Assembly (NCBI RefSeq): GCF_000336775.1
Contig: NZ_AOLJ01000005.1
Coordinates: 211-61,246, forward strand
Source: Haloferax gibbonsii ATCC 33959
GTDB taxonomy: Archaea > Halobacteriota > Halobacteria > Halobacteriales > Haloferacaceae
Reading direction: 5' to 3'
DNA: 61,036 bases
The notes below the pieces were generated by a model. The model saw only the letters and a list, made by a program, of their open reading frames with translations. It searched no databases and was not told the origin of the DNA. This document shows, one piece after another, positions 1 through 61,036 of this stretch. Positions within the stretch are counted from its first letter, which is position 1; each line of letters opens with the position of its first letter. The translations under genes and the position numbers were made by a program.

Positions 1-89
1 GGTTTATACAATTTGCGCAATACTATAACTTCCACCGACCGCATCAATCGCTCGACGGACGAACGCCGGTTGAGGAGGTCACTAACTAG
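1..89 (+). CDS. IS6-family transposase, C-terminal fragment (runs off left edge)
   Basis: The reading frame starting at base 3 gives 28 residues and then TAG at 87-89. It includes YYNFHRPHQSLDGRTP followed by VEEVTN, the typical C-terminal signature of DDE transposases of haloarchaeal IS6 elements, where the catalytic Glu helix is followed by YN..RPHQSL..RTP. Only the tail is visible, so intactness of the gene cannot be judged. Its orientation matches the transposase that begins at the right edge of the window. Confidence 0.88.
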   Translation, partial: FIQFAQYYNFHRPHQSLDGRTPVEEVTN

Positions 90-97
90 ACAGTGCC
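1..97 (+). mobile_element. 3' end of an IS6-family insertion sequence
   Basis: Bases 3-89 encode the C-terminus of an IS6-type transposase. The element ends in a right terminal inverted repeat at 83-97 (TAACTAGACAGTGCC), which is the exact reverse complement of bases at 60948-60962 at the other end of the window. The transposase stop codon lies inside the repeat, a compact layout. The copy is cut by the window edge. The neighbouring 8 bases (98-105) do not match the 8 bases before the right-hand copy, so no shared target duplication joins the two. Confidence 0.9.
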
Positions 98-511
98 CCG
101 TGGTCAATTATCTCAGAAAGAAATGATAGTATAGAAATTGGTATTTAGTTGGCGGCTCTCTTTTCACTCGTTACCTCCTGTTCTGTGGTCGAATATGACT
201 TTTATCTGCGAAAACTTTGTATTCTCTTGTCTATCCCGTTTAGAAATTCTAAGATGAGTGGGAATGTATGGATTCACCCGGCGGTGTTCCTGAGAGACAT
301 CCACACTCCCGCCTTATACGCGGCTTAGGGCTGATATTGATAGAATCTGTATTAGCACGTTCCGCTCATCGACCGACAAAAATAAGTTAGTATCGAGGAC
401 ATTCGATAGAACTTACTAATACCTGACAATTCTGGGTCACTGCAGTCGCGGCGTCCGCGCGTGGCTGTACCGACGTTCGGCCGCGGCCGGTCGGGGCCTC
501 CGAACCGTCGG
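98..511. other. Intergenic region between IS end and deaminase gene
   Basis: About 410 bases with AT-rich patches and no convincing gene. A TTAGTA...TACTAA pair around 385-420 could form a weak hairpin just downstream of the deaminase stop codon and may help end that transcript. Nothing else was recognised. Confidence 0.5.
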
Positions 512-991
512 CTACCACTCGTACTCTCGGTGAACTCGGCGGGCCTCCTCGTTCAGTACCGGGCCGACTACCTCGGTGACGCCGTCGAGAATCGCCGCCG
601 ACCGGACGCCGGGACTCGACCCCGTGAACGCTCCGATTTCGTCGCCGCCGACGCCGTACACGACGCGCGCGAAGCCGGCGGTCGCCATCCCGCCGGCGCA
701 CATCGGGCAGGGCTCCGTGCTGGTGTACATCACCGTCTCCGCCCGCTCGTCGGGGTCGTACTCTCGGCACGCCCGATAGGCGAGCTGTAACTCGGGATGC
801 CGACGAATGTCGGACTCCGTCACGATGCGGTTCGAGTCGCGCATGACGACCTCGTCGTCGCGGACGAGGACGGAGCCGAACGGTTCGTCGCCGCGGGCGG
901 CGGCCTCGCGGGCGAGTTCGAAACTCTCGCGCATGTGCGCCTCGTGGTCGAAGTCGTCGAGGTGAGTCGTCACGTCGCCTACGGTCTCCAC
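512..991 (-). CDS. Nucleoside deaminase (cytidine/guanine deaminase-like zinc enzyme)
   Basis: This 159-residue protein belongs to the cytidine-deaminase-like fold, which hydrolytically removes an amino group from a nucleobase or nucleoside with a zinc-bound water. The zinc site is visible as HPE at residues 65-67 (first ligand and catalytic Glu) and PCPMC at 94-98 (two Cys ligands). The length and the spacing between these motifs fit guanine deaminase or tRNA adenosine deaminase-like proteins. HPE instead of the common HAE leaves both essential residues in place. The N-terminus (about 18 residues before HMRESFELA) is a short acidic extension, and a start at the internal Met 20 is possible. 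Substrate cannot be told from sequence alone. It reads away from the next gene upstream, and no operon partner is evident. Confidence 0.85.
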   Translation of the reverse strand: METVGDVTTHLDDFDHEAHMRESFELAREAAARGDEPFGSVLVRDDEVVMRDSNRIVTESDIRRHPELQLAYRACREYDPDERAETVMYTSTEPCPMCAGGMATAGFARVVYGVGGDEIGAFTGSSPGVRSAAILDGVTEVVGPVLNEEARRVHREYEW

Positions 992-1033
992 GCCGAGCGG
1001 CTTAAATCGAACGACGGCCGCGCCCTCGCGCGG

Positions 1034-1177
1034 TTACTCGATCGCCGTCCGCCGGTTGCGCATCGCCCCGCCACAGTCCGGACAGCGCAGCGGGTTGTGT
1101 TCGGTGAGGACGATACCGCCGCACTCGAAGCATTCGTACGTTCCTTCCTCGCCGGGGGTGGATTCGACATCTCTCAT
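1034..1177 (-). CDS. Small zinc-ribbon protein (rubrerythrin-like domain)
   Basis: A 47-residue protein with two CxxC knuckles, CFEC and CPDC, spaced as in rubredoxin/rubrerythrin-type zinc ribbons. Haloarchaea carry many such CPxCG mini-proteins; functions are mostly unknown and those studied affect stress or biofilm behaviour. The start was set at the ATG on 1175-1177 because it gives the usual family length and begins just before the conserved acidic lead-in. An upstream start would add 19 unconserved residues. The gene stands alone between the deaminase and the large Bat-type regulator, on the same strand. Confidence 0.75.
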   Translation of the reverse strand: MRDVESTPGEEGTYECFECGGIVLTEHNPLRCPDCGGAMRNRRTAIE

Positions 1178-1293
1178 GGTTCGCGAGCGCCGGTCGTGTC
1201 CCGGACGCTCTGCCCATGCGTAATCGGCGTACAAGGGAATATGAAGCAGTTACATACCAAACCAGTCGAGGGAACACCGGCTAGATAACGAAC

Positions 1294-4185
1294 CTACCCG
1301 GACCTTCCGGAGACGGACCCGGAGTGCTCGTCGAACAGCGTCGAGAACAGTTTCCGCTGGACGGTCCGGACGTGTTTGTAGAACGCCGGCGGTGAGATGC
1401 CGAGCGTCGCGGCGACGTCTTCGCCCGTGTTCTCCCTCGGCGATTCGAAGTAGCCGCTGTAGTAGGCCGTCTGAAGCACCTCGAGCTGTCGCTCTGTCAG
1501 CTTGTCGAGGAACCGCGAGAAGAGGTCGCGCTCGGTCGAGCGGTCGAGCGTCTGTTTGGTGCGGAGTTCGACGCCGGCGAACGCTTCGTCAACGAGGTGC
1601 GTGACGTTCCGAACGTCGATGCTCTCGGGGACGTCGACGACGAGCGTCGTCTCCTCGGGGGTCGCTCGCACCTCTCCGAGGACGGCACCGTGGTCCGCGA
1701 GCTCCGGTGCGAGAAACGGCTGCGTCAAGCGCAGGCGCAGGACGCCGGCGTCCCCGTCGGTGCTTATCCGTCGCACGTCGGCGACGGCGACCAGTTCGTC
1801 GGCCGCGGCCGCGACGGATTCGACCGCCCCGTCTTCGACGGTGACGAACACGTAGTTTCCTTCGGCGGACTGTTGGACCCCTCCGCGGTAGGTGAGCGTG
1901 CACCCCGTGTCGCGGGCGAGTCGCGAGAGGACGAACGTGGGGTCGTCGACGGCGAACCCGACGCGGGTGACGGCCGTGGTGAGCAGTGCGTTCTTTCGTT
2001 CGAGGGCGCTCAGCGCCGACGCGATGGTCTCGCCGAGCTCGGCCAAGACGGCGGTCGCCGTCTCGTCGAAGGCGTCGTGCGTCGTCGCGTACACCGTCAA
2101 CACGCCGTGCGAGAGGTCGTTATAGACGAGCGGGATGCTGAGCACCGACAGGTAGTCTCGGGTGAGCGCGCCCTTCCGCCATGGTTCGTCCCGGAAACCG
2201 GACGCGACGTTGGGAACGGTGGTCACCTCTCCGGTCGCCGCCGTGCGTCCCGCCGGCTCGACCGACGACGCCGCGACTTCGAACGTAGTGCTGTCGAGAT
2301 AGCCCCGCTCGTCGCCGGCCCACGCGCGGGGCTCGACGGTCTCGCCGATGGGGTCGACGGAGCCGACCCACGCGAACGCGAATCGGTCGGCGGCGGTCAG
2401 CAGCTCGCAGACGGTGTAGTCTATCTCCTCTCGCGTCTGGGCTCCGACGAGCGCTTGGTCGATTTCGCGGATGGTCTCGTTGATTCGGTTTAGCTCGGTG
2501 AGCCGGTCGTTCTGTCGCTGGAGCGTCCGGTCTTGTTCGCGGAGCCGGGATTCGCGCGTGACGCGGTCGAGCGCCGCCTCGGCGGTCACCGCGAGCAGGT
2601 CGGTCAGCTCCCGCGCCACCGCGTCGAAGGCTCCGACCTCGGTCGAGCCGGCGACGAACACGCCGTGGTCTCCGAGTGGGACGTACGCGACGCTCCGGAG
2701 GCCGGTCACGGAGTTCTCCAACCGGTCGGCCTCGTGCACGTCGTCGAAGTACAGCGGACTGTCCTCGACGAAACTGTGGCTCGGGAGCGTCTCCCCGTCC
2801 GCGGGCACTGTCGGGAGCGGGCCGTGGGCCTCCCGCATCGCCGGCGAGTACGCCGCCGGCCTGAGCGCGTTGGCGTCGGCGTCGAAGAGGTAGACGGCGC
2901 TGGCATCGAGCGCGAGCACGCCGGGCGTATCGTCGACGACGCGCTGGGCGATTTGTCGGTGAGTCCCCGTGTAGAGGAACTCGCGAGCCGTCTCGTGGAG
3001 CGTCGTCAGCGCGTCCTCGCGCTGCTTGCGCTTCGTGATATCGCGGCAACTGAAAAGCAGCGTCCCGTCCCGAATCGAGACCTCGCGGACGTTGACGAGG
3101 AGCGTGTGTTCGCGGCCGGCTTTGTCGGTCACCGTGCTCTCGATGTTTTTCAGGACGCCGCGCTCCGCGAGTTCGTCGCGGTCGAAGAGGTCCTCCCCCA
3201 GCAGTTCGTCGATGGGGACCCGTTCGCGCAACTCGTCTGCGGTGTAGCCGAAGATGAAGTGGACGTTCGGGCAGACGTAGGTGTAGGCCCCCGACTCGTC
3301 GGTGATGAGGACCGTATCGGTCATGTTGTTGAGCGTGACGCGGTGGAGTTCCTCGGAGCGGCGGAGGTCTCGTTCGAGGGACACCCGCGCTGTGATGTCG
3401 ATACCCTCGACCACGACCGATGCGACCTCCCCGCGCTCGTCGGTCACGGGGCGGACCGATAGCTCGACGATGCGTCGCCTTCCGGCCTCCGACGGCTGTG
3501 GGACCACCGCGTTCCCGGCCGTCCCTTCGAGCGCGTCCTCGGTGAGCCGTCGCACGTCGTCGCTCGTCGGGTCGTCTCCTTTCGACCACCACGGGAGTGA
3601 CCAGAAGGCCCCGCCGACGAGCGGGTCGACCGGCGCGTCGAGGAGTTCCCGCGCCGTCCGGTTCGCCCGAGTCAACGACCCCTCCCCGTCGAGCACCCAC
3701 GTCGCCGTCCGTTCGTCGTCGAACGTCGCGTCGAACTGCCTGGCGCGTTCGCGCTCGCCGGCCGTCTGCCGCGCCGACCGGAGCGCCCGTCCGGTCCGCG
3801 CGAGGAGTGTTTCGACGTCCGGCGAGTCGGCGTCAAGCGCGACGTAGTCAGTCGCGCCCGCACCGAGGACCTCGCTAGCGAGGACGTCGCTCCCGCCGTC
3901 CGTGGCGACGACCACGGGAAGGGTCGCGACCGCCGAGCGAACGTCTGTGAGGAGGTCGACGGCGGTCGCGTCCGCGAGGTCGGCGTCGACAACGACGCAG
4001 TCGACCTCGTCCGCTTCGACTGCGCGGAGTGCCGCCGCCTTCGTCTCGGCTTTCAACACGGCGACGCCGGGTCGCGAATCGAGTCCCTCGGCGAACCGCG
4101 TCACCCAGTCGCTCTCGCCGACGACCAGCACGCTGCCAGAATCGGGGACACCGGCCATGGCTAGAGACCGAACCCCCGTTGACAA
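1294..4185 (-). CDS. Multi-sensor bacterio-opsin-activator (Bat) type transcription regulator
   Basis: A 963-residue cytoplasmic regulator. From the N-terminus: a response-regulator-like domain (about 18-130, with a VVVDAD acidic site), two PAS domains (about 150-390, the second with an FGYTADEL core), two GAF domains (about 395-720), a bacterioopsin-activator regulatory segment, and a C-terminal HTH of the Bat type (about 895-950, LTERQLEVLQTAYYSGYFE). Members sense redox, oxygen or light cues and activate transcription. There is no kinase core, so signals are probably read directly or through the receiver. It lies downstream of a histidine kinase on the same strand, but about 700 bases separate them, so it has its own promoter region. 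That region (4186-4891) is unusually rich in GATAAT-like and palindromic sequences. Confidence 0.88.
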   Translation of the reverse strand: MSTGVRSLAMAGVPDSGSVLVVGESDWVTRFAEGLDSRPGVAVLKAETKAAALRAVEADEVDCVVVDADLADATAVDLLTDVRSAVATLPVVVATDGGSDVLASEVLGAGATDYVALDADSPDVETLLARTGRALRSARQTAGERERARQFDATFDDERTATWVLDGEGSLTRANRTARELLDAPVDPLVGGAFWSLPWWSKGDDPTSDDVRRLTEDALEGTAGNAVVPQPSEAGRRRIVELSVRPVTDERGEVASVVVEGIDITARVSLERDLRRSEELHRVTLNNMTDTVLITDESGAYTYVCPNVHFIFGYTADELRERVPIDELLGEDLFDRDELAERGVLKNIESTVTDKAGREHTLLVNVREVSIRDGTLLFSCRDITKRKQREDALTTLHETAREFLYTGTHRQIAQRVVDDTPGVLALDASAVYLFDADANALRPAAYSPAMREAHGPLPTVPADGETLPSHSFVEDSPLYFDDVHEADRLENSVTGLRSVAYVPLGDHGVFVAGSTEVGAFDAVARELTDLLAVTAEAALDRVTRESRLREQDRTLQRQNDRLTELNRINETIREIDQALVGAQTREEIDYTVCELLTAADRFAFAWVGSVDPIGETVEPRAWAGDERGYLDSTTFEVAASSVEPAGRTAATGEVTTVPNVASGFRDEPWRKGALTRDYLSVLSIPLVYNDLSHGVLTVYATTHDAFDETATAVLAELGETIASALSALERKNALLTTAVTRVGFAVDDPTFVLSRLARDTGCTLTYRGGVQQSAEGNYVFVTVEDGAVESVAAAADELVAVADVRRISTDGDAGVLRLRLTQPFLAPELADHGAVLGEVRATPEETTLVVDVPESIDVRNVTHLVDEAFAGVELRTKQTLDRSTERDLFSRFLDKLTERQLEVLQTAYYSGYFESPRENTGEDVAATLGISPPAFYKHVRTVQRKLFSTLFDEHSGSVSGRSG

Positions 4186-4891
4186 AGGCGTTCGCTATCT
4201 TACCATCGCAACTTTGGCTACTTTGGATAATTCAGATTTTCCAAGTTTGTCTGATTATGTGGGTGTGTTGAATATTTCGGATTCACCAGGGAATGTGGGT
4301 TCTTCCAACTACGCGGGTTGTTCGCGGTCGCGCTCTCATGTGCACCACGCGGAGTAGCCGGGTAGCTCAAACAATGTGCGTTTCTCCGACTACCCAACTA
4401 ATCCAGATAATTTAGACTGCTCACACGTCGTCACCACCGCACGTTACCGGCCTCACGGAGATTCTACGCGAGATGCGGATTATTCAGATAACCACGAAAA
4501 TCTAAGCGACCCGCACGACTCGGGTTCGGCGCATATGTGGATAACTGGAACTACGCGGGTAGCCACGATAACGACGATTCTTCGACTAACTGGAGTTCTC
4601 AGTACTGCGGTGACGGTGCTCTTCTGACCGCGCCTCTCCGTCGGATGCGAGTGAGACTGCCCGTCTTCGACCGCTCCGGGGCTCGAACCGGACACGGTGA
4701 ATAATCCACCTAACCTGAATTCCTCGAAGTATGATGCCGTTCTGGGCCGTGCTTCTCGACGGCCATCTTCGCAGTACCGGCATTGTTAGAATACTGTGGG
4801 TATCCTGACGGATTTCCACTATCAGAAGAATTCGGATAATCCGAATTATCTGAACTATCTGGATAGTTCAATTAATATCTAATACGCCGAG
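4186..4891. other. Long regulatory intergenic region with degenerate repeats
   Basis: About 700 bases upstream of the Bat-type regulator and downstream of the histidine kinase stop. It has no plausible gene but many variants of GGATAATTCAGAT and its complement (near 4225, 4282, 4402, 4477, 4538, 4832, 4845), plus two copies of AACTACGCGGGT (4307 and 4549). Two perfect palindromes close its right end. The density of similar half-sites suggests binding sites for a regulator, possibly the adjacent Bat protein itself; this is inference. Confidence 0.5.
4830..4870. promoter_or_regulatory. Two adjacent perfect palindromes
   Basis: ATTCGGATAATCCGAAT at 4830-4846 (8-bp arms, 1-base centre) is followed after four bases by TGAACTATCTGGATAGTTCA at 4851-4870 (9-bp arms, 2-base centre). 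They lie 22-62 bases beyond the histidine kinase stop codon on the minus strand. They could be operators, or short hairpins that end its transcript; the absence of a T-tract on the minus strand makes the operator reading slightly better. Confidence 0.5.
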
Positions 4892-6457
4892 TCAGTTCTC
4901 CGGCGCGGGGAGTCTGACTTCGACCGTCGACCCGCCCTCGGCGCGGTCAGAGATGGACACCTCGCCGTCGAACTGCGTGACGAACCAGTGGACGGTCCAC
5001 AGCCCCATTCCGCTTCCGTGCGTCAGGGGCGTCTCTTTCCCGCGTTTCAGAATCTCCCGCTCGGTCTGCGGGATACCGGGACCGTTGTCCTCGACCGCGA
5101 TTGCGACCCGCTCTCCCGAGAGGCGTCGCGACCAGACCGCGACGACGGGGCGGTCCCTGTCGTTGTGGACGATGGCGTTCTGTACGAGTTCGTCGAGCGC
5201 GAGGTACAGCGAGTGCGTGCTCGCGAGCACGGTCTGTTCGCTCGGTCCGATTCGAACCTCCGCCTCGGGGTGCTTCCGTTCGTACGTCCGTTTGAGGTCG
5301 GCGAAGACGTCGCCGACGCCGACCGGGTGTCTGTCCGTGCTCCCCTCCACGGCGTTCTCGAACTGCCGGGCTTTCTCGCCGGTCGACACGAGGCTGTCGG
5401 CGTTCTCGATGATTCGGTCCGTCTTCGAGACCATCGCCTCCGTCGAGAATCGGCTCGCCGCGGCGACCAGCGTGTCGAGCGTCCGCAGTTCCGAATCGAT
5501 GCCCCTGCTCGTCTCGCTGAGTTTCGCCAGCGTCTCGTGCAACCGCTCGTAGTCGTCTTCGTCTATCGACGGGCTGTCGAGCGCCTCGAGGTCCCGTTTC
5601 AGCTCGCTCGCGTACCCGCTGACGACGTTGAGGTTGTTCCGAAGGTTGTGGCGAAGCACTCGGTTCAACACCATGAGCCGCTCTTCGCGTTCTTTCCTGT
5701 CCGAGATGTCGCGCACCGCGCCGCGGACGTTGGCGCCGCTGTCCGTCGGCTCACCGCGAACTTGCACCCATCGCGTTCGCCCGGTGGCCGTTACCACCCG
5801 CATTTCGACGTCGAAGGGCTCGCCGTCGACCCGCGCGTTCTCGATGGCCTCGTCGATGACAGCGCGGTCGTCCTCGTGAAAGAAGTCTCCGAGTCCGTCG
5901 AGCGTCACCTCCGCGTCGGGCGGGATGTCGACCAGCCGCTTGGTCCCGTCGGTCAGTCGCAGCTCGCCGGTCTCGTAGTCGACCTCCCATCCGCCGATGT
6001 CGGCCAGTTGTTCGGTGCGTTCGAGGCGGTCGCGGTTCCGCTCTAACTCCTGTCGGTACTCGTAGGTCTCGGTGACGTCTCGGACGATTTTCGTGAAGCC
6101 TCTGAGCTCCCCGTCGTCGTCGCTCAGCGCGCGGACGATTACGTGCGCGAGGATGCGCGACCCGTCCTTCCGGACCCGCCACCCCTGCTCCTCGTAGCTT
6201 CCCTCGGACTCGGCGATTGAGAGCACCGTCTCGGGGGACGCGCCGTCCCCGTCGGTGGGATAAAAGACAGACAGGTGACGACCGATAATCTCGTCTCGCT
6301 CGTAGCCCTTTATCCGTCTCGCACCCTCGTTCCACGTCGCCACGAACCCGTCCGCATCGAGGAGAAATATCGCGTATTCGGTCACCTCCTGAAAGAACTC
6401 TCGAAGAATGAGGTCGGACTCGATGTGTTCGAACAATTCGCTCCGCTCGCTTGACAT
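4892..6457 (-). CDS. PAS-domain sensor histidine kinase
   Basis: A 521-residue soluble kinase. It has PAS 1 (about 20-130), PAS 2 with a PAC segment (about 150-255), a phosphoacceptor region with RHNLRNNLNVVSGY and His near residue 270, then a HATPase domain (about 395-520) with N box (LDELVQNAIVHN), VEDNGPGIP and GSGMGLWTV glycine boxes. No membrane segment is seen, so it senses internal signals such as redox or light through PAS. Haloarchaeal kinases of this HisKA subtype often lack a linked response regulator, as here. The start was placed at the ATG on 6455-6457; a GTG seven codons earlier is possible. The nearest regulator is the Bat-type protein downstream, which carries a receiver-like domain and is a plausible but unproven partner. 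Confidence 0.88.
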   Translation of the reverse strand: MSSERSELFEHIESDLILREFFQEVTEYAIFLLDADGFVATWNEGARRIKGYERDEIIGRHLSVFYPTDGDGASPETVLSIAESEGSYEEQGWRVRKDGSRILAHVIVRALSDDDGELRGFTKIVRDVTETYEYRQELERNRDRLERTEQLADIGGWEVDYETGELRLTDGTKRLVDIPPDAEVTLDGLGDFFHEDDRAVIDEAIENARVDGEPFDVEMRVVTATGRTRWVQVRGEPTDSGANVRGAVRDISDRKEREERLMVLNRVLRHNLRNNLNVVSGYASELKRDLEALDSPSIDEDDYERLHETLAKLSETSRGIDSELRTLDTLVAAASRFSTEAMVSKTDRIIENADSLVSTGEKARQFENAVEGSTDRHPVGVGDVFADLKRTYERKHPEAEVRIGPSEQTVLASTHSLYLALDELVQNAIVHNDRDRPVVAVWSRRLSGERVAIAVEDNGPGIPQTEREILKRGKETPLTHGSGMGLWTVHWFVTQFDGEVSISDRAEGGSTVEVRLPAPEN

Positions 6458-6546
6458 TACTGGTTGAGTACCATCCACATGCTCATAAACTGCTCGGCGA
6501 TTCGGGCGGCGAACGGACTAGAGCGCGTCGCTGCTCGGGCGGTGAA

Positions 6547-7113
6547 TCATCCGTCAACGAACCGACCGACGAGCGTCGTCTCGGCGACGAACGCCAGATA
6601 GCCAGCAAGCGCGAGCGTCACAAGTCCAACCGCGAGCGACAGCGAGAGCGCCGACACCAGTAGCAAGACGAGGTACTCGCGCGCTCGGTCGCTTTCAGTT
6701 CGGGCGTAGCCGGCGGCGGCACCGACGCACGCGGCCGCGACGATTCCGGCTCCGCCATTGAGACTGTAGTTCGTCTGCGTCGCCAGAAGATACCACGAGT
6801 AGACGACGAAGCCGAACACCCCGGCCAGCACGCCGGTACAGCCGCCCGCGGCCCCGCCGACGAGTCTGTTTCGTCGCTTTCGGTACCACCCAGCGTCGGC
6901 GCGGTAGGCGAGGAGCGACGCGCCCGCGAAGACCGAAAGCGCCGTGAGCGTCGGGAGGACGAAGTACGGGACCGTAGACAGACGCTCGTCGAGGACCAAC
7001 TGAAACACAGCGGTCGGGACGATAGCCAGCGCCCAGCCGACGAACAGCGCCCCGACGAAAACGACCCGCTTGCGGTGTGCCGACGCCGACGCGGTCGCGC
7101 GTCCGCTCGTCAC
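6547..7113 (-). CDS. Hypothetical five-helix membrane protein
   Basis: A 188-residue protein with about five hydrophobic segments (roughly 18-40, 47-68, 82-110, 120-137 and 147-177) joined by short Arg-rich loops, for instance WYRKRRNR around 76-83 and ARTESDRAREY around 137-148. No catalytic motif or family was recognised. It sits just upstream of the PAS kinase on the same strand, separated by about 90 bases, so co-transcription is possible. The composition is typical for the host. Confidence 0.65.
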   Translation of the reverse strand: MTSGRATASASAHRKRVVFVGALFVGWALAIVPTAVFQLVLDERLSTVPYFVLPTLTALSVFAGASLLAYRADAGWYRKRRNRLVGGAAGGCTGVLAGVFGFVVYSWYLLATQTNYSLNGGAGIVAAACVGAAAGYARTESDRAREYLVLLLVSALSLSLAVGLVTLALAGYLAFVAETTLVGRFVDG

Positions 7114-7226
7114 CCAGCGATAGTCGCCGAAGCCGCCGACGAGGAGGCCGAGCGTGTCGAGGACGAACGCTTGGACGAGTCCTCACTGGAGGGGCGCAGA
7201 GCCACGCCCGCCTTCGGGTTGCGGAG

Positions 7227-7312
7227 CTATAGTAGCGTTTGCAAGTCAATCCACACTCAATCGCACGCTGTCGTGCGATTGGATGTGTAACCAGCTGCAA
7301 ACGCTACTATAG
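7227..7312. mobile_element. 86-bp palindromic hairpin element (MITE-like)
   Basis: A perfect 17-bp inverted repeat (CTATAGTAGCGTTTGCA at 7227-7243 and its complement at 7296-7312) encloses a further imperfect stem that ends in a perfect 9-bp arm pair (7258-7266 / 7273-7281) around a 6-base loop. The whole 86 bases folds into one long hairpin. It carries no gene and no clear host role. Size, symmetry and a TA-containing edge fit a miniature inverted-repeat element mobilised by a transposase elsewhere, or a REP/PATE-like palindrome. No second copy was seen in this window. Confidence 0.65.
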
Positions 7313-7456
7313 TGGAGGGCGACATGGCCCGGTCATCTCAGCCGCGAAGGGAGTAGCTATGGGTCCGGTCGGGTTTCGACCGCCCCCGTCGTCCAGAAGT
7401 ATTTAGCCGTCGGCCCCCCGACACGCAGTCGAACTCCCTGTCAGAGTGCTCCCAGT

Positions 7457-8641
7457 ATGACTCGCCCTCCACTCCGACCCAACCGACGTACACTCGCCGT
7501 GTTCGTGCTCGTCGCCGTCGCGCTCCCCGCGGTCCTCTGGACGACGGGCGGCGCGATAGGCGACGCGAGCCCCTCGGTCGACGCGAACGTAACCGAGCGC
7601 TACCGCGCAGTCGACGCGCTCGCCGGAACGCAGACGGTCGAGATTCGAACCGATGGAACGGTCACGTCTCGCACCGTCGCCGACGTGACGCTCGTCCCGG
7701 AGACGGAGCGGAAGCGCGTTCACTTTCGGAACGCGGCGAACCGACAGTACGACCGGCAGGTCTCGAACGGCTCGACGCTCTGGCTTCACGACACTGACCG
7801 GGACACCGTGACCGCCATCGAGCTGACGGGCCCGCCGACCGAGTCGCGGACGGCCGAGCGACTCCAACTCCTCGTCGCGGCCGCGGGGCTGACCGACGAC
7901 GCCGGTCGCCCGCAGTCTATCGGCGTGTCGCCGCTGCCCGTCGTGCCGCGACATGCCGGTGCCGCCCCGCGGGCCGACGCGAATCACAGCTACGTCGTCG
8001 AATTCGTCGAGACCGACACCGTCGACGGGCGCGAAGCGTACGTCATCGATATCGCGCCCGACACGAATCGAAGCGAGGCGGGCTACCACCAGCGGCTGTG
8101 GCTCGACGCCGAGCGGTTCTACCCGCTTCGCAAACAGACGGCGTGGACGGCAGACGGGTCCCGACGCTCTGTGACGACCACGTACACGAACGTCACGTTC
8201 GATGCGGCTGTGTCGGCGGACGCGTTCCGGCCGGAAATCGGTGCGAACACGACCGTCGAGCGACCGAACACGCCGAACACGGAGTGGTTCCGGAGCAGGG
8301 CCGACCTGGAAGCGCGGAGTTCGGTTTCGGTCCCCGAGCCGACGGTCCCGCCCGCGTTCGAACTGGTCTACGCCACGCGGACCACCGGCCGCATCGACGG
8401 GGTCGGACTCCGTTACGCCGCCGGCGGCCGCGAACTCACGGTCGCGAAGTTCAACTACACGCTGGATATCGACGCCGACGAGCGCGACGCGACGGTGGAC
8501 GGCCGGCCGGCGACTATCGACTACGGACCGACCACCTCGGTGTCGTGGAACTGCGACGGCTACGGCTACACCGTTCGCGGGACCGGCGTCGAGACGGACC
8601 GCCTCGTCGAAGTCGGTCGCTCGGTCGGCTGTCCCGCCTGA
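7457..8641 (+). CDS. LolA/outer-membrane-lipoprotein-carrier-like surface protein
   Basis: A 394-residue exported protein. The N-terminus has Arg-rich residues and a hydrophobic run (about 12-35), then a beta-rich region resembling haloarchaeal LolA-like and DUF2092-type proteins: repeated strands such as RVHFRNAANRQYDRQVSNGS, SYVVEFVETDTVDGREAYVIDI and QRLWLDAERFYPLRK, the last being the typical description of a fold that follows a lipid-binding barrel. Archaea have no outer membrane, so the role is probably lipid or hydrophobic ligand binding at the cell surface; this is inference from fold. No lipobox Cys is seen near the signal, so a membrane anchor or free secretion is more likely. Confidence 0.7.
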   Translation: MTRPPLRPNRRTLAVFVLVAVALPAVLWTTGGAIGDASPSVDANVTERYRAVDALAGTQTVEIRTDGTVTSRTVADVTLVPETERKRVHFRNAANRQYDRQVSNGSTLWLHDTDRDTVTAIELTGPPTESRTAERLQLLVAAAGLTDDAGRPQSIGVSPLPVVPRHAGAAPRADANHSYVVEFVETDTVDGREAYVIDIAPDTNRSEAGYHQRLWLDAERFYPLRKQTAWTADGSRRSVTTTYTNVTFDAAVSADAFRPEIGANTTVERPNTPNTEWFRSRADLEARSSVSVPEPTVPPAFELVYATRTTGRIDGVGLRYAAGGRELTVAKFNYTLDIDADERDATVDGRPATIDYGPTTSVSWNCDGYGYTVRGTGVETDRLVEVGRSVGCPA

Positions 8642-8984
8642 AACCGCGCGAGTTTCTGGGTCAGAAACTGGCCCCCTTTTTATATTATCTCCCGGCGCAT
8701 CGGTTGAACTGCGATGGGCCCCGCCGAACCAACACCGTACTGCCCTCCCGAGCAGTACCGTTCTGTGCCCTCTGACAGCACCCCGGCACCCATCGCGGTC
8801 ATCGCTGACGCGACAGCCCCTCCACAGCATCGCCGTACTGCCCCGCAGTATCCCCGCGCTAACCCGCAGCCCCACCGTGCTATCCCGACAGCCCCATCGT
8901 ACACCCGTCCCGAATCGGTCGCCGCGACCAACAGGGGTGGAAACCCGTGGGCCTATTAGTCCGACGAGCAGTCATTCGACCACC
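8642..8984 (+). other. C-rich intergenic region with strong promoter; possible small RNA or 81-codon ORF
   Basis: A strong TATA box at 8677-8689 is followed at 8714 by ATG of an 81-codon Pro-rich frame that ends at 8959. The stretch is strongly C-rich on the plus strand and holds two hairpins made from the same sequence: GTACTGC at 8737-8743 pairing with 8752-8758, and TACTGC at 8836-8841 pairing with 8845-8850. The ORF has no recognisable family and biased composition. It may instead be a structured RNA or a 5' leader of the winged-helix gene at 8985. Confidence 0.45.
8677..8689 (+). promoter_or_regulatory. TATA box for the 8700 transcript
   Basis: TTTTTATATTATC is one of the best TATA matches in the window. 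Transcription would start around 8705-8714, right at the ATG at 8714, so it either drives a leaderless small protein or a non-coding RNA. Confidence 0.55.
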
Positions 8985-9356
8985 GTGAGTGAGGAACCGG
9001 CGCTGGGTGATATTCTCGACCTCCTCAGCGACGAGTACGCCCGGGACATCCTCGCAGCGACGAGTATCAAACCAATGTCCGCACAAGAGCTTGCCGACGA
9101 GTGTGAGATGTCCAAACCGACGGTCTACCGTCGGGTGGAACGATTACAAGCGTACGGACTCCTCGACGAGCAGACCGAGATTCGAACCAGTAACAACCAC
9201 TACAGCGTCTACGCCGCCACGCTCTCCGAGTTCTCCGTCGAATTAGACGACGGCTCGTTCGAGGCGTCGCTGACGCGCACCGGCGACGAGTCGTTCCCCG
9301 GCGAGGGGGAGGCCGACACCGCAGACCGGTTCAAACGGATGTGGGAGGACCTCTGA
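8985..9356 (+). CDS. Winged-helix DNA-binding protein (ArsR-like)
   Basis: A 123-residue regulator starting with GTG. Residues 8-75 form a winged helix: ILDLLSDEYARDIL is the first helix, MSAQELADECEMSKPTVYRRVERLQ the helix-turn-helix and YGLLDEQTEIRT the wing. The C-terminus is acidic and probably dimerises. The GTG start was chosen because a TATA-like GCCTATTAG lies at 8951-8959, the right distance for a leaderless transcript. The next gene starts 2 bases after the stop, so the two are co-expressed. Pairs of an HTH protein with a small membrane protein are recurrent in haloarchaea; the signal is unknown. Confidence 0.82.
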   Translation: MSEEPALGDILDLLSDEYARDILAATSIKPMSAQELADECEMSKPTVYRRVERLQAYGLLDEQTEIRTSNNHYSVYAATLSEFSVELDDGSFEASLTRTGDESFPGEGEADTADRFKRMWEDL

Positions 9357-9357
9357 G

Positions 9358-9669
9358 ATGACGTCGCTATCCGCGGTCCTCGACTGGCTCATCGTCTCGC
9401 TCGCTCTCGGGTCGACGCTCGTCGGGAGCTACGTCGGCTATCAGGCCTATCGCGGCTACCGCCGCCACGACAGCCGGACGATGCGGGCGCTCTCCGCAGG
9501 TCTGTTCCTCCTCACGGCCGTCGCGTTCGGCGTCGCCTTCGTCGGGTCGGTGCTCCTGCGCGAGGGCTACATCGGCCTCCAGTACCAACAGCCGCTCACG
9601 CTCGTCACGCGGCTGTTTCAGTTCTGTGGCGTCGTGCTCATCGCCTACTCGTTACATTCGCGAGGGTAG
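9358..9669 (+). CDS. Small three-helix membrane protein paired with HTH regulator
   Basis: A 103-residue protein with hydrophobic segments at about 8-28, 44-66 and 80-100 and a positively charged loop (YRGYRRHDSRTMR, about 32-44). It begins 2 bases after the winged-helix gene and is almost certainly translated from the same mRNA. It resembles the haloarchaeal DUF7521-type partners of ArsR-like proteins. A role as membrane sensor or tether of the regulator is inference from this fixed neighbourhood. Confidence 0.75.
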   Translation: MTSLSAVLDWLIVSLALGSTLVGSYVGYQAYRGYRRHDSRTMRALSAGLFLLTAVAFGVAFVGSVLLREGYIGLQYQQPLTLVTRLFQFCGVVLIAYSLHSRG

Positions 9670-9730
9670 TCCGTCCCCGGGTCGTCTCGGGTGGCCTCGT
9701 CGGGACTCTACTCGTTCACTCACGCGCCTG

Positions 9731-9747
9731 TTTTTCCTCACTTTTCG
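9731..9747 (+). terminator. T-rich terminator between convergent genes
   Basis: TTTTTCCTCACTTTTCG follows the HTH/membrane pair by about 60 bases. Archaeal intrinsic termination relies on runs of T in the coding strand, which this satisfies. Confidence 0.45.
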
Positions 9748-9778
9748 TTCGCTCACAAACCGCTCTGGTCGTCCCGCC

Positions 9779-11227
9779 TCACGAGTGCGCGAGCTTCCAG
9801 AACCCCTTGGGGACGATGGCGAAAACCGGGAACAGGAACAGCGCGAGCAGCCAACTCGTGGAGGGCCCGAGCGGAGTGAAAACCACGGTGACGACGCCGA
9901 CCGCGGTGAGGACGACCGAAGCGATGGCGGCCCCGACGAACCGGCGGTCGAGCGGCAGGAGGTCGGTTGAGCCGACCGGGAGGTCGAACGAGTCGACGAA
10001 CGCCTCGGCGTCCGCGACAGGTCCGAGCGTGTGTTCCGTCTCGTCGTCGCCCCAGCCGACCGTCGCCGCGATGGTCCGCGTTCCGAGGTAGCGGTCGGTG
10101 GGCCGAGTCGCCACGACTTCGGCGTCGCGCAGGTCGCCGACCGCCGCCGCCCACTGCGACTCGTTCGTCAGGCGGTCGTGAACGACGAGGCGGTCGCCGA
10201 AACGTCGGTAGGTCAGCCACCCGCTCGCGAGCACGCTCTCGACGATGTCGCCGACGAGCATGAACGCGAGGAGGGCGAGCGCAAAGAGACCGAACCCGAC
10301 CCAGACCGCGAGCGAGGACTCCTCGACGACGAACGCGGTCCCGCCGATCCAGACCATCGCGGCCATGGTGACGTAGAACGGTCCCGTCGTGGTGGCTGCG
10401 CGCCAGACCGCGGCCGCGACCACCGCGCGACGGTCCGCGTCGATTGCGACCGAGGGTCGGCCGTCGGGAACGTCGATTTCGCCGCGGGTCGCGTCGCCGT
10501 CGGGCCCGGAAAGCCAACTCGTCAGCCGGCCGCCGCCGCCCTGCTCTGCGCGGAAGCCGGACCACTCGAAGAGCAGTTTCACGAACACGAACCCCGCGAG
10601 CGCGACCGTCGCGCCGCCGAGGATGACGACGAACAGGAAACACGCGAGAAACATCGCTTGCCGGGCGGGAATCTCGACGAGGGCGTACGGCGAGCGCTCG
10701 GCGTATCGGTCGCGCCGGAGGAACTCGGCGGCGGTCTCGCCGACCTGCCCGACGACGAGCGCGGCGACGCTGACGACCGCCTCCGGCCGGGCGAGCACGT
10801 CGAGCACCGAGACGACCTCCGAGAGCGGCGCGAGGAGGAAGACGCCGACCCACGCGCCGCCGCCGACGACGGCGGTCGCAAACGGGACGTTTCGCGGGTA
10901 CACCGGTGGGAGTCGGTCGTGAACGGTGACGCTTCCGCGCTTGTCGACGAGGTCGTTGTCGGACAGGCTGAAGACGCCGTCCTCGCGGGACGAGGTCGGC
11001 GGCCGGCCGGCGAACAGCGCCTTCACGCCCGAAAGCGGGAACAAAAACAGCAGTTCGAGGACGTAGACCGCGAGGAGCGTCCCCGGGTTCCAGCCGAACC
11101 ACAGCACGCCGGCGAGCGGGAGGAGGTTCGCCGAGAGCACCGGGAGGAACCCGATGCCGGCGGGGAGAGACGAAGTCGGGACGTCGCCGTACCGTGGAGG
11201 GGCCATCGGAGTGGTCGTTTCGCTCAT
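9779..11227 (-). CDS. DUF6498-like multi-pass membrane protein
   Basis: A 482-residue membrane protein with around eight hydrophobic segments. Its N-terminal part (LPVLSANLLPLAGVLWFGWNPGTLLAVYVLELLFLFPLSGVKALFAG) matches the haloarchaeal DUF6498 pattern, and the 416-residue protein at 11750 has the same layout (NAVPLVGVLALDWSLVALLAVYWVELGACLVGAAVKALFAEG). The C-terminal part contains a soluble segment (about 360-420, with TYRRFGDRLVVHDRL) followed by two helices. The start MSETTTP at 11225-11227 was preferred over an upstream Met because the added 16 residues look unrelated. Function unknown. Confidence 0.78.
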   Translation of the reverse strand: MSETTTPMAPPRYGDVPTSSLPAGIGFLPVLSANLLPLAGVLWFGWNPGTLLAVYVLELLFLFPLSGVKALFAGRPPTSSREDGVFSLSDNDLVDKRGSVTVHDRLPPVYPRNVPFATAVVGGGAWVGVFLLAPLSEVVSVLDVLARPEAVVSVAALVVGQVGETAAEFLRRDRYAERSPYALVEIPARQAMFLACFLFVVILGGATVALAGFVFVKLLFEWSGFRAEQGGGGRLTSWLSGPDGDATRGEIDVPDGRPSVAIDADRRAVVAAAVWRAATTTGPFYVTMAAMVWIGGTAFVVEESSLAVWVGFGLFALALLAFMLVGDIVESVLASGWLTYRRFGDRLVVHDRLTNESQWAAAVGDLRDAEVVATRPTDRYLGTRTIAATVGWGDDETEHTLGPVADAEAFVDSFDLPVGSTDLLPLDRRFVGAAIASVVLTAVGVVTVVFTPLGPSTSWLLALFLFPVFAIVPKGFWKLAHS

Positions 11228-11279
11228 CCGGTCATATATCTGATGAAACCCGCTCTCGAAGCGTCTCGGCGGCACGCGA

Positions 11280-11627
11280 CTACTCGGGGAGCGACTCGTA
11301 GTCGGCGACCGCGAGCGCCTGTCCGAAGAACATCAGTCCGATTCCGGTGATGCCGGCGGGGACCGAGAGAGAGAGTAGCAGCGAGAAACTGAGTGCGCCG
11401 ATGCCGCCCCCGAGCGCACCCCGCTTTCGGTCGCTCCAGCGGTTGTCTCCGAAGCGGAAGAGTCGCACCCACCCGTCGCGGTGGCGGAGGACGAGCGCGG
11501 TCGTCGCCGCGTACAGCGGAGCGATTGCCACGGGAAGCAATCCCGGCGCGTCGGCGGCCGAGACGGCCACACCGGCGACGACGAGACCGACGACGAGGGA
11601 GGCGAGGTATCGAATGGAGGGACGCAT
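11280..11627 (-). CDS. Small hypothetical membrane protein
   Basis: A 115-residue protein with four hydrophobic segments (about 6-22, 27-45, 70-90 and 92-108) and an RHRDGWVRLFRFGDNRWSDRKR cytoplasmic loop. It lies about 50 bases upstream of the DUF6498-like gene and on the same strand, so it is probably in its operon. The start could be this ATG or an ATG nine codons earlier; an AT-rich TATATAATTTG run overlaps that extra stretch and is a likely promoter, which argues for the shorter form or an even later start. No family recognised. Confidence 0.62.
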   Translation of the reverse strand: MRPSIRYLASLVVGLVVAGVAVSAADAPGLLPVAIAPLYAATTALVLRHRDGWVRLFRFGDNRWSDRKRGALGGGIGALSFSLLLSLSVPAGITGIGLMFFGQALAVADYESLPE

Positions 11628-11749
11628 ACGTTCTATATAATTTGTTGACAGCATCAACCTTGTTTACCGGTCGCGGGAAGTCGGCTCCAACCGCCCGACG
11701 TGAGCCAGACCACCTAACTATCTCGAGTCGGAACGCCTCGCCGTCTGCA

Positions 11750-13000
11750 ATGCAGTTCACCCCCAGGGAGAAGCGGCGGGCGAAGGTGGCGGTGTTGATG
11801 GCGGTCAACGCCGTCCCGCTCGTCGGCGTGCTCGCGCTCGACTGGTCGCTCGTGGCGCTGTTGGCGGTCTACTGGGTCGAACTCGGCGCGTGTCTCGTCG
11901 GTGCCGCGGTGAAGGCGCTGTTCGCGGAGGGCAAACCGACCTACGACGCGAACGGCTTTTCGTGGCTCGTGTTCGGTGCCCTGTCGGAAAAGCGCGGGCG
12001 CGTCGGACTGCCCGTCCTGCCGCTGTCGATTCAGGTCGCGAACCTCCCGGCCATCCTGATGGCCCTCGCCATCGGAAGCGTGGGTTGGGCCCTCTTCGGT
12101 GCAATCGGGGTCGGCGGCGTCGGCGAGACAACGGGCGCGACGCTCACCGACGCCGAGTCGGTCTCCGTCGGGTTGGGCGTGCTCGCCGTCGTCGTCGGCC
12201 GGGCCGTGGACGTGGGCCGCTACCTCCTCGGCGGGACCCACGCGTCGGTCCCGCCACAGCAACCGCTTCAGTCGGCGCTCGTGTCGATGGCGGGAACCGG
12301 CTCGGCGCTCCTCATCGGCGGGGGATTCGTCATCGCGGGTGCCCCGCCGCCGTTCGTGCTGGCGTTCGTCCTCGCGGTGAAACTGCTCGCCGATATCGTC
12401 GACGTCTACCGCGACCGACTGGAAGCGTACGACGAGCGCACGTCGGTCGAACTCGGACTCGCTCCCGACGTCCCCGAGTGGGAGCGAATCGAGAGCTCGC
12501 GGGACGGCTCAGACATCGTCCGACCGAAGCCGTCGGCGGTCGTCGTTGGCGGGGTCGTCCGCGGGCTTCGCTCCCCGCTTTCGGTCCTGCTGGTGGCCGG
12601 ATTGACGCTGGTCGGCCTGCTCAGCACCGCGACGACAGACGGCGTCGCGGTCGAACTGTTCGGGGGAGCCATGGTAGTCGCCGGGGTGTTCACCGCGCTG
12701 GGCGTCTTCGACCGGTCGTTTCGGTATCTGGCGATGGAGTACCGCATCGCCAGCGAAGAAACCGGGGATGGGAAACTCGTCGGCTACGACCGACTGCTCG
12801 GGCCGCAATGGCGACTCTCCCGCGAGTCCCGCGCCGAGATGGAGCGCGCTCGGACTGTCACCGACCGACTGTTCGGAACCGAGACGCTCCGGGTGGAATG
12901 CGATGGCAGGGTATACCGACTTCCCCACCTCCCGCTGGACGCCGCCGAAACCAGTGGCCGGTCGGCGGCGGCCGCGAGGGGGGCGACGACGGGCGCGTAA
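11750..13000 (+). CDS. DUF6498-like membrane protein, paralogue of the gene at 9779
   Basis: A 416-residue protein with the same N-terminal helices and acidic loop pattern as the minus-strand gene 9779-11227, including the shared VELGAC/VLELLF and VKALFAG/AEG positions. It is shorter by about 66 residues. Start ATG at 11750 gives a short Lys/Arg-rich lead (MQFTPREKRRAKVAVLM) followed by the first helix. The two paralogues are transcribed away from each other from a shared 120-base gap with the small membrane gene, suggesting a local duplication. The C-terminal soluble part (about 330-410) contains FRYLAMEYRIASEETGDGKL, equivalent to TYRRFGDRLVVHDRL in its paralogue. Function unknown. Confidence 0.78.
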   Translation: MQFTPREKRRAKVAVLMAVNAVPLVGVLALDWSLVALLAVYWVELGACLVGAAVKALFAEGKPTYDANGFSWLVFGALSEKRGRVGLPVLPLSIQVANLPAILMALAIGSVGWALFGAIGVGGVGETTGATLTDAESVSVGLGVLAVVVGRAVDVGRYLLGGTHASVPPQQPLQSALVSMAGTGSALLIGGGFVIAGAPPPFVLAFVLAVKLLADIVDVYRDRLEAYDERTSVELGLAPDVPEWERIESSRDGSDIVRPKPSAVVVGGVVRGLRSPLSVLLVAGLTLVGLLSTATTDGVAVELFGGAMVVAGVFTALGVFDRSFRYLAMEYRIASEETGDGKLVGYDRLLGPQWRLSRESRAEMERARTVTDRLFGTETLRVECDGRVYRLPHLPLDAAETSGRSAAAARGATTGA

Positions 13001-13016
13001 ATCGGCTGCGGGCGAA

Positions 13017-13757
13017 TCACCACCTAACGAACGGGAGGTCAGGCGCGTCGAGCGCGACGAACTCCGAGACGAACTCGTTCGCCGGCGACTCGTATATCTC
13101 TCGGGGCGTGCCGACCTGCTCGACGCGACCCTCGTTCAGCACGGCGACGCGGTCGCACATCACCATCGCCTCCTCCTGGTCGTGGGTGACGTAGAGGCCG
13201 GTGACGTCCAACTCCGCCAGTAGCGCGCCGATTTCCGTCCGCAGGCGCGCCTTCAGTTGGGCGTCGAGCCCCGTCATCGGCTCGTCCAACAGGAGGACGT
13301 TCGGCTCGATGGCGAGCGCGCGCGCCAGCCCGACGCGCTGTTGTTGGCCGCCCGAGAGGGTCGTCGGGTCGCGGTCGCCCATCTCGCCGATATCGAGCAT
13401 TTCGAGCAACTCTCGGGCCCGCGTCCGTCGCTCGCGCTTTCCGACGCCCCGCATCTTCAGCCCGAACGCGACGTTCTCGGCGACGGTCATGTTGTCGAAC
13501 AGGGCGTACTCCTGGAAGACCAACCCGACGTTGCGGTTCTCCGGGGGAACGTTCGTCACGTCCTCGTCGTCGAACCTGACCGTCCCGTCGGTCGGCGTCT
13601 CGAAGCCGGCGACGGTCCGGAGCGTCGTCGTCTTCCCGCACCCCGAGGGGCCGAGCACGCCCAGAATCTCGCCGTCCGAGACGGTGAGCGAAACGCCGTC
13701 CAGCGCCGTCGTGTCGTCGTAGTCTTTCCGAACCGCGTCTAGTGTCACGTCTGCCAT
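13017..13757 (-). CDS. ABC importer ATP-binding protein (Fe3+/polyamine/thiamine class)
   Basis: A 246-residue ATPase with Walker A GPSGCGKTTTLR (about 33-44), Q loop (VFQEYALFD), signature LSGGQQQR (about 130), Walker B LLLDEP and switch His in YVTHDQEE. It energises import through the two permeases encoded directly upstream. Its ATG overlaps the stop of the permease gene by one base, so translation is coupled. It is the typical single-ATPase member of PotA/FbpC/ThiQ-like systems, here without the C-terminal TOBE domain of PotA or MalK, since it ends about 15 residues after the switch region. Substrate cannot be assigned from the ATPase. Confidence 0.9.
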   Translation of the reverse strand: MADVTLDAVRKDYDDTTALDGVSLTVSDGEILGVLGPSGCGKTTTLRTVAGFETPTDGTVRFDDEDVTNVPPENRNVGLVFQEYALFDNMTVAENVAFGLKMRGVGKRERRTRARELLEMLDIGEMGDRDPTTLSGGQQQRVGLARALAIEPNVLLLDEPMTGLDAQLKARLRTEIGALLAELDVTGLYVTHDQEEAMVMCDRVAVLNEGRVEQVGTPREIYESPANEFVSEFVALDAPDLPFVRW

Positions 13758-14638
13758 TAGCTACCTCTGGTGTCGAATCCGCGGCGACCGACCCGCTGTA
13801 GGAGGAGGGTGACCGCGACGATGATGAAAAAGAACATCGACACGGCGGCCGCCGCCTTGGTGAACGAGCTGTTCGAGATGTGTCGCTGCAAGAAGAGCGC
13901 CAGCGGCTGGGTGCCTTTCGCCCAGACGATGTACGAGAAGTTGAACTCCGCGGCCGCGAGCGCCCAACAGATGATGGCCCCCGAGACGATGCCCGAGCGG
14001 GCGTTCGGCACGATGACCGTCAGGAACGCCCGCGGCCACGACGCGCCCAGCGAGCGAGCCGATTCCTCCAGTTGCCGCAGCGGCATCGACTCGAACTCGC
14101 TTTGGACTGCCATCACCATGAACGGTGCTTTCAATAGCGAGTAGCCGACGATGAGCCCGAAGCTCGTCGCCGAGAGGTCCGGGTACGCTCGAAGGAACGC
14201 GACGCCCAAGATGACGCCCGGAACGAGCGGGAGCACGGAGACGGCGTTGACCCACTCTTTGCCCGGGAACTCGTAGCGGGAGACCGCGTACGCGATGGGA
14301 ACGCCGACGACGAGGTTGATGAGGACGCCGCCGAGCGCCAGCCCGATGCTGAACGCCAACTCCGCCGGGACCAACACCGAAAGCGTCTCGCCGCCGAGCG
14401 GGAGGCTGAACAGGGGGCTCCATCCCATGCTGCGCTGTGAGCCGATCGTGTCCGCGAGCCCCAGCACCGCCCGCCAGTTCTCGAAGGTGACGAACCCCGA
14501 TGGGAGGACACCGGTCCAACTCGTAGCGAACGAGGCGACGACCGTGAGGACGATGGGTGCGATGAGGAACGCGACCGTCGCGAACAAGGTCAGCGTCACG
14601 ACAGACCGCCCGAACCGACGCGAGAGGGACGGCGTCAT
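13757..14638 (-). CDS. ABC importer permease 2
   Basis: A 293-residue permease with six predicted helices and the EAA coupling loop EESARSLGASWPRAF at about 208-222. It starts with the ATG at 14636-14638, overlapping the stop of permease 1 by 4 bases (ATGA). Sequence class is the binding-protein-dependent family of Fe3+, polyamine, thiamine or phosphonate importers. A larger reading frame continues upstream but is a shadow of permease 1. Confidence 0.88.
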   Translation of the reverse strand: MTPSLSRRFGRSVVTLTLFATVAFLIAPIVLTVVASFATSWTGVLPSGFVTFENWRAVLGLADTIGSQRSMGWSPLFSLPLGGETLSVLVPAELAFSIGLALGGVLINLVVGVPIAYAVSRYEFPGKEWVNAVSVLPLVPGVILGVAFLRAYPDLSATSFGLIVGYSLLKAPFMVMAVQSEFESMPLRQLEESARSLGASWPRAFLTVIVPNARSGIVSGAIICWALAAAEFNFSYIVWAKGTQPLALFLQRHISNSSFTKAAAAVSMFFFIIVAVTLLLQRVGRRGFDTRGS

Positions 14639-15573
14639 ATGCCGACCTCCGCGCTGGTGTACCGAAGTCCGAGAACGGTGAACAGGAAGGTGAACGCGAA
14701 GTAGACGGTCGCCATCGCGCCGGCGACCTGCACGTCGTAGCCGACGCCGAGTTCCCGCGAGAGCTGGAGCGTCCAGACGACGAGCGTCTGGATGACGACG
14801 AGCGTCCCGAAAATCGCCAGTCCCGTCCGGAACGTGAGAATCAGCGCGCCGGTGATGCCCGGTCGAATCTGCGGGAGCGTGACGTGCCGGAACGTCTCGA
14901 ACGGCGTCGCGCCGAGCGCCTGTGCGGCCTCCTCGGCGGCCGAGTCGACCTCGGCGTACGTCCCGCGGAGGATGAGCGTCGCGCGCGGCACCATCGAGTA
15001 CACGAAGGCGACGAACAGCCCCGGGACGCTGACCGCAAAGGCGAGGTCGGTGGGGCGGCTCCCGGTGAGGGCGGCCGCGACCGCGGTGACGACGCCGTTG
15101 TTCCCGAACAGCACCAGAATCATGAACGCGGCGACGATGCCGGGGAGGCTGATGGGGAACGAGACGAGCGTGACGAGGAGGTCCTCGCCGGGGAGGTCGT
15201 ACTTCTCGAGGGCGTGCGCGATGGGGACGGCGAGCCCGACCGAGACGAGCGTCGTCCCGGTGGTCAGCCACAGGGAGTTGAACGCTACCCGGCGGTAGTA
15301 GGGGTCCCCGAACAGCGTCGCGTAGGCGTCGAGCGAGAACCCGACCGACTCGTACTGGGCCGTCGAGACGCTGATGCGAACGACCTCGGAGAGGGGATAC
15401 AGACCCGCGACGAGCAACAGCACCGAAAACGGCGCGCACAGCGCGACGATGCGGCGGTACTCGCGCTCTCGCTCGGTGACGGGGTTCGCGACGGTTTCGA
15501 ACGCGCCGACCACCCGCGCCGTGAGCGCCCGGAGCGTCGAGAGCGGACTGTTCTCGGCGTGTCGGTCGGACAT
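14635..15573 (-). CDS. ABC importer permease 1
   Basis: A 312-residue membrane subunit with a short cytoplasmic N-terminus (about 1-42), six helices and the EAA loop EEAAQALGATPFETF (about 215-229). It pairs with permease 2 to form the transmembrane pore. The gene follows the solute-binding lipoprotein with only 2 bases between stop and start, so the four genes 16724-13017 form one operon: binding protein, permease 1, permease 2, ATPase. Confidence 0.88.
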   Translation of the reverse strand: MSDRHAENSPLSTLRALTARVVGAFETVANPVTEREREYRRIVALCAPFSVLLLVAGLYPLSEVVRISVSTAQYESVGFSLDAYATLFGDPYYRRVAFNSLWLTTGTTLVSVGLAVPIAHALEKYDLPGEDLLVTLVSFPISLPGIVAAFMILVLFGNNGVVTAVAAALTGSRPTDLAFAVSVPGLFVAFVYSMVPRATLILRGTYAEVDSAAEEAAQALGATPFETFRHVTLPQIRPGITGALILTFRTGLAIFGTLVVIQTLVVWTLQLSRELGVGYDVQVAGAMATVYFAFTFLFTVLGLRYTSAEVGI

Positions 15574-15575
15574 CC

Positions 15576-16724
15576 TCAGATGTTCGCGCCGCGCGTTATC
15601 TCTCGGATGATGTCCTCCTGCCGGTCGACCAACTGACCGTAGTCGACTTGGAACTCCGTCCGGTCGTACTCGGCAGGGTCGATGAACTCGTCGGGAAGCT
15701 CCAGCTCCGAGGAGCGAATCGGCCTGACGTAGGCGTCGAGGAACTGCTGTTGGCCCTCCAGCGAGAGGACGTAGTCCATGAACAGCTTGCCCGCCGCCGG
15801 ATTCGGCGCGCCCTCCAAGAGCGCGTAGCCGTACGGCATGTTGAGCGCGCCCTTATTGCCGTTTTCGCCGCCCAAGAGCGCGACGCCGACGTTCTCCTCT
15901 GCGACCTCGTCGTTGTTGTACTTGAGGTCAAGGCCGGAGTAGTCGTACCGGACGAACGTCGCGTACTCCCCGCGGGAGAACTGCGCGAGGAAGTTGTCGG
16001 TGAACTCCGCGCCGCCCTCCTGAATCCGCTCGTAGTAGTCGATGACGGGCTGAAGGTCGTCCATGCTGCCGCCGCGGGCGTTGTTGATGGAGAGCGCCGC
16101 CGCGAGCCCGACCGCCGCCTGCGGGGTCTGGAGCGCCAGGTCCTGCATGATTTCGGGCTGGAGCAGGTCCTCCCACGTGGTCGGCTCGTCGAGGCCGCGT
16201 TCCTCGTAGATGTCCTTCCGGTAGGTCACGGCCGTCGTCACCCGGCGGGTCGCCGTGACGTGCCCGTCGTCGGTCTTGAGCGAGTCCGGCACTCTGTCCC
16301 ATCCCTGCGGCTTGTACGCCTGCGTGAAGCCCTCGTTCCGGGCGACGATGCCGTAGGTGTAGCCGCCGTTGTACCCGGAGTGAGTCATGTTGTTCGAGTG
16401 CGAGCGCATGTGCTGGAGCGCCTCGCCCGACGAGCGGTCGTCGTCGTGGACCGCCACGCCGTAGGAATCCTCGAACGACTGCATCAGCGACGGCCAGTTC
16501 ATCCACCCGGACTGCACGCAGTAGAAGTACAGCGTATCGGGGAACGCGGTGGCCTCGATGTTCGTCTGGAAGTCCTGATACCCGACCTCGTACGTCTCCG
16601 CGTCGCCGCCGCCGGAGCCAGTCGAAGCGGCGTCACGTTCGGAATTACTCGTCGTCAGACAGCCGGCGAGACCCGCCAACGCCGCGGCAGAACCCCCGAT
16701 GAAATTTCTCCTGGTTGATACCAT
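15576..16724 (-). CDS. Tat-exported solute-binding lipoprotein of ABC importer
   Basis: A 382-residue extracellular substrate-binding protein. The N-terminus has a Tat motif (STRRNFIGG) followed by a hydrophobic stretch and lipobox LAGC near residue 22, giving a lipid-anchored mature protein, the usual haloarchaeal form. A Ser/Gly-rich linker follows. The rest fits the type-2 periplasmic binding fold used for Fe3+, thiamine and polyamines (family SBP_bac_6 or _8). Conserved-looking stretches are TYGIVARNEGFTQAY and VTTAVTYRKDIYEERGLDEPTTWEDLL. The ATG at 16722-16724 was used; the preceding codon is GTG. It sits next to deoxyhypusine synthase, which consumes spermidine or a related polyamine, so a polyamine substrate is worth testing; this is only neighbourhood inference. 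Confidence 0.85.
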   Translation of the reverse strand: MVSTRRNFIGGSAAALAGLAGCLTTSNSERDAASTGSGGGDAETYEVGYQDFQTNIEATAFPDTLYFYCVQSGWMNWPSLMQSFEDSYGVAVHDDDRSSGEALQHMRSHSNNMTHSGYNGGYTYGIVARNEGFTQAYKPQGWDRVPDSLKTDDGHVTATRRVTTAVTYRKDIYEERGLDEPTTWEDLLQPEIMQDLALQTPQAAVGLAAALSINNARGGSMDDLQPVIDYYERIQEGGAEFTDNFLAQFSRGEYATFVRYDYSGLDLKYNNDEVAEENVGVALLGGENGNKGALNMPYGYALLEGAPNPAAGKLFMDYVLSLEGQQQFLDAYVRPIRSSELELPDEFIDPAEYDRTEFQVDYGQLVDRQEDIIREITRGANI

Positions 16725-16840
16725 CACTCGGGCAACACGACCGGCCGCTAAAGGAAATTGCTATGAGTCTAACGTAGCCGTTTCGACGGCTGAGACTCCA
16801 ACATAGTGCTACAAAGGGAACAATAGGATACGGAGTCCCG

Positions 16841-17815
16841 CTAGTTCTTGAACGCGCCGGCGACGAGAAGCGGGAAGACGAGCGTCGCCTCGGCTTCGAT
16901 TTGCGTGTAGTTCGTGTCGTGGTCCTTGATTTTCCCCCACGACACGGCCTCGTTCGGGGGCGCGCCCGACAGCGAGCCGTCGCCCTCCATCCCCGTCGAG
17001 ATGTAGACGACGTAGTCCGCGCCGCCGCGGAAGAGGTTCGTCATGATGGCGTGGTGCTTGGGGACGCCCCCGCCGACGGCGATGAGACCGGTTTCGTCGG
17101 CGAGTAGCCCGTTCTGGATGAGCGAGTCGTAGTCGTCGAGAATCTCGATGCCGACGTCCTTGTCGTAGCCCTGTCGGTAGTAGTACAGGAAGTTGCCCAC
17201 CTCGGCGTCGGTGAGCGCCGGGCAGTAGACCGGCACGTCGTTGTCGGCCGCCTGCTTCAACACCGAGTGCTCGTCGTCGAGCGTCTCGCCCAGCTCGCGG
17301 GCGAACGCCGTCGGCGTCCGCACCTTCTCTTCGGCGAAGAAGTCCTCGAAGAAGTCATAGAGGTACTGTTCGAGCCAGACGTACCGGTCGGAGGGGACGT
17401 AGATGTTGCCGAGGCGGTTGATGCCGCGCTCGCGGAGTTCGCCCTCGTCGGCGTCCCACGAGCCCATCTTGAACGGTTTCGCGGTCTTGATGACGTCCTC
17501 GGTCAGCGAGCCGGAGGTGGTGATGAGCACGTCGACGAAGCCCTCGCGGACGAGGTAGGCGACGGCCTCGCGCAGCCCCGACGAGATGATGTTCGAGGTG
17601 AACGTCAGGTAGACGGTCGCGTCCGCCTCCTGCATCTCCTCGGCGATGTCGATGGCTTCGGCGAGCTGCGTCGCCTGAAAGCCGGTCGTCGCGTACGCGT
17701 CGAGGAACTCGTCGAAGTCGAACGCGCCGTCGAAGTCGTAGCCCCGAACGTCGGCCGAATCGATGGCCTCGTCGCTTCCGGGGACGACGTGGTCGTGAGT
17801 GTCGTCTTCGGTCAT
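16841..17815 (-). CDS. dys: Deoxyhypusine synthase
   Basis: A 324-residue enzyme that transfers the aminobutyl group of a polyamine (spermidine, or agmatine as shown for some archaea) to a Lys of translation factor aIF5A, the first step of hypusine formation. The catalytic Lys is in GGGVPKHH, Lys 253, with the following FRGGADYVVYI block. NAD-site stretches include TSNIISSG (73-80) and ITTSGSLTEDVIKTAKPFKMGSW. The length matches archaeal homologues. The gene is an essential housekeeping gene in haloarchaea, which indicates that this part of the window is core chromosome. It is about 115 bases upstream of the ABC operon, on the same strand, and could share a transcript. Confidence 0.95.
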   Translation of the reverse strand: MTEDDTHDHVVPGSDEAIDSADVRGYDFDGAFDFDEFLDAYATTGFQATQLAEAIDIAEEMQEADATVYLTFTSNIISSGLREAVAYLVREGFVDVLITTSGSLTEDVIKTAKPFKMGSWDADEGELRERGINRLGNIYVPSDRYVWLEQYLYDFFEDFFAEEKVRTPTAFARELGETLDDEHSVLKQAADNDVPVYCPALTDAEVGNFLYYYRQGYDKDVGIEILDDYDSLIQNGLLADETGLIAVGGGVPKHHAIMTNLFRGGADYVVYISTGMEGDGSLSGAPPNEAVSWGKIKDHDTNYTQIEAEATLVFPLLVAGAFKN

Positions 17816-17911
17816 CGGCTACGGCTCGCACCGGCGCGCTTGAATCAGTTCCGTTCGGTTCCGAAAACAGCCGGACTGCGTGGGGGTGGACACCAATCCG
17901 CTCGGCGACGG

Positions 17912-18355
17912 TCACCAGTTCGACGACGAGTCGACACCGCCGTCGGACTCCGGGCGAGTGTACCACCACGCCCACGCGACGAGCACGCCCTGAAGCGGCA
18001 GTCGGAGCCACAGCGCGGCGTCGGAGGGCTCCCGAAGTGCCGCCGGAACACCTTCGAGGACGATGTCGCTCGTCGCCATGTAGACGTTCGCGGGGAAGAC
18101 CGCGACCAGTAGCGCGATGAGTCCCCACGCGGCGATGCGTTGGGTGCGGCGGAAGACGACGCCGACGCCGAGGGCGATTTCGGCGACGCCCGAGATGTAC
18201 ACGAGCGCGAGCGCCGCCGGGAAGACCGGCGGGACGACCTGCGCGTACGCGTTCGGCACGACGAAGTGCATCACTCCCGCGAGGACGTAGAGCGCGCCCA
18301 TCACGTAGCGGAGCGGCGTCTTGAATCGGCGGAGTCGTTCGGCGGCGAGAGCCAT
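17912..18355 (-). CDS. DoxX-family membrane protein
   Basis: A 147-residue protein with four hydrophobic helices (about 16-38, 48-70, 75-95 and 118-135) and the DoxX features: MGALYVLAGVMHFVVPNAYAQVVPP at the first helix and ISGVAEIALGVGVVF at the second. DoxX proteins take part in quinone-linked electron transfer or thiosulfate/oxidative stress functions, but most members are uncharacterised. The gene is about 100 bases upstream of deoxyhypusine synthase, same strand. Confidence 0.85.
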   Translation of the reverse strand: MALAAERLRRFKTPLRYVMGALYVLAGVMHFVVPNAYAQVVPPVFPAALALVYISGVAEIALGVGVVFRRTQRIAAWGLIALLVAVFPANVYMATSDIVLEGVPAALREPSDAALWLRLPLQGVLVAWAWWYTRPESDGGVDSSSNW

Positions 18356-19165
18356 TTCGAATCGACGTTGGACCGGCGGTCAAAGACGCTGTCGGCGTCG
18401 GCGACCCGGCGTCGATACCGAACCGGAGACCGAAACCGCAGCTTTCGAAAATCAATAGTCGTATAGTAATAATATATGAAATATGAAATATTTCCACTAA
18501 AATTGAAGACTGCCGTTGTGAGATTGCGACCCCACTCGAACGTTCTTTCCGACCCGCCGTGACGGACGCGAGACGTTCGTAATCGAACTCGTCCCATTCG
18601 TCGTATCCGGTCTTTTCAGCAGTTTCACACGTTTAACCAAGAGAATGTGTGTAACGCTCGCCCCGAAAAACCGCGCTACCGGGTGCGATTAACCTACCGA
18701 CGACGCTTGCACTTGAAAACGGATTCTTGAGCCGTAGTTAAGCCGTTTTCCGCGGATACTGTCGAGCGAGCCGAACTCGCAGTCGTGGTGCGAGAACGCA
18801 GTCGAAGCGGCTCGGGTATCCCGCGAGCGACGGCGCGGTCGGTGCCTGATTTCGAGAGAGAACTCGGTGGTAGATATATAATATTTCATACTTATTTTAG
18901 TATAACTTCCTGACTATTCTCTCGTCGAAGGCGATAGTCGAGCGCCCGATAGCCATTGAGCCGAACACGTTTCTACAGATGAATCGAGACGAGTGTCTCG
19001 GGGCTTGATCCCGAGGTGGTTCACACGACCGGACGACGCGGTACGCGCGAGTGACGAGTCGTACCGCCGGGGACCTGCCGGCGGGCGAAGATAACTACGG
19101 ACAGTACGGTTCGATATATATCGCTACTAGCAATTGACTTGTAGGTGTTGTAGAGAACGTGGGCT
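18356..19165. other. Long intergenic region between divergent genes
   Basis: About 810 bases. Two AT-rich patches (18465-18505 and 18873-18905) look like promoters or remnants. GAAAACGG at 18715-18722 and its complement at 18743-18750 form an 8-bp arm hairpin with a 20-base loop. GAAATATGAAATATTTC near 18485 is a partial palindrome. Reading frames here have no haloarchaeal composition and no recognisable product. The right end holds the promoter of the ComB-like gene. Confidence 0.5.
19113..19122 (+). promoter_or_regulatory. TATA box of the ComB-like gene
   Basis: GATATATATC lies 44 bases before the ATG at 19166, so the transcript would carry a leader of roughly 15-20 bases. Confidence 0.5.
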
Positions 19166-19903
19166 ATGTCCGCAGATGGACGACAGACAGCGGTGTTCGC
19201 AGAGACATTGATAGAGGGCTGTGAGAACATCCCGGCAGAACCGGCTCCGGGCGACTACGTCGTGGTCGACGTGACCCACTTCTCGGCGACCGTGGCGGAA
19301 CTGCTCGCGCTCGGTGCGGAGTACGTCCACGTGACCGACGAGCGCGGCGACGAACCGGCGTATCGGGAGGACCACCCCGAGTGTCTCATCGGCGGCGGCA
19401 AGACCGACGACTACGAGCCGAACCCCGGCTACGACTTCTTCAACTCGCCGAGCTACGTCCAGCGACTGGACCTCGCCGGGCGGCCGACCGCGATGACTTC
19501 CACGAACGGCGGGCGGGCGGTCTCGACGCTCCGCGAGCGCGGGGGTCCCGGTGTCGAGGTGTTCGTCGGCGGCTACACGAACGCCGCGGCGGTCGCGGAC
19601 CTCTTGGAAGACCGCGGGCGACCGATAACGATCGTCGCCAGCGGGTCGAGCGGTCAGCCGACGCCCGACGACACGCTCGGCGCGGCGCTCATCGACGACT
19701 ACCTCCACGGCGACGGCCTCACCGACCGCGACCGCGAGCGGTACGCGCGCCTCCTCGTGACGGCGAAAGGGCCGCGATACGAACAGAAACACGAGATTCG
19801 GCGGCGCGACCTCCACGAGTTCGAGACGGCCATCGACTCTCGCTCGGTCGTACCCGTCCTCCGCGGCGACCGCCTCGTTCCCGCGAGCCAAGTCGATGTC
19901 TGA
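19166..19903 (+). CDS. 2-phosphosulfolactate phosphatase (ComB)-like protein
   Basis: A 245-residue member of the ComB family, which dephosphorylates 2-phosphosulfolactate in sulfolactate and coenzyme M synthesis. Family marks are DYVVVDVTHFSATVAELLALGA (about 28-49), MTSTNGGRAVSTL (about 110-122) and VASGSSGQPTPDD (about 152-164). Haloarchaea do not make coenzyme M, so here the enzyme may serve sulfolactate or act on another phospho-ester; this is inference. The final 8 bases overlap the start of the next gene, so the two are co-translated. Confidence 0.82.
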   Translation: MSADGRQTAVFAETLIEGCENIPAEPAPGDYVVVDVTHFSATVAELLALGAEYVHVTDERGDEPAYREDHPECLIGGGKTDDYEPNPGYDFFNSPSYVQRLDLAGRPTAMTSTNGGRAVSTLRERGGPGVEVFVGGYTNAAAVADLLEDRGRPITIVASGSSGQPTPDDTLGAALIDDYLHGDGLTDRDRERYARLLVTAKGPRYEQKHEIRRRDLHEFETAIDSRSVVPVLRGDRLVPASQVDV

Positions 19904-20693
19904 GGCGACGCCCGTCCAGCGACCGCGGTTCGGCGCGTCGATGGACATCCGCTACGCGGCCGACGTCGCGTCGTTCGCCGAGTTCCTCCGCGGGTTCGAC
20001 CTGAACCACGTCGAACTCCGCGCGGGCTATCTGGACGTTCGGGCGGACGAGCGAGACGCCGAGCGCCTGCGCGCGGTCGCAGACGAACTCGACGTGAGCT
20101 ACACGGTCCACGGCCCGCACCTCGACGTCGCGCCCGGTAACGTCAACGAGCACCTTCGAGAGGCCGCGGTCGCGGCGACCGAAGAGGCAATCGAACTCGC
20201 CGCGGCAATCGACGCCGGCGGCGTCATCGTCCACGGGGGCTCGGTTCGGACTCGGTACCCCGAACACGTCCGCGAACACACCCGCGCGCAGGCGGTCCAG
20301 ACGCTCCGCGAGTGCGCCGAGTTCGCCGCCGAGGCGGGCGTTCCGGTCTGTCTCGAAAACCAGCGCGACAAACCGGGAACGCGTCGGCACACGGCGACGC
20401 CGGACCGCCTCGCCTCGTTTCTCGATGACGTCGGCGTCGACGACGAGTTCCTGAAACTGACTCTCGACGTGGGGCACGCGAAGGCGACGGGCGTCGATTA
20501 CCGGCGGTTCGTCGACCGGTTCGGCGACCGCATCCACGTCGCGCACCTCCACGACAACGACGGCACCGAGGACGCACACGAGCCGCTTCCGTCCTTCCGG
20601 TCGGTGGCCGCGGACATCGACGCCCCGTACAACGTCTTGGAGATGAAGTCCCGCGCGGACGTCGAGCGCTGCGTGGGCGCGACCGACGCCTGA
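19896..20693 (+). CDS. Sugar-phosphate isomerase/epimerase (xylose-isomerase-like TIM barrel)
   Basis: A 265-residue TIM-barrel protein of the AP endonuclease 2 / IolE-like superfamily. Metal-ligand-like residues appear in strands VSYTVHGPHLDV, GVIVHGGS, VPVCLENQ, LTLDVGHA and IHVAHLHDNDG, in the expected order His/Glu/Asp/His. Overlap of 8 bases with the ComB-like gene indicates a two-gene operon. The natural substrate is unknown; pairing with a phosphatase suggests a small sugar or sulfo-sugar pathway. Confidence 0.82.
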   Translation: MSEATPVQRPRFGASMDIRYAADVASFAEFLRGFDLNHVELRAGYLDVRADERDAERLRAVADELDVSYTVHGPHLDVAPGNVNEHLREAAVAATEEAIELAAAIDAGGVIVHGGSVRTRYPEHVREHTRAQAVQTLRECAEFAAEAGVPVCLENQRDKPGTRRHTATPDRLASFLDDVGVDDEFLKLTLDVGHAKATGVDYRRFVDRFGDRIHVAHLHDNDGTEDAHEPLPSFRSVAADIDAPYNVLEMKSRADVERCVGATDA

Positions 20694-20716
20694 CGGTCGG
20701 CGTCGCCGCCACTCGG

Positions 20717-20724
20717 TTCTTTTT
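20717..20724 (+). terminator. T-rich terminator after the isomerase gene
   Basis: TTCTTTTT starts about 24 bases after the stop codon of the TIM-barrel gene, typical for archaeal termination, and separates it from the ECF transporter operon. Confidence 0.45.
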
Positions 20725-20924
20725 CGACGCGAACAGACACAGCCACTTCGATAGCATCCGAACCGGCCTGCGAGCGCAGGGAACGAAGGGAGTCCGGCCG
20801 AACGACATACTGACGAGGTTGCTATGTACTGCCACCGATAACTCTACAGAGTACAGTCGGATATACAGTCGTACGTCGTACTCATACCAAGCGTTAAACA
20901 GGTTGCTTAACCACCACCACCCGG

Positions 20925-21788
20925 ATGGTGACAACGTCCAACAACTCGAGTAGTGCGTTCAGTTTCGACCATAGGGACATGATGGCGTTCATCCTCGTCA
21001 TGTCGCTACACGGTCTGCAGAGCATGATTACGGAACTTCTCCCGGAGTTCTCGATAGGCGGGTTAGGCCTCTCTATCGGACCGTTCTGGTTCGTTGCGAT
21101 GTCGGTCGTCCTTCTGTTCCGCTCGTTTTGGGCCTGTCTCGCGATTCCGGTCGGCGGCATCGTCTTCGGAGAGATTCTCATCGGTGACTTCAGCGCGCTC
21201 GGAGCGGTCGAGGGGCTAATCGTCGTCACGCTGTCGTGGTTCTTCGTGATGTCGCTCATCACGGACCCGAAAGACGTCAAGCAGATCGCGGCGCTGGGCT
21301 TCCTCGCGAAGGCGATGGAAGAGACCGCGGCGTGGTTCATCGACGTCGGGAAGTTCTACATCGGCGTCGAAGAGCTCGAAGCGATTTCGTGGCTCCCCGA
21401 GACCGTGTGGGCCACCGAAGGAATCGGTGCCCTGCTTCAGATTATCATCGCCGGCGTCGTCTTCGGGGCGATTCCGACCCTGTTCCTCTACCCGCGGCTC
21501 CGCGGGAAGATCGAACCGTTACTCGGCATGAGTCCCGTCGAGGGGCGCGACGGCCCGATGTTCACGCGCACGTCCCTGAAGCGACTGATAGCGTGGGTGG
21601 CGCTGATACCCGTCGCGTTCGCGTTCGAGACGCTGAGCGAGACCAGCGGCGGGCTCATCACGTTCACGCCGGAGTTCGTCGAAACGTACGGCCAAGCGTT
21701 CCTGTTCGTGCCGATCGCCATCGCGGCGGTCATCTCGTTCGGGCTCGTCGCCTACCGCCAGCGCAAGGTCGACGGCCTGCAGGACTGA
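20925..21788 (+). CDS. Probable substrate-binding (S) component of an ECF-type transporter
   Basis: A 287-residue membrane protein with about seven hydrophobic segments, including LGLSIGPFWFVAMSVVLLF, CLAIPVGGIVFGEILIG and LLQIIIAGVVFGAIPTLFLYPRL. It is the first gene before an ATPase and an EcfT permease, the place where the vitamin- or metal-specific S component is encoded. It is longer than usual S components (about 170-220 residues) and does not show a family signature I know, for example of BioY, ThiT or CbiM. A TTAAAC box about 30 bases before the ATG suggests a leaderless start. Confidence 0.68.
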   Translation: MVTTSNNSSSAFSFDHRDMMAFILVMSLHGLQSMITELLPEFSIGGLGLSIGPFWFVAMSVVLLFRSFWACLAIPVGGIVFGEILIGDFSALGAVEGLIVVTLSWFFVMSLITDPKDVKQIAALGFLAKAMEETAAWFIDVGKFYIGVEELEAISWLPETVWATEGIGALLQIIIAGVVFGAIPTLFLYPRLRGKIEPLLGMSPVEGRDGPMFTRTSLKRLIAWVALIPVAFAFETLSETSGGLITFTPEFVETYGQAFLFVPIAIAAVISFGLVAYRQRKVDGLQD

Positions 21789-21793
21789 ACCCA

Positions 21794-21806
21794 TTCTTTG
21801 TTTTTT
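21794..21806 (+). terminator. T-tract between S component and ATPase genes
   Basis: TTCTTTGTTTTTT fills most of the 18-base gap between the two genes. A T-tract inside an operon could cause partial termination and lower ATPase levels relative to the S component. It may also be neutral spacer. Confidence 0.35.
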
Positions 21807-23633
21807 ATGAGCAGCAACAACATCGTCGTGGAGAACCTGACGTTTCGGTACCCCGGCGGCGACGAGGCGGTATTGCGCGACGCGAGCGTGACCATCGAGC
21901 CGGGCGAGTTCACGGCCGTCGTCGGTGGCAACGGCAGCGGCAAGACGACCCTGTGTAAGACGTTCAACGGCCTCATCCCGCACTTCTTCGAGGGGACGTT
22001 CGACGGGGGCGTCACCGTCGCCGGCACCGACACCCGCGAGTCGGACGTCGCCGAGCTTTCGAAGACCGTCGGCTACGTCTTCCAGGACTTCGAGAACCAG
22101 CTCGTTCAGGAGACCGTCCGGGGCGACGTGGAGTTCGCACCGCTCAACTACGGCCTCGACGACTACGCCGAACGGGCGACCCGCGCCCTCGAAACCCTCG
22201 GTCTCGACCACCTCGCGGACCGATTCATCTGGGAGTTGAGCGGCGGCCAACAACACCTCGTCGCGCTCGCGGGGGTGCTCGCGATGGACCCCGAGTTCAT
22301 CTTCGTCGACGAGCCCGCCGCGCAGCTCGACCCCCGAAACGCCCGCGAGACGTACGAACAGCTCCGACGACTCAACGAGGAGCGGGACAAGACGATAATC
22401 GTCATCGAACACCACTCCGAGTTCATCGCCGACTACTGCGACGAGATGGTGCTCGTCTCCGACGGCGGAGTCGCCTGGAAAGAGCCGGTCGAAGTCGGGC
22501 TCAACAGGCTCGACGACCTGCTCGCCCACGACATCCACCCGCCGCAGGTCACGCAGATTGCCGACGGGCTCCCGACCGAGGTGGGAACCCTGCCCAGCGG
22601 TCGGTATCCCGTGACCGTCGACGAGGCGGCAACGGCGTTTCAGCCCGCGGCGACGCGCGGCTCTCGGGCCGCCGTCGACGGCGGCGCGGTGGCAACAGGT
22701 GCAGACGCCGCCGGGCTGACCGAGCGCGAGCGGGACGGGGACGCGGTAGTGACGATGCGGGACGTCGGTCACGGCTACCCGACGCTTCGCGAGGGGTACA
22801 ATCGCGTGCTCGACGGCCTGGACCTCGAACTGTACGAGGGCGACCGGGTCGCACTGGTCGGTGCCAACGGGTCCGGGAAGTCGACGCTGTTGCGGTTGAT
22901 TACGGGGTTAGAGTCCCCGGACCAGGGGGCGGTGACGGTCCTCGGCCGCGATACGAGCGAGACGCTTCCCGAGCAGTTGGCCGACGACACCGTCTACATC
23001 CACCAGAACCCCGAGGAGATGTTCGTCGAGGACACCGTCCGCAAGGACGTCGCCTACTACCTCGAGAACCGCGACGCCCCGAACGCGGACGAACGCGTCG
23101 ACGAGATTCTCGCGTATCTGGACCTCGAACACCTCGCCGACCGCGACGGTCGACTGATGAGCCTCGGCCAGCAGCGCCGCGCGTCGCTGGGCATCGGACT
23201 CGCGACCGACCCGACGGTCGTCCTCTTGGACGAGCCCACGGGCAGTCTCGACCTCCAGAGCCGCCGCGAAGTGACCGGAATGCTCCGAAAGGCCGAGAGC
23301 CGCGTCGAGACCGTCGTCGTCGCCTCGCACGACCTGCAACTGGTCGCGGCGTGGGCCAACCGCGTCCTCGTCATGGGCGAGGGCGAGGTGCTCGCGGACG
23401 CGCCGCCGGCGGCCGTGTTCTCCGACCCGGACCTCCTCGCGGAGACCGATTTGCGACAGCCGCAGGTGGTCGAACTGAGCCGGCGACTCGGGCTGGAATC
23501 CCCCGCGCTCAGCACCGACGCGATGTGCGAGACGCTGGCTCGTTCGTTCGAGGACGACGCGTTCGCCGACGGCGGTGTCGCCGATGTCGGAGACGTCGGG
23601 GGCGACGTTGAGTCGAACGGAGGGTCGCGATGA
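21807..23633 (+). CDS. ECF transporter ATPase with two fused ATP-binding domains
   Basis: A 608-residue protein with two complete ABC domains. Domain 1 (about 5-240) has Walker A GGNGSGKTTL, signature LSGGQQ, Walker B FIFVDEP. Domain 2 (about 315-560) has GANGSGKSTLLR, MSLGQQRR, and VVLLDEPTGS. A linker of about 60 residues joins them and an acidic tail of about 35 residues ends the protein. In many ECF systems these are two genes (EcfA1, EcfA2). The ATG at 21807 was chosen because it starts directly at the conserved first strand; three upstream codons are unlikely. The last four bases overlap EcfT. Confidence 0.9.
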   Translation: MSSNNIVVENLTFRYPGGDEAVLRDASVTIEPGEFTAVVGGNGSGKTTLCKTFNGLIPHFFEGTFDGGVTVAGTDTRESDVAELSKTVGYVFQDFENQLVQETVRGDVEFAPLNYGLDDYAERATRALETLGLDHLADRFIWELSGGQQHLVALAGVLAMDPEFIFVDEPAAQLDPRNARETYEQLRRLNEERDKTIIVIEHHSEFIADYCDEMVLVSDGGVAWKEPVEVGLNRLDDLLAHDIHPPQVTQIADGLPTEVGTLPSGRYPVTVDEAATAFQPAATRGSRAAVDGGAVATGADAAGLTERERDGDAVVTMRDVGHGYPTLREGYNRVLDGLDLELYEGDRVALVGANGSGKSTLLRLITGLESPDQGAVTVLGRDTSETLPEQLADDTVYIHQNPEEMFVEDTVRKDVAYYLENRDAPNADERVDEILAYLDLEHLADRDGRLMSLGQQRRASLGIGLATDPTVVLLDEPTGSLDLQSRREVTGMLRKAESRVETVVVASHDLQLVAAWANRVLVMGEGEVLADAPPAAVFSDPDLLAETDLRQPQVVELSRRLGLESPALSTDAMCETLARSFEDDAFADGGVADVGDVGGDVESNGGSR

Positions 23634-24589
23634 AGTACGTCGACGCGCTCACCGACATCTCGGTCGCCGACATCAAGGTCGATTTGATGCGGACGGCCTA
23701 CGACAACGAGGACGCGCTGTTGAACAGCTTCGACCCGCGAGTCGTCCTGCTGTGGACCGTGCTGTTCATGATTATCCCGTGGCTGTTCTACGACACGCTT
23801 CCGCTGGCCATCCTGCTCGCGGCGGCCTTCGCGCTCGCCGCGCTCTCGCAGGTCAGCAAGTACCTGCTCGCGTTGCTCCTGTTCGGCCAAGTCACCAACG
23901 TCGGCTTTTTCGTGGTGTTGGTCCCGCTCATCGGCGGGACGGTTCGAGCGGTCGGTCACTTGGGCGAGAACGCCGGTCGGGTCGTCGCGGGCGTCATGGC
24001 GGGCGACGCGAGCGTGTTCGCCGAAACCGGAAGCATCGTCGCGGCCGCGGTCGGCCGGGGTATCCATACCGCCACGACCAGCCAGGAAGTCGGCATCGAC
24101 GCCGTCGGGGCGCTCGTCCCGTTCTTCCTCAAGCTCACGATTATCTCGGTCATCAGCCTCGCCGTCTTCTCGGCGATGAGCCCGCAGAAACTCAGCAAGG
24201 GGATGTTGCGCTTGGGCGTCCCCCGACAGCTCACGTTCGCAATCGCGTACGGCTACCGGATGATGCCGCTTCTCGTCGAGGAGTATCACGCGCTCATCAA
24301 CTCCTTCCGCCTCCGGAGTAAGGTACCCGAAAAACAGGGGCTGTTCAGGTGGCGCTACTTCTACTACCTGCTGACGCTCTCCGTCAAGGCGTTCTACCCG
24401 CTGATTTTCAACGTGGCGAAGCGCGCGCGGGTCACCGTGGAGGCGATGGAGACGAAGGGGTTCTCGCGCTCGCTGGGCGACGAACGGAGTCAGGCCCTCC
24501 GGACCGAGGGCATGATGGTTCGGACGCGAGACGTCACCTTCGTCTTCGGGTCGCTGCTGTTCGTCGCCGCGGTCTGGGTGTTTACCTGA
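23630..24589 (+). CDS. ecfT: ECF transporter transmembrane protein EcfT
   Basis: A 319-residue transmembrane scaffold that couples ATP hydrolysis to the S component. It has an acidic N-terminus, about five membrane helices and the two coupling helices: RMMPLLVEEYHALINSFRLR and RARVTVEAMETKGFSRSL, corresponding to the ARG-like motifs that contact the ATPases. Its ATG overlaps the ATPase stop (ATGA), so stoichiometric production is likely. The module A-A/T/S is complete in this operon, making it a dedicated (group I) ECF importer. Confidence 0.88.
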   Translation: MKYVDALTDISVADIKVDLMRTAYDNEDALLNSFDPRVVLLWTVLFMIIPWLFYDTLPLAILLAAAFALAALSQVSKYLLALLLFGQVTNVGFFVVLVPLIGGTVRAVGHLGENAGRVVAGVMAGDASVFAETGSIVAAAVGRGIHTATTSQEVGIDAVGALVPFFLKLTIISVISLAVFSAMSPQKLSKGMLRLGVPRQLTFAIAYGYRMMPLLVEEYHALINSFRLRSKVPEKQGLFRWRYFYYLLTLSVKAFYPLIFNVAKRARVTVEAMETKGFSRSLGDERSQALRTEGMMVRTRDVTFVFGSLLFVAAVWVFT

Positions 24590-24793
24590 CCGACGCCCGG
24601 CGACCCCGGACTATGTTCGACTCTGTACGGCTCCGTACGACTACCGGACACAGGGTGCAGCTACCGAACGGAAAGTGAGGCAGACAATCCACATAGCAAC
24701 CACTTCGTCGGTCATCGCCGTCAACGAGAGTATGCGAACGAGACAGAAGCCGGCGGTCGTCCGCGGGAGACGCTCGGGGCGAGGTGTCCCGAG

Positions 24794-26083
24794 ATGAACT
24801 CCGAAGCTCGGGCGGAGAGCGTATCCGCCGACGAACCGGAATCGACGGGCGAGGAACCCACCGGAGCAGCACAGCGATACCTCCCGTGGGTAGTCGCCGT
24901 CGGGTCGGTTATCCCGGTCGGCGCGCAGGTCGTGGCGCTCCCGCCGGACCCGACGACGACGGCGCTCGACCTCGTCGGCGAGGGCGTCGTCGTCGCCGTC
25001 CTCTTCGCGTGCCTGTTCGTGGTCCGACGAGTACGCGACCCGTCCGTCTTCTACCCGCTTGCGGGCGGCGTCGCGGCCTCGTACTTGTTCGCGCTAACCG
25101 ACTTCCTCGACGAGTTCGTCGAACAGCCCGTCTGGTTCAGCTATCTGTTCGAAGACGGCGCGCAGGCGGTCGGCGCGGCGCTCCTCGTGTTCGGCCTCTA
25201 CCGGTGGACCGTCGCGCGACAGCGACGGGAGACCGAACTCCGCCAACAGCGCGAGCAGCTCGCCGTCCTCAACCGCGTCCTCCACCACGACATCCGAAAC
25301 GACGCGCTGGTCATCCGCGGGTGGGCGTCGGTCGTGCGGAAGGAGGCGGGGTCGGCGGCCGACGAGCGACTGGAGAACATCGTCGCCGCGAGCAACGGCA
25401 TCATCGACCTCACCGAGAGCACGGCGCAGTTCACCGACGTGCTCACCTCGGAGCGGACCGCCGACCTCGAACCGAAGCCGCTGGCCGAGACCATCGAGAC
25501 GGAGCTTCGGAAGGTCCGCGCCGCGCACGACGCCGACGTGGTCGTCTCCGGAGACCTTCCCGAGGTGGACGTCCTCGCCCACAGCATGCTCTCCGCGGTC
25601 TTCCGAAACCTCCTCGTCACGGCCGTCGAGCGGGCGGACGCCGAACCTCCGCGAATCCGCTTGCGCGCCGAGCGCGGCGCGGAGACCGTGACCGTCCGCA
25701 TCTCCGACGACGGCCCGCCGTTCCCGGAAGGCACCTTCCCGGACGCGGGCGAGACCGTCGCGGGCTCTCCCGAGTCTCGGTCCGGTCTCTCGCTCGTCGC
25801 CGCGCTCGTCGAGCAGTTCGACGGAACCGTCGCGGTCGAAAACGACCCCGATGGCGGTGTCACCGTCGCCGTCAGGCTCAAGCTCGCCGGACACGCCGCG
25901 ACCTCCCCCGCCGACCGAGTCGCCGAGGGGCTCAGTGACACCGAGTCGTCTCCCTCGGCGTCGCACCCGGTGGCGGGCGTCGACGCGGACGACCGAGACG
26001 ACTTCGCCGCCGTGCACTCGGACCGCGAATCGCCGGCCGGTCGGGGGGCGTCGACCGGCCGCGGCGACGCCGCTAACTACTGA
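24794..26083 (+). CDS. Membrane-anchored sensor histidine kinase
   Basis: A 429-residue kinase with four N-terminal hydrophobic helices (about 30-50, 60-78, 87-104 and 122-138), a short helix, the phosphoacceptor motif LNRVLHHDIRNDALVIRGW with His 165 aligned to the phosphorylated His of the HisKA subtype, and a HATPase domain (about 260-375) with N box (AVFRNLLVTAVERA) and ISDDGPPFP. The G2 box is degraded: SRSGLSLVAALVEQ lacks the usual GxGLGL. About 55 residues of acidic low-complexity follow. No response regulator is adjacent. The integral membrane input domain could detect membrane state or a lipophilic ligand; unknown. Confidence 0.82.
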   Translation: MNSEARAESVSADEPESTGEEPTGAAQRYLPWVVAVGSVIPVGAQVVALPPDPTTTALDLVGEGVVVAVLFACLFVVRRVRDPSVFYPLAGGVAASYLFALTDFLDEFVEQPVWFSYLFEDGAQAVGAALLVFGLYRWTVARQRRETELRQQREQLAVLNRVLHHDIRNDALVIRGWASVVRKEAGSAADERLENIVAASNGIIDLTESTAQFTDVLTSERTADLEPKPLAETIETELRKVRAAHDADVVVSGDLPEVDVLAHSMLSAVFRNLLVTAVERADAEPPRIRLRAERGAETVTVRISDDGPPFPEGTFPDAGETVAGSPESRSGLSLVAALVEQFDGTVAVENDPDGGVTVAVRLKLAGHAATSPADRVAEGLSDTESSPSASHPVAGVDADDRDDFAAVHSDRESPAGRGASTGRGDAANY

Positions 26084-26184
26084 CGCCCCGTCTCGACTTC
26101 GCCTTTGTACCCTCTTTGACCTTCCCCGGTATCGCGTCTCACAGCGCGTCAAGCATATGTGTACTCCCCGAATAGCAGTCGGTA

Positions 26185-26826
26185 GTGAGCGACCCACACG
26201 ACTCCCCGGGTGGAAAGCGCGGCCCCGAGAGCAAGGTCAGCCGACTGCTCCGCGAGCGCGGTCTCGACGGGTTCGGCGCGGAGCTCGAACGGCGCTGGAC
26301 CGCCGAGGCGGACGCGCGGTCGAGTCTCCGTGACCTCGCCGACGCGTTCAACCGACGGTTCCTCCGCGCGGCGCTCGACGAACGGAACGAGCGCGTCATC
26401 GACGGCGAGGTCGAGAACCTGTACCGTGTGCTCACCGACGACGGCGTTTCGAGTGGGGCGCGAACGGAGGCGGTCCGCCGACTCGAACGCGCCGGCGTCG
26501 ACGTAGAGCGACTCGAAGCCGATTTCGTCTCGCACCGGGCGATGCGGACGTATCTCACCTCGTACCGCGGCGTGACGCCGCCGTCGGGGACCGACCGCGA
26601 CGACGGTAATCTCCGCGCGCGCCGGTCCCAGACCATTCGACGCCTGCTGGGTCGCGTCGAGCGCGTCACCGACAAGTCGCTGTCCGACCTCGCGGCCGCC
26701 GACGAACTCGACTTCGCTCCCGACGCCGCCGAGGTGTACGTCGACGTTCGCGTCCACTGCCCGGGCTGTAACTCCCAGTACACGGTCGAAGACCTCATCG
26801 ACCGGGGCGGCTGCGACTGCGAGTAG
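26185..26826 (+). CDS. rdfA: Rod-determining factor RdfA family protein
   Basis: A 213-residue protein starting with GTG. It matches the haloarchaeal RdfA family, members of which are known in Haloferax volcanii to be needed for the rod cell shape. Features: conserved N-terminal GPESKVSRLLRERGLDGFGAELERRW, a helical middle (about 50-160), and C-terminal CPGCNSQYTVEDL followed by CDCE, which may bind zinc. The next gene encodes an SMC-related protein, a frequent neighbour of this family. Haloarchaea have several paralogues, so assignment to the shape-determining one rather than a family member is uncertain. Confidence 0.78.
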   Translation: MSDPHDSPGGKRGPESKVSRLLRERGLDGFGAELERRWTAEADARSSLRDLADAFNRRFLRAALDERNERVIDGEVENLYRVLTDDGVSSGARTEAVRRLERAGVDVERLEADFVSHRAMRTYLTSYRGVTPPSGTDRDDGNLRARRSQTIRRLLGRVERVTDKSLSDLAAADELDFAPDAAEVYVDVRVHCPGCNSQYTVEDLIDRGGCDCE

Positions 26827-26903
26827 TCCGGTTCGCGCGCTCCGAACCGCGGTATCGAGCGACCGGTGACGACCGAACTCTCGCGAGTCCTCGGGTCGAA
26901 AAG

Positions 26904-26978
26904 CGTTCCATCGACAGCTGTGGAACGAGTTCGTGGCGCTCGGGACAAGAAACACGTTCCAATGATAGCGTTGGAACG
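26904..26978 (+). promoter_or_regulatory. Two tandem operator-like palindromes before the SMC-related gene
   Basis: The same half-site CGTTCCA-N10-TGGAACG occurs at 26904-26927 and at 26955-26978 (the latter CGTTCCAA-N8-TTGGAACG). Their centres are 51 bases apart, close to five helical turns, so two dimers would lie on the same DNA face. Both are followed by AGTT. The second ends 52 bases before the ATG of the SMC-related gene, where the promoter must be. This looks like a strong repressor site for RdfA, for the SMC-related protein, or for an unlinked regulator. Confidence 0.72.
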
Positions 26979-27030
26979 AGTTTTGGAAGCGTCACCAACT
27001 GTTTTCACGGACCCCCGTGTCGAACATCGT

Positions 27031-28974
27031 ATGGCCACGACGAACGGACCAGCCCGCCTGACCGTCGCGCGATTCGCCGGTCTCGACGACGCGACCGTCG
27101 AGTTCGAGCCCGGCGTCTCCGTCGTCGCGGGACGGAACGAGGCCGACCGAACACCGCTCCTGTGGGGTCTCGCGGCCGCGCTGGGAAGCGATGAACCCCC
27201 GTTTGAGGAGAGCGCTGACGGCGGCCGGGTCGAACTCGCCGTCGAGAGCGAGGTGTACACGCGGGCGTTCGTGAGGGAGGGAGACCGCGTCGTCGCGTCC
27301 GGCGACCCGTATCTCGAAGACTCGACGACCGCGGACCTGTTCGCGTTCCTGCTCGGCTCCAACGAGGCCCGGCAGGCGGTGACCGGCGACCGCGACCTGC
27401 GGGAGTTCGTCACGCACTCGGTCGATACCGACGCCGTCAGCGAGGAAATCGCCGACCTCCGCGCCGAGCGCGCCGAGTTAGACGACCGAATCGCGGAGCT
27501 GTCCGCGCTCGAATCCGAGCGCCCGCAACTCCGCGAGCGCCGCGACGAACTCGACGCGGCCGTCGAGCGCTTGGAAGCCGAGTTGGCGGACCGACGAGAA
27601 GCGCTCGCTCGCATCGAGCCGTCGGCGGTCGACCCCGACGCTGACGCGCGGAGGGAAACCGACACCGACGCGCCGGACGCGGAGGCGCGAGCGGACCGAT
27701 TACGGGAGTTGAACGCGGCGCTCGACGACGCCAAGTTCGAACTCGAAGCCGAGCGGGAGTCGCTCGACGCGCTCGACGCCGAACTCGACGAAGTCGAATC
27801 GGAACTCGCGTCGTGCCCCACCGACCCCGCCGGCGAACTCGACGACCTGACCGACGAGCTCTCCGAGTCGCGCGAGAGAAAACGACGGTTAGACGCGGAC
27901 ATCACCGACGTTCAGCGAACGTTACGGTTCAACGAGCAGTTCCTCACGTCGGGGGTATCGCCCGTCGCCGCGAGCGCGGGCGAAGAGGGCGGGCCCGACG
28001 ACGCCGACCGGGTCGTCTGCTGGACGTGCGGGACCTCGGTCCCCGAAGCGAGCATCGAATCGACGCTCGACCAACTCCGGACGCTCCGCGACGACCGTCG
28101 CGAGGAGCGCGCCGAACTCACCGAGCGTCTCGAACGACTGCAAGAACGCCGGTCGGAACTCGAAGACCAGCGACGACGGCGACGCGACCTCGAAACACGG
28201 CGCGAGGAGTTACGCCGCGAGCGCGCCGAGCGCCGGGCGCGAGTCGAGGACCTCGAAGCCCGACGCGACGACCTCGAATCGGGCATCGCCGACCTGAGAC
28301 GCGACGCCGGGACCGCGGAGGCGGACGACCGCGCCGCGGTCCTCGCCGCCCACCGGGAGGTCAACCGGGTCGAGTTCGAGTTGGAACGGCGACGCGAGGA
28401 GCGCGCCGCCGTCGTCGACGACCTCGATTCCCTCGAAGCCCAACTCGACCGGCGGGCGGACCTCGAAGCGCGGCAGGACGGAATCGACGACCGAATCGGC
28501 GAGCTTCGCGGTCGTATCGAACGGCTCGAACGCGCGGCCGTCTCGGCGTTCAACGACCGAATGGCGGACGTTCTCGACGCCCTCGAATACGACCGCCTCG
28601 CCCGTTTCTGGATCGAGCGACGGAGCGACGGAGATTCCCTCGATGACGCGGGCGCGACTCCCGCGGGGCGGTTCGTCCCGCACATCGAGCGCCGGACGGA
28701 CGATGGCACCGTCTACGAGGACGTTATCGACCACCTCCCGACCTCCGAGCGCGAGCTTATCGGTCTCGTGTTCGCCGTCGCCGGCTACCTCGTCCACGAG
28801 GTGTCCGACGAGGTCCCGTTCTTCGTTCTCGACTCGGTCGAGGCCATCGACGCCGAGCACGTTCGCAGGCTCCTCGCCTACGTCGGTCGGGATGCCGACT
28901 ACGTCGTCGTCGGCCTGTCCGGCGAGAACGAGCGGGGCCTCCCGGACTCGTACCGACGACTTCGGGCACCGTGA
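27031..28974 (+). CDS. Archaea-specific SMC-related protein
   Basis: A 647-residue coiled-coil ATPase-like protein. The N-terminal nucleotide site reads AGRNEADRTPLLWG (about 32-45), where the Walker A Lys is replaced by Arg-Thr, as in the archaea-specific SMC-related group. Two long coiled coils (about 135-310 and 350-520) flank a CWTC zinc-hook-like turn near residue 330. The C-terminus has LPTSERELIGLVFAVAGYL (signature-like) and FFVLDSVEAID (Walker B). It probably binds DNA and helps chromosome organisation. Start ATG 27031 is used because upstream codons cover two operator palindromes. It follows RdfA with a 204-base gap. Confidence 0.85.
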   Translation: MATTNGPARLTVARFAGLDDATVEFEPGVSVVAGRNEADRTPLLWGLAAALGSDEPPFEESADGGRVELAVESEVYTRAFVREGDRVVASGDPYLEDSTTADLFAFLLGSNEARQAVTGDRDLREFVTHSVDTDAVSEEIADLRAERAELDDRIAELSALESERPQLRERRDELDAAVERLEAELADRREALARIEPSAVDPDADARRETDTDAPDAEARADRLRELNAALDDAKFELEAERESLDALDAELDEVESELASCPTDPAGELDDLTDELSESRERKRRLDADITDVQRTLRFNEQFLTSGVSPVAASAGEEGGPDDADRVVCWTCGTSVPEASIESTLDQLRTLRDDRREERAELTERLERLQERRSELEDQRRRRRDLETRREELRRERAERRARVEDLEARRDDLESGIADLRRDAGTAEADDRAAVLAAHREVNRVEFELERRREERAAVVDDLDSLEAQLDRRADLEARQDGIDDRIGELRGRIERLERAAVSAFNDRMADVLDALEYDRLARFWIERRSDGDSLDDAGATPAGRFVPHIERRTDDGTVYEDVIDHLPTSERELIGLVFAVAGYLVHEVSDEVPFFVLDSVEAIDAEHVRRLLAYVGRDADYVVVGLSGENERGLPDSYRRLRAP

Positions 28975-29544
28975 CCCCGAGTTGCGGTCCGAAACGACCC
29001 TCCCGTGACAGACGTAGCTCTGTAATCGCAACCGCTGAAACCGAATTGTTCGAGGAGATGCCCGAACCCACCCCGGGGTTACACGGGTAGGCCTGTTATG
29101 CACGACAGATTCCAGTCGAAGTGACGTCGCAGAGACGGACGTGTGGCCGGGACGCGAGCGGCGGAGTTCGCGTGTCCCGTCGGCTCGTTTCGTGCTGGTG
29201 AACCCGTCCGAAACCGGAATCGTCGACGGAGCCGGGTTGTTCGCGACGGACTGCGATTCTACTAATAGTAGAGTCAAGTGACGTGAACGAGCGCCTCTGT
29301 TCTCGGTGTGCCGCGTGAGCACACGTGTCTAGTTGAACGGGAATCGAATCTTTCGTGGCGAATCACTCAGCGATTCGGATTAATTATGAACATTCGTCAA
29401 TCACCAGAGAGCCACCCCACGGTATCGGTACGACGGAAGCGAGGGCAAACCCGCGTGCGACGGCGTCGGCCGCGGTAGCTCCCGACTCCGTGGGACGTTT
29501 CCACCATCAGTAGAATTTATCTGTCCCGCTCCGAAAGGCGAACT
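28975..29544. other. Intergenic region before the uronate cluster
   Basis: About 570 bases without a gene. It has a palindrome TCTACTA-A-TAGTAGA at 29258-29272, a GTGTGC/GCACAC inverted repeat at 29306-29324, and near 29068 a CCCCGGGG palindrome after the SMC-related gene. The right end holds the IclR promoter and its putative operator (29500-29521). Confidence 0.5.
29500..29521 (+). promoter_or_regulatory. IclR promoter with overlapping operator
   Basis: TCCACCATCAGTAGA at 29500-29514 is a palindrome-like box (TCCAC-N5-GTAGA) that abuts AATTTATC, a TATA box at 29514-29521 located 24-31 bases before the ATG. A nearly identical perfect version occurs at 30360-30374. Position over the promoter suggests autoregulation by the IclR protein. 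Confidence 0.55.
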
Positions 29545-30318
29545 ATGGCACCTAACGAAAGCGAAGGCGGCGGCAAGCGCGTGAAGGCGGTCATGCGCTC
29601 GTACCGGGTAATCGGCGTTCTGCGAGAGCAAGGAACGGTGCGGATTAACGACGTCGCGGACGCGCTCGGGGTGCCGACCAGTACCGCGCACGTGCATCTG
29701 AAAACCCTCGAGGCGGCGGGGTACGTCGTCAAGGACGAACACGGGTACCGACTCGGCCTTCGGTTCCTCCGCGACGGAAGCATCACCCGGGGGCGCTTGG
29801 ACGTGTACGGCGCGTCGCGGTCCGAAATCAAGGACCTCGCGGAGTCGACCGGCGAGGTGGCGAATCTCGGCGTCGAGGAGAACGGACAGCGGGTCATCGT
29901 CTACCAGGCCGAGGGCGACAAGGCGGTGTACGACAACGCGCCGATCGGCGAGTTCACCCACATGCATTGGACCGCGCTCGGAAAGGCGATTCTCGCGGAA
30001 CTCCCCGGCGAGCGGGTGACCGAAATCGTCGACGAGTACGGGCTCCCGACGAAGACCGACCACACGATCAGCGACCGGGACGCGCTCCTCGAAGAACTCG
30101 AGACGATACGGGAGCGGGGGTACGCGCTCGAAGACGAAGAGCGGAGAGACGGGATTCGGTCCATCGCGGTTCCGCTGGTCAGCGACGGGTCGGTCATCGG
30201 CGCGGTGTCGCTTTCCGGACCGAAAGAGCGGTTCAACGACGACCGAATCGTGGACGAACTGTTCCCGGCGCTCAGAGACCGGAAGAACGTCATCGAGGTC
30301 AAGTACGCGTACGACTGA
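29545..30318 (+). CDS. IclR-family transcription regulator (uronate cluster)
   Basis: A 257-residue regulator. N-terminal winged helix (about 10-75: VMRSYRVIGVLREQGTVRINDVADALGVPTSTAHVHLKTLEAAGYVV) and a C-terminal IclR effector domain (about 85-255) with HWTALGKAILAEL and GIRSIAVPLVSDGSVIGAVSLSGP. It sits just ahead of mannonate dehydratase and the TRAP transporter genes, so it probably senses a uronate or KDG-related intermediate. It is one of three IclR proteins in the window. The start is 23 bases after the TATA box, indicating a leaderless message. Confidence 0.88.
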   Translation: MAPNESEGGGKRVKAVMRSYRVIGVLREQGTVRINDVADALGVPTSTAHVHLKTLEAAGYVVKDEHGYRLGLRFLRDGSITRGRLDVYGASRSEIKDLAESTGEVANLGVEENGQRVIVYQAEGDKAVYDNAPIGEFTHMHWTALGKAILAELPGERVTEIVDEYGLPTKTDHTISDRDALLEELETIRERGYALEDEERRDGIRSIAVPLVSDGSVIGAVSLSGPKERFNDDRIVDELFPALRDRKNVIEVKYAYD

Positions 30319-30359
30319 GCGCCGTCTCCCGGTCGTTTCATCGATTCGGACGAAGTCGG

Positions 30360-30374
30360 TCCACCATGAGTGGA
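30360..30374 (+). promoter_or_regulatory. Putative IclR operator upstream of uxuA
   Basis: TCCACCATGAGTGGA is a 5-bp-arm palindrome (TCCAC-N5-GTGGA) and matches 13 of 15 bases of the box in front of the IclR gene itself. It is about 120 bases before the uxuA promoter (TTTTACTT at 30483-30490). Confidence 0.5.
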
Positions 30375-30482
30375 TTGGAATCTCACGAAGATACGTTATG
30401 GTTTCGAAACTGGCTGTAGAGTGGCTCTAGGGGACGATTCGGTGGTTCACCGGACGACGACGCCGACATCTGTGCGAAACGC

Positions 30483-30490
30483 TTTTACTT
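30483..30490 (+). promoter_or_regulatory. uxuA TATA box
   Basis: TTTTACTT preceded by CGAAACGC (BRE-like) lies 25-32 bases before ATG 30515, as for a leaderless haloarchaeal gene, and supports this start over one seven codons earlier. Confidence 0.55.
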
Positions 30491-30514
30491 GGAGTGAGTC
30501 TGGGATGTGAGTGT

Positions 30515-31468
30515 ATGAATCCAGCAGTGATGCTGCCTCCCTCCCCGGACAGACGGTGGACCCTCGCCAAGCAACTCGGCGTCGAAAGCGCCGTCGTACG
30601 GTTCTGGGGCGTCGACGACTGGTGGGAGTACGAGACGTTACTCGAAACCCGAAATCGGTTCGCAGACCACGGATTCTCACTGGACGTCGTCGAGGACCGC
30701 CCGCCCATGGAGCGAACGGTCCTCGGTCAGGAGGGTCGAGACGAGGAGATCGAGACGGTGAAACGACTGCTTCGGAACATGGGACGCCTCGGCATCGACG
30801 TGTACTGTTGGGTGTGGACCGAAAACCCCGTCGGCGTCCTCAGAACCTCCGATTCGATTCCGGACCGCGGTGACTCGCTCGTCACCGGGTACGACCACGA
30901 GTGGATGGAGCGCGCCGAGGACCACCCCGCGGCGGGCATCACCGAGGAAGAACTGTGGGACAACCTCCAGTACTTCCTGGACGAGGTCGTTCCGGTTGCC
31001 GAGGAGGCGGGCGTCAAGATGGCGCTCCACCCGGACGACCCGCCGGTCGAGGAGCTTCGGGGGGTTCCCCGCCTCGTCACGTCGCTCGAACGGTACGAGC
31101 GCGTCTTGGAACTCCACGAGAGCCCCAACCACGGCGTCACGTTCTGCCAGGGGAACTTCGCCGCGATGGGCGAAGACGTCCCGTCGGCGATTCGACGCCT
31201 CGGAGAGCGGATTCACTTCGTCCACTTCCGCGACGTCGAAGGGACGCCCGAGTCGTTCGTGGAGACGTGGCACGACGACGGGCCCACCGACATGGCGGCG
31301 GCGATGGAAGCGTACCAAGACATCGGCTTCGACGGGGCGATTCGCCCCGACCACGTCCCCAAGATGCTCGGCGAGGAGGACCGAGCGGAAGCCCACGCGG
31401 GGTACACCGACATGGGCCGGCTGTTCGCAATCGGCTACATGAAGGGCCTCATCGAACGCGGACAGTAA
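30515..31468 (+). CDS. uxuA: Mannonate dehydratase
   Basis: A 317-residue TIM-barrel enzyme that converts D-mannonate to 2-keto-3-deoxy-D-gluconate (KDG), which haloarchaea degrade through the semiphosphorylative Entner-Doudoroff route. Recognisable UxuA stretches are RFWGVDDWW, PVAEEAGVKMALHPDDPP, GVTFCQGNFAAMG, IHFVHFRDVEGT and GAIRPDHVPKM, containing the Glu/His/Cys-type metal ligands (His in HPDDPP, Cys in FCQG, His in VHFRD). At 317 residues it is shorter than the E. coli enzyme (about 390) but matches the compact form. It opens the cluster that includes TRAP import, SDR and a zinc dehydrogenase. Confidence 0.92.
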   Translation: MNPAVMLPPSPDRRWTLAKQLGVESAVVRFWGVDDWWEYETLLETRNRFADHGFSLDVVEDRPPMERTVLGQEGRDEEIETVKRLLRNMGRLGIDVYCWVWTENPVGVLRTSDSIPDRGDSLVTGYDHEWMERAEDHPAAGITEEELWDNLQYFLDEVVPVAEEAGVKMALHPDDPPVEELRGVPRLVTSLERYERVLELHESPNHGVTFCQGNFAAMGEDVPSAIRRLGERIHFVHFRDVEGTPESFVETWHDDGPTDMAAAMEAYQDIGFDGAIRPDHVPKMLGEEDRAEAHAGYTDMGRLFAIGYMKGLIERGQ

Positions 31469-31561
31469 CGCCGTAGCCCGACCGTCGGCCTCGCCTCGAC
31501 TCGACCGGTGACTGCCGGCGACTGCGGCGAGTAGCGAGTCGCACTATCCAGAGCAGTTGAC

Positions 31562-31611
31562 ATCTATCCTATGATATATTATTAAAATGAATTATTGCGA
31601 TAGATATAAGT
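31562..31611 (+). promoter_or_regulatory. Promoter region of the TRAP operon
   Basis: TATA-like GATATAAGT at 31603-31611 sits 27-35 bases before ATG 31638. ATCTATC at 31562-31568 and GATAGAT at 31599-31605 form a 7-bp inverted repeat overlapping the TATA box and an AT-rich spacer, possibly an operator. Confidence 0.5.
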
Positions 31612-31637
31612 ACCAGTGTAGAATCGTTGTGAATGGT

Positions 31638-32708
31638 ATGCGTAGACAAAGCCGACGGAGCTTCATGGAACAGCTCGGGCTACTCACTGGCACCGGGGCA
31701 ATCGCATCGATGGCTGGCTGCATGGGCGGCGGTTCCGGCTCCGGAACCGACGGCACGACCGGTTCGGATGACTCAGACACCGATACGACGGAGAGCGGTG
31801 GCGGCGGTCAGAGCCAGTCGCTCATCATCGGGAGCGTCTTCCCCAGCGGGCACGTCATCAACGAGATGGCCAAGGAGTGGGCCTCTTCCGTCGAATCGGA
31901 GACCGAGGGGCGAGTGGCGATCACCATCGAAGAGTCCTTCGGTGGCGAAAAGGAGGTCATGGAACAGACGCAAATCGGCTCCATCGACGGGACCATCATC
32001 GGGACGCGCTGGGTCATCGACTACGACCCCAAGAACTTCTGGGTCGAGTCGCCGTTCGTCTTCGAGGGCTGGGAACAGCAGCGACGCGCCTTCCAGACGG
32101 AGTTCTTCGACGACGGCCGACAGCGTCTCCGCGAGCAGGGTAAACAGATGCTCGTGAACGAGCCGGTGTACCGCGGCTACCGACACACGTCCGGGAACAA
32201 GGCCTTCGAGACGCCCGAGGACATTCAGGGAACCAACCTGCGGGTGCCCGACCTCACTCCGTGGGTGAACATCTGGAGCGGCATCGGCGCGAGTCCGACC
32301 ACCGTCGCCTTCGACGAACTCTACAGCGCGCTGCAGCAGGGCGTCGTCGACGCCCAAGAGAACCCCGCCGAGACCGTCCGGTCGTCCTCGCTGTACGAGG
32401 TGCAGGACTACTACACGCTGACCAAGCACCTCGCGTCGACGGGGTGGTTCACGCTCGGCACCCAGGCGCTGTCGGACATCTCCGACGAGGACCAGACGAC
32501 GATGGTCGACTCGTTGACGTCGAGCATCCAAGAGCTCAGCAGCAGCATCGCTGAATCGGAGTCGCAGGCCATCGAAGCGCTGAAAGAACAGGGAATGAAC
32601 GTGGTCGAACCCGACCGAGACGCGTGGTTAGAGGCGGCGAAAGAACCGCTCCAAACGCAGTTCGAGGAGAACTGGGAACCGTCGCTCGAAGAAGTGCGAA
32701 ACATTTGA
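31638..32708 (+). CDS. dctP: TRAP transporter substrate-binding protein (DctP type)
   Basis: A 356-residue Tat lipoprotein: SRRSFMEQ Tat motif, hydrophobic run, lipobox SMAGC near residue 28, then a Gly/Ser/Asp-rich linker. The binding domain shows DctP hallmarks, including VFPSGHVINEMAKEWA, NLRVPDLTPWVNIWSGIGASPTTVAFDELYSALQQGVVDAQENP (the conserved Arg that grips the substrate carboxylate is in LRVPD) and LASTGWFTLG. It delivers an organic acid, most likely a hexuronate or aldonate given uxuA. The ATG at 31638 is chosen for its TATA spacing and the Tat motif; a longer start would place residues before it. Confidence 0.9.
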   Translation: MRRQSRRSFMEQLGLLTGTGAIASMAGCMGGGSGSGTDGTTGSDDSDTDTTESGGGGQSQSLIIGSVFPSGHVINEMAKEWASSVESETEGRVAITIEESFGGEKEVMEQTQIGSIDGTIIGTRWVIDYDPKNFWVESPFVFEGWEQQRRAFQTEFFDDGRQRLREQGKQMLVNEPVYRGYRHTSGNKAFETPEDIQGTNLRVPDLTPWVNIWSGIGASPTTVAFDELYSALQQGVVDAQENPAETVRSSSLYEVQDYYTLTKHLASTGWFTLGTQALSDISDEDQTTMVDSLTSSIQELSSSIAESESQAIEALKEQGMNVVEPDRDAWLEAAKEPLQTQFEENWEPSLEEVRNI

Positions 32709-32733
32709 GCGGACGCTTACTCGTAGAGCACCC

Positions 32734-33285
32734 ATGGAAGAAGTAAATCTCGCAACGAAACTCGGCCGGCTTTTCGACGGGTTGGTCACATCCATCGCGT
32801 TAGCACTCTACGTGCTGATGATACTCGTCGTCGGGTTACAGATTCTGACCCGCTGGGTCCTGGGTTCGATACTCGGGTCGAGTCTCCCGTGGACGGTCAA
32901 TCTCTCGCAGATGCTGCTCGTGTACATCACGTTCTTCGGCGCGGCGGTCGCCAGTCGAAAGCGACAGCACATCTCGCTCGACCTCCTCGTCTCGCGGCTC
33001 TCCGACGGCGTCATCCGGGTGCTGACCGGTCTTCGGACGCTCCTCATCCTCGCGTTCGTCGGCGTCATGGTCTCGGGAGCGTACCCGCTGTACCTACAGA
33101 ACCGGGGATTCGGGATGGGAGCGCTCCCGTCGCACCCGCCGTTCACCGAAGCGTGGCTGTACGTTCCCGCCGTCGTCGGCGGTGTCTGTATCGGTATCTA
33201 CGCGCTTCGCGACCTGTGGCTCGTCGCCGTCGCGCCAGAAACGATCATCGAGGACATCAAAGGAGAAGACGAAAATGCAGAGTGA
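32734..33285 (+). CDS. dctQ: TRAP transporter small permease (DctQ type)
   Basis: A 183-residue four-helix membrane protein (about 18-38, 50-70, 92-112 and 135-155) with the DctQ-type ASRKRQHISLDLL loop around residue 70. It bridges DctP and DctM in the sodium-driven TRAP importer. It follows dctP by 25 bases and precedes dctM by 48 bases. Confidence 0.88.
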   Translation: MEEVNLATKLGRLFDGLVTSIALALYVLMILVVGLQILTRWVLGSILGSSLPWTVNLSQMLLVYITFFGAAVASRKRQHISLDLLVSRLSDGVIRVLTGLRTLLILAFVGVMVSGAYPLYLQNRGFGMGALPSHPPFTEAWLYVPAVVGGVCIGIYALRDLWLVAVAPETIIEDIKGEDENAE

Positions 33286-33333
33286 GCACCGCCTCCGCGC
33301 CGAGACGCGCCCGCTTCAGGGAGGGACCCGATA

Positions 33334-34632
33334 ATGGCCGATGTCGTTCTGCTCGGGCTGTTCATCGGCGTTCTCCTCGTCCTGTACCTGTTCGAGGTTC
33401 CCGTCGTGTACGCGCTGGGGCTGACGAGTCTCATCCTCATGTGGACCACGTCGATTCCGTTCGAGCCGCTTCTGGTCGCCCAGACGATGGTCTCGGGGAC
33501 CAACTCGTTCGTGCTGTTGGCGATTCCGCTGTTCCTCCAGACGGGGCTGTTGATGAACAAGCTCGGTCTGACGGACGTCATCTTCGACTTCGCGAAGGCC
33601 ATCGTCGGCCCGATTCGCGGCGGGCTCGCCCACGTCAACATCGTCGCCAGTATCATCTTCTCCGGAATGACGGGGACCGCCGCGGCGGACGCCGCGGGCC
33701 TCGGCGCCATCGAGTACCGCGCGATGCGCGAGGAAGGATACGACCAGGGATTCAGCGTCGCCGTCACCGGGTCGTCGTCCATCATCGGCCCGATTATCCC
33801 GCCGAGCGTCCCGCTCATCATCTACGGGATTCTCGCGCAGGTCTCCATTGGCACGCTGTTCATCGCCGGACTCGTCCCGGGGCTGGTGATGGGCGTCGGA
33901 CTGATGGCGCTGTGTAGTTTCTACGCCCATCGGAACGGCTACGAGAAGGGCGACTGGTGGTCGCTCGGCGAAATCGGCCGGACCTGTTACCGGGCGCTGC
34001 CCGCGCTCGGCACTCCGGCGCTCATCATCGGCGGGATTCTGGGCGGCTGGTTCACCGCGACCGAGGCGGGCGCAGTCGCGCTGTTCTACACGCTCATCAT
34101 TGGGACCGTCTTCTACGACGGCCTCTCCCGTGAGGAACTCGTCGCGTCGTTCGACGAGGGGATGACCCACACCGCGACGCTCACGTTCATCGTCGCGGCG
34201 GCGTCCCTGTACGGCTTTCTCATCCGGCGCGCACAGCTCCCGGAGATTCTCGCACAGGCCATCACGGGCGTCTCGACGGACCCGCTCGTGCTCATGTTGC
34301 TCATCGCGGGCGTCCTGTTCATCGTCGGGCTGATGCTGGAGACGATTGCGGCGATAACCATCCTCACGCCGGTGTTCCTCCCCATCGTCGAGCAGACCGC
34401 AATCAGCCCGATTCACTTCGGCGTCGTGATGATCGTCACGCTGATGATCGGCCTGCTCACGCCGCCGTTCGGCGTCATCCTGTTCGTGCTCAACGCCGTC
34501 ACCGGCGTCTCGCTCGAACGGATTACTCGGCACATGGTCCCGTTCTACCTGCCGCTTCTGTTGACCCTCCTGTCGATTATCGTCTTCCCGGAGCTCGTCC
34601 TCTGGCTGCCCCGCGCGATAGGGCTCGCCTGA
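33334..34632 (+). CDS. dctM: TRAP transporter large permease (DctM type)
   Basis: A 432-residue channel-forming subunit with about twelve hydrophobic segments. Family motifs: LLAIPLFLQTGLLMNKLGLTDVIFDF, MTGTAAADAAGLGAIEYRAMREEGYD and SSSIIGPIIPPSVPLIIYGI, then a second repeat with GLMLETIAAITILTPVFLPI. Sodium-coupled secondary transport of a carboxylated sugar is inferred from the gene cluster. Complete relative to the family (about 425-435 residues). Confidence 0.92.
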   Translation: MADVVLLGLFIGVLLVLYLFEVPVVYALGLTSLILMWTTSIPFEPLLVAQTMVSGTNSFVLLAIPLFLQTGLLMNKLGLTDVIFDFAKAIVGPIRGGLAHVNIVASIIFSGMTGTAAADAAGLGAIEYRAMREEGYDQGFSVAVTGSSSIIGPIIPPSVPLIIYGILAQVSIGTLFIAGLVPGLVMGVGLMALCSFYAHRNGYEKGDWWSLGEIGRTCYRALPALGTPALIIGGILGGWFTATEAGAVALFYTLIIGTVFYDGLSREELVASFDEGMTHTATLTFIVAAASLYGFLIRRAQLPEILAQAITGVSTDPLVLMLLIAGVLFIVGLMLETIAAITILTPVFLPIVEQTAISPIHFGVVMIVTLMIGLLTPPFGVILFVLNAVTGVSLERITRHMVPFYLPLLLTLLSIIVFPELVLWLPRAIGLA

Positions 34633-34644
34633 GCGGCGCTCCAA

Positions 34645-34653
34645 TTTCTTTTT
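34645..34653 (+). terminator. T-rich terminator after dctM
   Basis: TTTCTTTTT appears 13 bases after the dctM stop codon and separates the TRAP operon from the SDR gene. Confidence 0.5.
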
Positions 34654-34758
34654 ACAGCGGCCACCGCCGGCGCGTAGACGACGGAACGGAAGCGGTTCGG
34701 TTCGTGAGTTCGTCTGCCGACCGCAAGAGTTAGCATGCCGTAGTCGGTGGAATCGGAT

Positions 34759-35526
34759 ATGGTGGAGACATCACCCACGGTTACCGTATCGGATAGCGCT
34801 GCGGTCGTCATCGGCGGCACGAGCGGCATCGGTCGGGCCATCGCGCTCGCCTTCGCCGACGACGGTGCCGACGTTGTGGCGACGAGTCGCAGCGCGGACG
34901 CCGTCGAGGAGACCGCCGAGGAGCTCCGCGACCGCGGCGCGAAGACGGCCGAAGTGACGTGCGACGTTCGAGACAACGAGTCGATAGAGAACCTCTACGA
35001 GGTCGCCAGCGACGCCATCGGCGACATCGACATCCTCGTGAACTCGGCGGGGTCGGTCGCGAGAGCGTCCGTCTCGGAGATGAGCGACGACCAGTGGAAC
35101 CAAGACATCGACGTGAACCTGACGGGCGTCTTTCGGGCGTGCCGCGTCTTCGGCCGCGAGATGGAGTCCGGAAGTATCGTGAACATCTCCTCGATGTCCG
35201 CACGGCAGGCCCGCGAGGAGCGCCCGGCCTACTGCGCCGCGAAGAGCGGCGTGAACGGGCTCACGCGCGCCGCGTCGGCCGACCTCGCGCCCGACGTTCG
35301 CGTCAACGCCATCGAACCGGGGTTCGTCAAGACTCCGCTCGCGGGCGACGGCTTCAACGAGGGAACCGAACTGCGAGAGAAGATAGACGAGGGAACGCCG
35401 ATGGAGCGCGTCGCGACGCCGGACGAAATCGCGGGCGCGGCCGTCTACCTCGCCAGCGACGCGGCGTCGTTCACGACGGGCGCGGTCATCACGGTCGACG
35501 GCGGCTACAACGACAACGCGTTATAA
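34759..35526 (+). CDS. SDR oxidoreductase, probably a uronate/aldonate dehydrogenase
   Basis: A 255-residue short-chain dehydrogenase. It has the nucleotide site GGTSGIGRAIA (about 18-28), VNSAG (about 92-96, replacing NNAG), catalytic Ser in IVNISSMSA and YCAAK (Tyr-x-x-x-Lys at about 155-159). Located between dctM and a zinc dehydrogenase, it may oxidise or reduce a hexuronate intermediate such as fructuronate to mannonate, feeding UxuA. Substrate is inference. Start ATG at 34759 follows a 12-base shorter frame than the maximum. Its stop codon overlaps the stop region of the next, convergent gene by six bases (35521-35526). Confidence 0.85.
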   Translation: MVETSPTVTVSDSAAVVIGGTSGIGRAIALAFADDGADVVATSRSADAVEETAEELRDRGAKTAEVTCDVRDNESIENLYEVASDAIGDIDILVNSAGSVARASVSEMSDDQWNQDIDVNLTGVFRACRVFGREMESGSIVNISSMSARQAREERPAYCAAKSGVNGLTRAASADLAPDVRVNAIEPGFVKTPLAGDGFNEGTELREKIDEGTPMERVATPDEIAGAAVYLASDAASFTTGAVITVDGGYNDNAL

Positions 35527-36561
35527 CTCGTCGCTGACGCGGATTACGCCTTTTACTTCCTCGGGCTCGGCCGCGCGGTCGAAGGCGGCCTGCGTGTCCT
35601 CGAACGACGACTCGAAGGTCACGATACTGTCCACGTCGAACCGGCCCGTCTCGATTCCTTCGATGGCCTTCGGGTACGTGTTACTGAACCTGAACGACCC
35701 CTTCAGGTCGTACTCTTGGCCGATGGTCTCGACGATGTCGGTGGGGAACTCGGGTTCGAGGGGGATGCCGACGAAGACGACGGTGCCGCCGCGTTTGACG
35801 GCCTCGGTCGTCGTCTCGATGGCGCCGCCGAAGCCGGAGCTCTCGAGGACCACGTCGACGCCGCGTTCGTCGACGTGTTCGTGAATCGTCTCGACGGGGT
35901 CGGACTCCGTCACGTCGACCGCGTAGTCGACGCCGCGGGACTCGGCCAGTTCGAGCTTTTCGGGGACGACGTCGGTCAGGACGACCGTCTCGGCCCCGCG
36001 GGCCATCGCGACTTCCGAGACGAGCTGACCGATGGGGCCGCCGCCGGTGACCAACACCGTGTCACCGTCGGAGACGCCGCCGCGCTGACACGCGTGCATC
36101 GCGACGCTCAGGGGCTCCGCGAGCGCGCCCTCCCGGAGCGACACCGAGTCCGGAAGCGCGTACAGGTACTCGGCGGGCCACGCGACGTACTCGGTCAGCG
36201 CGCCCTCGACCGGCGGCGAAGACATGTACTCCATATCCTCACAGAGGTGGTAGGTGTCGTCGCCGGCGCAGTACTCGCACTCTCCGCACGGGAGACCGGG
36301 TTCGATTGCCACGCGGTCGTCGGGACCGACGCGGGAGACCTCGTCGCCTACCTCGACGACGGTACCGGCGGCCTCGTGACCGAGGACGTGTGGGAACTCG
36401 ACGACGTTGCCCCCGTTTTCCCCGTGTTGGTAGTAGTGTAAGTCGGACCCGCAGATGCCGACGCGGTCGATTCGAACCAGGACTTCGTCGGGGGCGATTG
36501 TCGGGAGGTCTCGCTCGACAAGTGTGAATTCACTAACAGCTGTGAGCTCGCAGGTTCGCAT
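35521..36561 (-). CDS. Zinc-dependent medium-chain dehydrogenase (polyol/aldonate type)
   Basis: A 346-residue MDR enzyme. Catalytic zinc ligands: Cys in GICGSDLHYY and GHEAAG; structural zinc lobe CGECEYCAGDDTYHLC (four Cys). Nucleotide site GGGPIGQLVSEVA with an acidic residue after the second strand (VVLTD), suggesting NAD preference. Resembles sorbitol, xylitol or L-idonate dehydrogenase families. It is transcribed against the SDR gene with a 6-base stop overlap. The start at 36559-36561 (MRTCELTAV) fits the family; 27 extra residues upstream are unlikely. TATA-like AGGAATATAACC is about 30 bases upstream on the minus strand. Confidence 0.87.
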   Translation of the reverse strand: MRTCELTAVSEFTLVERDLPTIAPDEVLVRIDRVGICGSDLHYYQHGENGGNVVEFPHVLGHEAAGTVVEVGDEVSRVGPDDRVAIEPGLPCGECEYCAGDDTYHLCEDMEYMSSPPVEGALTEYVAWPAEYLYALPDSVSLREGALAEPLSVAMHACQRGGVSDGDTVLVTGGGPIGQLVSEVAMARGAETVVLTDVVPEKLELAESRGVDYAVDVTESDPVETIHEHVDERGVDVVLESSGFGGAIETTTEAVKRGGTVVFVGIPLEPEFPTDIVETIGQEYDLKGSFRFSNTYPKAIEGIETGRFDVDSIVTFESSFEDTQAAFDRAAEPEEVKGVIRVSDEL

Positions 36562-37049
36562 GCTTGTACCGAAGAGAATTACGGTTATATTCCTTTTGCC
36601 GTGTGGGTCACGATGGTCGATGGCGTGGAGTGTATTCACCACGTTCGGCCGGTGGGCTCGCTCTCTTAGAGGATTGGTGACTGATTCAGACTAATCTTAG
36701 CATAGTTCTATGTGTGAGCACTACTACGAGCTCAGAATAATCTAAAATATTCGGATTATTTACATTACCAATAGTATACTCCGGGTTTGTGGGGTTAGAA
36801 ATCACAAATGGGCACAGATTACATTCGAATATTATTATCCACAACAACACATCGAGAGTTCGGCCGACGAGATTGTTCAATTCACACACTAAAACGACCG
36901 CTTCTATTCCGGTTTTGCACTGATTGAGGTAGGACACGCGACAGAACCACAGCGTGACACGCCTGCTGCCGCGGGGCCGAACGTCACGATACGCCGTCGC
37001 GTGGTGGGACTCTCCCCGCCGCGGTCGTCGTGGGGCGCGTTGGCCGCGT
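36562..37049. other. AT-rich intergenic region
   Basis: About 490 bases. It contains the dehydrogenase promoter at its left end, an AT-rich block (36700-36860) with several GATTAT/ATAATC pieces similar to those near 4200-4860, and the 3' flank of the beta-helix gene. No supported gene. Confidence 0.5.
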
Positions 37050-40000
37050 TCATCCTCGCATCGCCAAGACGTACGCGACGCCGGTGAGTCCGGCCCACGC
37101 GACACCCGCGGCGAGACCGACGCCGATCAGCGAAGCGGTACCGACGAGGCCGCCGACGAGCCAGACGAGGACGGCCGCGCCCGCCAACAGTTGTATTCGA
37201 AGGCCGCTCACCGGGGGCGACCGACGCTGAAGCGTCAGCGCCATCCCGTAGCCGCCGAGACCCAGCGCACCCACGTAGAGCCCGCTTCCGAGAAGCCCCC
37301 ACATCGAGGCCAGTCCGCCGAGGAACCCGTCGTCGGTCGAATCGTTCGTCGGCGACTGAGACGTGGTCGTCGCCCCCGCCGTGTTCGGCGAGGCCGCCGT
37401 CGTCACCGATGGAGTCGCTTCGGGCGCCGCGACACCAATCGTCGCCGTGACGGTGTCGCTGTCGATACCGAGTCGGCTCTCGACGGCTAACCCGACGTCG
37501 AGGGGCTGCTCGCTCATCGTGACGCTGAGTTCGGGGGTCGATTGCACCCGCTCGGTCCCGTTCACGAAGAAGTGATAGCGACCGACTGGGGAGGTGTCGC
37601 TCGTCGAGCCGGCCCCGGACAGTCGGAGGTCGTCCGCGGCGGTCGCTGTCGCCGGGGCGTCGATTCGGGCAGTCGGCCGAGTGTACAACTCCTCGGGTGC
37701 CGCGGTTCGGAACGGAGTGAAATCGACCCAGCCGCGCTCGGTGACGACGGGGTTCCCCTCTCCGGACGGGAGAATCGACGAGTGATACGGACCGCTGGCA
37801 GCGCCCCAGTAGTTGGACTCGGCGTCGACGGTGCGAATCGGGTCCACCACGATTCGGGCGGTCGCGTTCGCGCTGATCAGCCGCTCGATATCGACCGTCA
37901 GACCGCGGTCTTGGCCGTAGATACTGTTGTTGACGACGTGGTGGGTCCTGGTTCCCTCGCCGGCCGTTTGGACCCCGATGCCGGTCGGAAGCGCGCCGCT
38001 CACGCGACGAATCGTCAGGGCGCTGGCTTCCGCGCTCCGCGTCTCGCTCTCGCCGTCCGTCCGTAGGACGACGACCGTGTCGTCCCAGAGCCGAGCGACC
38101 GTGAGCCGCTGTGTCAACTCGGGATTGGCGACGAGTTCTTCCAGCGGAACCGTCGACTCAGCCTGGTTGATGATCGCACCGGACGCCCCCTCCGCGACGT
38201 ACACCCCCGTTCCCGGCGTCACCCTCGAAACGGGAACCGGGTCCGCAAAGGCGTTCGTGTTGAACACGATGTCGTTGTCCCGGACGTCGGTCTCGACGAC
38301 CCCGCGGACGACGACGCCGTAGGAGTTGGCGGCGATAGTGTTGTTGGCGACCGAAAGCTCGCCGCGGTGCGTTATCGGGCTGGCGACGAGCAGCCCCGCG
38401 CCGGCGTTGTTCGCCAGTCGGTTCTCGCTGACGTTCGTCCGGTGAATAATCAGGTCCGAGCGGACCGAAACGGCGTGACCCCCGTTATCGCGGACGGTGT
38501 TATTCCGGACGGCGACCTCGCGTGCCGCCGCTCCCGTCCGGAGCTCCAGTCCCGCTCCTCCGTTGTCCCGGACAGCGTTGTCCGCCAGTGTGAGACCCGA
38601 CACGACGGTCCCATCGAGGGCGAAGCCGTCGCCGCCGTTCTCGACGAGGCGGTTCCCGCGAACGTCGCTCCCCCTCGTCAGCCAGTTGTTGACGTGGACG
38701 GCGTCCCCGCCGTTACCGCGAATCGCGTTGTCGGTGAGTTGCAGATTCAGTTCGAGACTGCGAGCGGTGAGGTCGACGCCGTGACCGACGTTGTCCGCGA
38801 GCGTGTTGTCACGGATGGTAACCGCACCCGGCCGGGGGAGTTGGGTCCCCGACTGGCGGATACGGATGCCAGTCTGAGCGCCGCGAACCTCGTTTCCGAC
38901 CACGCTCGCCGTCGTCTCGTCGCGAGCGTCGAGTTGGATGCCGGCGTCATCCGCGGTGATTTCGTTGTTCAACAACGTCGAATCGCTCCGAGCCGCGCGA
39001 ACCGCAATTCCGCTCCCCGCAGTCGCCGAGATATCGCTGTTCAACACCCAGAGCCGGTCGACGCTGTCGGCGGCGGCGAAGACACCGCTCCCGTTGATAT
39101 CGCGGAACGTCGACTCGCGAACGGTGAGTTGTCGCACGCGCGTCGTGGACGCGGCGCGCTCGTCGACCGGCGACGTGACGTTTCCGACGACGAGCGAGCC
39201 CCGAACGCCGTCCGAGAGTTGCGGAATCCCCGAGTTCCGGAGGTCGACCGCAACGGGGTAGATTCCGCGCGTCTCCGGGTTGACCACGTCGCCGTACTCC
39301 ACGAGGAGTCGGCCGTCGCTCGGAATGTTGACCGGCCTCGACAGCGAGATTCGCACGCGACCGTCCCGCGCCGAGACGTCCGTGACGAACGAGTCGAACG
39401 ACCGCTCTATCGTTCCGTTTCGGTTGCTGTCGAGACCGATGCGGGCGATGCTCTCCGCGTCGACGTCGTCGACGGATCCGGCGTCGGCGTACCGGAGTTC
39501 TATCGTGTCGAAGGTCACGCCGACGCCGGCATCGAGCGACAGCGTGTGGTTCGACCGCTCATCGCGCTCCGCGGGTGACGCCGTAATCGAGGTCTCGCCG
39601 GTCGCGCCCGTCAGGGGCGTCGCCCGAACCGCGTGCCCGTCGATGCGTCGGAACGTCGACCGCTCGATGGTAATCCGGGGCGTCGACGCGGTGTCGCCGA
39701 CCGACAGCCCGGCGTTCGAGAAGTCCCGGAACGTCGAGTCGGTAATCGTAATCGAACCGTCTGCGCGGGCCACGGTGATGCCGCTCGTCCCGCCCTGCAG
39801 GGTCGTATTGCGCACGACGAGCCGGGACTCGCTCGTCCCGTTGTAGCGGATGCTCGCCCACCGGCGGTCGGCCGCGGCACCCGCGGACCGTGAAACCGTT
39901 ACCGGTCGGTCCGCTGTGCCGTCGACGACGAGCGAGCCGTCGACGGAGAGTGTGATTCCCTCGGCGAGCTGAACGTCGGTTCCGGGTCGTATCGTCAGCG

Positions 40001-40220
40001 TCGTCCCGGGGTCTACGTGGACGCTCTGGATGATCCGGTAGGGGCCATCCTCCGGCGTCCACGTCGTATCCGCGGTGATGTCCGATTCCACGAACGTCGT
40101 GCTGGTCTCGTTTTCGACGGCCGCGACCGGGCCGACGAGGGGGACGAAAAGCGCCGCGACGACGAGTACGACGAGCGCCTGTCGAGTCCGAGTGAGATGG
40201 GAGGAAGTAGAGAGCGTCAT
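37050..40220 (-). CDS. Large exported right-handed parallel beta-helix protein
   Basis: A 1056-residue surface protein. A signal peptide (about 1-35, ending GPVAAVEN) precedes many repeats of the pectate-lyase-like / NosD beta-helix type (about 40-860): units such as NTLADNVGHGVDLTARSLELNLQLTDNAIRGNGGDAV and NRLVENGGDGFALDGTVVSGLTLADNAVRDNGGAGLEL repeat with Asn ladders. The C-terminus has a soluble domain, a Thr/Ser-rich linker (about 945-975) and three hydrophobic helices ending AMRG. There is no PGF-CTERM motif; anchoring is by these helices. Such proteins bind or act on polysaccharides. The nearby uronate cluster makes a polyuronate or glycoprotein role conceivable, though this is inference. 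Confidence 0.85.
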   Translation of the reverse strand: MTLSTSSHLTRTRQALVVLVVAALFVPLVGPVAAVENETSTTFVESDITADTTWTPEDGPYRIIQSVHVDPGTTLTIRPGTDVQLAEGITLSVDGSLVVDGTADRPVTVSRSAGAAADRRWASIRYNGTSESRLVVRNTTLQGGTSGITVARADGSITITDSTFRDFSNAGLSVGDTASTPRITIERSTFRRIDGHAVRATPLTGATGETSITASPAERDERSNHTLSLDAGVGVTFDTIELRYADAGSVDDVDAESIARIGLDSNRNGTIERSFDSFVTDVSARDGRVRISLSRPVNIPSDGRLLVEYGDVVNPETRGIYPVAVDLRNSGIPQLSDGVRGSLVVGNVTSPVDERAASTTRVRQLTVRESTFRDINGSGVFAAADSVDRLWVLNSDISATAGSGIAVRAARSDSTLLNNEITADDAGIQLDARDETTASVVGNEVRGAQTGIRIRQSGTQLPRPGAVTIRDNTLADNVGHGVDLTARSLELNLQLTDNAIRGNGGDAVHVNNWLTRGSDVRGNRLVENGGDGFALDGTVVSGLTLADNAVRDNGGAGLELRTGAAAREVAVRNNTVRDNGGHAVSVRSDLIIHRTNVSENRLANNAGAGLLVASPITHRGELSVANNTIAANSYGVVVRGVVETDVRDNDIVFNTNAFADPVPVSRVTPGTGVYVAEGASGAIINQAESTVPLEELVANPELTQRLTVARLWDDTVVVLRTDGESETRSAEASALTIRRVSGALPTGIGVQTAGEGTRTHHVVNNSIYGQDRGLTVDIERLISANATARIVVDPIRTVDAESNYWGAASGPYHSSILPSGEGNPVVTERGWVDFTPFRTAAPEELYTRPTARIDAPATATAADDLRLSGAGSTSDTSPVGRYHFFVNGTERVQSTPELSVTMSEQPLDVGLAVESRLGIDSDTVTATIGVAAPEATPSVTTAASPNTAGATTTSQSPTNDSTDDGFLGGLASMWGLLGSGLYVGALGLGGYGMALTLQRRSPPVSGLRIQLLAGAAVLVWLVGGLVGTASLIGVGLAAGVAWAGLTGVAYVLAMRG

Positions 40221-41205
40221 GCGTCGGTCGGAGATACGTTGTAAGTGCCTTCCGCGTGATATAAATGAAGTGGTACTCGGCTCTGAAATCGACGGCGGTC
40301 AGCCGGCGGCCGTCACGACTTAATTTTCACACGGCGAGACGCCGACCGTGATGCGAATCACTGGCTGAGTAGATAAGTATACAATATTGAAATGAACTAA
40401 GATATATAAGATATCAATAATAACTCACCAGTAGGTCGCCGACGAGACTCCGAACTCGAACAACAGTGAGAGATTAGCAATGAGCGCACGCAAACAGGAC
40501 GCTCGCTGCTATCTTTGCGAGTTAAATCGAATAGCGAGCGAACAAGTAGTAGATGAGAGTCAACTTTGTTACAGAAGTATATGTCCTCTATTCAAACAAT
40601 ATTTGTCTACAATACTGTAGAAAAATGTTAAGTTAGAGAATTCTAACCTGTTATAGACGATTTGTAAATCGTTATTGAAGACTGAATAGTTCTGAAATCT
40701 CAGTACGAAGAACTCGTCACACGGAGAATCTATAAATTTTGCAGAATGAATTTATTTCCTATATATTACGAGAACCTCGGTACACCAGTGAGGAATCACG
40801 CAACGACCCGTGAAGTCTCGCGCCATGGTATCGGGGCAGTACAGGACGTGTGCGAGATAGACGGTGGTCAGAGATTACACCAGTACTACTGTAATCTAAA
40901 TCTCGGCTGCTGCGAGTAGCCACGCGGTTATCCACCGCGGCAGTAACTCGTAACGCGACTTCGGTCCGACAGCACTCGTCGGAAGGTGTCGAGAGTGGAT
41001 AGCGAACCCGCGTTTCGTGAGATAAAACGGGCGCGCTGGCAGGCGGGACGATTTACAGAAACTTCAAACCGGACCCCGCTTAGATTGCTCGCCTCAGGAC
41101 GAACACAGTCGTACGCAAGCGTAGTTCGAGCCGGTGTCTCAGAACACGATACGTTCGATTTCGTGATGCGAAACAATAAAGTCCCCACGAAACCGACGCT
41201 AGCAT
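40221..41205. other. Nearly 1-kb AT-rich intergenic region
   Basis: Very AT-rich between about 40365 and 40770, in contrast to the surrounding GC-rich genes. It contains TATA-like stretches near 40375-40420 and one small candidate ORF (40480-40620). The rest shows no repeat, RNA or gene that I can support. The right end contains a likely promoter (AATAAAG at 41175-41181) of the IclR gene at 41206. Confidence 0.5.
40480..40620 (+). CDS. Candidate 46-residue Cys-rich mini-protein
   Basis: An ATG-initiated frame of 46 codons with CYLC near residues 10-13 and C-x4-C at 30 and 35 (CYRSIC). Four Cys could bind zinc, as in haloarchaeal mini-proteins, but it lacks the usual CPxCG knuckles. Codon usage is AT-rich, unlike the host. 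It could be a real, horizontally acquired small gene or a chance frame in AT-rich DNA. Confidence 0.3.
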   Translation: MSARKQDARCYLCELNRIASEQVVDESQLCYRSICPLFKQYLSTIL

Positions 41206-41982
41206 ATGACACACAAAGCCAAGAATCCCATCAACTCCGATCTGACGTTGCTCGAAATCCTCAACGGACTGGAGGAACTGGGCGGAGGGCGCATCCAAGA
41301 CATCGCCGACGAGACGGGAATCACCAAAAGCACGGTCCACAACCACCTCAGTACGCTCCGTCAGCAGGGGTTCATCGTTAAGGACGGAGACCGGTACTAT
41401 CTGGGGCTACGGTTCCTCAGACTCGGGGAGGTCGCACGAAACCGCGGGCCGCTGTTCTCGTTCGGTCGCCCGGAAGCGGACAAAGTCGCCAACGAGACGG
41501 GGGAGTTAACCAACTTATCGACCGTAGAACACGGCCGCGGCGTCTATCTCTATCGGACACAGAGCGAACATGAAGTGCGATTTTCGACGGCCGCCGGCGA
41601 GTACCACGACCTCCACTGCTCCGCGACGGGAAAGGCGATACTCGCCTTTTCGCCGGACTCGGTGTTAGACGAATTCGAGGACGTCCACGGCCTGACGAGA
41701 TACACTCAAAACACTATCACGGACCGCGCGGAGCTCGAAGAAAGCCTCGAAACGGTTCGCGAACGCCAACTCGCGTTGGACCTCGAGGAGTACGAAAAGG
41801 GGCTTCGGTGCGTTGCGTCCCCGATTCTCGACAAGGACGACCGCGCGCTCGGTGCAATCAGCGTCTCCGGGCCGGCGATGAAATTCACCGGAGAGTACTA
41901 CCGCGAAACCCTCGCGGAGGCCGTCAAGAGTGCGGCGAACGTTATCAGTCTCAACATCACGCGAACCGAGGGAACGTACTAA
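41206..41982 (+). CDS. IclR-family regulator (catabolic island, first copy)
   Basis: A 258-residue regulator with winged helix (about 8-70, GRIQDIADETGITKSTVHNHLSTLRQQGFIV) and IclR effector domain (CSATGKAILAFSP, KGLRCVASPILDKDDRALGAISVSGP). It begins the island and is followed about 105 bases later by the amidohydrolase operon, which it most likely regulates. It is clearly related to the IclR protein at 56851 (shared TKSTVHNHLSTLR/SKSTAHNHLSTLR, YLYRT and ATGKAILA), so two paralogues bracket the island. The upstream TATA-like box allows a leaderless start. Confidence 0.88.
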   Translation: MTHKAKNPINSDLTLLEILNGLEELGGGRIQDIADETGITKSTVHNHLSTLRQQGFIVKDGDRYYLGLRFLRLGEVARNRGPLFSFGRPEADKVANETGELTNLSTVEHGRGVYLYRTQSEHEVRFSTAAGEYHDLHCSATGKAILAFSPDSVLDEFEDVHGLTRYTQNTITDRAELEESLETVRERQLALDLEEYEKGLRCVASPILDKDDRALGAISVSGPAMKFTGEYYRETLAEAVKSAANVISLNITRTEGTY

Positions 41983-42039
41983 TCACCCGGAATCAGTTCT
42001 GTTTCGTGTGACAAAATATTTCGATTCATCTCCGGCACT

Positions 42040-42063
42040 CTGTCTGAGGAGAACATTTATAAC
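42040..42063 (+). promoter_or_regulatory. Promoter of amidohydrolase operon with shared box CTGTCTGAGGA
   Basis: CTGTCTGAGGA at 42040-42050 stands five bases before TTTATAAC (42056-42063), a TATA box 25-32 bases ahead of the ATG. The same 11-base box and spacing occur before the ABC importer operon at 44672. It may be a regulator site or an extended BRE. Confidence 0.6.
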
Positions 42064-42087
42064 GATTGTATCCAACATTGGAATCGT

Positions 42088-43248
42088 ATGGCTGACCAAC
42101 GCAAGCGACTCGCCGAACGTAGTGAGCAAGCCAGGTCAAACCCCCTCGCAGACCAGCTCAAGGAAGTGCCGGTCATCGACATGGACGTCCACACGTCCTT
42201 CAGAAACGAGGAGATTCAACGGGACCTGCTGAAGCACCTCGACGACCCGTACAAGCGGGAAATCGAGTACTACCTGCAACCGGGGACGTCCTCGTACGAC
42301 GGGATGTACCCGACGGACAACTACAACCGCGACCTGAGCGGGAAACTCCCGACGGAGCTGATGCAGGTCACGGAGCCGAAAGAGGACATCGACGACGTCC
42401 TGTCGCGGGAGTTCCACGTCGACTACCCCATCGTCAACATGCTGCCGGAGCTCAACATGGTCCGGCAGACCGACAAGGCGGTAGCGCTCAACGAGGCAGC
42501 CAACAAAGTGCTCGTCGAGCGCTTCCTCGACGGACACGACAACTTCCACGGCCTGGCGTCGGTCGTCCCACACGACCCGTCGGCCGCCGCGGAGGAAATC
42601 GACCGATTCGCCAAGGAAGACCAGATCTGCGGCGTGTTCCTGAACTCGACCGGGACGAAGACGCCACTCGGCGACGAGAAGTACGACCCCATCTACCGCG
42701 CGGCGGAGGATAACGACCTTCCCGTCGTCTTCCACGGGGCGGCGGCTCCGGGACTCGCCCTCGACTTCCCCACGCTCCAGCACGAACTGCAGACGTACAT
42801 GGCGAACCACGCGCTCGCACACGTCTACTCCCAGTTCCTGACGCTGACGAGCCTCTTCGAGAACGGGACGCCGGCGAAGTTCCCCGGGGTCGACTTCGTG
42901 TTCCAGGAGGCGGGAATCGCGTGGCTCTCGCTCATCTTCCGTCTAAACCGGGAGTACAAGCAGCGCCGGAGCGAGGTCCCGCTGCTTGAGAAGACGCCGG
43001 AGGAGTACGTTCGCGACCAGTTCTACTTCGCCACGCAACCGCTCGACGAGCCGAACGACCCGGTCATGATGCAACAGCTCGTGGAGATGTGGGGCGGCGA
43101 CGTGCTCATGTTCGCGACGGACCACCCCCACTTCGACATCGACAACACGGAAGCGCTGCTGAAATACCTCGGTAACTTCTCCGAGGAGGACCGTAACAAG
43201 GTGTTGTACGGAAACTCGGCAGAAGTCTTCGACATCGACGTCTCATGA
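42088..43248 (+). CDS. Amidohydrolase-family enzyme (ACMSD/LigJ-like)
   Basis: A 386-residue metal-dependent hydrolase or decarboxylase of the amidohydrolase-2 superfamily. Metal-site residues: D-x-H in VPVIDMDVHT (Asp 33, His 35), His in VVFHGAAAPG, and the final Asp in MFATDHPHFD. A long insertion (about 36-120) follows the first strand. Relatives decarboxylate or hydrate aromatic ring-cleavage products. Its last four bases overlap the Rieske gene (ATGA), a tight translational coupling that hints at a shared reaction, which is unusual because the superfamily needs no electron donor. Substrate unassigned. Confidence 0.82.
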   Translation: MADQRKRLAERSEQARSNPLADQLKEVPVIDMDVHTSFRNEEIQRDLLKHLDDPYKREIEYYLQPGTSSYDGMYPTDNYNRDLSGKLPTELMQVTEPKEDIDDVLSREFHVDYPIVNMLPELNMVRQTDKAVALNEAANKVLVERFLDGHDNFHGLASVVPHDPSAAAEEIDRFAKEDQICGVFLNSTGTKTPLGDEKYDPIYRAAEDNDLPVVFHGAAAPGLALDFPTLQHELQTYMANHALAHVYSQFLTLTSLFENGTPAKFPGVDFVFQEAGIAWLSLIFRLNREYKQRRSEVPLLEKTPEEYVRDQFYFATQPLDEPNDPVMMQQLVEMWGGDVLMFATDHPHFDIDNTEALLKYLGNFSEEDRNKVLYGNSAEVFDIDVS

Positions 43249-43643
43249 GCAAGAACGCACAGAATCTTCCGCTCGACGACGACGAACACGTCGTCGCGCG
43301 GTCCGACGAACTCACCGACGGCGAACGCGTCATCGCGCTCCTGAACGGGAAGGAGATCGGCGTGTTCAACATCGACGGCGAGCTGTACGCCTACCCGAAC
43401 TGGTGTGCTCACCAGGGCGGCCCCCTCTGTGAGGGGATGGTGAGCGGAACCGTCGAAGCGGAACACGACCGGGACACGCTCACGACCGAGCTCGAGTGGT
43501 GCCGAGAAGGAGAGATTCTCAGCTGTCCGTGGCACGGCTGGGAGTTCGACGCTACGACCGGCGACTGCCTCGTCGACGACGGCTGTAAACTCCGGTCAAT
43601 TCCCGTTCGCAACGAGTCCGGCTACGTCGTCGTCACGCTGTAA
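43245..43643 (+). CDS. Rieske [2Fe-2S] ferredoxin
   Basis: A 132-residue soluble Rieske protein. Cluster ligands are C54-x-H56 in CAHQGGPLC and C94-x2-H97 in CPWHGWEF. An insertion of about 20 residues separates the two boxes (EAEHDRDTLTTELEWC). There is no membrane helix, so it is the ferredoxin type that donates electrons to Rieske or other oxygenases. No oxygenase alpha subunit or ferredoxin reductase is encoded nearby, so its partner is unknown. It overlaps the amidohydrolase gene by four bases and is followed 50 bases later by the RraA-like gene. Confidence 0.88.
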   Translation: MSKNAQNLPLDDDEHVVARSDELTDGERVIALLNGKEIGVFNIDGELYAYPNWCAHQGGPLCEGMVSGTVEAEHDRDTLTTELEWCREGEILSCPWHGWEFDATTGDCLVDDGCKLRSIPVRNESGYVVVTL

Positions 43644-43693
43644 TCGCTATCCGAACACCACACCCCCCAACCACACCACACCAACCCAAACCG

Positions 43694-44380
43694 ATGAGCA
43701 ATCAATCCACTACAGAAAGAAAACGACAAGTCGACAAGGAACTGCTCGCCAAATACGAAGACCTGTACACGCCGGCGGTGGCAGACGTGATGCACGAGTA
43801 CGGGTACGAAGAGCAGACGCTCGACCCCGAACTCACGCCGCTCGACGACGGCATGACCGTGGTCGGAAGCGCGTTCCCCATCGTCGGGCGACCGAACCGA
43901 AGCGTCAACGCCGACGAGGTACTCAGGCGCTTCCTCGAGATGCACGAGGACGTTCCCAAAGACGGCGTCATGATCTACGACACCAACGACACGAACTCGG
44001 CCCACCTCGGCGAGCTCGAAGTGACCTCGCTCCAACCGTCGGGCGTGGCCGGTGCCGTCATCGACGGCGGCGTCCGCGACACGAGCGTCATCCGAGAGCG
44101 CGGCTTCCCCGTGTTCAATCGGTACACGACCCCCGTAGACTGTATCTTCCGCTGGGAACTGCTCGACTGGGGCACCGACGCCGTGGTCGGCGGGGTCGAA
44201 GTCTCACCCGGCGACATCGTCGTCGGCGACGGAGACGGCGTCGTCGTCGTTCCCCAGGAAATCGCTGAGGACGTCGCCGAGGACGCCCACGAGATGGCGT
44301 CGTCCGAAGACGCGGTCCGGGCCGCCCTCGAAGAGGGTGTCGGGGCGTTCGACGCCTACGAGGAACACGAGACGTTCTAG
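43694..44380 (+). CDS. RraA-like protein / 4-hydroxy-2-oxoglutarate-type aldolase
   Basis: A 228-residue protein of the RraA fold. It has TPAVADVMHEYG at the N-terminus and the metal-associated GAVIDGGVRDTSVIRERGFPVF block (about 120-141), where Arg and Asp in GGVRD are the catalytic residues of HMG/CHA aldolases. Members split 4-hydroxy-4-methyl-2-oxoglutarate-like acids or regulate RNase E in bacteria; archaea lack that RNase, so an aldolase is likelier. Located 50 bases after the Rieske gene, it looks like the last gene of the amidohydrolase operon, fitting a pathway that ends in pyruvate plus a keto acid. The C-terminal acidic tail is normal for haloarchaea. Confidence 0.82.
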   Translation: MSNQSTTERKRQVDKELLAKYEDLYTPAVADVMHEYGYEEQTLDPELTPLDDGMTVVGSAFPIVGRPNRSVNADEVLRRFLEMHEDVPKDGVMIYDTNDTNSAHLGELEVTSLQPSGVAGAVIDGGVRDTSVIRERGFPVFNRYTTPVDCIFRWELLDWGTDAVVGGVEVSPGDIVVGDGDGVVVVPQEIAEDVAEDAHEMASSEDAVRAALEEGVGAFDAYEEHETF

Positions 44381-44723
44381 GCGTTTTCGAGACGACAGCG
44401 GAGCGTCCCATAACAACCTGCGAAGGACGACGGCGCGACCCCGAATGGGTGAGCACGGAGCAGCACGCTACTCAGTCGCTCGGAGAGGCGGGATTGCGGT
44501 CGTGAGCGAACCCGCTCCCGCGAGACCGGCTTCCGAGGTCGTCCGGCGCTGCTCCGATCCGCTGGACGGGAGAGCGAGAGCGGATGTTAATGTTGGTTAG
44601 ATGCTATTTTTGAATGTGCGTGCGTCCATCATCTAAGACGCGCAGGGTTCGCCCAGTTCGGGCGGCAAAAACTGTCTGAGGATAAATTATAAATATCTCC
44701 GGCCAAGTTCATCAGGATGAATC
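44381..44723. other. Intergenic region before betaine-type ABC operon
   Basis: About 340 bases. It contains a CGCCC-AGTTC-GGGCG hairpin at 44650-44664 and, just after it, the promoter element at 44672-44694. No supported gene; a frame of about 50 codons near 44445-44600 lacks a promoter and a family. Confidence 0.5.
44672..44694 (+). promoter_or_regulatory. Promoter of ABC importer operon with shared box CTGTCTGAGGA
   Basis: CTGTCTGAGGA (44672-44682) then TTATAAAT (44687-44694), 30-37 bases before ATG 44724. Identical box and nearly the same spacing as in front of the amidohydrolase operon, indicating common control. Confidence 0.6.
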
Positions 44724-45665
44724 ATGCACAACAGTAGGAGAGCGTTCCTTCAGTCAGCGGGAGCAATCGGTATCGCAAGCATGGCGGGCTGTTCCAGTAT
44801 CGTAGACGGCGGCGGCAGCGGCGACAGCATCACCATCGGTTCGAAGCAGTTCGCGGAACAGGAGATTCTCGGGCACATGGCGATTGCCGCCCTCCGGGAG
44901 AACACCGACCTGACGGTCAACGACGAGACGGGGCTCGGCGGCACCTCCCAGTGTTTCAACGCGCTCAAGAACGACGAAATCGACTGCTACTGGACGTACA
45001 CCGGAACGCTCTGGCACCAGATTCTCGGGAAATCGAACGTCATTCCCGACGGGGAGCAGATATACAGCGAGTCGAAGAGCGCCGCCGAAGAAGAGTGGGG
45101 ACTGACGCTGACGGAACCCACGGGGGCTGACGCGTCGTGGACCATCGTCGCCCGCCCCGATTGGGCGAGCGAACACGGCATCGAAACGATCAGCGACTTC
45201 GCCTCGTACGTCAACGACGGGAACACGGACATGACGTTCGTGTCCTACACGGAATACGCGGAACGAGAGGACGGTCTCCCCGCCCTCATCGACGACTACG
45301 GCATCGAGCAGTCCGCGTGGGACGAAGTGAAGCTCCGGAAGGTCGGATACGGCGGCCTGAACTACCAGATTCTCAACGACGGCCAGGCCGTCGCGACTTC
45401 GGGCTGGCAGACGCAGCCGCAGATATACAAGTACGACCTGCGCATCCTCGACGACGACAAGGGTCACTTCTCGAAGTACTGGATCGTCCCCATGATACAG
45501 CAGGCTGCCGTCGAGGAGAACCCCGTCGTCAAGGAGACGCTGGACGAGGTGGCACCGAGCGTCACCACCGAGAAGATGCAGCAGATGGCGCTCGAGGCCA
45601 GCGAGGAAGACAGGGACCCGGCGAGCATCGCTCGCGACCACCTGAGCTCCGAAGGACTCATCTGA
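44724..45665 (+). CDS. Glycine betaine/choline-type ABC solute-binding lipoprotein
   Basis: A 313-residue binding protein of the OpuC/OsmF class. N-terminus has NSRRAFLQSAGA (Tat-like) and lipobox SMAGC. The binding domain begins SITIGSKQFAEQEILGHMAI, followed by TGLGGTSQCFNAL and CYWTYTGTLWHQIL. Tyr and Trp residues in these loops form the aromatic box that holds quaternary ammonium groups in this family. The substrate is probably a betaine, choline, carnitine or a related compound. First gene of a four-gene operon with permease, ATPase, permease. Confidence 0.9.
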   Translation: MHNSRRAFLQSAGAIGIASMAGCSSIVDGGGSGDSITIGSKQFAEQEILGHMAIAALRENTDLTVNDETGLGGTSQCFNALKNDEIDCYWTYTGTLWHQILGKSNVIPDGEQIYSESKSAAEEEWGLTLTEPTGADASWTIVARPDWASEHGIETISDFASYVNDGNTDMTFVSYTEYAEREDGLPALIDDYGIEQSAWDEVKLRKVGYGGLNYQILNDGQAVATSGWQTQPQIYKYDLRILDDDKGHFSKYWIVPMIQQAAVEENPVVKETLDEVAPSVTTEKMQQMALEASEEDRDPASIARDHLSSEGLI

Positions 45666-45666
45666 C

Positions 45667-46416
45667 ATGCCATCAACGACATCCCTCGAAGCGGCTCTCA
45701 CCGCCCTCGCGTCGGTGACGTTAAACTCCACGCTCGGAGAGTACCAGTCGTTCGTCTCCCGGTACGCCGGCGACCTGCTCGTGTTGACGCTGGAGCACAT
45801 CGATATCATCGCTATCTCGATGCTGCTCGCGATACCCATCGGTATCTCGCTCGGCGTCCTGATAACGTTCAACGACACCGCGGCCACGGTCGTTCTCTGG
45901 CTCGCCGGCGTCGCCATGACGGTGCCGAGCATCGCGCTGTTCGGACTGCTCATCCCCGTCTTCGGAATCGGGGAACCGCCGGTCATCGTCTCGCTGGTGT
46001 TGTACTCGCAGCTTCCGCTCGTCAGGAACACCTACGTCGGGCTCAACGGCGTCGACGACGCGGTCATCCAGTCCGGACGGGGGCTGGGTATGACCCGTAT
46101 CGAGCGCCTGCGACAGATTCAGGTCCCGATGGCGCTCCCGGTCATCATGACCGGACTGCGGAACGCAGTCGTCATCATCATCGGCGTCGCCGCCATCGGG
46201 GCGTTCGTCGGAGCCGGCGGGTTGGGGGATTTCATCTTCCAAGGCATCCGCGAGCGTAATATCCCGATGATAGTCGTCACGACCGTCGTGCTGGTGGTGC
46301 TGACGCTGGCGTTCGATTACTGCTTCGCGGTCAGCGAGCAGTTGTTCAGACTTCGTAACGGAGAGCAGATAGACCAAGCACGACCGACCCGCGCGATTTG
46401 GAGGATACTCTCATGA
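45667..46416 (+). CDS. Quaternary-amine ABC importer permease 1
   Basis: A 249-residue permease with six helices and the OpuB-type coupling loop DDAVIQSGRGLGMTRIERL (about 135-153). It starts one base after the binding-protein stop codon and overlaps the ATPase gene by four bases. Forms a heterodimer with the second permease encoded at 47443. Confidence 0.9.
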   Translation: MPSTTSLEAALTALASVTLNSTLGEYQSFVSRYAGDLLVLTLEHIDIIAISMLLAIPIGISLGVLITFNDTAATVVLWLAGVAMTVPSIALFGLLIPVFGIGEPPVIVSLVLYSQLPLVRNTYVGLNGVDDAVIQSGRGLGMTRIERLRQIQVPMALPVIMTGLRNAVVIIIGVAAIGAFVGAGGLGDFIFQGIRERNIPMIVVTTVVLVVLTLAFDYCFAVSEQLFRLRNGEQIDQARPTRAIWRILS

Positions 46417-47450
46417 GTCAACACGCAATCGAGTTCGAAAACGTTCGGAAAGAGTACGGGCAGACAGTGGCGCTCGACGGTGTGAGTTTCAGCGTCGAAG
46501 CGGGGACGACGACCGTCCTCGTCGGGCCGTCGGGCTGCGGCAAGACGACCACGATGAAGCTCGTCAACCGCCTCGAAGACCCGACCGACGGAGCGGTCCG
46601 GTTCGAGGGTGAAGACGTACAGAACGTCGAGAAGACGAGCCTTCGGCGAAGCATCGGTTACGTCATCCAGGACATCGGCCTGTTCGACCACATGACCGTC
46701 GCGGAGAACGTGGGAACGGTCCCGCGGCTGAAAGGCTGGGACGAAGACCGCATCGAGAGCCGGGTCGACGAGCTCCTGTCGCTCATGGACCTTCCTCCGG
46801 ACCAGTACCGGGAGAACTACCCGCGGGAACTGTCCGGCGGCCAGCGCCAGCGCGTCGGCGTCGCCCGCGCCCTCGCGGCCGACCCGGACCTGATGTTGAT
46901 GGACGAGCCGTTCGGGGCGCTCGACCCCATCACCCGCGACAACCTCCAAGACGAGTTCCTCGAGATTCAAGAGCAGATCAACACCACGATTCTGTTCGTC
47001 ACCCACGACATCGACGAGGCGCTGAAGATGGGTGACAAAATCGCGATTTACGACGTGGGCGAAGTCGTCCAGTACGACACGCCCGAGAACATCCTCGAGA
47101 ACCCGGCGAACGAGTTCGTCGAGGACTTCATCGGGTCGAACCGCGGCCTGAAGAAACTGCAGGTGCTGCCGGTCGAAGACGTCATGGACACGGACGGCTC
47201 GCTCGTGGGGAAGTCCGTCTCCGAACTGGCTCGGGAGCGCCCGGAGTTCGAAGCCGCCGCGGCGGACGGCGCGGGAACGCCGCCGTACGTCACCGCCGGG
47301 CAAAGCGCCGAGACGGCGCTCTCGGTGCTGCTCGAATCCGACTGCGACGACCTCCCGGTCGTCCGAGACGACAGCGTCGTCGGGACGGTGACCCTCAAAC
47401 ACCTCCGCCACAGTAACGGACCAACGCGGGAGGAACTCACGCATGAGTAA
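46413..47450 (+). CDS. Quaternary-amine ABC importer ATPase with CBS domains
   Basis: A 345-residue ATPase: Walker A GPSGCGKTTTMK, Q loop VIQDIGLFD, signature LSGGQRQR, Walker B LMLMDEP, switch His in FVTHDIDEAL. Beyond the ATPase core (to about 245), the rest (about 255-340) is a CBS-like pair (VEDVMDTDGSLVGKSVSELA, VLLESDCDDLPVVRDDSVVGTVTLKHL), which in OpuA-type importers senses ionic strength and gates transport. This supports a compatible-solute or betaine function. Start ATG at 46413 overlaps the permease stop. Confidence 0.92.
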   Translation: MSQHAIEFENVRKEYGQTVALDGVSFSVEAGTTTVLVGPSGCGKTTTMKLVNRLEDPTDGAVRFEGEDVQNVEKTSLRRSIGYVIQDIGLFDHMTVAENVGTVPRLKGWDEDRIESRVDELLSLMDLPPDQYRENYPRELSGGQRQRVGVARALAADPDLMLMDEPFGALDPITRDNLQDEFLEIQEQINTTILFVTHDIDEALKMGDKIAIYDVGEVVQYDTPENILENPANEFVEDFIGSNRGLKKLQVLPVEDVMDTDGSLVGKSVSELARERPEFEAAAADGAGTPPYVTAGQSAETALSVLLESDCDDLPVVRDDSVVGTVTLKHLRHSNGPTREELTHE

Positions 47451-48114
47451 CCTGCTCGTCGAGGCGACGAACTACCTGCTCAACAACTTCGACACGTTCG
47501 TCGACCTGCTGCGCGAGCATCTCATCTTGGTGCTCGTCGCGCAGGTCGGTGCGATAGTCGTCGCGGTGACGGCAGGTATCCTCGCGACGCGAAACGAGCG
47601 AGCGAAGACGTGGGTGCTCTCGTCGGGGAACATCTCCCAGACGGTCCCGCCGCTGGCCGTCATCGCGCTCGTCTTCCCGTTCGTCGGCATCGGCTTCAAC
47701 TCGGCGTTGCTCGCGATGTGGGTGTACGCGCTGTTGCCCATCATCACGAACACCATCGCCGGCATCGAGGACGTCGACGAGGGAACCATCCGAGCGGCGG
47801 AAGGGATGGGCATGACCGACCGCGAAATCCTCCGTCAAATCCAACTCCCGTTGGCCGTCCCAGTCATCTTCGCCGGCATCAGGACCAGCACCGTGATGAA
47901 CGTCGGAACGGCGTACCTCGCCATCTTCATCGGTGCCGGGGGGCTCGGCGACTGGGTCGTCACCGGCATCCAACTGTTCAACACGCCGCAGATTCTCGCC
48001 GGCGCGATTCCCGGCGCGGTGTTGGCGATTTCGCTCGACACCATTCTCGGCGTCGCCGAGCGGAACCTCAACACGCAGACCACGCAGAGCGGCGGTGCAG
48101 TCGCGGAGGCCTGA
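47443..48114 (+). CDS. Quaternary-amine ABC importer permease 2
   Basis: A 223-residue permease, six helices, EAA-like loop EGTIRAAEGMGMTDREILRQI (about 107-127). It overlaps the ATPase gene by eight bases and closes the operon. It is the partner of permease 1 (QSGRGLGMTRIERLRQI), with which it shares the coupling loop. Confidence 0.9.
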   Translation: MSNLLVEATNYLLNNFDTFVDLLREHLILVLVAQVGAIVVAVTAGILATRNERAKTWVLSSGNISQTVPPLAVIALVFPFVGIGFNSALLAMWVYALLPIITNTIAGIEDVDEGTIRAAEGMGMTDREILRQIQLPLAVPVIFAGIRTSTVMNVGTAYLAIFIGAGGLGDWVVTGIQLFNTPQILAGAIPGAVLAISLDTILGVAERNLNTQTTQSGGAVAEA

Positions 48115-48214
48115 ACCGACATCCGCCAAACGAGTCCCCGATACGGTTGCCCCTCGTACCCTCTTGTCACCGCATCGTCGGCAGCGACACGACACAGCCG
48201 ACGAGCCGTTCGAA

Positions 48215-49378
48215 TCAGCGTCGCCCGAGCCACACCAGCGGTATCGCTGCGAGCCCAAAGCCGACGAGCAGGCTCGCGAACGCCGACGTGTAGCCCAGTC
48301 TCGTGGCGGCGGTCCCGATGTACGCGGGGCCGAGACTGCCGACGGCGAAGTACACCGTTCTGAGGACGCCGAGGTCGCCGCCGATCGTCTCCGTCGCCAG
48401 CACGTCGCTGAGATAGACGTACATGACCGGCCAGATGGCAGTGATGGCGACGGCGTAGGCGACGAGTCCGAGCCCGACGCCGATGGGGGAGTCGACGAGC
48501 ACGAGCGTCGAGAGCCCGACGACACCGAATCCCATCGCGGTGACGCCCATCCCGGTGGGAGACCACGCGTCGCTGAGCGCGCCGGCGACGGGCGTAACCA
48601 CCATGCCGACGACGAACATGCTCGCGAAGGCGACCGTCGCCTCGAACGACGAGAACGACTTCACCGCCTGCAGATACGCCGGGAGAAAACTCGCGCTGCC
48701 CTGCCAGAGGAACATCGAGACGGACATGACAACGAGGACGGCGTACGTCTCGCGCTCCCGAAAGAGCCGAGAGCACACCGCTTTGGGGTCGAGCGCCACG
48801 CGCGAGACGGCGTACTCGCCGCGGTTGAGTCTGTGGGTCCCGACCCCGACGAGAACCAGCAATACGACGACCGGGACGAACGCGTCCCGCCACGAGAACG
48901 TCCCGACGATGGCGACCGCGAGCACCGCCGACAGCGCGCTTCCGAGGTTGACGGCCGCGTCTCGGATACCGAAAGCGCGCCCGCGGTTCTCCTCGAAGTG
49001 AGTCTGCAGCAGGACGAATCCGGCGGGTTCGAACAGCCCGTAGCCCGCGCCGATGAGGCCGAGCCCCGCGACGAACACCGGGAACGTCGTCGCCGCCGCC
49101 AAGACGAGGAATCCGAGAATCATCACGCCCTGGCTGCCGAGCAACACGACGCCGGCCGAGAGGCGGTCGGAGTACCGACCGCCGGGGAACTGCGCGGCGG
49201 CGTTGCACGCCCACATGAACGAGATGGACACGCCGGCCTCGGCCGCGCTGACCCCGAAGTAGTCGATGATCTCCGGGAGCATCGGTGCGACGACGAGCAG
49301 ACCGGAGAGCGATACGACGATACCGAGCGCGTGGAGGTTCAGTTGTCTGCCGTTGTACCCGCGAAACGTCTCTAGCAT
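48215..49378 (-). CDS. Major facilitator superfamily transporter
   Basis: A 387-residue protein with twelve hydrophobic segments and the MFS A-like loop GGRYSDRLSAGVVLLGSQ between helices 2 and 3. The loop between helices 8 and 9 has GALSDAWSPTGMGVTAMGF, the matching repeat. It transports an unknown solute, by its neighbours perhaps an organic acid or an aromatic compound. It faces the ABC operon convergently and is about 700 bases from the reductase genes. Complete. Confidence 0.85.
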   Translation of the reverse strand: MLETFRGYNGRQLNLHALGIVVSLSGLLVVAPMLPEIIDYFGVSAAEAGVSISFMWACNAAAQFPGGRYSDRLSAGVVLLGSQGVMILGFLVLAAATTFPVFVAGLGLIGAGYGLFEPAGFVLLQTHFEENRGRAFGIRDAAVNLGSALSAVLAVAIVGTFSWRDAFVPVVVLLVLVGVGTHRLNRGEYAVSRVALDPKAVCSRLFRERETYAVLVVMSVSMFLWQGSASFLPAYLQAVKSFSSFEATVAFASMFVVGMVVTPVAGALSDAWSPTGMGVTAMGFGVVGLSTLVLVDSPIGVGLGLVAYAVAITAIWPVMYVYLSDVLATETIGGDLGVLRTVYFAVGSLGPAYIGTAATRLGYTSAFASLLVGFGLAAIPLVWLGRR

Positions 49379-49618
49379 TGGTGTGGGTGTGTCATGGTGT
49401 CTGGTGAGTCGTCAGTGAGTCTCGGTCGTCGGTGAATCTCGGCCGCCGTCGGGGGCGAGTAAGCGAACTGCTCGCACGGTCGAGGGGGCGGCCCGCACCG
49501 CGGGAGGAACTCCGCCCGGAGCGTGACGAGACGAGCGACCGGTCTCAGGCTCTGCTTGCAGCGTGTTATGTCCCGGTCCACGGCGATGGCAATTAAAATT
49601 GCCGAGTGAGACGTGCGG

Positions 49619-49963
49619 TCACTCTCGCTCGGCGACCGCGTCCTCGACGAGCGATTTGAACGCCGACGACGTGATAGAGAAGACGGTGTTCGCGCTACTG
49701 TCGCGCGACCGGTGGACCGACTCGATTGGTTCGCCGTCGAGCCGTATCTGCCACGTGCTCAGTTTCGACGGCGACGGGTCGACGAGCCGGATGTTGCAGC
49801 CGTGGCTCGCTTCGAGCTCCTCGACGACCGTGTGGACGGAGACGTCGTCTTCGAACTTCGGTGCGTCGTAGCCCGGGAGGTCGAGCTCCTCGCGAATCTC
49901 CACGTTCTCGTCCCACCACGGCGGAACGTCGTCGGGGCGGTCTGTGTCAGAACTGTCGGTCAT
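49619..49963 (-). CDS. Conserved haloarchaeal hypothetical protein, small acidic
   Basis: A 114-residue soluble protein without membrane segment. The N-terminal part holds PPWWDENVEIREELDLPGYDAPKFEDDV, the middle a short alternating strand region ending CNIRLVDPSPSKLSTWQIRLDGEPI and the C-terminus a helix. No known motif; its composition is typical of a genuine host gene. Start MTDSS was chosen over a Met two codons earlier. Divergent from the aldo/keto reductase, with about 110 bases between. Confidence 0.6.
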   Translation of the reverse strand: MTDSSDTDRPDDVPPWWDENVEIREELDLPGYDAPKFEDDVSVHTVVEELEASHGCNIRLVDPSPSKLSTWQIRLDGEPIESVHRSRDSSANTVFSITSSAFKSLVEDAVAERE

Positions 49964-50046
49964 ACTCACACCTCGTCAAGCAACCGCAAAGAAACTTCGC
50001 CTCGGTCCCGACCTGGTCGGAGTCAGGTGCTTCCGAGGGGCAAAGC

Positions 50047-50054
50047 GTTATACC
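50047..50054 (+). promoter_or_regulatory. TATA box of the aldo/keto reductase gene
   Basis: GTTATACC stands 23-30 bases before a GTG codon at 50077, supporting that GTG as a leaderless start for the reductase. Confidence 0.55.
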
Positions 50055-50076
50055 TCGCTCGTTGGTAGTTGGTGTC

Positions 50077-50907
50077 GTGAGTCATAGTAGCACGTTTGAG
50101 ATGGGTATCGGAACCTGGTACCCTGACCAGCGACAGAGATGCGTCGACAGCGTTCTCACTGCGCTCGGTCACGGCTATCGGCACGTCGACACCGCACAGC
50201 AGTACGACACCGAGAAATACGTCGGTGAAGCTATCCAACGGTCGGACGTCCCGCGCGAAGAGATAACCGTCGCGACGAAGGTCCGGCCGAGCAACCTCAG
50301 CTACGACCGCGTGCTCGAAAGCACGAAAGAGAGCCTGGACGCGCTCGGCGTCGAGACCATCGACCTGCTGTACGTCCACTATCCACTGAAGGCCTACGAC
50401 GTCGAAGAGACGATGGCGGCGTTCACGGAACTGTACGAGCAGGGACTCATCGACAACATCGGCCTCAGCAATTATTCGATACCCTTGCTCGACGAGGCGA
50501 TGGACGTCCTCGACGTTCCCGTCTTCGCCCATCAGGTCGAGATGCACCCGCTCTTACAGCAGCAACACCTGCTCGAACACGCCCGGAAACACGACTACTG
50601 GCTGGTCGCGTATCGTCCGCTCGTCGGGGGGAAAGTGATGGAGATGCCGGCTCTGATCGACATCGCCGAGAAGCACGACGTGACCCCAGCACAGGTGAGT
50701 CTGGCCTGGTTGTTGAGCAAAGAGCGAGTCGCGGTGGTTCCGAAGGCGACCGGCGACCATGTCGCGGCGAACTGGGACGCCCGACAACTAGAGCTCACGG
50801 CGGACGACGTCGCCCGAATCGACGCCATCTCCCGGGAAGAGCGAACCGTCACACGCGAGTCGAGCGTGATGATCCACGACGAGCCGATGCCCTGGGAAGA
50901 AACCTAA
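50077..50907 (+). CDS. Aldo/keto reductase
   Basis: A 276-residue NADPH-dependent TIM-barrel reductase. Catalytic tetrad: Asp and Tyr in DTAQQYDTEKYVG, Lys in VATKVRPSNL, His in LLYVHYP. NADP-binding end: VVPKATGDHVAANWD. Reduces an aldehyde or ketone to an alcohol; with the MDR gene that follows it forms a two-gene operon, since the next ATG begins two bases after its stop codon. The start is GTG at 50077 based on TATA distance. Confidence 0.87.
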   Translation: MSHSSTFEMGIGTWYPDQRQRCVDSVLTALGHGYRHVDTAQQYDTEKYVGEAIQRSDVPREEITVATKVRPSNLSYDRVLESTKESLDALGVETIDLLYVHYPLKAYDVEETMAAFTELYEQGLIDNIGLSNYSIPLLDEAMDVLDVPVFAHQVEMHPLLQQQHLLEHARKHDYWLVAYRPLVGGKVMEMPALIDIAEKHDVTPAQVSLAWLLSKERVAVVPKATGDHVAANWDARQLELTADDVARIDAISREERTVTRESSVMIHDEPMPWEET

Positions 50908-50909
50908 AT

Positions 50910-51956
50910 ATGGCACCGGAGACCATGAACGCAGTATTGCTCACCGGACACGGTGGGCTGGAGAAGTTAGCGTACCGAAAAGACGTTCCGGTGCCCCAGC
51001 CCGGTTCCGATGACGTACTCGTCGAGGTCGAAGCGTGTGGACTGAACAACACGGACATCTGGACTCGGGAGGCGGCATACGGCGACGACGATGCCGGCTG
51101 GAAAGGGCGGCTCGATTTCCCGATCATCCAGGGAGGAGACATCGCGGGGACAATCGCCGACGTCGGTCCGAACGTCTCGAAGGACCGAATCGGTGAGCGA
51201 GTCCTCGTGGATAACGCGCTCTACGCTGACGCTCCCAGCGAGTTCCAATCGCTTGTGAACGCGGACCTCGTCGGAAGCGAACGCGACGGAGGGTACGCGG
51301 AGTACTCGGTCGTTCCGGCCGAAAACGCACACGAACTAGAGAGTTCCCTCTCTGCTCCTGAACTCGCGACGTTCCCGACGGCGTACGTGACGGCCGAACG
51401 GATGTTGAATCGCGCGAACGTCGGAGCTGGCGACGACGTGCTCGTCACCGGTGCCTCTGGAGGCGTCGGAACCGGACTCGTCCAACTCGCACGGCGACGC
51501 GGTGCACGCGTGCTCGGACTGACGAGTAGCGGGAAATCGGACGCGGTTCGCGAGGTGGGTGCAGACGCGGTCATCGCACGCGACGAAGCGGACGTCCCGT
51601 CAGCGATAGAACACTGGACCGAAGACGGGCACGTCGACGTCGTGGCCGACGTCGTCGGTGGCGAGTTGTTCCAGGCGCTTCTCGAAGCGCTCCGACCGGG
51701 CGGCAGCCTCGTGACCGCCGGTGCTGTCGCCGGTCCCGTCACCGAAATCGACCTCCGAACGGTGTATCTGAAGCAAATCGACGTCGTCGGGTCGACGATG
51801 GGGACGCGAAGCGAGTTCCGAGACTTGGTTCGCTACATCGAGAACGGCGACATCGAACCAGTGCTCGCCGAGACGTACCCGCTCTCTGAGGTCCGCGAGG
51901 CACAGCGTCACTTCGCCCGGAACGATTACGTCGGGAACATCGTGGTGGAACCGTAG
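50910..51956 (+). CDS. MDR-type quinone oxidoreductase / zinc-free alcohol dehydrogenase
   Basis: A 348-residue medium-chain reductase. It has the GDIAGTIADVG loop and the nucleotide site GASGGVGTGLVQLARRRGARVLGLTSSGK (Ser and Lys after the second strand favour NADPH). No structural zinc Cys cluster is present (VDNALYADAPSEFQSL in its place), so it is of the zinc-independent class or has only the catalytic site (CGLNNTDIW). The gene overlaps nothing but starts two bases after the reductase. Substrate unknown. Confidence 0.83.
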   Translation: MAPETMNAVLLTGHGGLEKLAYRKDVPVPQPGSDDVLVEVEACGLNNTDIWTREAAYGDDDAGWKGRLDFPIIQGGDIAGTIADVGPNVSKDRIGERVLVDNALYADAPSEFQSLVNADLVGSERDGGYAEYSVVPAENAHELESSLSAPELATFPTAYVTAERMLNRANVGAGDDVLVTGASGGVGTGLVQLARRRGARVLGLTSSGKSDAVREVGADAVIARDEADVPSAIEHWTEDGHVDVVADVVGGELFQALLEALRPGGSLVTAGAVAGPVTEIDLRTVYLKQIDVVGSTMGTRSEFRDLVRYIENGDIEPVLAETYPLSEVREAQRHFARNDYVGNIVVEP

Positions 51957-52000
51957 CGCGTATTCGAAGAGACCGGTACGCTCGACACGACAAAATTCCC

Positions 52001-52254
52001 GAAGGCGATGTAGTACGTTATCGTTCCTAACCCGAGAAAGAGACCGCCTGCGAGTGCGAGTCCGGTCCCTTCGTGGAAACGACGACCGGTCCGCCTTGCC
52101 AGAGGAGATACCCGGTCGCGGCGGTGAGCCCGGCGACGTACGTGTAGATGACGGCCTGCTCCGGTGGCAGGGTTCGTGTCGGGAGTTTGGCGAGAAACGC
52201 CCAGCCCGCGTAGAGCGCCATCGCCGCGAACGCAAAGAGCGCTGTTTTCGACAT
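52001..52254 (-). pseudogene. Truncated and frameshifted EamA/DMT-family transporter fragment
   Basis: Starting with ATG at 52252-52254, the first 65 residues (SKTALFAFAAMALYAGWAFLAKLPTR, PEQAVIYTYVAGLTAATGYL, QGGPVVVST) match the intact gene at 54013 very closely. After GGPVVVSTKG one base is missing relative to that gene, shifting the frame. In the corrected frame homology resumes (TGLALAGGLFLGLGTITYYIA) and stops abruptly near 52001, about 45 bases from the MDR stop codon. So it is a duplicate that lost a base and its 3' half. Only the first 75 codons are open and it is unlikely to make a functional protein. Confidence 0.85.
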
Positions 52255-52423
52255 GATGTTCGTACAGCTAGTATCCCAGCGAGGTAGTATAGCCTCTTGG
52301 ACGCCTCGCCGTGCCATCGAGAACGTGAGTGTTGGTGAGATTGATGTCCGCAAATCAGATGATTACAGGTACTGTGAGAGTCCATAGAATTAAGTCGGTT
52401 AATCATGCATATCCTACTGTATT

Positions 52424-53671
52424 ATGAGCGGTAAGACCGTAGTCCTTGGCGGTTCCGGAGCGATGACCTCCGCCTGCGTGTACGACCTGTACCGAACCAG
52501 CGACTTCGACGAAATCGTCGTCGCGGACGCCGACGAGAAGAATGCCCGCCGGCTCGTCGAACTAATCGACGACGACCGCGTCACGTTCGAACCCGTGGAC
52601 GCGACGAGCGCGGACGACATCGCCCGCGTCCTCGACGACGCGGCGTACGTGGTGAACGGACTCCCGTACCAGTTCGAAGAGAACGTCCTCGACGCCATCG
52701 TCAAGGTCGGCGACCTCACCGGTGTCGACCTGAACGCCTTCGACTTCGACGCCGTGCTCAGCCGGTCCGACGAGTTCGCTGAGGCGGGCTGTTCGCTGTG
52801 GTTCGCGAACGGCGGCCTCGTCAGCACGATCGCGCTCGGCATGGTCGGCTGCGACGAGTTCGACGACGTCGAGGACGTGAACTTCTACTGGGGGATGTGG
52901 CGGCTCCTCAGCCAGACGACCGCCGGCCTCACCGACACCGTCACCTACGAACACGACCCGAACGTCGACGAGCGGGCCCGCTGGGAAGACGGAGAGGTCA
53001 TCAACGACCTCCCGCCGTTCTCCCAGGAGCGGACGTTCGAGTTCCCCGGCCCCATCGGGGAACAGGAGACGTACGTCATCTCCCATCCCGAACCCATCAC
53101 GTTCCCGAAGGCACCCATCGCACAGGAGACGAACGTCGACCGAATCATCACCCGCGGCGTCTGGCACGACGAGTGGACCGAATACGAGCGGACGCTCCAC
53201 GCGATGGACGCGTTCGACGCGGACCCCATCGAGGTCGAAGGCGGGACCGTCGACCCCCTCGAAGTCGCCCAGTCGCAGGTCAAGCGCGCCGGCCGACAGC
53301 GAGACGCTGAGTGGCAGGCACCCGAGGAACTCTCCAGCGAGACGGAGTGGACGCCACAGACGATTCTCTCGTCGGAAGTCACGGGGACGGCGGCCGGAGA
53401 AGCGGGGACCGCGGTCTACCACTTCGAACAGCCGTTCCCGTTCTTCGACGGCAACGAAATCTCGATGATGCGGGAGTACGGCTGCTACGTCGGCGTGCCG
53501 CTGTCGGTGACGCTTCAGCTCATGGCCGAGGGTGCCGTGGACAAGGACGGCATCTTCGTGACCGAGACCAGCGGTATGGACGCCGACCGATACTTCGAGA
53601 TGATGGAAGCGCGCGGCTTCGAGCTGACCGAAGAACAGACGCCGCCTAAGCAGGCCGCGACGTCCACGTAA
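52424..53671 (+). CDS. Saccharopine-dehydrogenase-like NAD(P)-dependent enzyme
   Basis: A 415-residue protein of the Lys9/saccharopine dehydrogenase family. N-terminal Rossmann site VVLGGSGAMTSACVYDLY (about 6-23), with an Asp at the end of the second strand (VVADAD). The middle, ADDIARVLDDAAYVVNGLPYQFEENVLDAIVKVGDLTGVDLNAFDF, is typical, and the C-terminal half is the substrate domain. The family forms or breaks secondary amines between amino acids and keto acids; here it could act on an imine derived from an imported amine compound. It is near, but not overlapping, the mini-protein and the ALDH gene. Confidence 0.83.
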   Translation: MSGKTVVLGGSGAMTSACVYDLYRTSDFDEIVVADADEKNARRLVELIDDDRVTFEPVDATSADDIARVLDDAAYVVNGLPYQFEENVLDAIVKVGDLTGVDLNAFDFDAVLSRSDEFAEAGCSLWFANGGLVSTIALGMVGCDEFDDVEDVNFYWGMWRLLSQTTAGLTDTVTYEHDPNVDERARWEDGEVINDLPPFSQERTFEFPGPIGEQETYVISHPEPITFPKAPIAQETNVDRIITRGVWHDEWTEYERTLHAMDAFDADPIEVEGGTVDPLEVAQSQVKRAGRQRDAEWQAPEELSSETEWTPQTILSSEVTGTAAGEAGTAVYHFEQPFPFFDGNEISMMREYGCYVGVPLSVTLQLMAEGAVDKDGIFVTETSGMDADRYFEMMEARGFELTEEQTPPKQAATST

Positions 53672-53722
53672 GCGAACGCGCCGAGAGTATCGGTCGCTGT
53701 CCCTCTTGATTCGACATTTGTC

Positions 53723-53736
53723 GTATAAAGATTTAA
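53723..53736 (+). promoter_or_regulatory. Promoter of the CPxCG mini-protein
   Basis: GTATAAAGATTTAA, a clear TATA box, lies 28-41 bases before the mini-protein ATG (53764). Confidence 0.5.
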
Positions 53737-53763
53737 CCTACTGTCGAGACGACGTGGTCCCGT

Positions 53764-53871
53764 ATGCGATGTCCAAACTGCGACGAAACCCTCGTCGCCG
53801 TCGAGACGTACCACGACAGCGAGTTCGTCTGTAGAACGTGCGAGTACTACCTCCCCAGGGGGTCTGATTGA
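53764..53871 (+). CDS. CPxCG zinc-finger mini-protein (35 residues)
   Basis: A 35-residue protein with MRCPNCDETL and CRTCEYYLP, i.e. two Cys-x-x-Cys knuckles, the standard two-knuckle zinc-finger layout of haloarchaeal micro-proteins. Its promoter (53723-53736), haloarchaeal codon use and well-spaced knuckles make it real despite being too small for standard gene finding. Function unknown; it is transcribed with no obvious partner between the saccharopine-dehydrogenase-like gene and the EamA transporter. Confidence 0.72.
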   Translation: MRCPNCDETLVAVETYHDSEFVCRTCEYYLPRGSD

Positions 53872-54012
53872 CCCGACGAGCGACGCGTTCCTTGGACGCA
53901 GGCCGAGCGGGAGGGAGAGAGGGACGTGGGCAGGCTTTCTTCCGGGTGAGTTCCGTCACGGACAGCCAAAGAATCAATACCGGTTGTCCCTGACATACGG
54001 GTAACGCACGCT

Positions 54013-54423
54013 ATGTCGAAGACAGTTATCTTCGCGTTCGGGTCGATGGCGCTCTACGCGGGCTGGGCGTTTCTCGCCAAAGTCGCAACGAAGTCACTGC
54101 CGGCGGAGCAAGCCGTCATCTACACCTACGTCGCTGGACTCACCGCAGCCGCCTCGTACCTCCTGTGGCGCGGCGGTCCGGTCGTCGTCTCCACGAGGGG
54201 AATCGGGTTCGCACTCGCGGGCGGACTGTTCCTCGGACTCGGAACGATCAGCTACTACATCGCGCTCAGTCAGGGCTCCGCCGCCGTTGCGACGAGCATC
54301 AGCGGAATGTACCTCCTCGGAACGACGCTCCTCGCGGTCGTCTTCCTGGAGGAATCGCTCGGTCAGGTCAAAATCGCGGGCATCGCGCTGGCGGTCGGCG
54401 CAGTGATACTGCTCGCGCAGTGA
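54013..54423 (+). CDS. EamA/DMT-family transporter, single-domain form
   Basis: A 136-residue membrane protein with four to five helices: MSKTVIFAFGSMALYAGWAFLAK, YTYVAGLTAAASYLLW, GFALAGGLFLGLGTISYYIAL and GTTLLAVVFLEESLGQVKIAGIALAVGAVILLAQ. One EamA unit, so it probably works as a dimer. It is the intact counterpart of the broken copy at 52001-52254. It exports or imports a small metabolite; EamA proteins are commonly amine or amino-acid-derivative exporters. Confidence 0.83.
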   Translation: MSKTVIFAFGSMALYAGWAFLAKVATKSLPAEQAVIYTYVAGLTAAASYLLWRGGPVVVSTRGIGFALAGGLFLGLGTISYYIALSQGSAAVATSISGMYLLGTTLLAVVFLEESLGQVKIAGIALAVGAVILLAQ

Positions 54424-54483
54424 GCGACGTAGGGCTATACCGCCTCCCAAGGAAATTAGTCACCTGACCTCTATACGGAGGAT

Positions 54484-54930
54484 ATGGCAATCGTGACCGC
54501 AATCGACGATTCGGACCGAGCAGCGACCGTACTCTCGAAGGCGTCGGCTCTCGCCGCGGACCTCGACGAACCGCTTCACTCGCTTCACGTGCTCCAGCGT
54601 ACGGACCTCGTTGACACCCTCGAAAAAGAGGTCGAGGGGCAGGAAGTCACCGAGAACCACGAGGTCAGACGCGTCGGAGCGGAGATTATCGAGCGGGCGG
54701 CGGCGAACGGAGAACTCGAACACGAGACAGCGGAGATAGAGAACGTCGTCCGCGTCGGCGACCCGGCGGAGCAAATCACGACGTACGCCGACAGCGTCGA
54801 CACGCGCTACATCGTCGTCGGGGGACGACGCAGGTCGCCGACGGGGAAGGCCCTGTTCGGAAGCGTCACGCAGCGCGTGATGCTCAGTTCCGAAGTGCCG
54901 GTGCTCAACGTCCCAACGAGTAGCCAGTAG
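54484..54930 (+). CDS. Universal stress protein (UspA family)
   Basis: A 148-residue alpha/beta protein. Motifs: IVTAIDDSDRAATVLSKA at the start, VVGGRRRSPTGKALFGSVTQRVM at the end, which corresponds to the ATP-binding G-2x-G-9x-G(S/T) motif; the basic loop RRRSPTGK precedes the Gly-Ser. A Shine-Dalgarno-like GGAGG precedes the ATG by a few bases, unlike the leaderless genes around it. Possibly co-transcribed with the EamA gene upstream. Confidence 0.87.
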   Translation: MAIVTAIDDSDRAATVLSKASALAADLDEPLHSLHVLQRTDLVDTLEKEVEGQEVTENHEVRRVGAEIIERAAANGELEHETAEIENVVRVGDPAEQITTYADSVDTRYIVVGGRRRSPTGKALFGSVTQRVMLSSEVPVLNVPTSSQ

Positions 54931-55024
54931 CGGTACGCGCCACTCCGAGACCACCGGCGTAGCCCGGGAGAGAGACGGCGACCGCGAACGACCGCGACGG
55001 CGCCCGTATTGACAAGACCGACAG

Positions 55025-55034
55025 ATATTATAAT
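55025..55034 (+). promoter_or_regulatory. TATA box of the aldehyde dehydrogenase gene
   Basis: ATATTATAAT lies 24-33 bases before ATG 55058, typical for a leaderless haloarchaeal gene. Confidence 0.6.
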
Positions 55035-55057
55035 GAGGGTTCTGTGAATGAGAGTAG

Positions 55058-56506
55058 ATGCCGGTGTTCAATAACTACTGTAACGGCAAGTGGACAGGCT
55101 CTGAATCAGGCGAGACGTTCGAGGTGCGGAACCCCGCGGACCCGGACGACGTAATCGGCGAGTTCCCGTCGTCGACGGCCGACGACACCCGAGACGCGGT
55201 CGATGCCGCGGTCGCGGCTCAAGCGGCGTGGGAAGACACCCCAGCGCCCGAGCGCGGTGCGATTCTCCGCCGCGCCGCGTCGCGTCTCGAATCCCGGTCC
55301 GACGAGGTCGCAGAACTCCTTGCTCGGGAGGAAGGAAAAGCGCTCCCCGAGGCGACGGGCGAAGTGGCCCGGGCCGTCGGTATCCTGTACTATTTCGCCG
55401 AGAAGGCGCTGGACCTGGGTGGCGACGTCAAAGCGTCGAGTTCACAGGACACGCGCCTCGAAACCAAGACCGAGCCGCTGGGCACGGTCGGGCTGATCAC
55501 GCCGTGGAACTACCCCATCGCCATCCCGACGTGGAAGCTCGCGCCCGCGCTCGTCACCGGGAACACCGTCGTTCTCAAGCCCGCGTCTCGAGCGCCCGCT
55601 GTCGCACACGAAGTGGCCAAGTGCCTCGACGAAGCCGGCCTTCCGGACGGCGTGCTCAACGTCATCACCGGCTCGGGCAGCGAGGTCGGCGGCACGCTCA
55701 CGACCCACGACGACATCGACGCGATTTCCTTCACCGGGAGCACGGTCGTGGGACAGCAGGTCGGCGAGACGGCCGCGGCGGACGGCAAGCGCATCCAACT
55801 CGAGATGGGCGGGAAGAACCCGACGGTCGTGATGCCGAGCGCCGACGTCGGCACCGCCGCAGAAATCGTCTCCGACGGCGCGTTCGGCGGGACCGGACAG
55901 GCCTGTACCGCGGCGTCCCGAGCCATCGTCCACGAAGACGTCTACGACGAGTTCGTCGACGAACTCGTGGCCGCCGCGGAGGACATCAGCATCGGACCGG
56001 CACTGGACGGCTACGACATGGGGCCGCACGTCAGTAAATCCGAGCTCGAAGGCACGCTGGACTACATCGACGTCGGCGTCTCGGAGGGTGCGACCCTCGA
56101 AACCGGTGGGTCCGTCCCCGAAGCACCGCGCCACGAGTCGGGCTACTTCGTCGAGCCGACGGTCTTCTCGGACGTATCCAGCGAGATGCGCATCGCACAA
56201 GAGGAGATTTTCGGGCCGGTCGTGGGCGTCATCCCCGCGAGTTCCTACGAAGAGGCGGTGACGCTCGCCAACGACACGAAATACGGCCTCTCCGCCAGTA
56301 TCGTCACACAGGACCTCAGCGAGGCCCATCAGTTCGCCGACGACGTCGAAGCCGGCGTCGTCAAGATCAACGAGAAGACGACCGGTCTCGAACTCCACGT
56401 CCCCTTCGGCGGCATGAAGTCGTCGTCGAGCGAGACGTGGCGCGAACAGGGTGACGCCGGCCTCGACTTCTTCACGACGTCGAAGACGGTGTATCTCAAC
56501 TACTGA
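55058..56506 (+). CDS. NAD(P)-dependent aldehyde dehydrogenase, alpha-ketoglutarate-semialdehyde/succinate-semialdehyde type
   Basis: A 482-residue ALDH. Catalytic Cys in GGTGQACTAASR (about residue 285), general-base Glu in QLEMGGKNP, cofactor motif FTGSTVVGQQVG, Asn in ITPWNYPIAIPTWK. It resembles haloarchaeal XacF-like 2,5-dioxopentanoate dehydrogenases that finish pentose or uronate oxidation, and semialdehyde dehydrogenases in general. In this island it likely oxidises the aldehyde produced from the imported compound to a TCA-cycle acid. No neighbouring gene overlaps; a T-rich terminator follows. Confidence 0.88.
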   Translation: MPVFNNYCNGKWTGSESGETFEVRNPADPDDVIGEFPSSTADDTRDAVDAAVAAQAAWEDTPAPERGAILRRAASRLESRSDEVAELLAREEGKALPEATGEVARAVGILYYFAEKALDLGGDVKASSSQDTRLETKTEPLGTVGLITPWNYPIAIPTWKLAPALVTGNTVVLKPASRAPAVAHEVAKCLDEAGLPDGVLNVITGSGSEVGGTLTTHDDIDAISFTGSTVVGQQVGETAAADGKRIQLEMGGKNPTVVMPSADVGTAAEIVSDGAFGGTGQACTAASRAIVHEDVYDEFVDELVAAAEDISIGPALDGYDMGPHVSKSELEGTLDYIDVGVSEGATLETGGSVPEAPRHESGYFVEPTVFSDVSSEMRIAQEEIFGPVVGVIPASSYEEAVTLANDTKYGLSASIVTQDLSEAHQFADDVEAGVVKINEKTTGLELHVPFGGMKSSSSETWREQGDAGLDFFTTSKTVYLNY

Positions 56507-56850
56507 GCCCGGTTCCGGGTTCACGCGCCCCGCACTTTTCGCCGTTTTTTCTTCCCGACCACGCAGAGCGTCGCGTCCGCATTCGACAGGGTACTAACAC
56601 GACGAGACCACGGGACGTCGACGGGGCGTTCTATGGCATCGAACGGGTTCGTGCCTGCCGAGCGGTCGTTTGTCCGCCAAATTCGTTACAAGCATAGGCC
56701 TGTAAAACATGTCCGTACCAAAACAACAGTCCACCAGCGGTGTCACAAACCGTCACCAAAGGCGTCGATAATTTTTCAAACGAGCGTTCGACCACGCTGA
56801 ACGATTATCGGTTGGGAAACATTCTATGGGCTGGACGCGGTAGGGGTCAC
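56507..56850. other. Intergenic region after the aldehyde dehydrogenase
   Basis: About 340 bases. Apart from the T-rich terminator at 56536-56554 and a weak TATA-like TTCTATGG near 56822 in front of the IclR gene, nothing was recognised. Confidence 0.45.
56536..56554 (+). terminator. T-rich terminator after the aldehyde dehydrogenase gene
   Basis: Two T runs, TTTT then TTTTTT, begin about 30 bases after the stop codon and fit archaeal intrinsic termination. Confidence 0.5.
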
Positions 56851-57615
56851 ATGACCGAGAAAGCGACCCGGCCGATACGGTCGGACGAAACGCTGCTGGC
56901 GATACTCGAGGCGCTGGAAGCGCGGACGGCCCCGAGCGTCAGCGACGTAGCCACTCACGCGGGAGTCTCGAAGAGCACGGCTCACAACCATCTGAGCACG
57001 CTCCGCGAACACGGGTACGTGGTCGACGGCGAGCGAGGCTACGAACTCAGCCTCCGGTTTCTGGAACTCGGCGAGAGCGCCCGCACGAACACGGAGATAT
57101 ACGAGGTCGCTCGGCCGCACGCCGACGAGCTCTCTCGGGAGACCGGACTACTCGTCAACATCAGCGTCGAGGACCGGGGGAAGGGCGTGTACCTCTACCG
57201 GACGAGAGGCGATGACCGCATCCGCCTGTCGACGCGGGCCGGCGAAGTTCACGAGCTACACTGCACCGCCACCGGAAAGGCGATTCTCGCGCACTTGCCG
57301 AAGCGTCGGGTCGAATCGATTCTCGACCAACACGGCCTTCCGAAGCGGTCGGAAAACACGATAACGGAGCGCGAGACGCTCCACTCGGAGTTAGCCGAGA
57401 TACGCGAGCGAGGATACTCGGTAGACGACGAAGAGTACGGACAGGGACTGCGATGCGTCGGGGTTCCGGTTCTGAACGGCGATGACGCTGTCATCGGTGC
57501 GCTGAGCGCGTCGGGGCCCGCGACGGAGGTAGTCGGTGAGCGGCTGACGACGGAGCTACCCACGCACCTCAAGCAGGTCAGAAACCGGATCGAGTTGAAC
57601 CTCCGCGATTACTGA
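56851..57615 (+). CDS. IclR-family regulator (catabolic island, second copy)
   Basis: A 254-residue IclR protein: winged helix (about 8-70, SVSDVATHAGVSKSTAHNHLSTLREHGYVV) and effector domain (CTATGKAILAHL, QGLRCVGVPVLNGDDAVIGALSASGP). It resembles the protein at 41206 more than the one at 29545 (shared HNHLSTLR, KGVYLYRTR/RGVYLYRTQ and ITERETL/ITDRAEL). It stands before the HpcH aldolase and BCCT genes, which it may control. The ATG at 56851 is chosen because it matches the start of the paralogue; an in-frame upstream extension of 37 residues is unlikely. Confidence 0.86.
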   Translation: MTEKATRPIRSDETLLAILEALEARTAPSVSDVATHAGVSKSTAHNHLSTLREHGYVVDGERGYELSLRFLELGESARTNTEIYEVARPHADELSRETGLLVNISVEDRGKGVYLYRTRGDDRIRLSTRAGEVHELHCTATGKAILAHLPKRRVESILDQHGLPKRSENTITERETLHSELAEIRERGYSVDDEEYGQGLRCVGVPVLNGDDAVIGALSASGPATEVVGERLTTELPTHLKQVRNRIELNLRDY

Positions 57616-57767
57616 CGCGCGGGGCTACCGTTCCCCGGTCCCTCGGGCGCGCTCGAAAGTGCCATCGGGAGCCCCCCGCGACGCCGAACAGTATTCTATC
57701 ACGCGAAACACCCGGAGTAGTGCGGCCAGCGGCAGATTGATACTTTGGCCCTCGAAACGTGGTCGAT

Positions 57768-58526
57768 ATGCCTGGAAATTCTCTCCGCGAGCGGATCGTA
57801 GACGGTGATTCCGTCCTCGGCACGTTTCAGATCGTGAACTCGATGATGGTCTCCGAAATCGCGACCGTGGCGGGGTTCGACTTCGTCGTCATCGACCAAG
57901 AACACGGCCCCGCCACCGCTCAGTCGACCATGCGGGCCTGTGCCGGCGCGCAGTCACAGGGTGGGTCGGCGGTCGTTAGGGTCCGGGAGAACGCGCCGGG
58001 CGAAATCCAGCGGGCCCTGGACGTCGGCGCCGACGGCGTGCAGGTCCCGCAGGTGGAAACCGCGGACGACGCTCGACGCGCGGTGAACGCGGCCAAGTTC
58101 CACCCGGTAGGTGAACGCGGACTCTCGCCCTACGGCCGCGCCGGAACGTACGAGGGGGGACCCGAGTTCGAATCGACGCAGAACGAAGAGACGGTGCTGG
58201 CGTTGCAGGTAGAGGGCGTTAAAGCGGTCGAGAACATCGATTCCATCCTCGACGTCGACGGCATCGACGTCCTGTTTCTGGGACCGTACGACCTCTCGCA
58301 ATCGCTGGGCGTCCCCGGCGACGTACAGCACGAAGACGTCGTCGAGACCATGCGGTCCGTCGTCCGCAAGGCCAAAGACTCCGGCACGGTCGTGGGAACG
58401 TACGCCGACACGCCAACGCAGGCAGAAAAGTGGCTCGAGACGGGGGTCCAATACGTCACGCTCGCCGAGGACGCCCCCGTTCTCCGCAACGCCTTCTCGG
58501 AGTTGGCCGGGGCGGTCGAGCGCTGA
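57768..58526 (+). CDS. HpcH/HpaI-type aldolase
   Basis: A 252-residue class II pyruvate aldolase of the HpcH/HpaI family. Key stretches: VVIDQEHGPATAQS (active-site Glu and His), GADGVQVPQVETADDARRAV (metal-ligand Glu), GERGLSPYGRAGTY and VDVLFLGPYDLSQSLG-type DVLFLGPYDLSQSLG (metal Asp). It splits 4-hydroxy-2-oxo acids to pyruvate and an aldehyde, and would suit the last step of the island's pathway together with the aldehyde dehydrogenase. ATG at 57768 taken in place of a GTG three codons earlier. Confidence 0.88.
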   Translation: MPGNSLRERIVDGDSVLGTFQIVNSMMVSEIATVAGFDFVVIDQEHGPATAQSTMRACAGAQSQGGSAVVRVRENAPGEIQRALDVGADGVQVPQVETADDARRAVNAAKFHPVGERGLSPYGRAGTYEGGPEFESTQNEETVLALQVEGVKAVENIDSILDVDGIDVLFLGPYDLSQSLGVPGDVQHEDVVETMRSVVRKAKDSGTVVGTYADTPTQAEKWLETGVQYVTLAEDAPVLRNAFSELAGAVER

Positions 58527-58588
58527 GCAGTCACGACACGGCGGCGGCCGCTGTGCGCGACTACCAATTTGAGTAGAGATCCAAAGGA

Positions 58589-58603
58589 TTTAAATATATA
58601 AAG
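58589..58603 (+). promoter_or_regulatory. Strong TATA box upstream of a 40-codon ORF and the BCCT gene
   Basis: TTTAAATATATAAAG, the strongest TATA match in the window, is centred about 26 bases before ATG 58622. The transcription start would coincide with that ATG, so the small ORF at 58622, not the BCCT gene 130 bases further on, is the leaderless first gene of the mRNA. Confidence 0.65.
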
Positions 58604-58621
58604 ATTGACCACACGTAGTGT

Positions 58622-58744
58622 ATGTCAGGTATTAACAGGCAGTTTGTGGGAACTGCGGAACGCGTACTCCGTCTCCGAGTCGCGGAGACGCAGAAGACGT
58701 TCTACCGGCTCGGGCCAGTGCGCAGTAACTTCACCCGGACGTAA
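58622..58744 (+). CDS. Leaderless 40-codon small ORF in front of the BCCT transporter
   Basis: ATG at 58622 to TAA at 58742-58744 encodes a 40-residue basic protein beginning MSGINRQFVGTAERVLRLRV and ending SNFTRT; it is rich in Arg and has no membrane segment. It lies 8 bases before the BCCT ATG and directly behind a strong TATA box at leaderless distance, so ribosomes must meet it first. It could be a small partner of the transporter, or a leader peptide controlling it. A hairpin (58670-58690) is inside the ORF. No family recognised. Confidence 0.55.
   Translation: MSGINRQFVGTAERVLRLRVAETQKTFYRLGPVRSNFTRT
58670..58690 (+). promoter_or_regulatory. Hairpin within the leader ORF
   Basis: CGTCTCCG at 58670-58677 pairs perfectly with CGGAGACG at 58683-58690 around a 5-base loop. 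It lies about 60 bases before the BCCT start and could slow ribosomes or modulate translation of the transporter. Confidence 0.5.
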
Positions 58745-58752
58745 CTATTCCA

Positions 58753-60396
58753 ATGACAGGCTCACCAATCCGCGATGAGATCGCCAACCTGTACGACGAG
58801 ATCGACACCCCCGTGTTCGCGATCGGGGTCTTCCTAACGGGCGTTCTCGTCTCGGCGTTAGCCTTTTACCCGAAAGCGTCGAGCACCGTGATCGGGAACG
58901 TCAACGAAGTCATCACGACGAACCTCTCGTGGTACTTTCAGGCGCTGATTTTCGCGCTCGTAATATTCTTCCTGTTCGTGATGATCAGCCCGTGGGGAGA
59001 GATTAAATTAGGCAAGCCGGACGAGCCGCCGGAGTTCAGCTACGGGTCGTACATCATGATGGTGTTCGCGGCGACCTTCGGGGCCGGAATCGTGTTCTGG
59101 GGGGCCGCAGAGACGCTGTCTCACTACGAGACCGTCCCTCCCTTAGTCAACGCGCAACCACAATCGGTCGGTGCGATGATCGGCGCGATGCAGTACACGA
59201 TGTTCCACTGGGGCATCTCGCCGTGGGTCAACCACATGATACTCTCGGTCCCGCTCGCGTACTACGTCCACCGCAAGGACGCGCCGATGAAACCCTCCTC
59301 GGTGTTCGCACCGCTTCTGGGCGTGAACAACTTGGATAAGCCATGGCTGAAGGTCGTCGACGTCATCGCCGTGGTCGCCGCGGCCGGCGGCGCGACCGTC
59401 ACCGTCGGCCTCGCCGCCCAACAGTTCATCACCGGACTGTCGTACAACTACGGCGTGTCGGTCGGTGACTTCGGGATTATCGCCCTCGTGACGGGGCTGA
59501 CGGTCGGCTACACCGCTTCGGCCGTGTTGGGAATCGAAAAGGGAATAAAGCGAGTGTCCACGTTCAACGTGGTACTCTTCCTGTTCATCCTCGTCTGCAT
59601 TCTCGTCTTCTCGCCGTTCGCGTCGATATTCAACCTTGGGACCGCTGGCATGGGGAGGTACATCGCGAACTTCGTCGATATGTCGCTGTACGTCAACGTG
59701 GGCGGCGGGCAGTCGTGGGTCGGCTCGTGGACGGTGTTCTACTGGGCGTGGTGGATTAGCTTCGCCCCGATGACCGGCATCTTCATCGCGCGCATCAGCC
59801 GCGGTCGGACGCTCAAACAGGTCATCTTCGGCGCGATGGTCGGCGGTACCGCCGCAACGCTTCCGTGGTTCGTCACCATGGGCGGCTACTCCATGCTGCT
59901 CCAGCACTCGGGGCAGGTCGACCTGCTGTCCATCATCGATTCCTACGGAATCTCAGTCGCCACGTACCCGATTCTGGCACAACTGCCGTTCGGGGAACTG
60001 TTCGTCGTGCTGTTCTTACTGCTCGTGTTCACCTTCCTCATCACGACCATCGACTCCGCGACGATCAGTTTGGCCATCCTCACCACCAGCGGGGGAACAC
60101 AGCACCCGTCAATTGCCAATCGGTTCGTCTGGGGCGTGGTTATCGGGCTACTCACGTCGCTGCTCCTGATAATCGGCGGCGTGGGAATCCTCCAGAACTT
60201 CACGATTATCGCCGGGCTCCCGATGGCGCTTCTCGCCTTGGTGACGGTGGTCGGGTTCGCGTATCAACTGGAGAAGAGCCGTCCCGTCCTACTCACGCGC
60301 GAAGAAGACTGGGGGTCGTCGAACGCGCTTGTGAACTGGATCTCGTCGGCGAAACAGTCACAAAGTAATTCTGATAAGAGTACGGACAATGATTAG
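58753..60396 (+). CDS. BCCT-family betaine/choline/carnitine transporter
   Basis: A 547-residue secondary transporter with twelve hydrophobic helices. BCCT family features are visible: the glycine-rich GAGIVFWGAAETLSHYETVP segment in the third helix region (with GWG-like FWGAAE), and WTVFYWAWWISFAPMTGIFIARISRGRT, the canonical BCCT signature with the Trp residues of the aromatic substrate box. It imports a quaternary ammonium compound with sodium or protons. The C-terminus (EDWGSSNALVNWISSAKQSQSNSDKSTDND) is short and polar, so it may lack the long osmosensory tail of BetP. It lies downstream of the 40-codon ORF and is near the HpcH aldolase. Confidence 0.92.
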   Translation: MTGSPIRDEIANLYDEIDTPVFAIGVFLTGVLVSALAFYPKASSTVIGNVNEVITTNLSWYFQALIFALVIFFLFVMISPWGEIKLGKPDEPPEFSYGSYIMMVFAATFGAGIVFWGAAETLSHYETVPPLVNAQPQSVGAMIGAMQYTMFHWGISPWVNHMILSVPLAYYVHRKDAPMKPSSVFAPLLGVNNLDKPWLKVVDVIAVVAAAGGATVTVGLAAQQFITGLSYNYGVSVGDFGIIALVTGLTVGYTASAVLGIEKGIKRVSTFNVVLFLFILVCILVFSPFASIFNLGTAGMGRYIANFVDMSLYVNVGGGQSWVGSWTVFYWAWWISFAPMTGIFIARISRGRTLKQVIFGAMVGGTAATLPWFVTMGGYSMLLQHSGQVDLLSIIDSYGISVATYPILAQLPFGELFVVLFLLLVFTFLITTIDSATISLAILTTSGGTQHPSIANRFVWGVVIGLLTSLLLIIGGVGILQNFTIIAGLPMALLALVTVVGFAYQLEKSRPVLLTREEDWGSSNALVNWISSAKQSQSNSDKSTDND

Positions 60397-60947
60397 TCAA
60401 ATATCGGTAACGAATCGGATTTGATGTAGTTCGGGACTTCACCAAGACCCGGTCAATTGTTTCTCCACACCATCGGGAGCGGACCGACCGCGCGACGGCC
60501 GAGTATTGTGAGAGCAGTCGATAGCTGCCCGAGACTGGTGGAGTCTCCCGACCATGGCTGCTCGTGAACGTCTCAGTACTCGTTTGACGCTGTAGCGCTA
60601 TTACCCCAGAGATGAGTTGAACGTTCAGTTTGTATTCGGGATTTCGGTTCGAACGGGTCGGAGATGTCGAATCCGGCACACCCGAACAGGGAACTCTGAA
60701 CGAATAGTGTTGGACAGAATTTACAAGCCATCTACCGATCCCTCAGCCGGTGTTCGAATCCCACTCTCGGGGTTCGAATCCACAACTTGCAGTGGGTGAT
60801 CGGGGTATCACCACCCGAATTCGCTGCCAGACACCGCTTCGTTCTGGCGTTAACCACATCGCCCCCGAACGTACGGTTATCGCGTTCCCTCTCGTGACCC
60901 CTTCACTTCTATATTGTATGTTTATTTTATGTTACTATGTCCCTAAA
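60397..60947. other. Intergenic region between the BCCT gene and the IS element
   Basis: About 550 bases with no supported gene. It contains a tandem pair of GTTCGAATCC boxes, at 60752-60761 and 60772-60781, 20 bases apart, each resembling the T arm of a tRNA gene. Flanking bases do not fold into a cloverleaf. These may be remnants of a tRNA or integration site. Confidence 0.45.
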
Positions 60948-61036
60948 GGCACTGTCTAGTTAAGCCAGTTTGAGGAACGAGCAGGTCGTTGAGTTAGTTG
61001 GTCAAGATGCTCGCAGACCTGCTCAGCGAGTGCTTT
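60948..61036 (+). mobile_element. 5' end of an IS6-family insertion sequence
   Basis: The left terminal inverted repeat GGCACTGTCTAGTTAA starts at 60948. Its first 15 bases are the reverse complement of the right end of the IS copy at 83-97. It is followed at 61007 by the transposase start. The element runs off the right edge. Both IS copies point the same way, so the window interior is flanked by direct repeats. Confidence 0.9.
61007..61036 (+). CDS. IS6-family transposase, N-terminal fragment (runs off right edge)
   Basis: Ten codons read MLADLLSECF, the characteristic start of haloarchaeal IS6-type transposases, located 59 bases inside the left inverted repeat. Only these residues lie in the window; the C-terminus of the same family is seen at bases 3-89, so together they show both ends of the protein. 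Confidence 0.85.
   Translation, partial: MLADLLSECF

Follow-up and report, generated by a model that had tools for sequence, protein, structure and literature searches.

A palindrome pair ahead of an SMC-related gene of Haloferax gibbonsii as a probable variant of a predicted operator class at haloarchaeal IclR genes

Rod shape in Haloferax volcanii requires RdfA together with an SMC-like partner, and how such pairs are switched is barely known. The window analysed here, a stretch of 61,036 nucleotides from Haloferax gibbonsii ATCC 33959, carries an rdfA homologue followed by a gene for an archaea-specific SMC-related protein (ASRP), and between the two genes stand two long palindromes. We ask which protein would bind them and what that binding would mean for the ASRP promoter.

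Exact matches to CGTTCCA-N10-TGGAACG occupy positions 26904–26927 and 26955–26978. A sequence-only reading of the window had described two 24-bp palindromes with centres 51 bp apart, in the order rdfA, sites, ASRP gene, and it was correct both on the palindromes and, as judged from PF21811 and NF045487 matches, on the gene order. The locus is laid out as follows.

24794–26083, + strand: histidine-kinase-like gene (HATPase_c; Pfam PF02518)
26185–26826, + strand: rdfA homologue (Pfam PF21811, E 2.3e-69, 233.6 bits against a gathering score of 27)
26904–26927, no strand: distal dyad, CGTTCCA-TCGACAGCTG-TGGAACG, centre about −115 from the ASRP ATG; kept in four Haloferax genomes at a varying distance from the proximal dyad
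26955–26978, no strand: proximal dyad, CGTTCCA-ATGATAGCGT-TGGAACG, centre about −64 from the ASRP ATG
27002–27007, + strand: putative degenerate TATA-like element, TTTTCA, assigned by its position in a side-by-side promoter alignment
27031–28974, + strand: ASRP gene (NCBIfam NF045487, 566.6 bits, equivalog cut-off 300)
29006–29025, no strand: TTACA-class dyad (see below), TGACAGACGTAGCTCTGTAA, one mismatch, between ASRP and the IclR gene
29079–29098, no strand: TTACA-class dyad, TTACACGGGTAGGCCTGTTA, one mismatch, between ASRP and the IclR gene
29545–30318, + strand: linked IclR-family regulator gene (Pfam IclR_C and HTH_IclR), candidate binder

The likeness of the two palindromes continues over 34 nt as a direct repeat, 79% identical. 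The 4.06-Mb genome has no other exact copy and one additional site with one mismatch; a dinucleotide model gives an expectation of 0.03 exact copies genome-wide and the reversed-pattern control gives none. Of 200 simulated windows of 61 kb, 1 had any pair of dyads with the same arms at most 300 bp apart. An extended ASRP frame, starting at an in-frame GTG at 26866, would place the palindromes inside coding sequence; this was ruled out, as the family match begins near the ATG at 27031, and it is also contradicted by a 1-nt indel between the proximal site and the ATG in G140, one of the genomes compared below.

The rdfA–ASRP pair of the window is a third paralogous pair, with an ASRP about 40% identical to the other two of the genome, which are widespread in the genus; of the 15 Haloferax genomes, only 4 have a pair of the window type. 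Among the three pairs of this genome (L022/L083 and L084), two share one contig, and one pair is closely followed by an IclR gene, with dyads of the TGACA type. Although RdfA–Sph3 of H. volcanii (HVO_2174/HVO_2175; PMC10869688) belongs to the same gene families and has the same neighbourhood, the window pair is a separate paralogue, and with so distant an ASRP the published Sph3/RdfA phenotypes are not simply transferable to it. One widespread Haloferax rdfA–ASRP clade, to which one of the other two pairs of this genome belongs, has an intergenic gap of only 34–41 bp without dyads. The plasmid collection contained no close copy of the window locus or of the clade-A rdfA–ASRP pair.

Four of the 170 family genomes contain the exact palindrome, all of them Haloferax and always in the rdfA–ASRP intergenic region. 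These four (the window's genome, G000, with G140, G149 and G152) are exactly those with the closest ASRP, at 100, 94, 88 and 72% identity to that of the window, the next being at most 44%; a close RdfA (100, 94, 92 and 88% identity) is present in the same four. The palindrome thus stands upstream of all four true ASRP orthologues, the comparison on which the sequence-only reading had proposed to be judged. Alignment places two sites in each genome, with the half-site TTCCA in all eight sites and CGTTCCA identical in 15 of 16 half-sites, the exception being a single outer base in G152. The spacer core of the aligned sites is nnGATAGCnn-like; a central TA is present in the proximal site (TTCCAATGATAGCGTTGGAA), and the distal site of G000 has CA where its three orthologues have TA. 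Centres of the proximal sites lie 63–64 bp ahead of the ASRP ATG in all four genomes. The inter-site distances are 51, 51, 186 and 178 bp, the two 51-bp genomes lacking a segment of the inter-site DNA. The five helical turns noted earlier therefore hold in two of the four loci only, 51-bp phasing is not the conserved property and helical phasing is ruled out as a conserved feature; of the earlier argument from phased symmetric sites to a cooperative dimeric regulator, what survives is a conserved pair of operator-like sites ahead of ASRP, as suits a symmetric, dimeric regulator. We conclude that the palindromes are very probably real protein-binding sites, that is, predicted operators.

Other rdfA–ASRP gaps contain dyads with the same 10-bp spacer and different half-sites (ATTACA-N10-TGTAAT, CGTTACA-N10-TGTAACG and ATGACA-N10-TGTCAT). 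Perfect 6-bp arms around this spacer occur in 11 of 37 non-redundant regions, compared with 1.2 in shuffles, and in a larger set of 65 regions 12 have a dyad, compared with 3.05. When spacers of 0–24 were scanned in ASRP promoter regions, 10 stood out, together with 8 and 12, the matches to which are largely the same dyads with the same centre. The commonest form is TTACA-N4-TA-N4-TGTAA. Counted upstream of rdfA or between the genes, a dyad is present at 21 of 66 non-redundant rdfA loci (shuffles 0.085, maximum 1; reversed pattern 0). Where rdfA and ASRP are co-directional, the dyad centre lies 63–65 bp ahead of the ASRP ATG in several lineages and genera, with a TTTATA or TTATAT box about 35 bp downstream. 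The proximal dyad of the window matches these dyads in geometry and position: it is centred at about −64, some 35 bp upstream of the degenerate TTTTCA, which takes the place of the TTTATA/TTATAT box of other ASRP promoters. Seven Haloferax genomes (L104–L109, L111) have a divergent rdfA–ASRP pair rather than a co-directional one; in most of them a single dyad has its centre 53 bp ahead of the ASRP start. Dyads of the TTCCA type also stand directly upstream of rdfA–ASRP in two unrelated genomes of other genera (G309 and G010), in both of which an IclR gene adjoins the pair; elsewhere among 243 genomes such dyads are at chance level, and those by IclR genes in G412 and G293 lie inside the IclR coding sequence and were counted as chance.

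The dyad is not exclusive to rdfA and ASRP and belongs to a genome-wide class. Allowing at most one mismatch, TTACA-N4-TA-N4-TGTAA occurs 36 times in the window's genome (25 exact, 11 with one mismatch), as against 3 for the reversed control. Of the 36 sites, 15 lie within 1 kb of one of the 21 IclR_C genes, with 0.46 expected (P 2e-19; this binomial value assumes independence between sites, from which paired neighbours depart slightly). Counted by gene, 16 of the 21 have such a site within 2 kb. In the window, two such sites precede IclR genes.

40875–40894: TTACA-class dyad ahead of the IclR gene at 41206
56686–56705: TTACA-class dyad ahead of the IclR gene at 56740

An IclR gene is also linked to 16 of 66 rdfA loci, with 1.28 expected, this linkage being a lower bound given that most loci of the family-wide counts were examined with flanks of about 1–4 kb. 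Linkage is found at 7 of 21 dyad-bearing and 9 of 45 dyad-less rdfA loci, showing no significant correlation (P 0.35), which speaks against an IclR protein as the binder. TTACA-N4-TA-N4-TGTAA is apparently an operator class of haloarchaeal IclR regulators, as predicted from sequence. The window sites share its 20-bp dyad and 10-bp spacer but carry TTCCA, in all eight sites, in place of TTACA, and are therefore described as a variant and not as a plain member of the class.

The clustering of the dyads at IclR genes and the linkage of IclR genes to rdfA loci make the window pair most economically IclR-type operators. We accordingly favour, as the probable reading, that an IclR-family winged-helix regulator binds the palindromes and controls the ASRP promoter. 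One dimer would occupy each 24-bp site, which has the half-site GTTCCA on either side of a 10-bp spacer with, as a rule, a central TA. With its place immediately ahead of the BRE/TATA region, the proximal site is where an activator would be expected if a promoter is leaderless and its TATA-like box weak, and the distal site may contribute a second dimer or a tetramer contact; a metabolite signal would act on the regulator. The dyads would thus be a TTCCA-specificity version of the TTACA-N4-TA-N4-TGTAA class that marks IclR genes and many rdfA–ASRP promoters. From the position of the sites and the weak TATA-like box, activation is probably their role, rather than repression, and the characterised haloarchaeal IclR proteins are activators (PMC11519228). 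Those that we compared, XacR, GacR, RhcR and MscR, activate sugar catabolism and belong to the same family and the same archaeal class, with genes adjoining the operons that they regulate; their targets are catabolic genes, unlike the ASRP of the window. The literature searched contained neither an operator motif for these four proteins nor binding data for the TTCCA/TTACA dyad motif.

Which IclR protein would bind is a narrower matter. The linked gene at 29545–30318 is the leading candidate, with a chance that we put somewhat below even. An IclR gene lies within a few kilobases of the sites in G000, G149 and G152, and the linked protein is 99–100% conserved in G149 and G152. G140, however, keeps both sites and has no orthologue of it, and G147 has an orthologue (98%) without palindromic sites; together these weaken the linked protein as sole binder. 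The dyads preceding the linked gene itself are of TTACA/TGACA type, not TTCCA. Given these dyads and the sites of G140, the cognate regulator may be another of the roughly 20 IclR proteins of the genome. Comparison of IclR recognition helices with half-site specificity revealed no clear rule. In G147 (L145, 9171–9281) a 37-residue remnant of an ASRP C terminus lies upstream of the IclR orthologue, and the rdfA–sites–ASRP module has apparently been lost there. In G140 (L082), DNA that by eye appears to be a transposase-like insertion sequence lies downstream of ASRP, at the place that the IclR gene takes elsewhere, and a TGACA-type dyad remains ahead of it.

The sites bear a partial likeness to those of bacterial IclR proteins, of which the group-1 operators follow GKTYCRYW3-4RYGRAMC (half-site GTTYCR) and which mostly bind at sites centred at −20 to −80, usually controlling their own and adjacent operons (PMC8222616). 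The window sites are likewise palindromic, GTTCCA fits GTTYCR, the centre falls in the −20 to −80 range relative to the start codon, and both tandem sites and proximity to the regulator's own gene are usual in that group. They differ in a spacer of 10 with a central TA, compared with 5–6, and in a tandem spacing of 51–186 bp, compared with 18–22 bp, and we do not file them as group-1 members.

The strongest alternative, which we consider unlikely, takes up a suggestion of the sequence-only reading, that RdfA could be the regulator. In the form considered here, RdfA, alone or with ASRP, would be a DNA-binding autoregulator of TTnCA-N10-TGnAA dyads at rdfA–ASRP loci, and the window clade would have evolved TTCCA specificity. 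In its favour, rdfA, ASRP and the adjacent histidine-kinase gene are the only neighbours common to all four site-bearing loci, and 14 of the 21 dyad-bearing rdfA loci have no IclR gene within the stretch examined. Replicons totalling 800 kb from three RdfA-free genomes contain no TTACA-class sites, but IclR genes are equally absent from that DNA, so the observation is not decisive. Against it, most TTACA-class sites of the genome are remote from every rdfA gene, and the class clusters beside IclR genes, which makes an IclR-family protein a better candidate than RdfA or the SMC-related protein. The confident structural model of RdfA (pLDDT 85) consists of helices, one of them forming a long coiled coil, and has a zinc-ribbon-like C-terminal end. 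No DNA-binding fold is recognisable in it, and comparison with the PDB gave no significant match, whether to helix-turn-helix regulators or to other proteins. The broader form of the idea, that a common operator class with clade-specific half-sites switches RdfA–ASRP modules and that RdfA founds a new archaeal transcription-factor family cooperating with an SMC-like ATPase, is slightly less likely again.

It is improbable that a dedicated regulator of neither kind, such as a CsmR-type Lrp protein or the response component of the adjacent histidine kinase, binds the sites. Deletion of csmR de-represses Haloferax rdfA and sph3, and the CsmR motif TATCA-N4-TGATA is also palindromic and linked to Haloferax motility and shape genes (PMC13286277); the window dyads, however, have other half-sites and another spacer, and the CsmR motif is absent, as read by eye, from 26827–27030. 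The histidine-kinase gene is a constant upstream neighbour of rdfA across the four orthologous loci (found ahead of rdfA in G149 and G152, and at the opposite end of contig C8 in G140), but it encodes a kinase domain and no DNA-binding domain.

Centromere-like or parS-like loading sites for the SMC-related protein, in place of promoter operators, are suggested by an SMC-type ATPase beside a palindrome pair and by the frequent carriage of rdfA–ASRP pairs on plasmids; we regard this as very improbable, there being just two sites per genome, a distance to the ASRP start codon (−63 to −65) and a TATA box fixed across genera, and further dyads of the class at loci that have no SMC gene. Least credible of all are RNA hairpins, terminator or leader, in transcripts through the region, as the perfect 7-bp stems with 10-nt loops might suggest: the stem sequence itself is kept (15 of 16 half-sites, both sites, four species) with no compensatory change, the middle of the spacer is conserved too, and the fixed distances to promoter elements would put the proximal site upstream of the transcript.

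With IclR-type operators as the preferred reading, the analysis more broadly predicts an operator class common to haloarchaeal IclR loci and rdfA–ASRP promoters, of which the window pair would be a distinct specificity variant. The roughly 20 IclR proteins encoded in a haloarchaeon gain a concrete predicted operator; the literature searched contained no motif for them. If the prediction is true, a shared operator class would tie cell shape or chromosome organisation to IclR-type, usually nutrient, sensing, and the TTACA, TGACA and TTCCA versions suggest separate control of several rdfA–ASRP paralogues in one cell.
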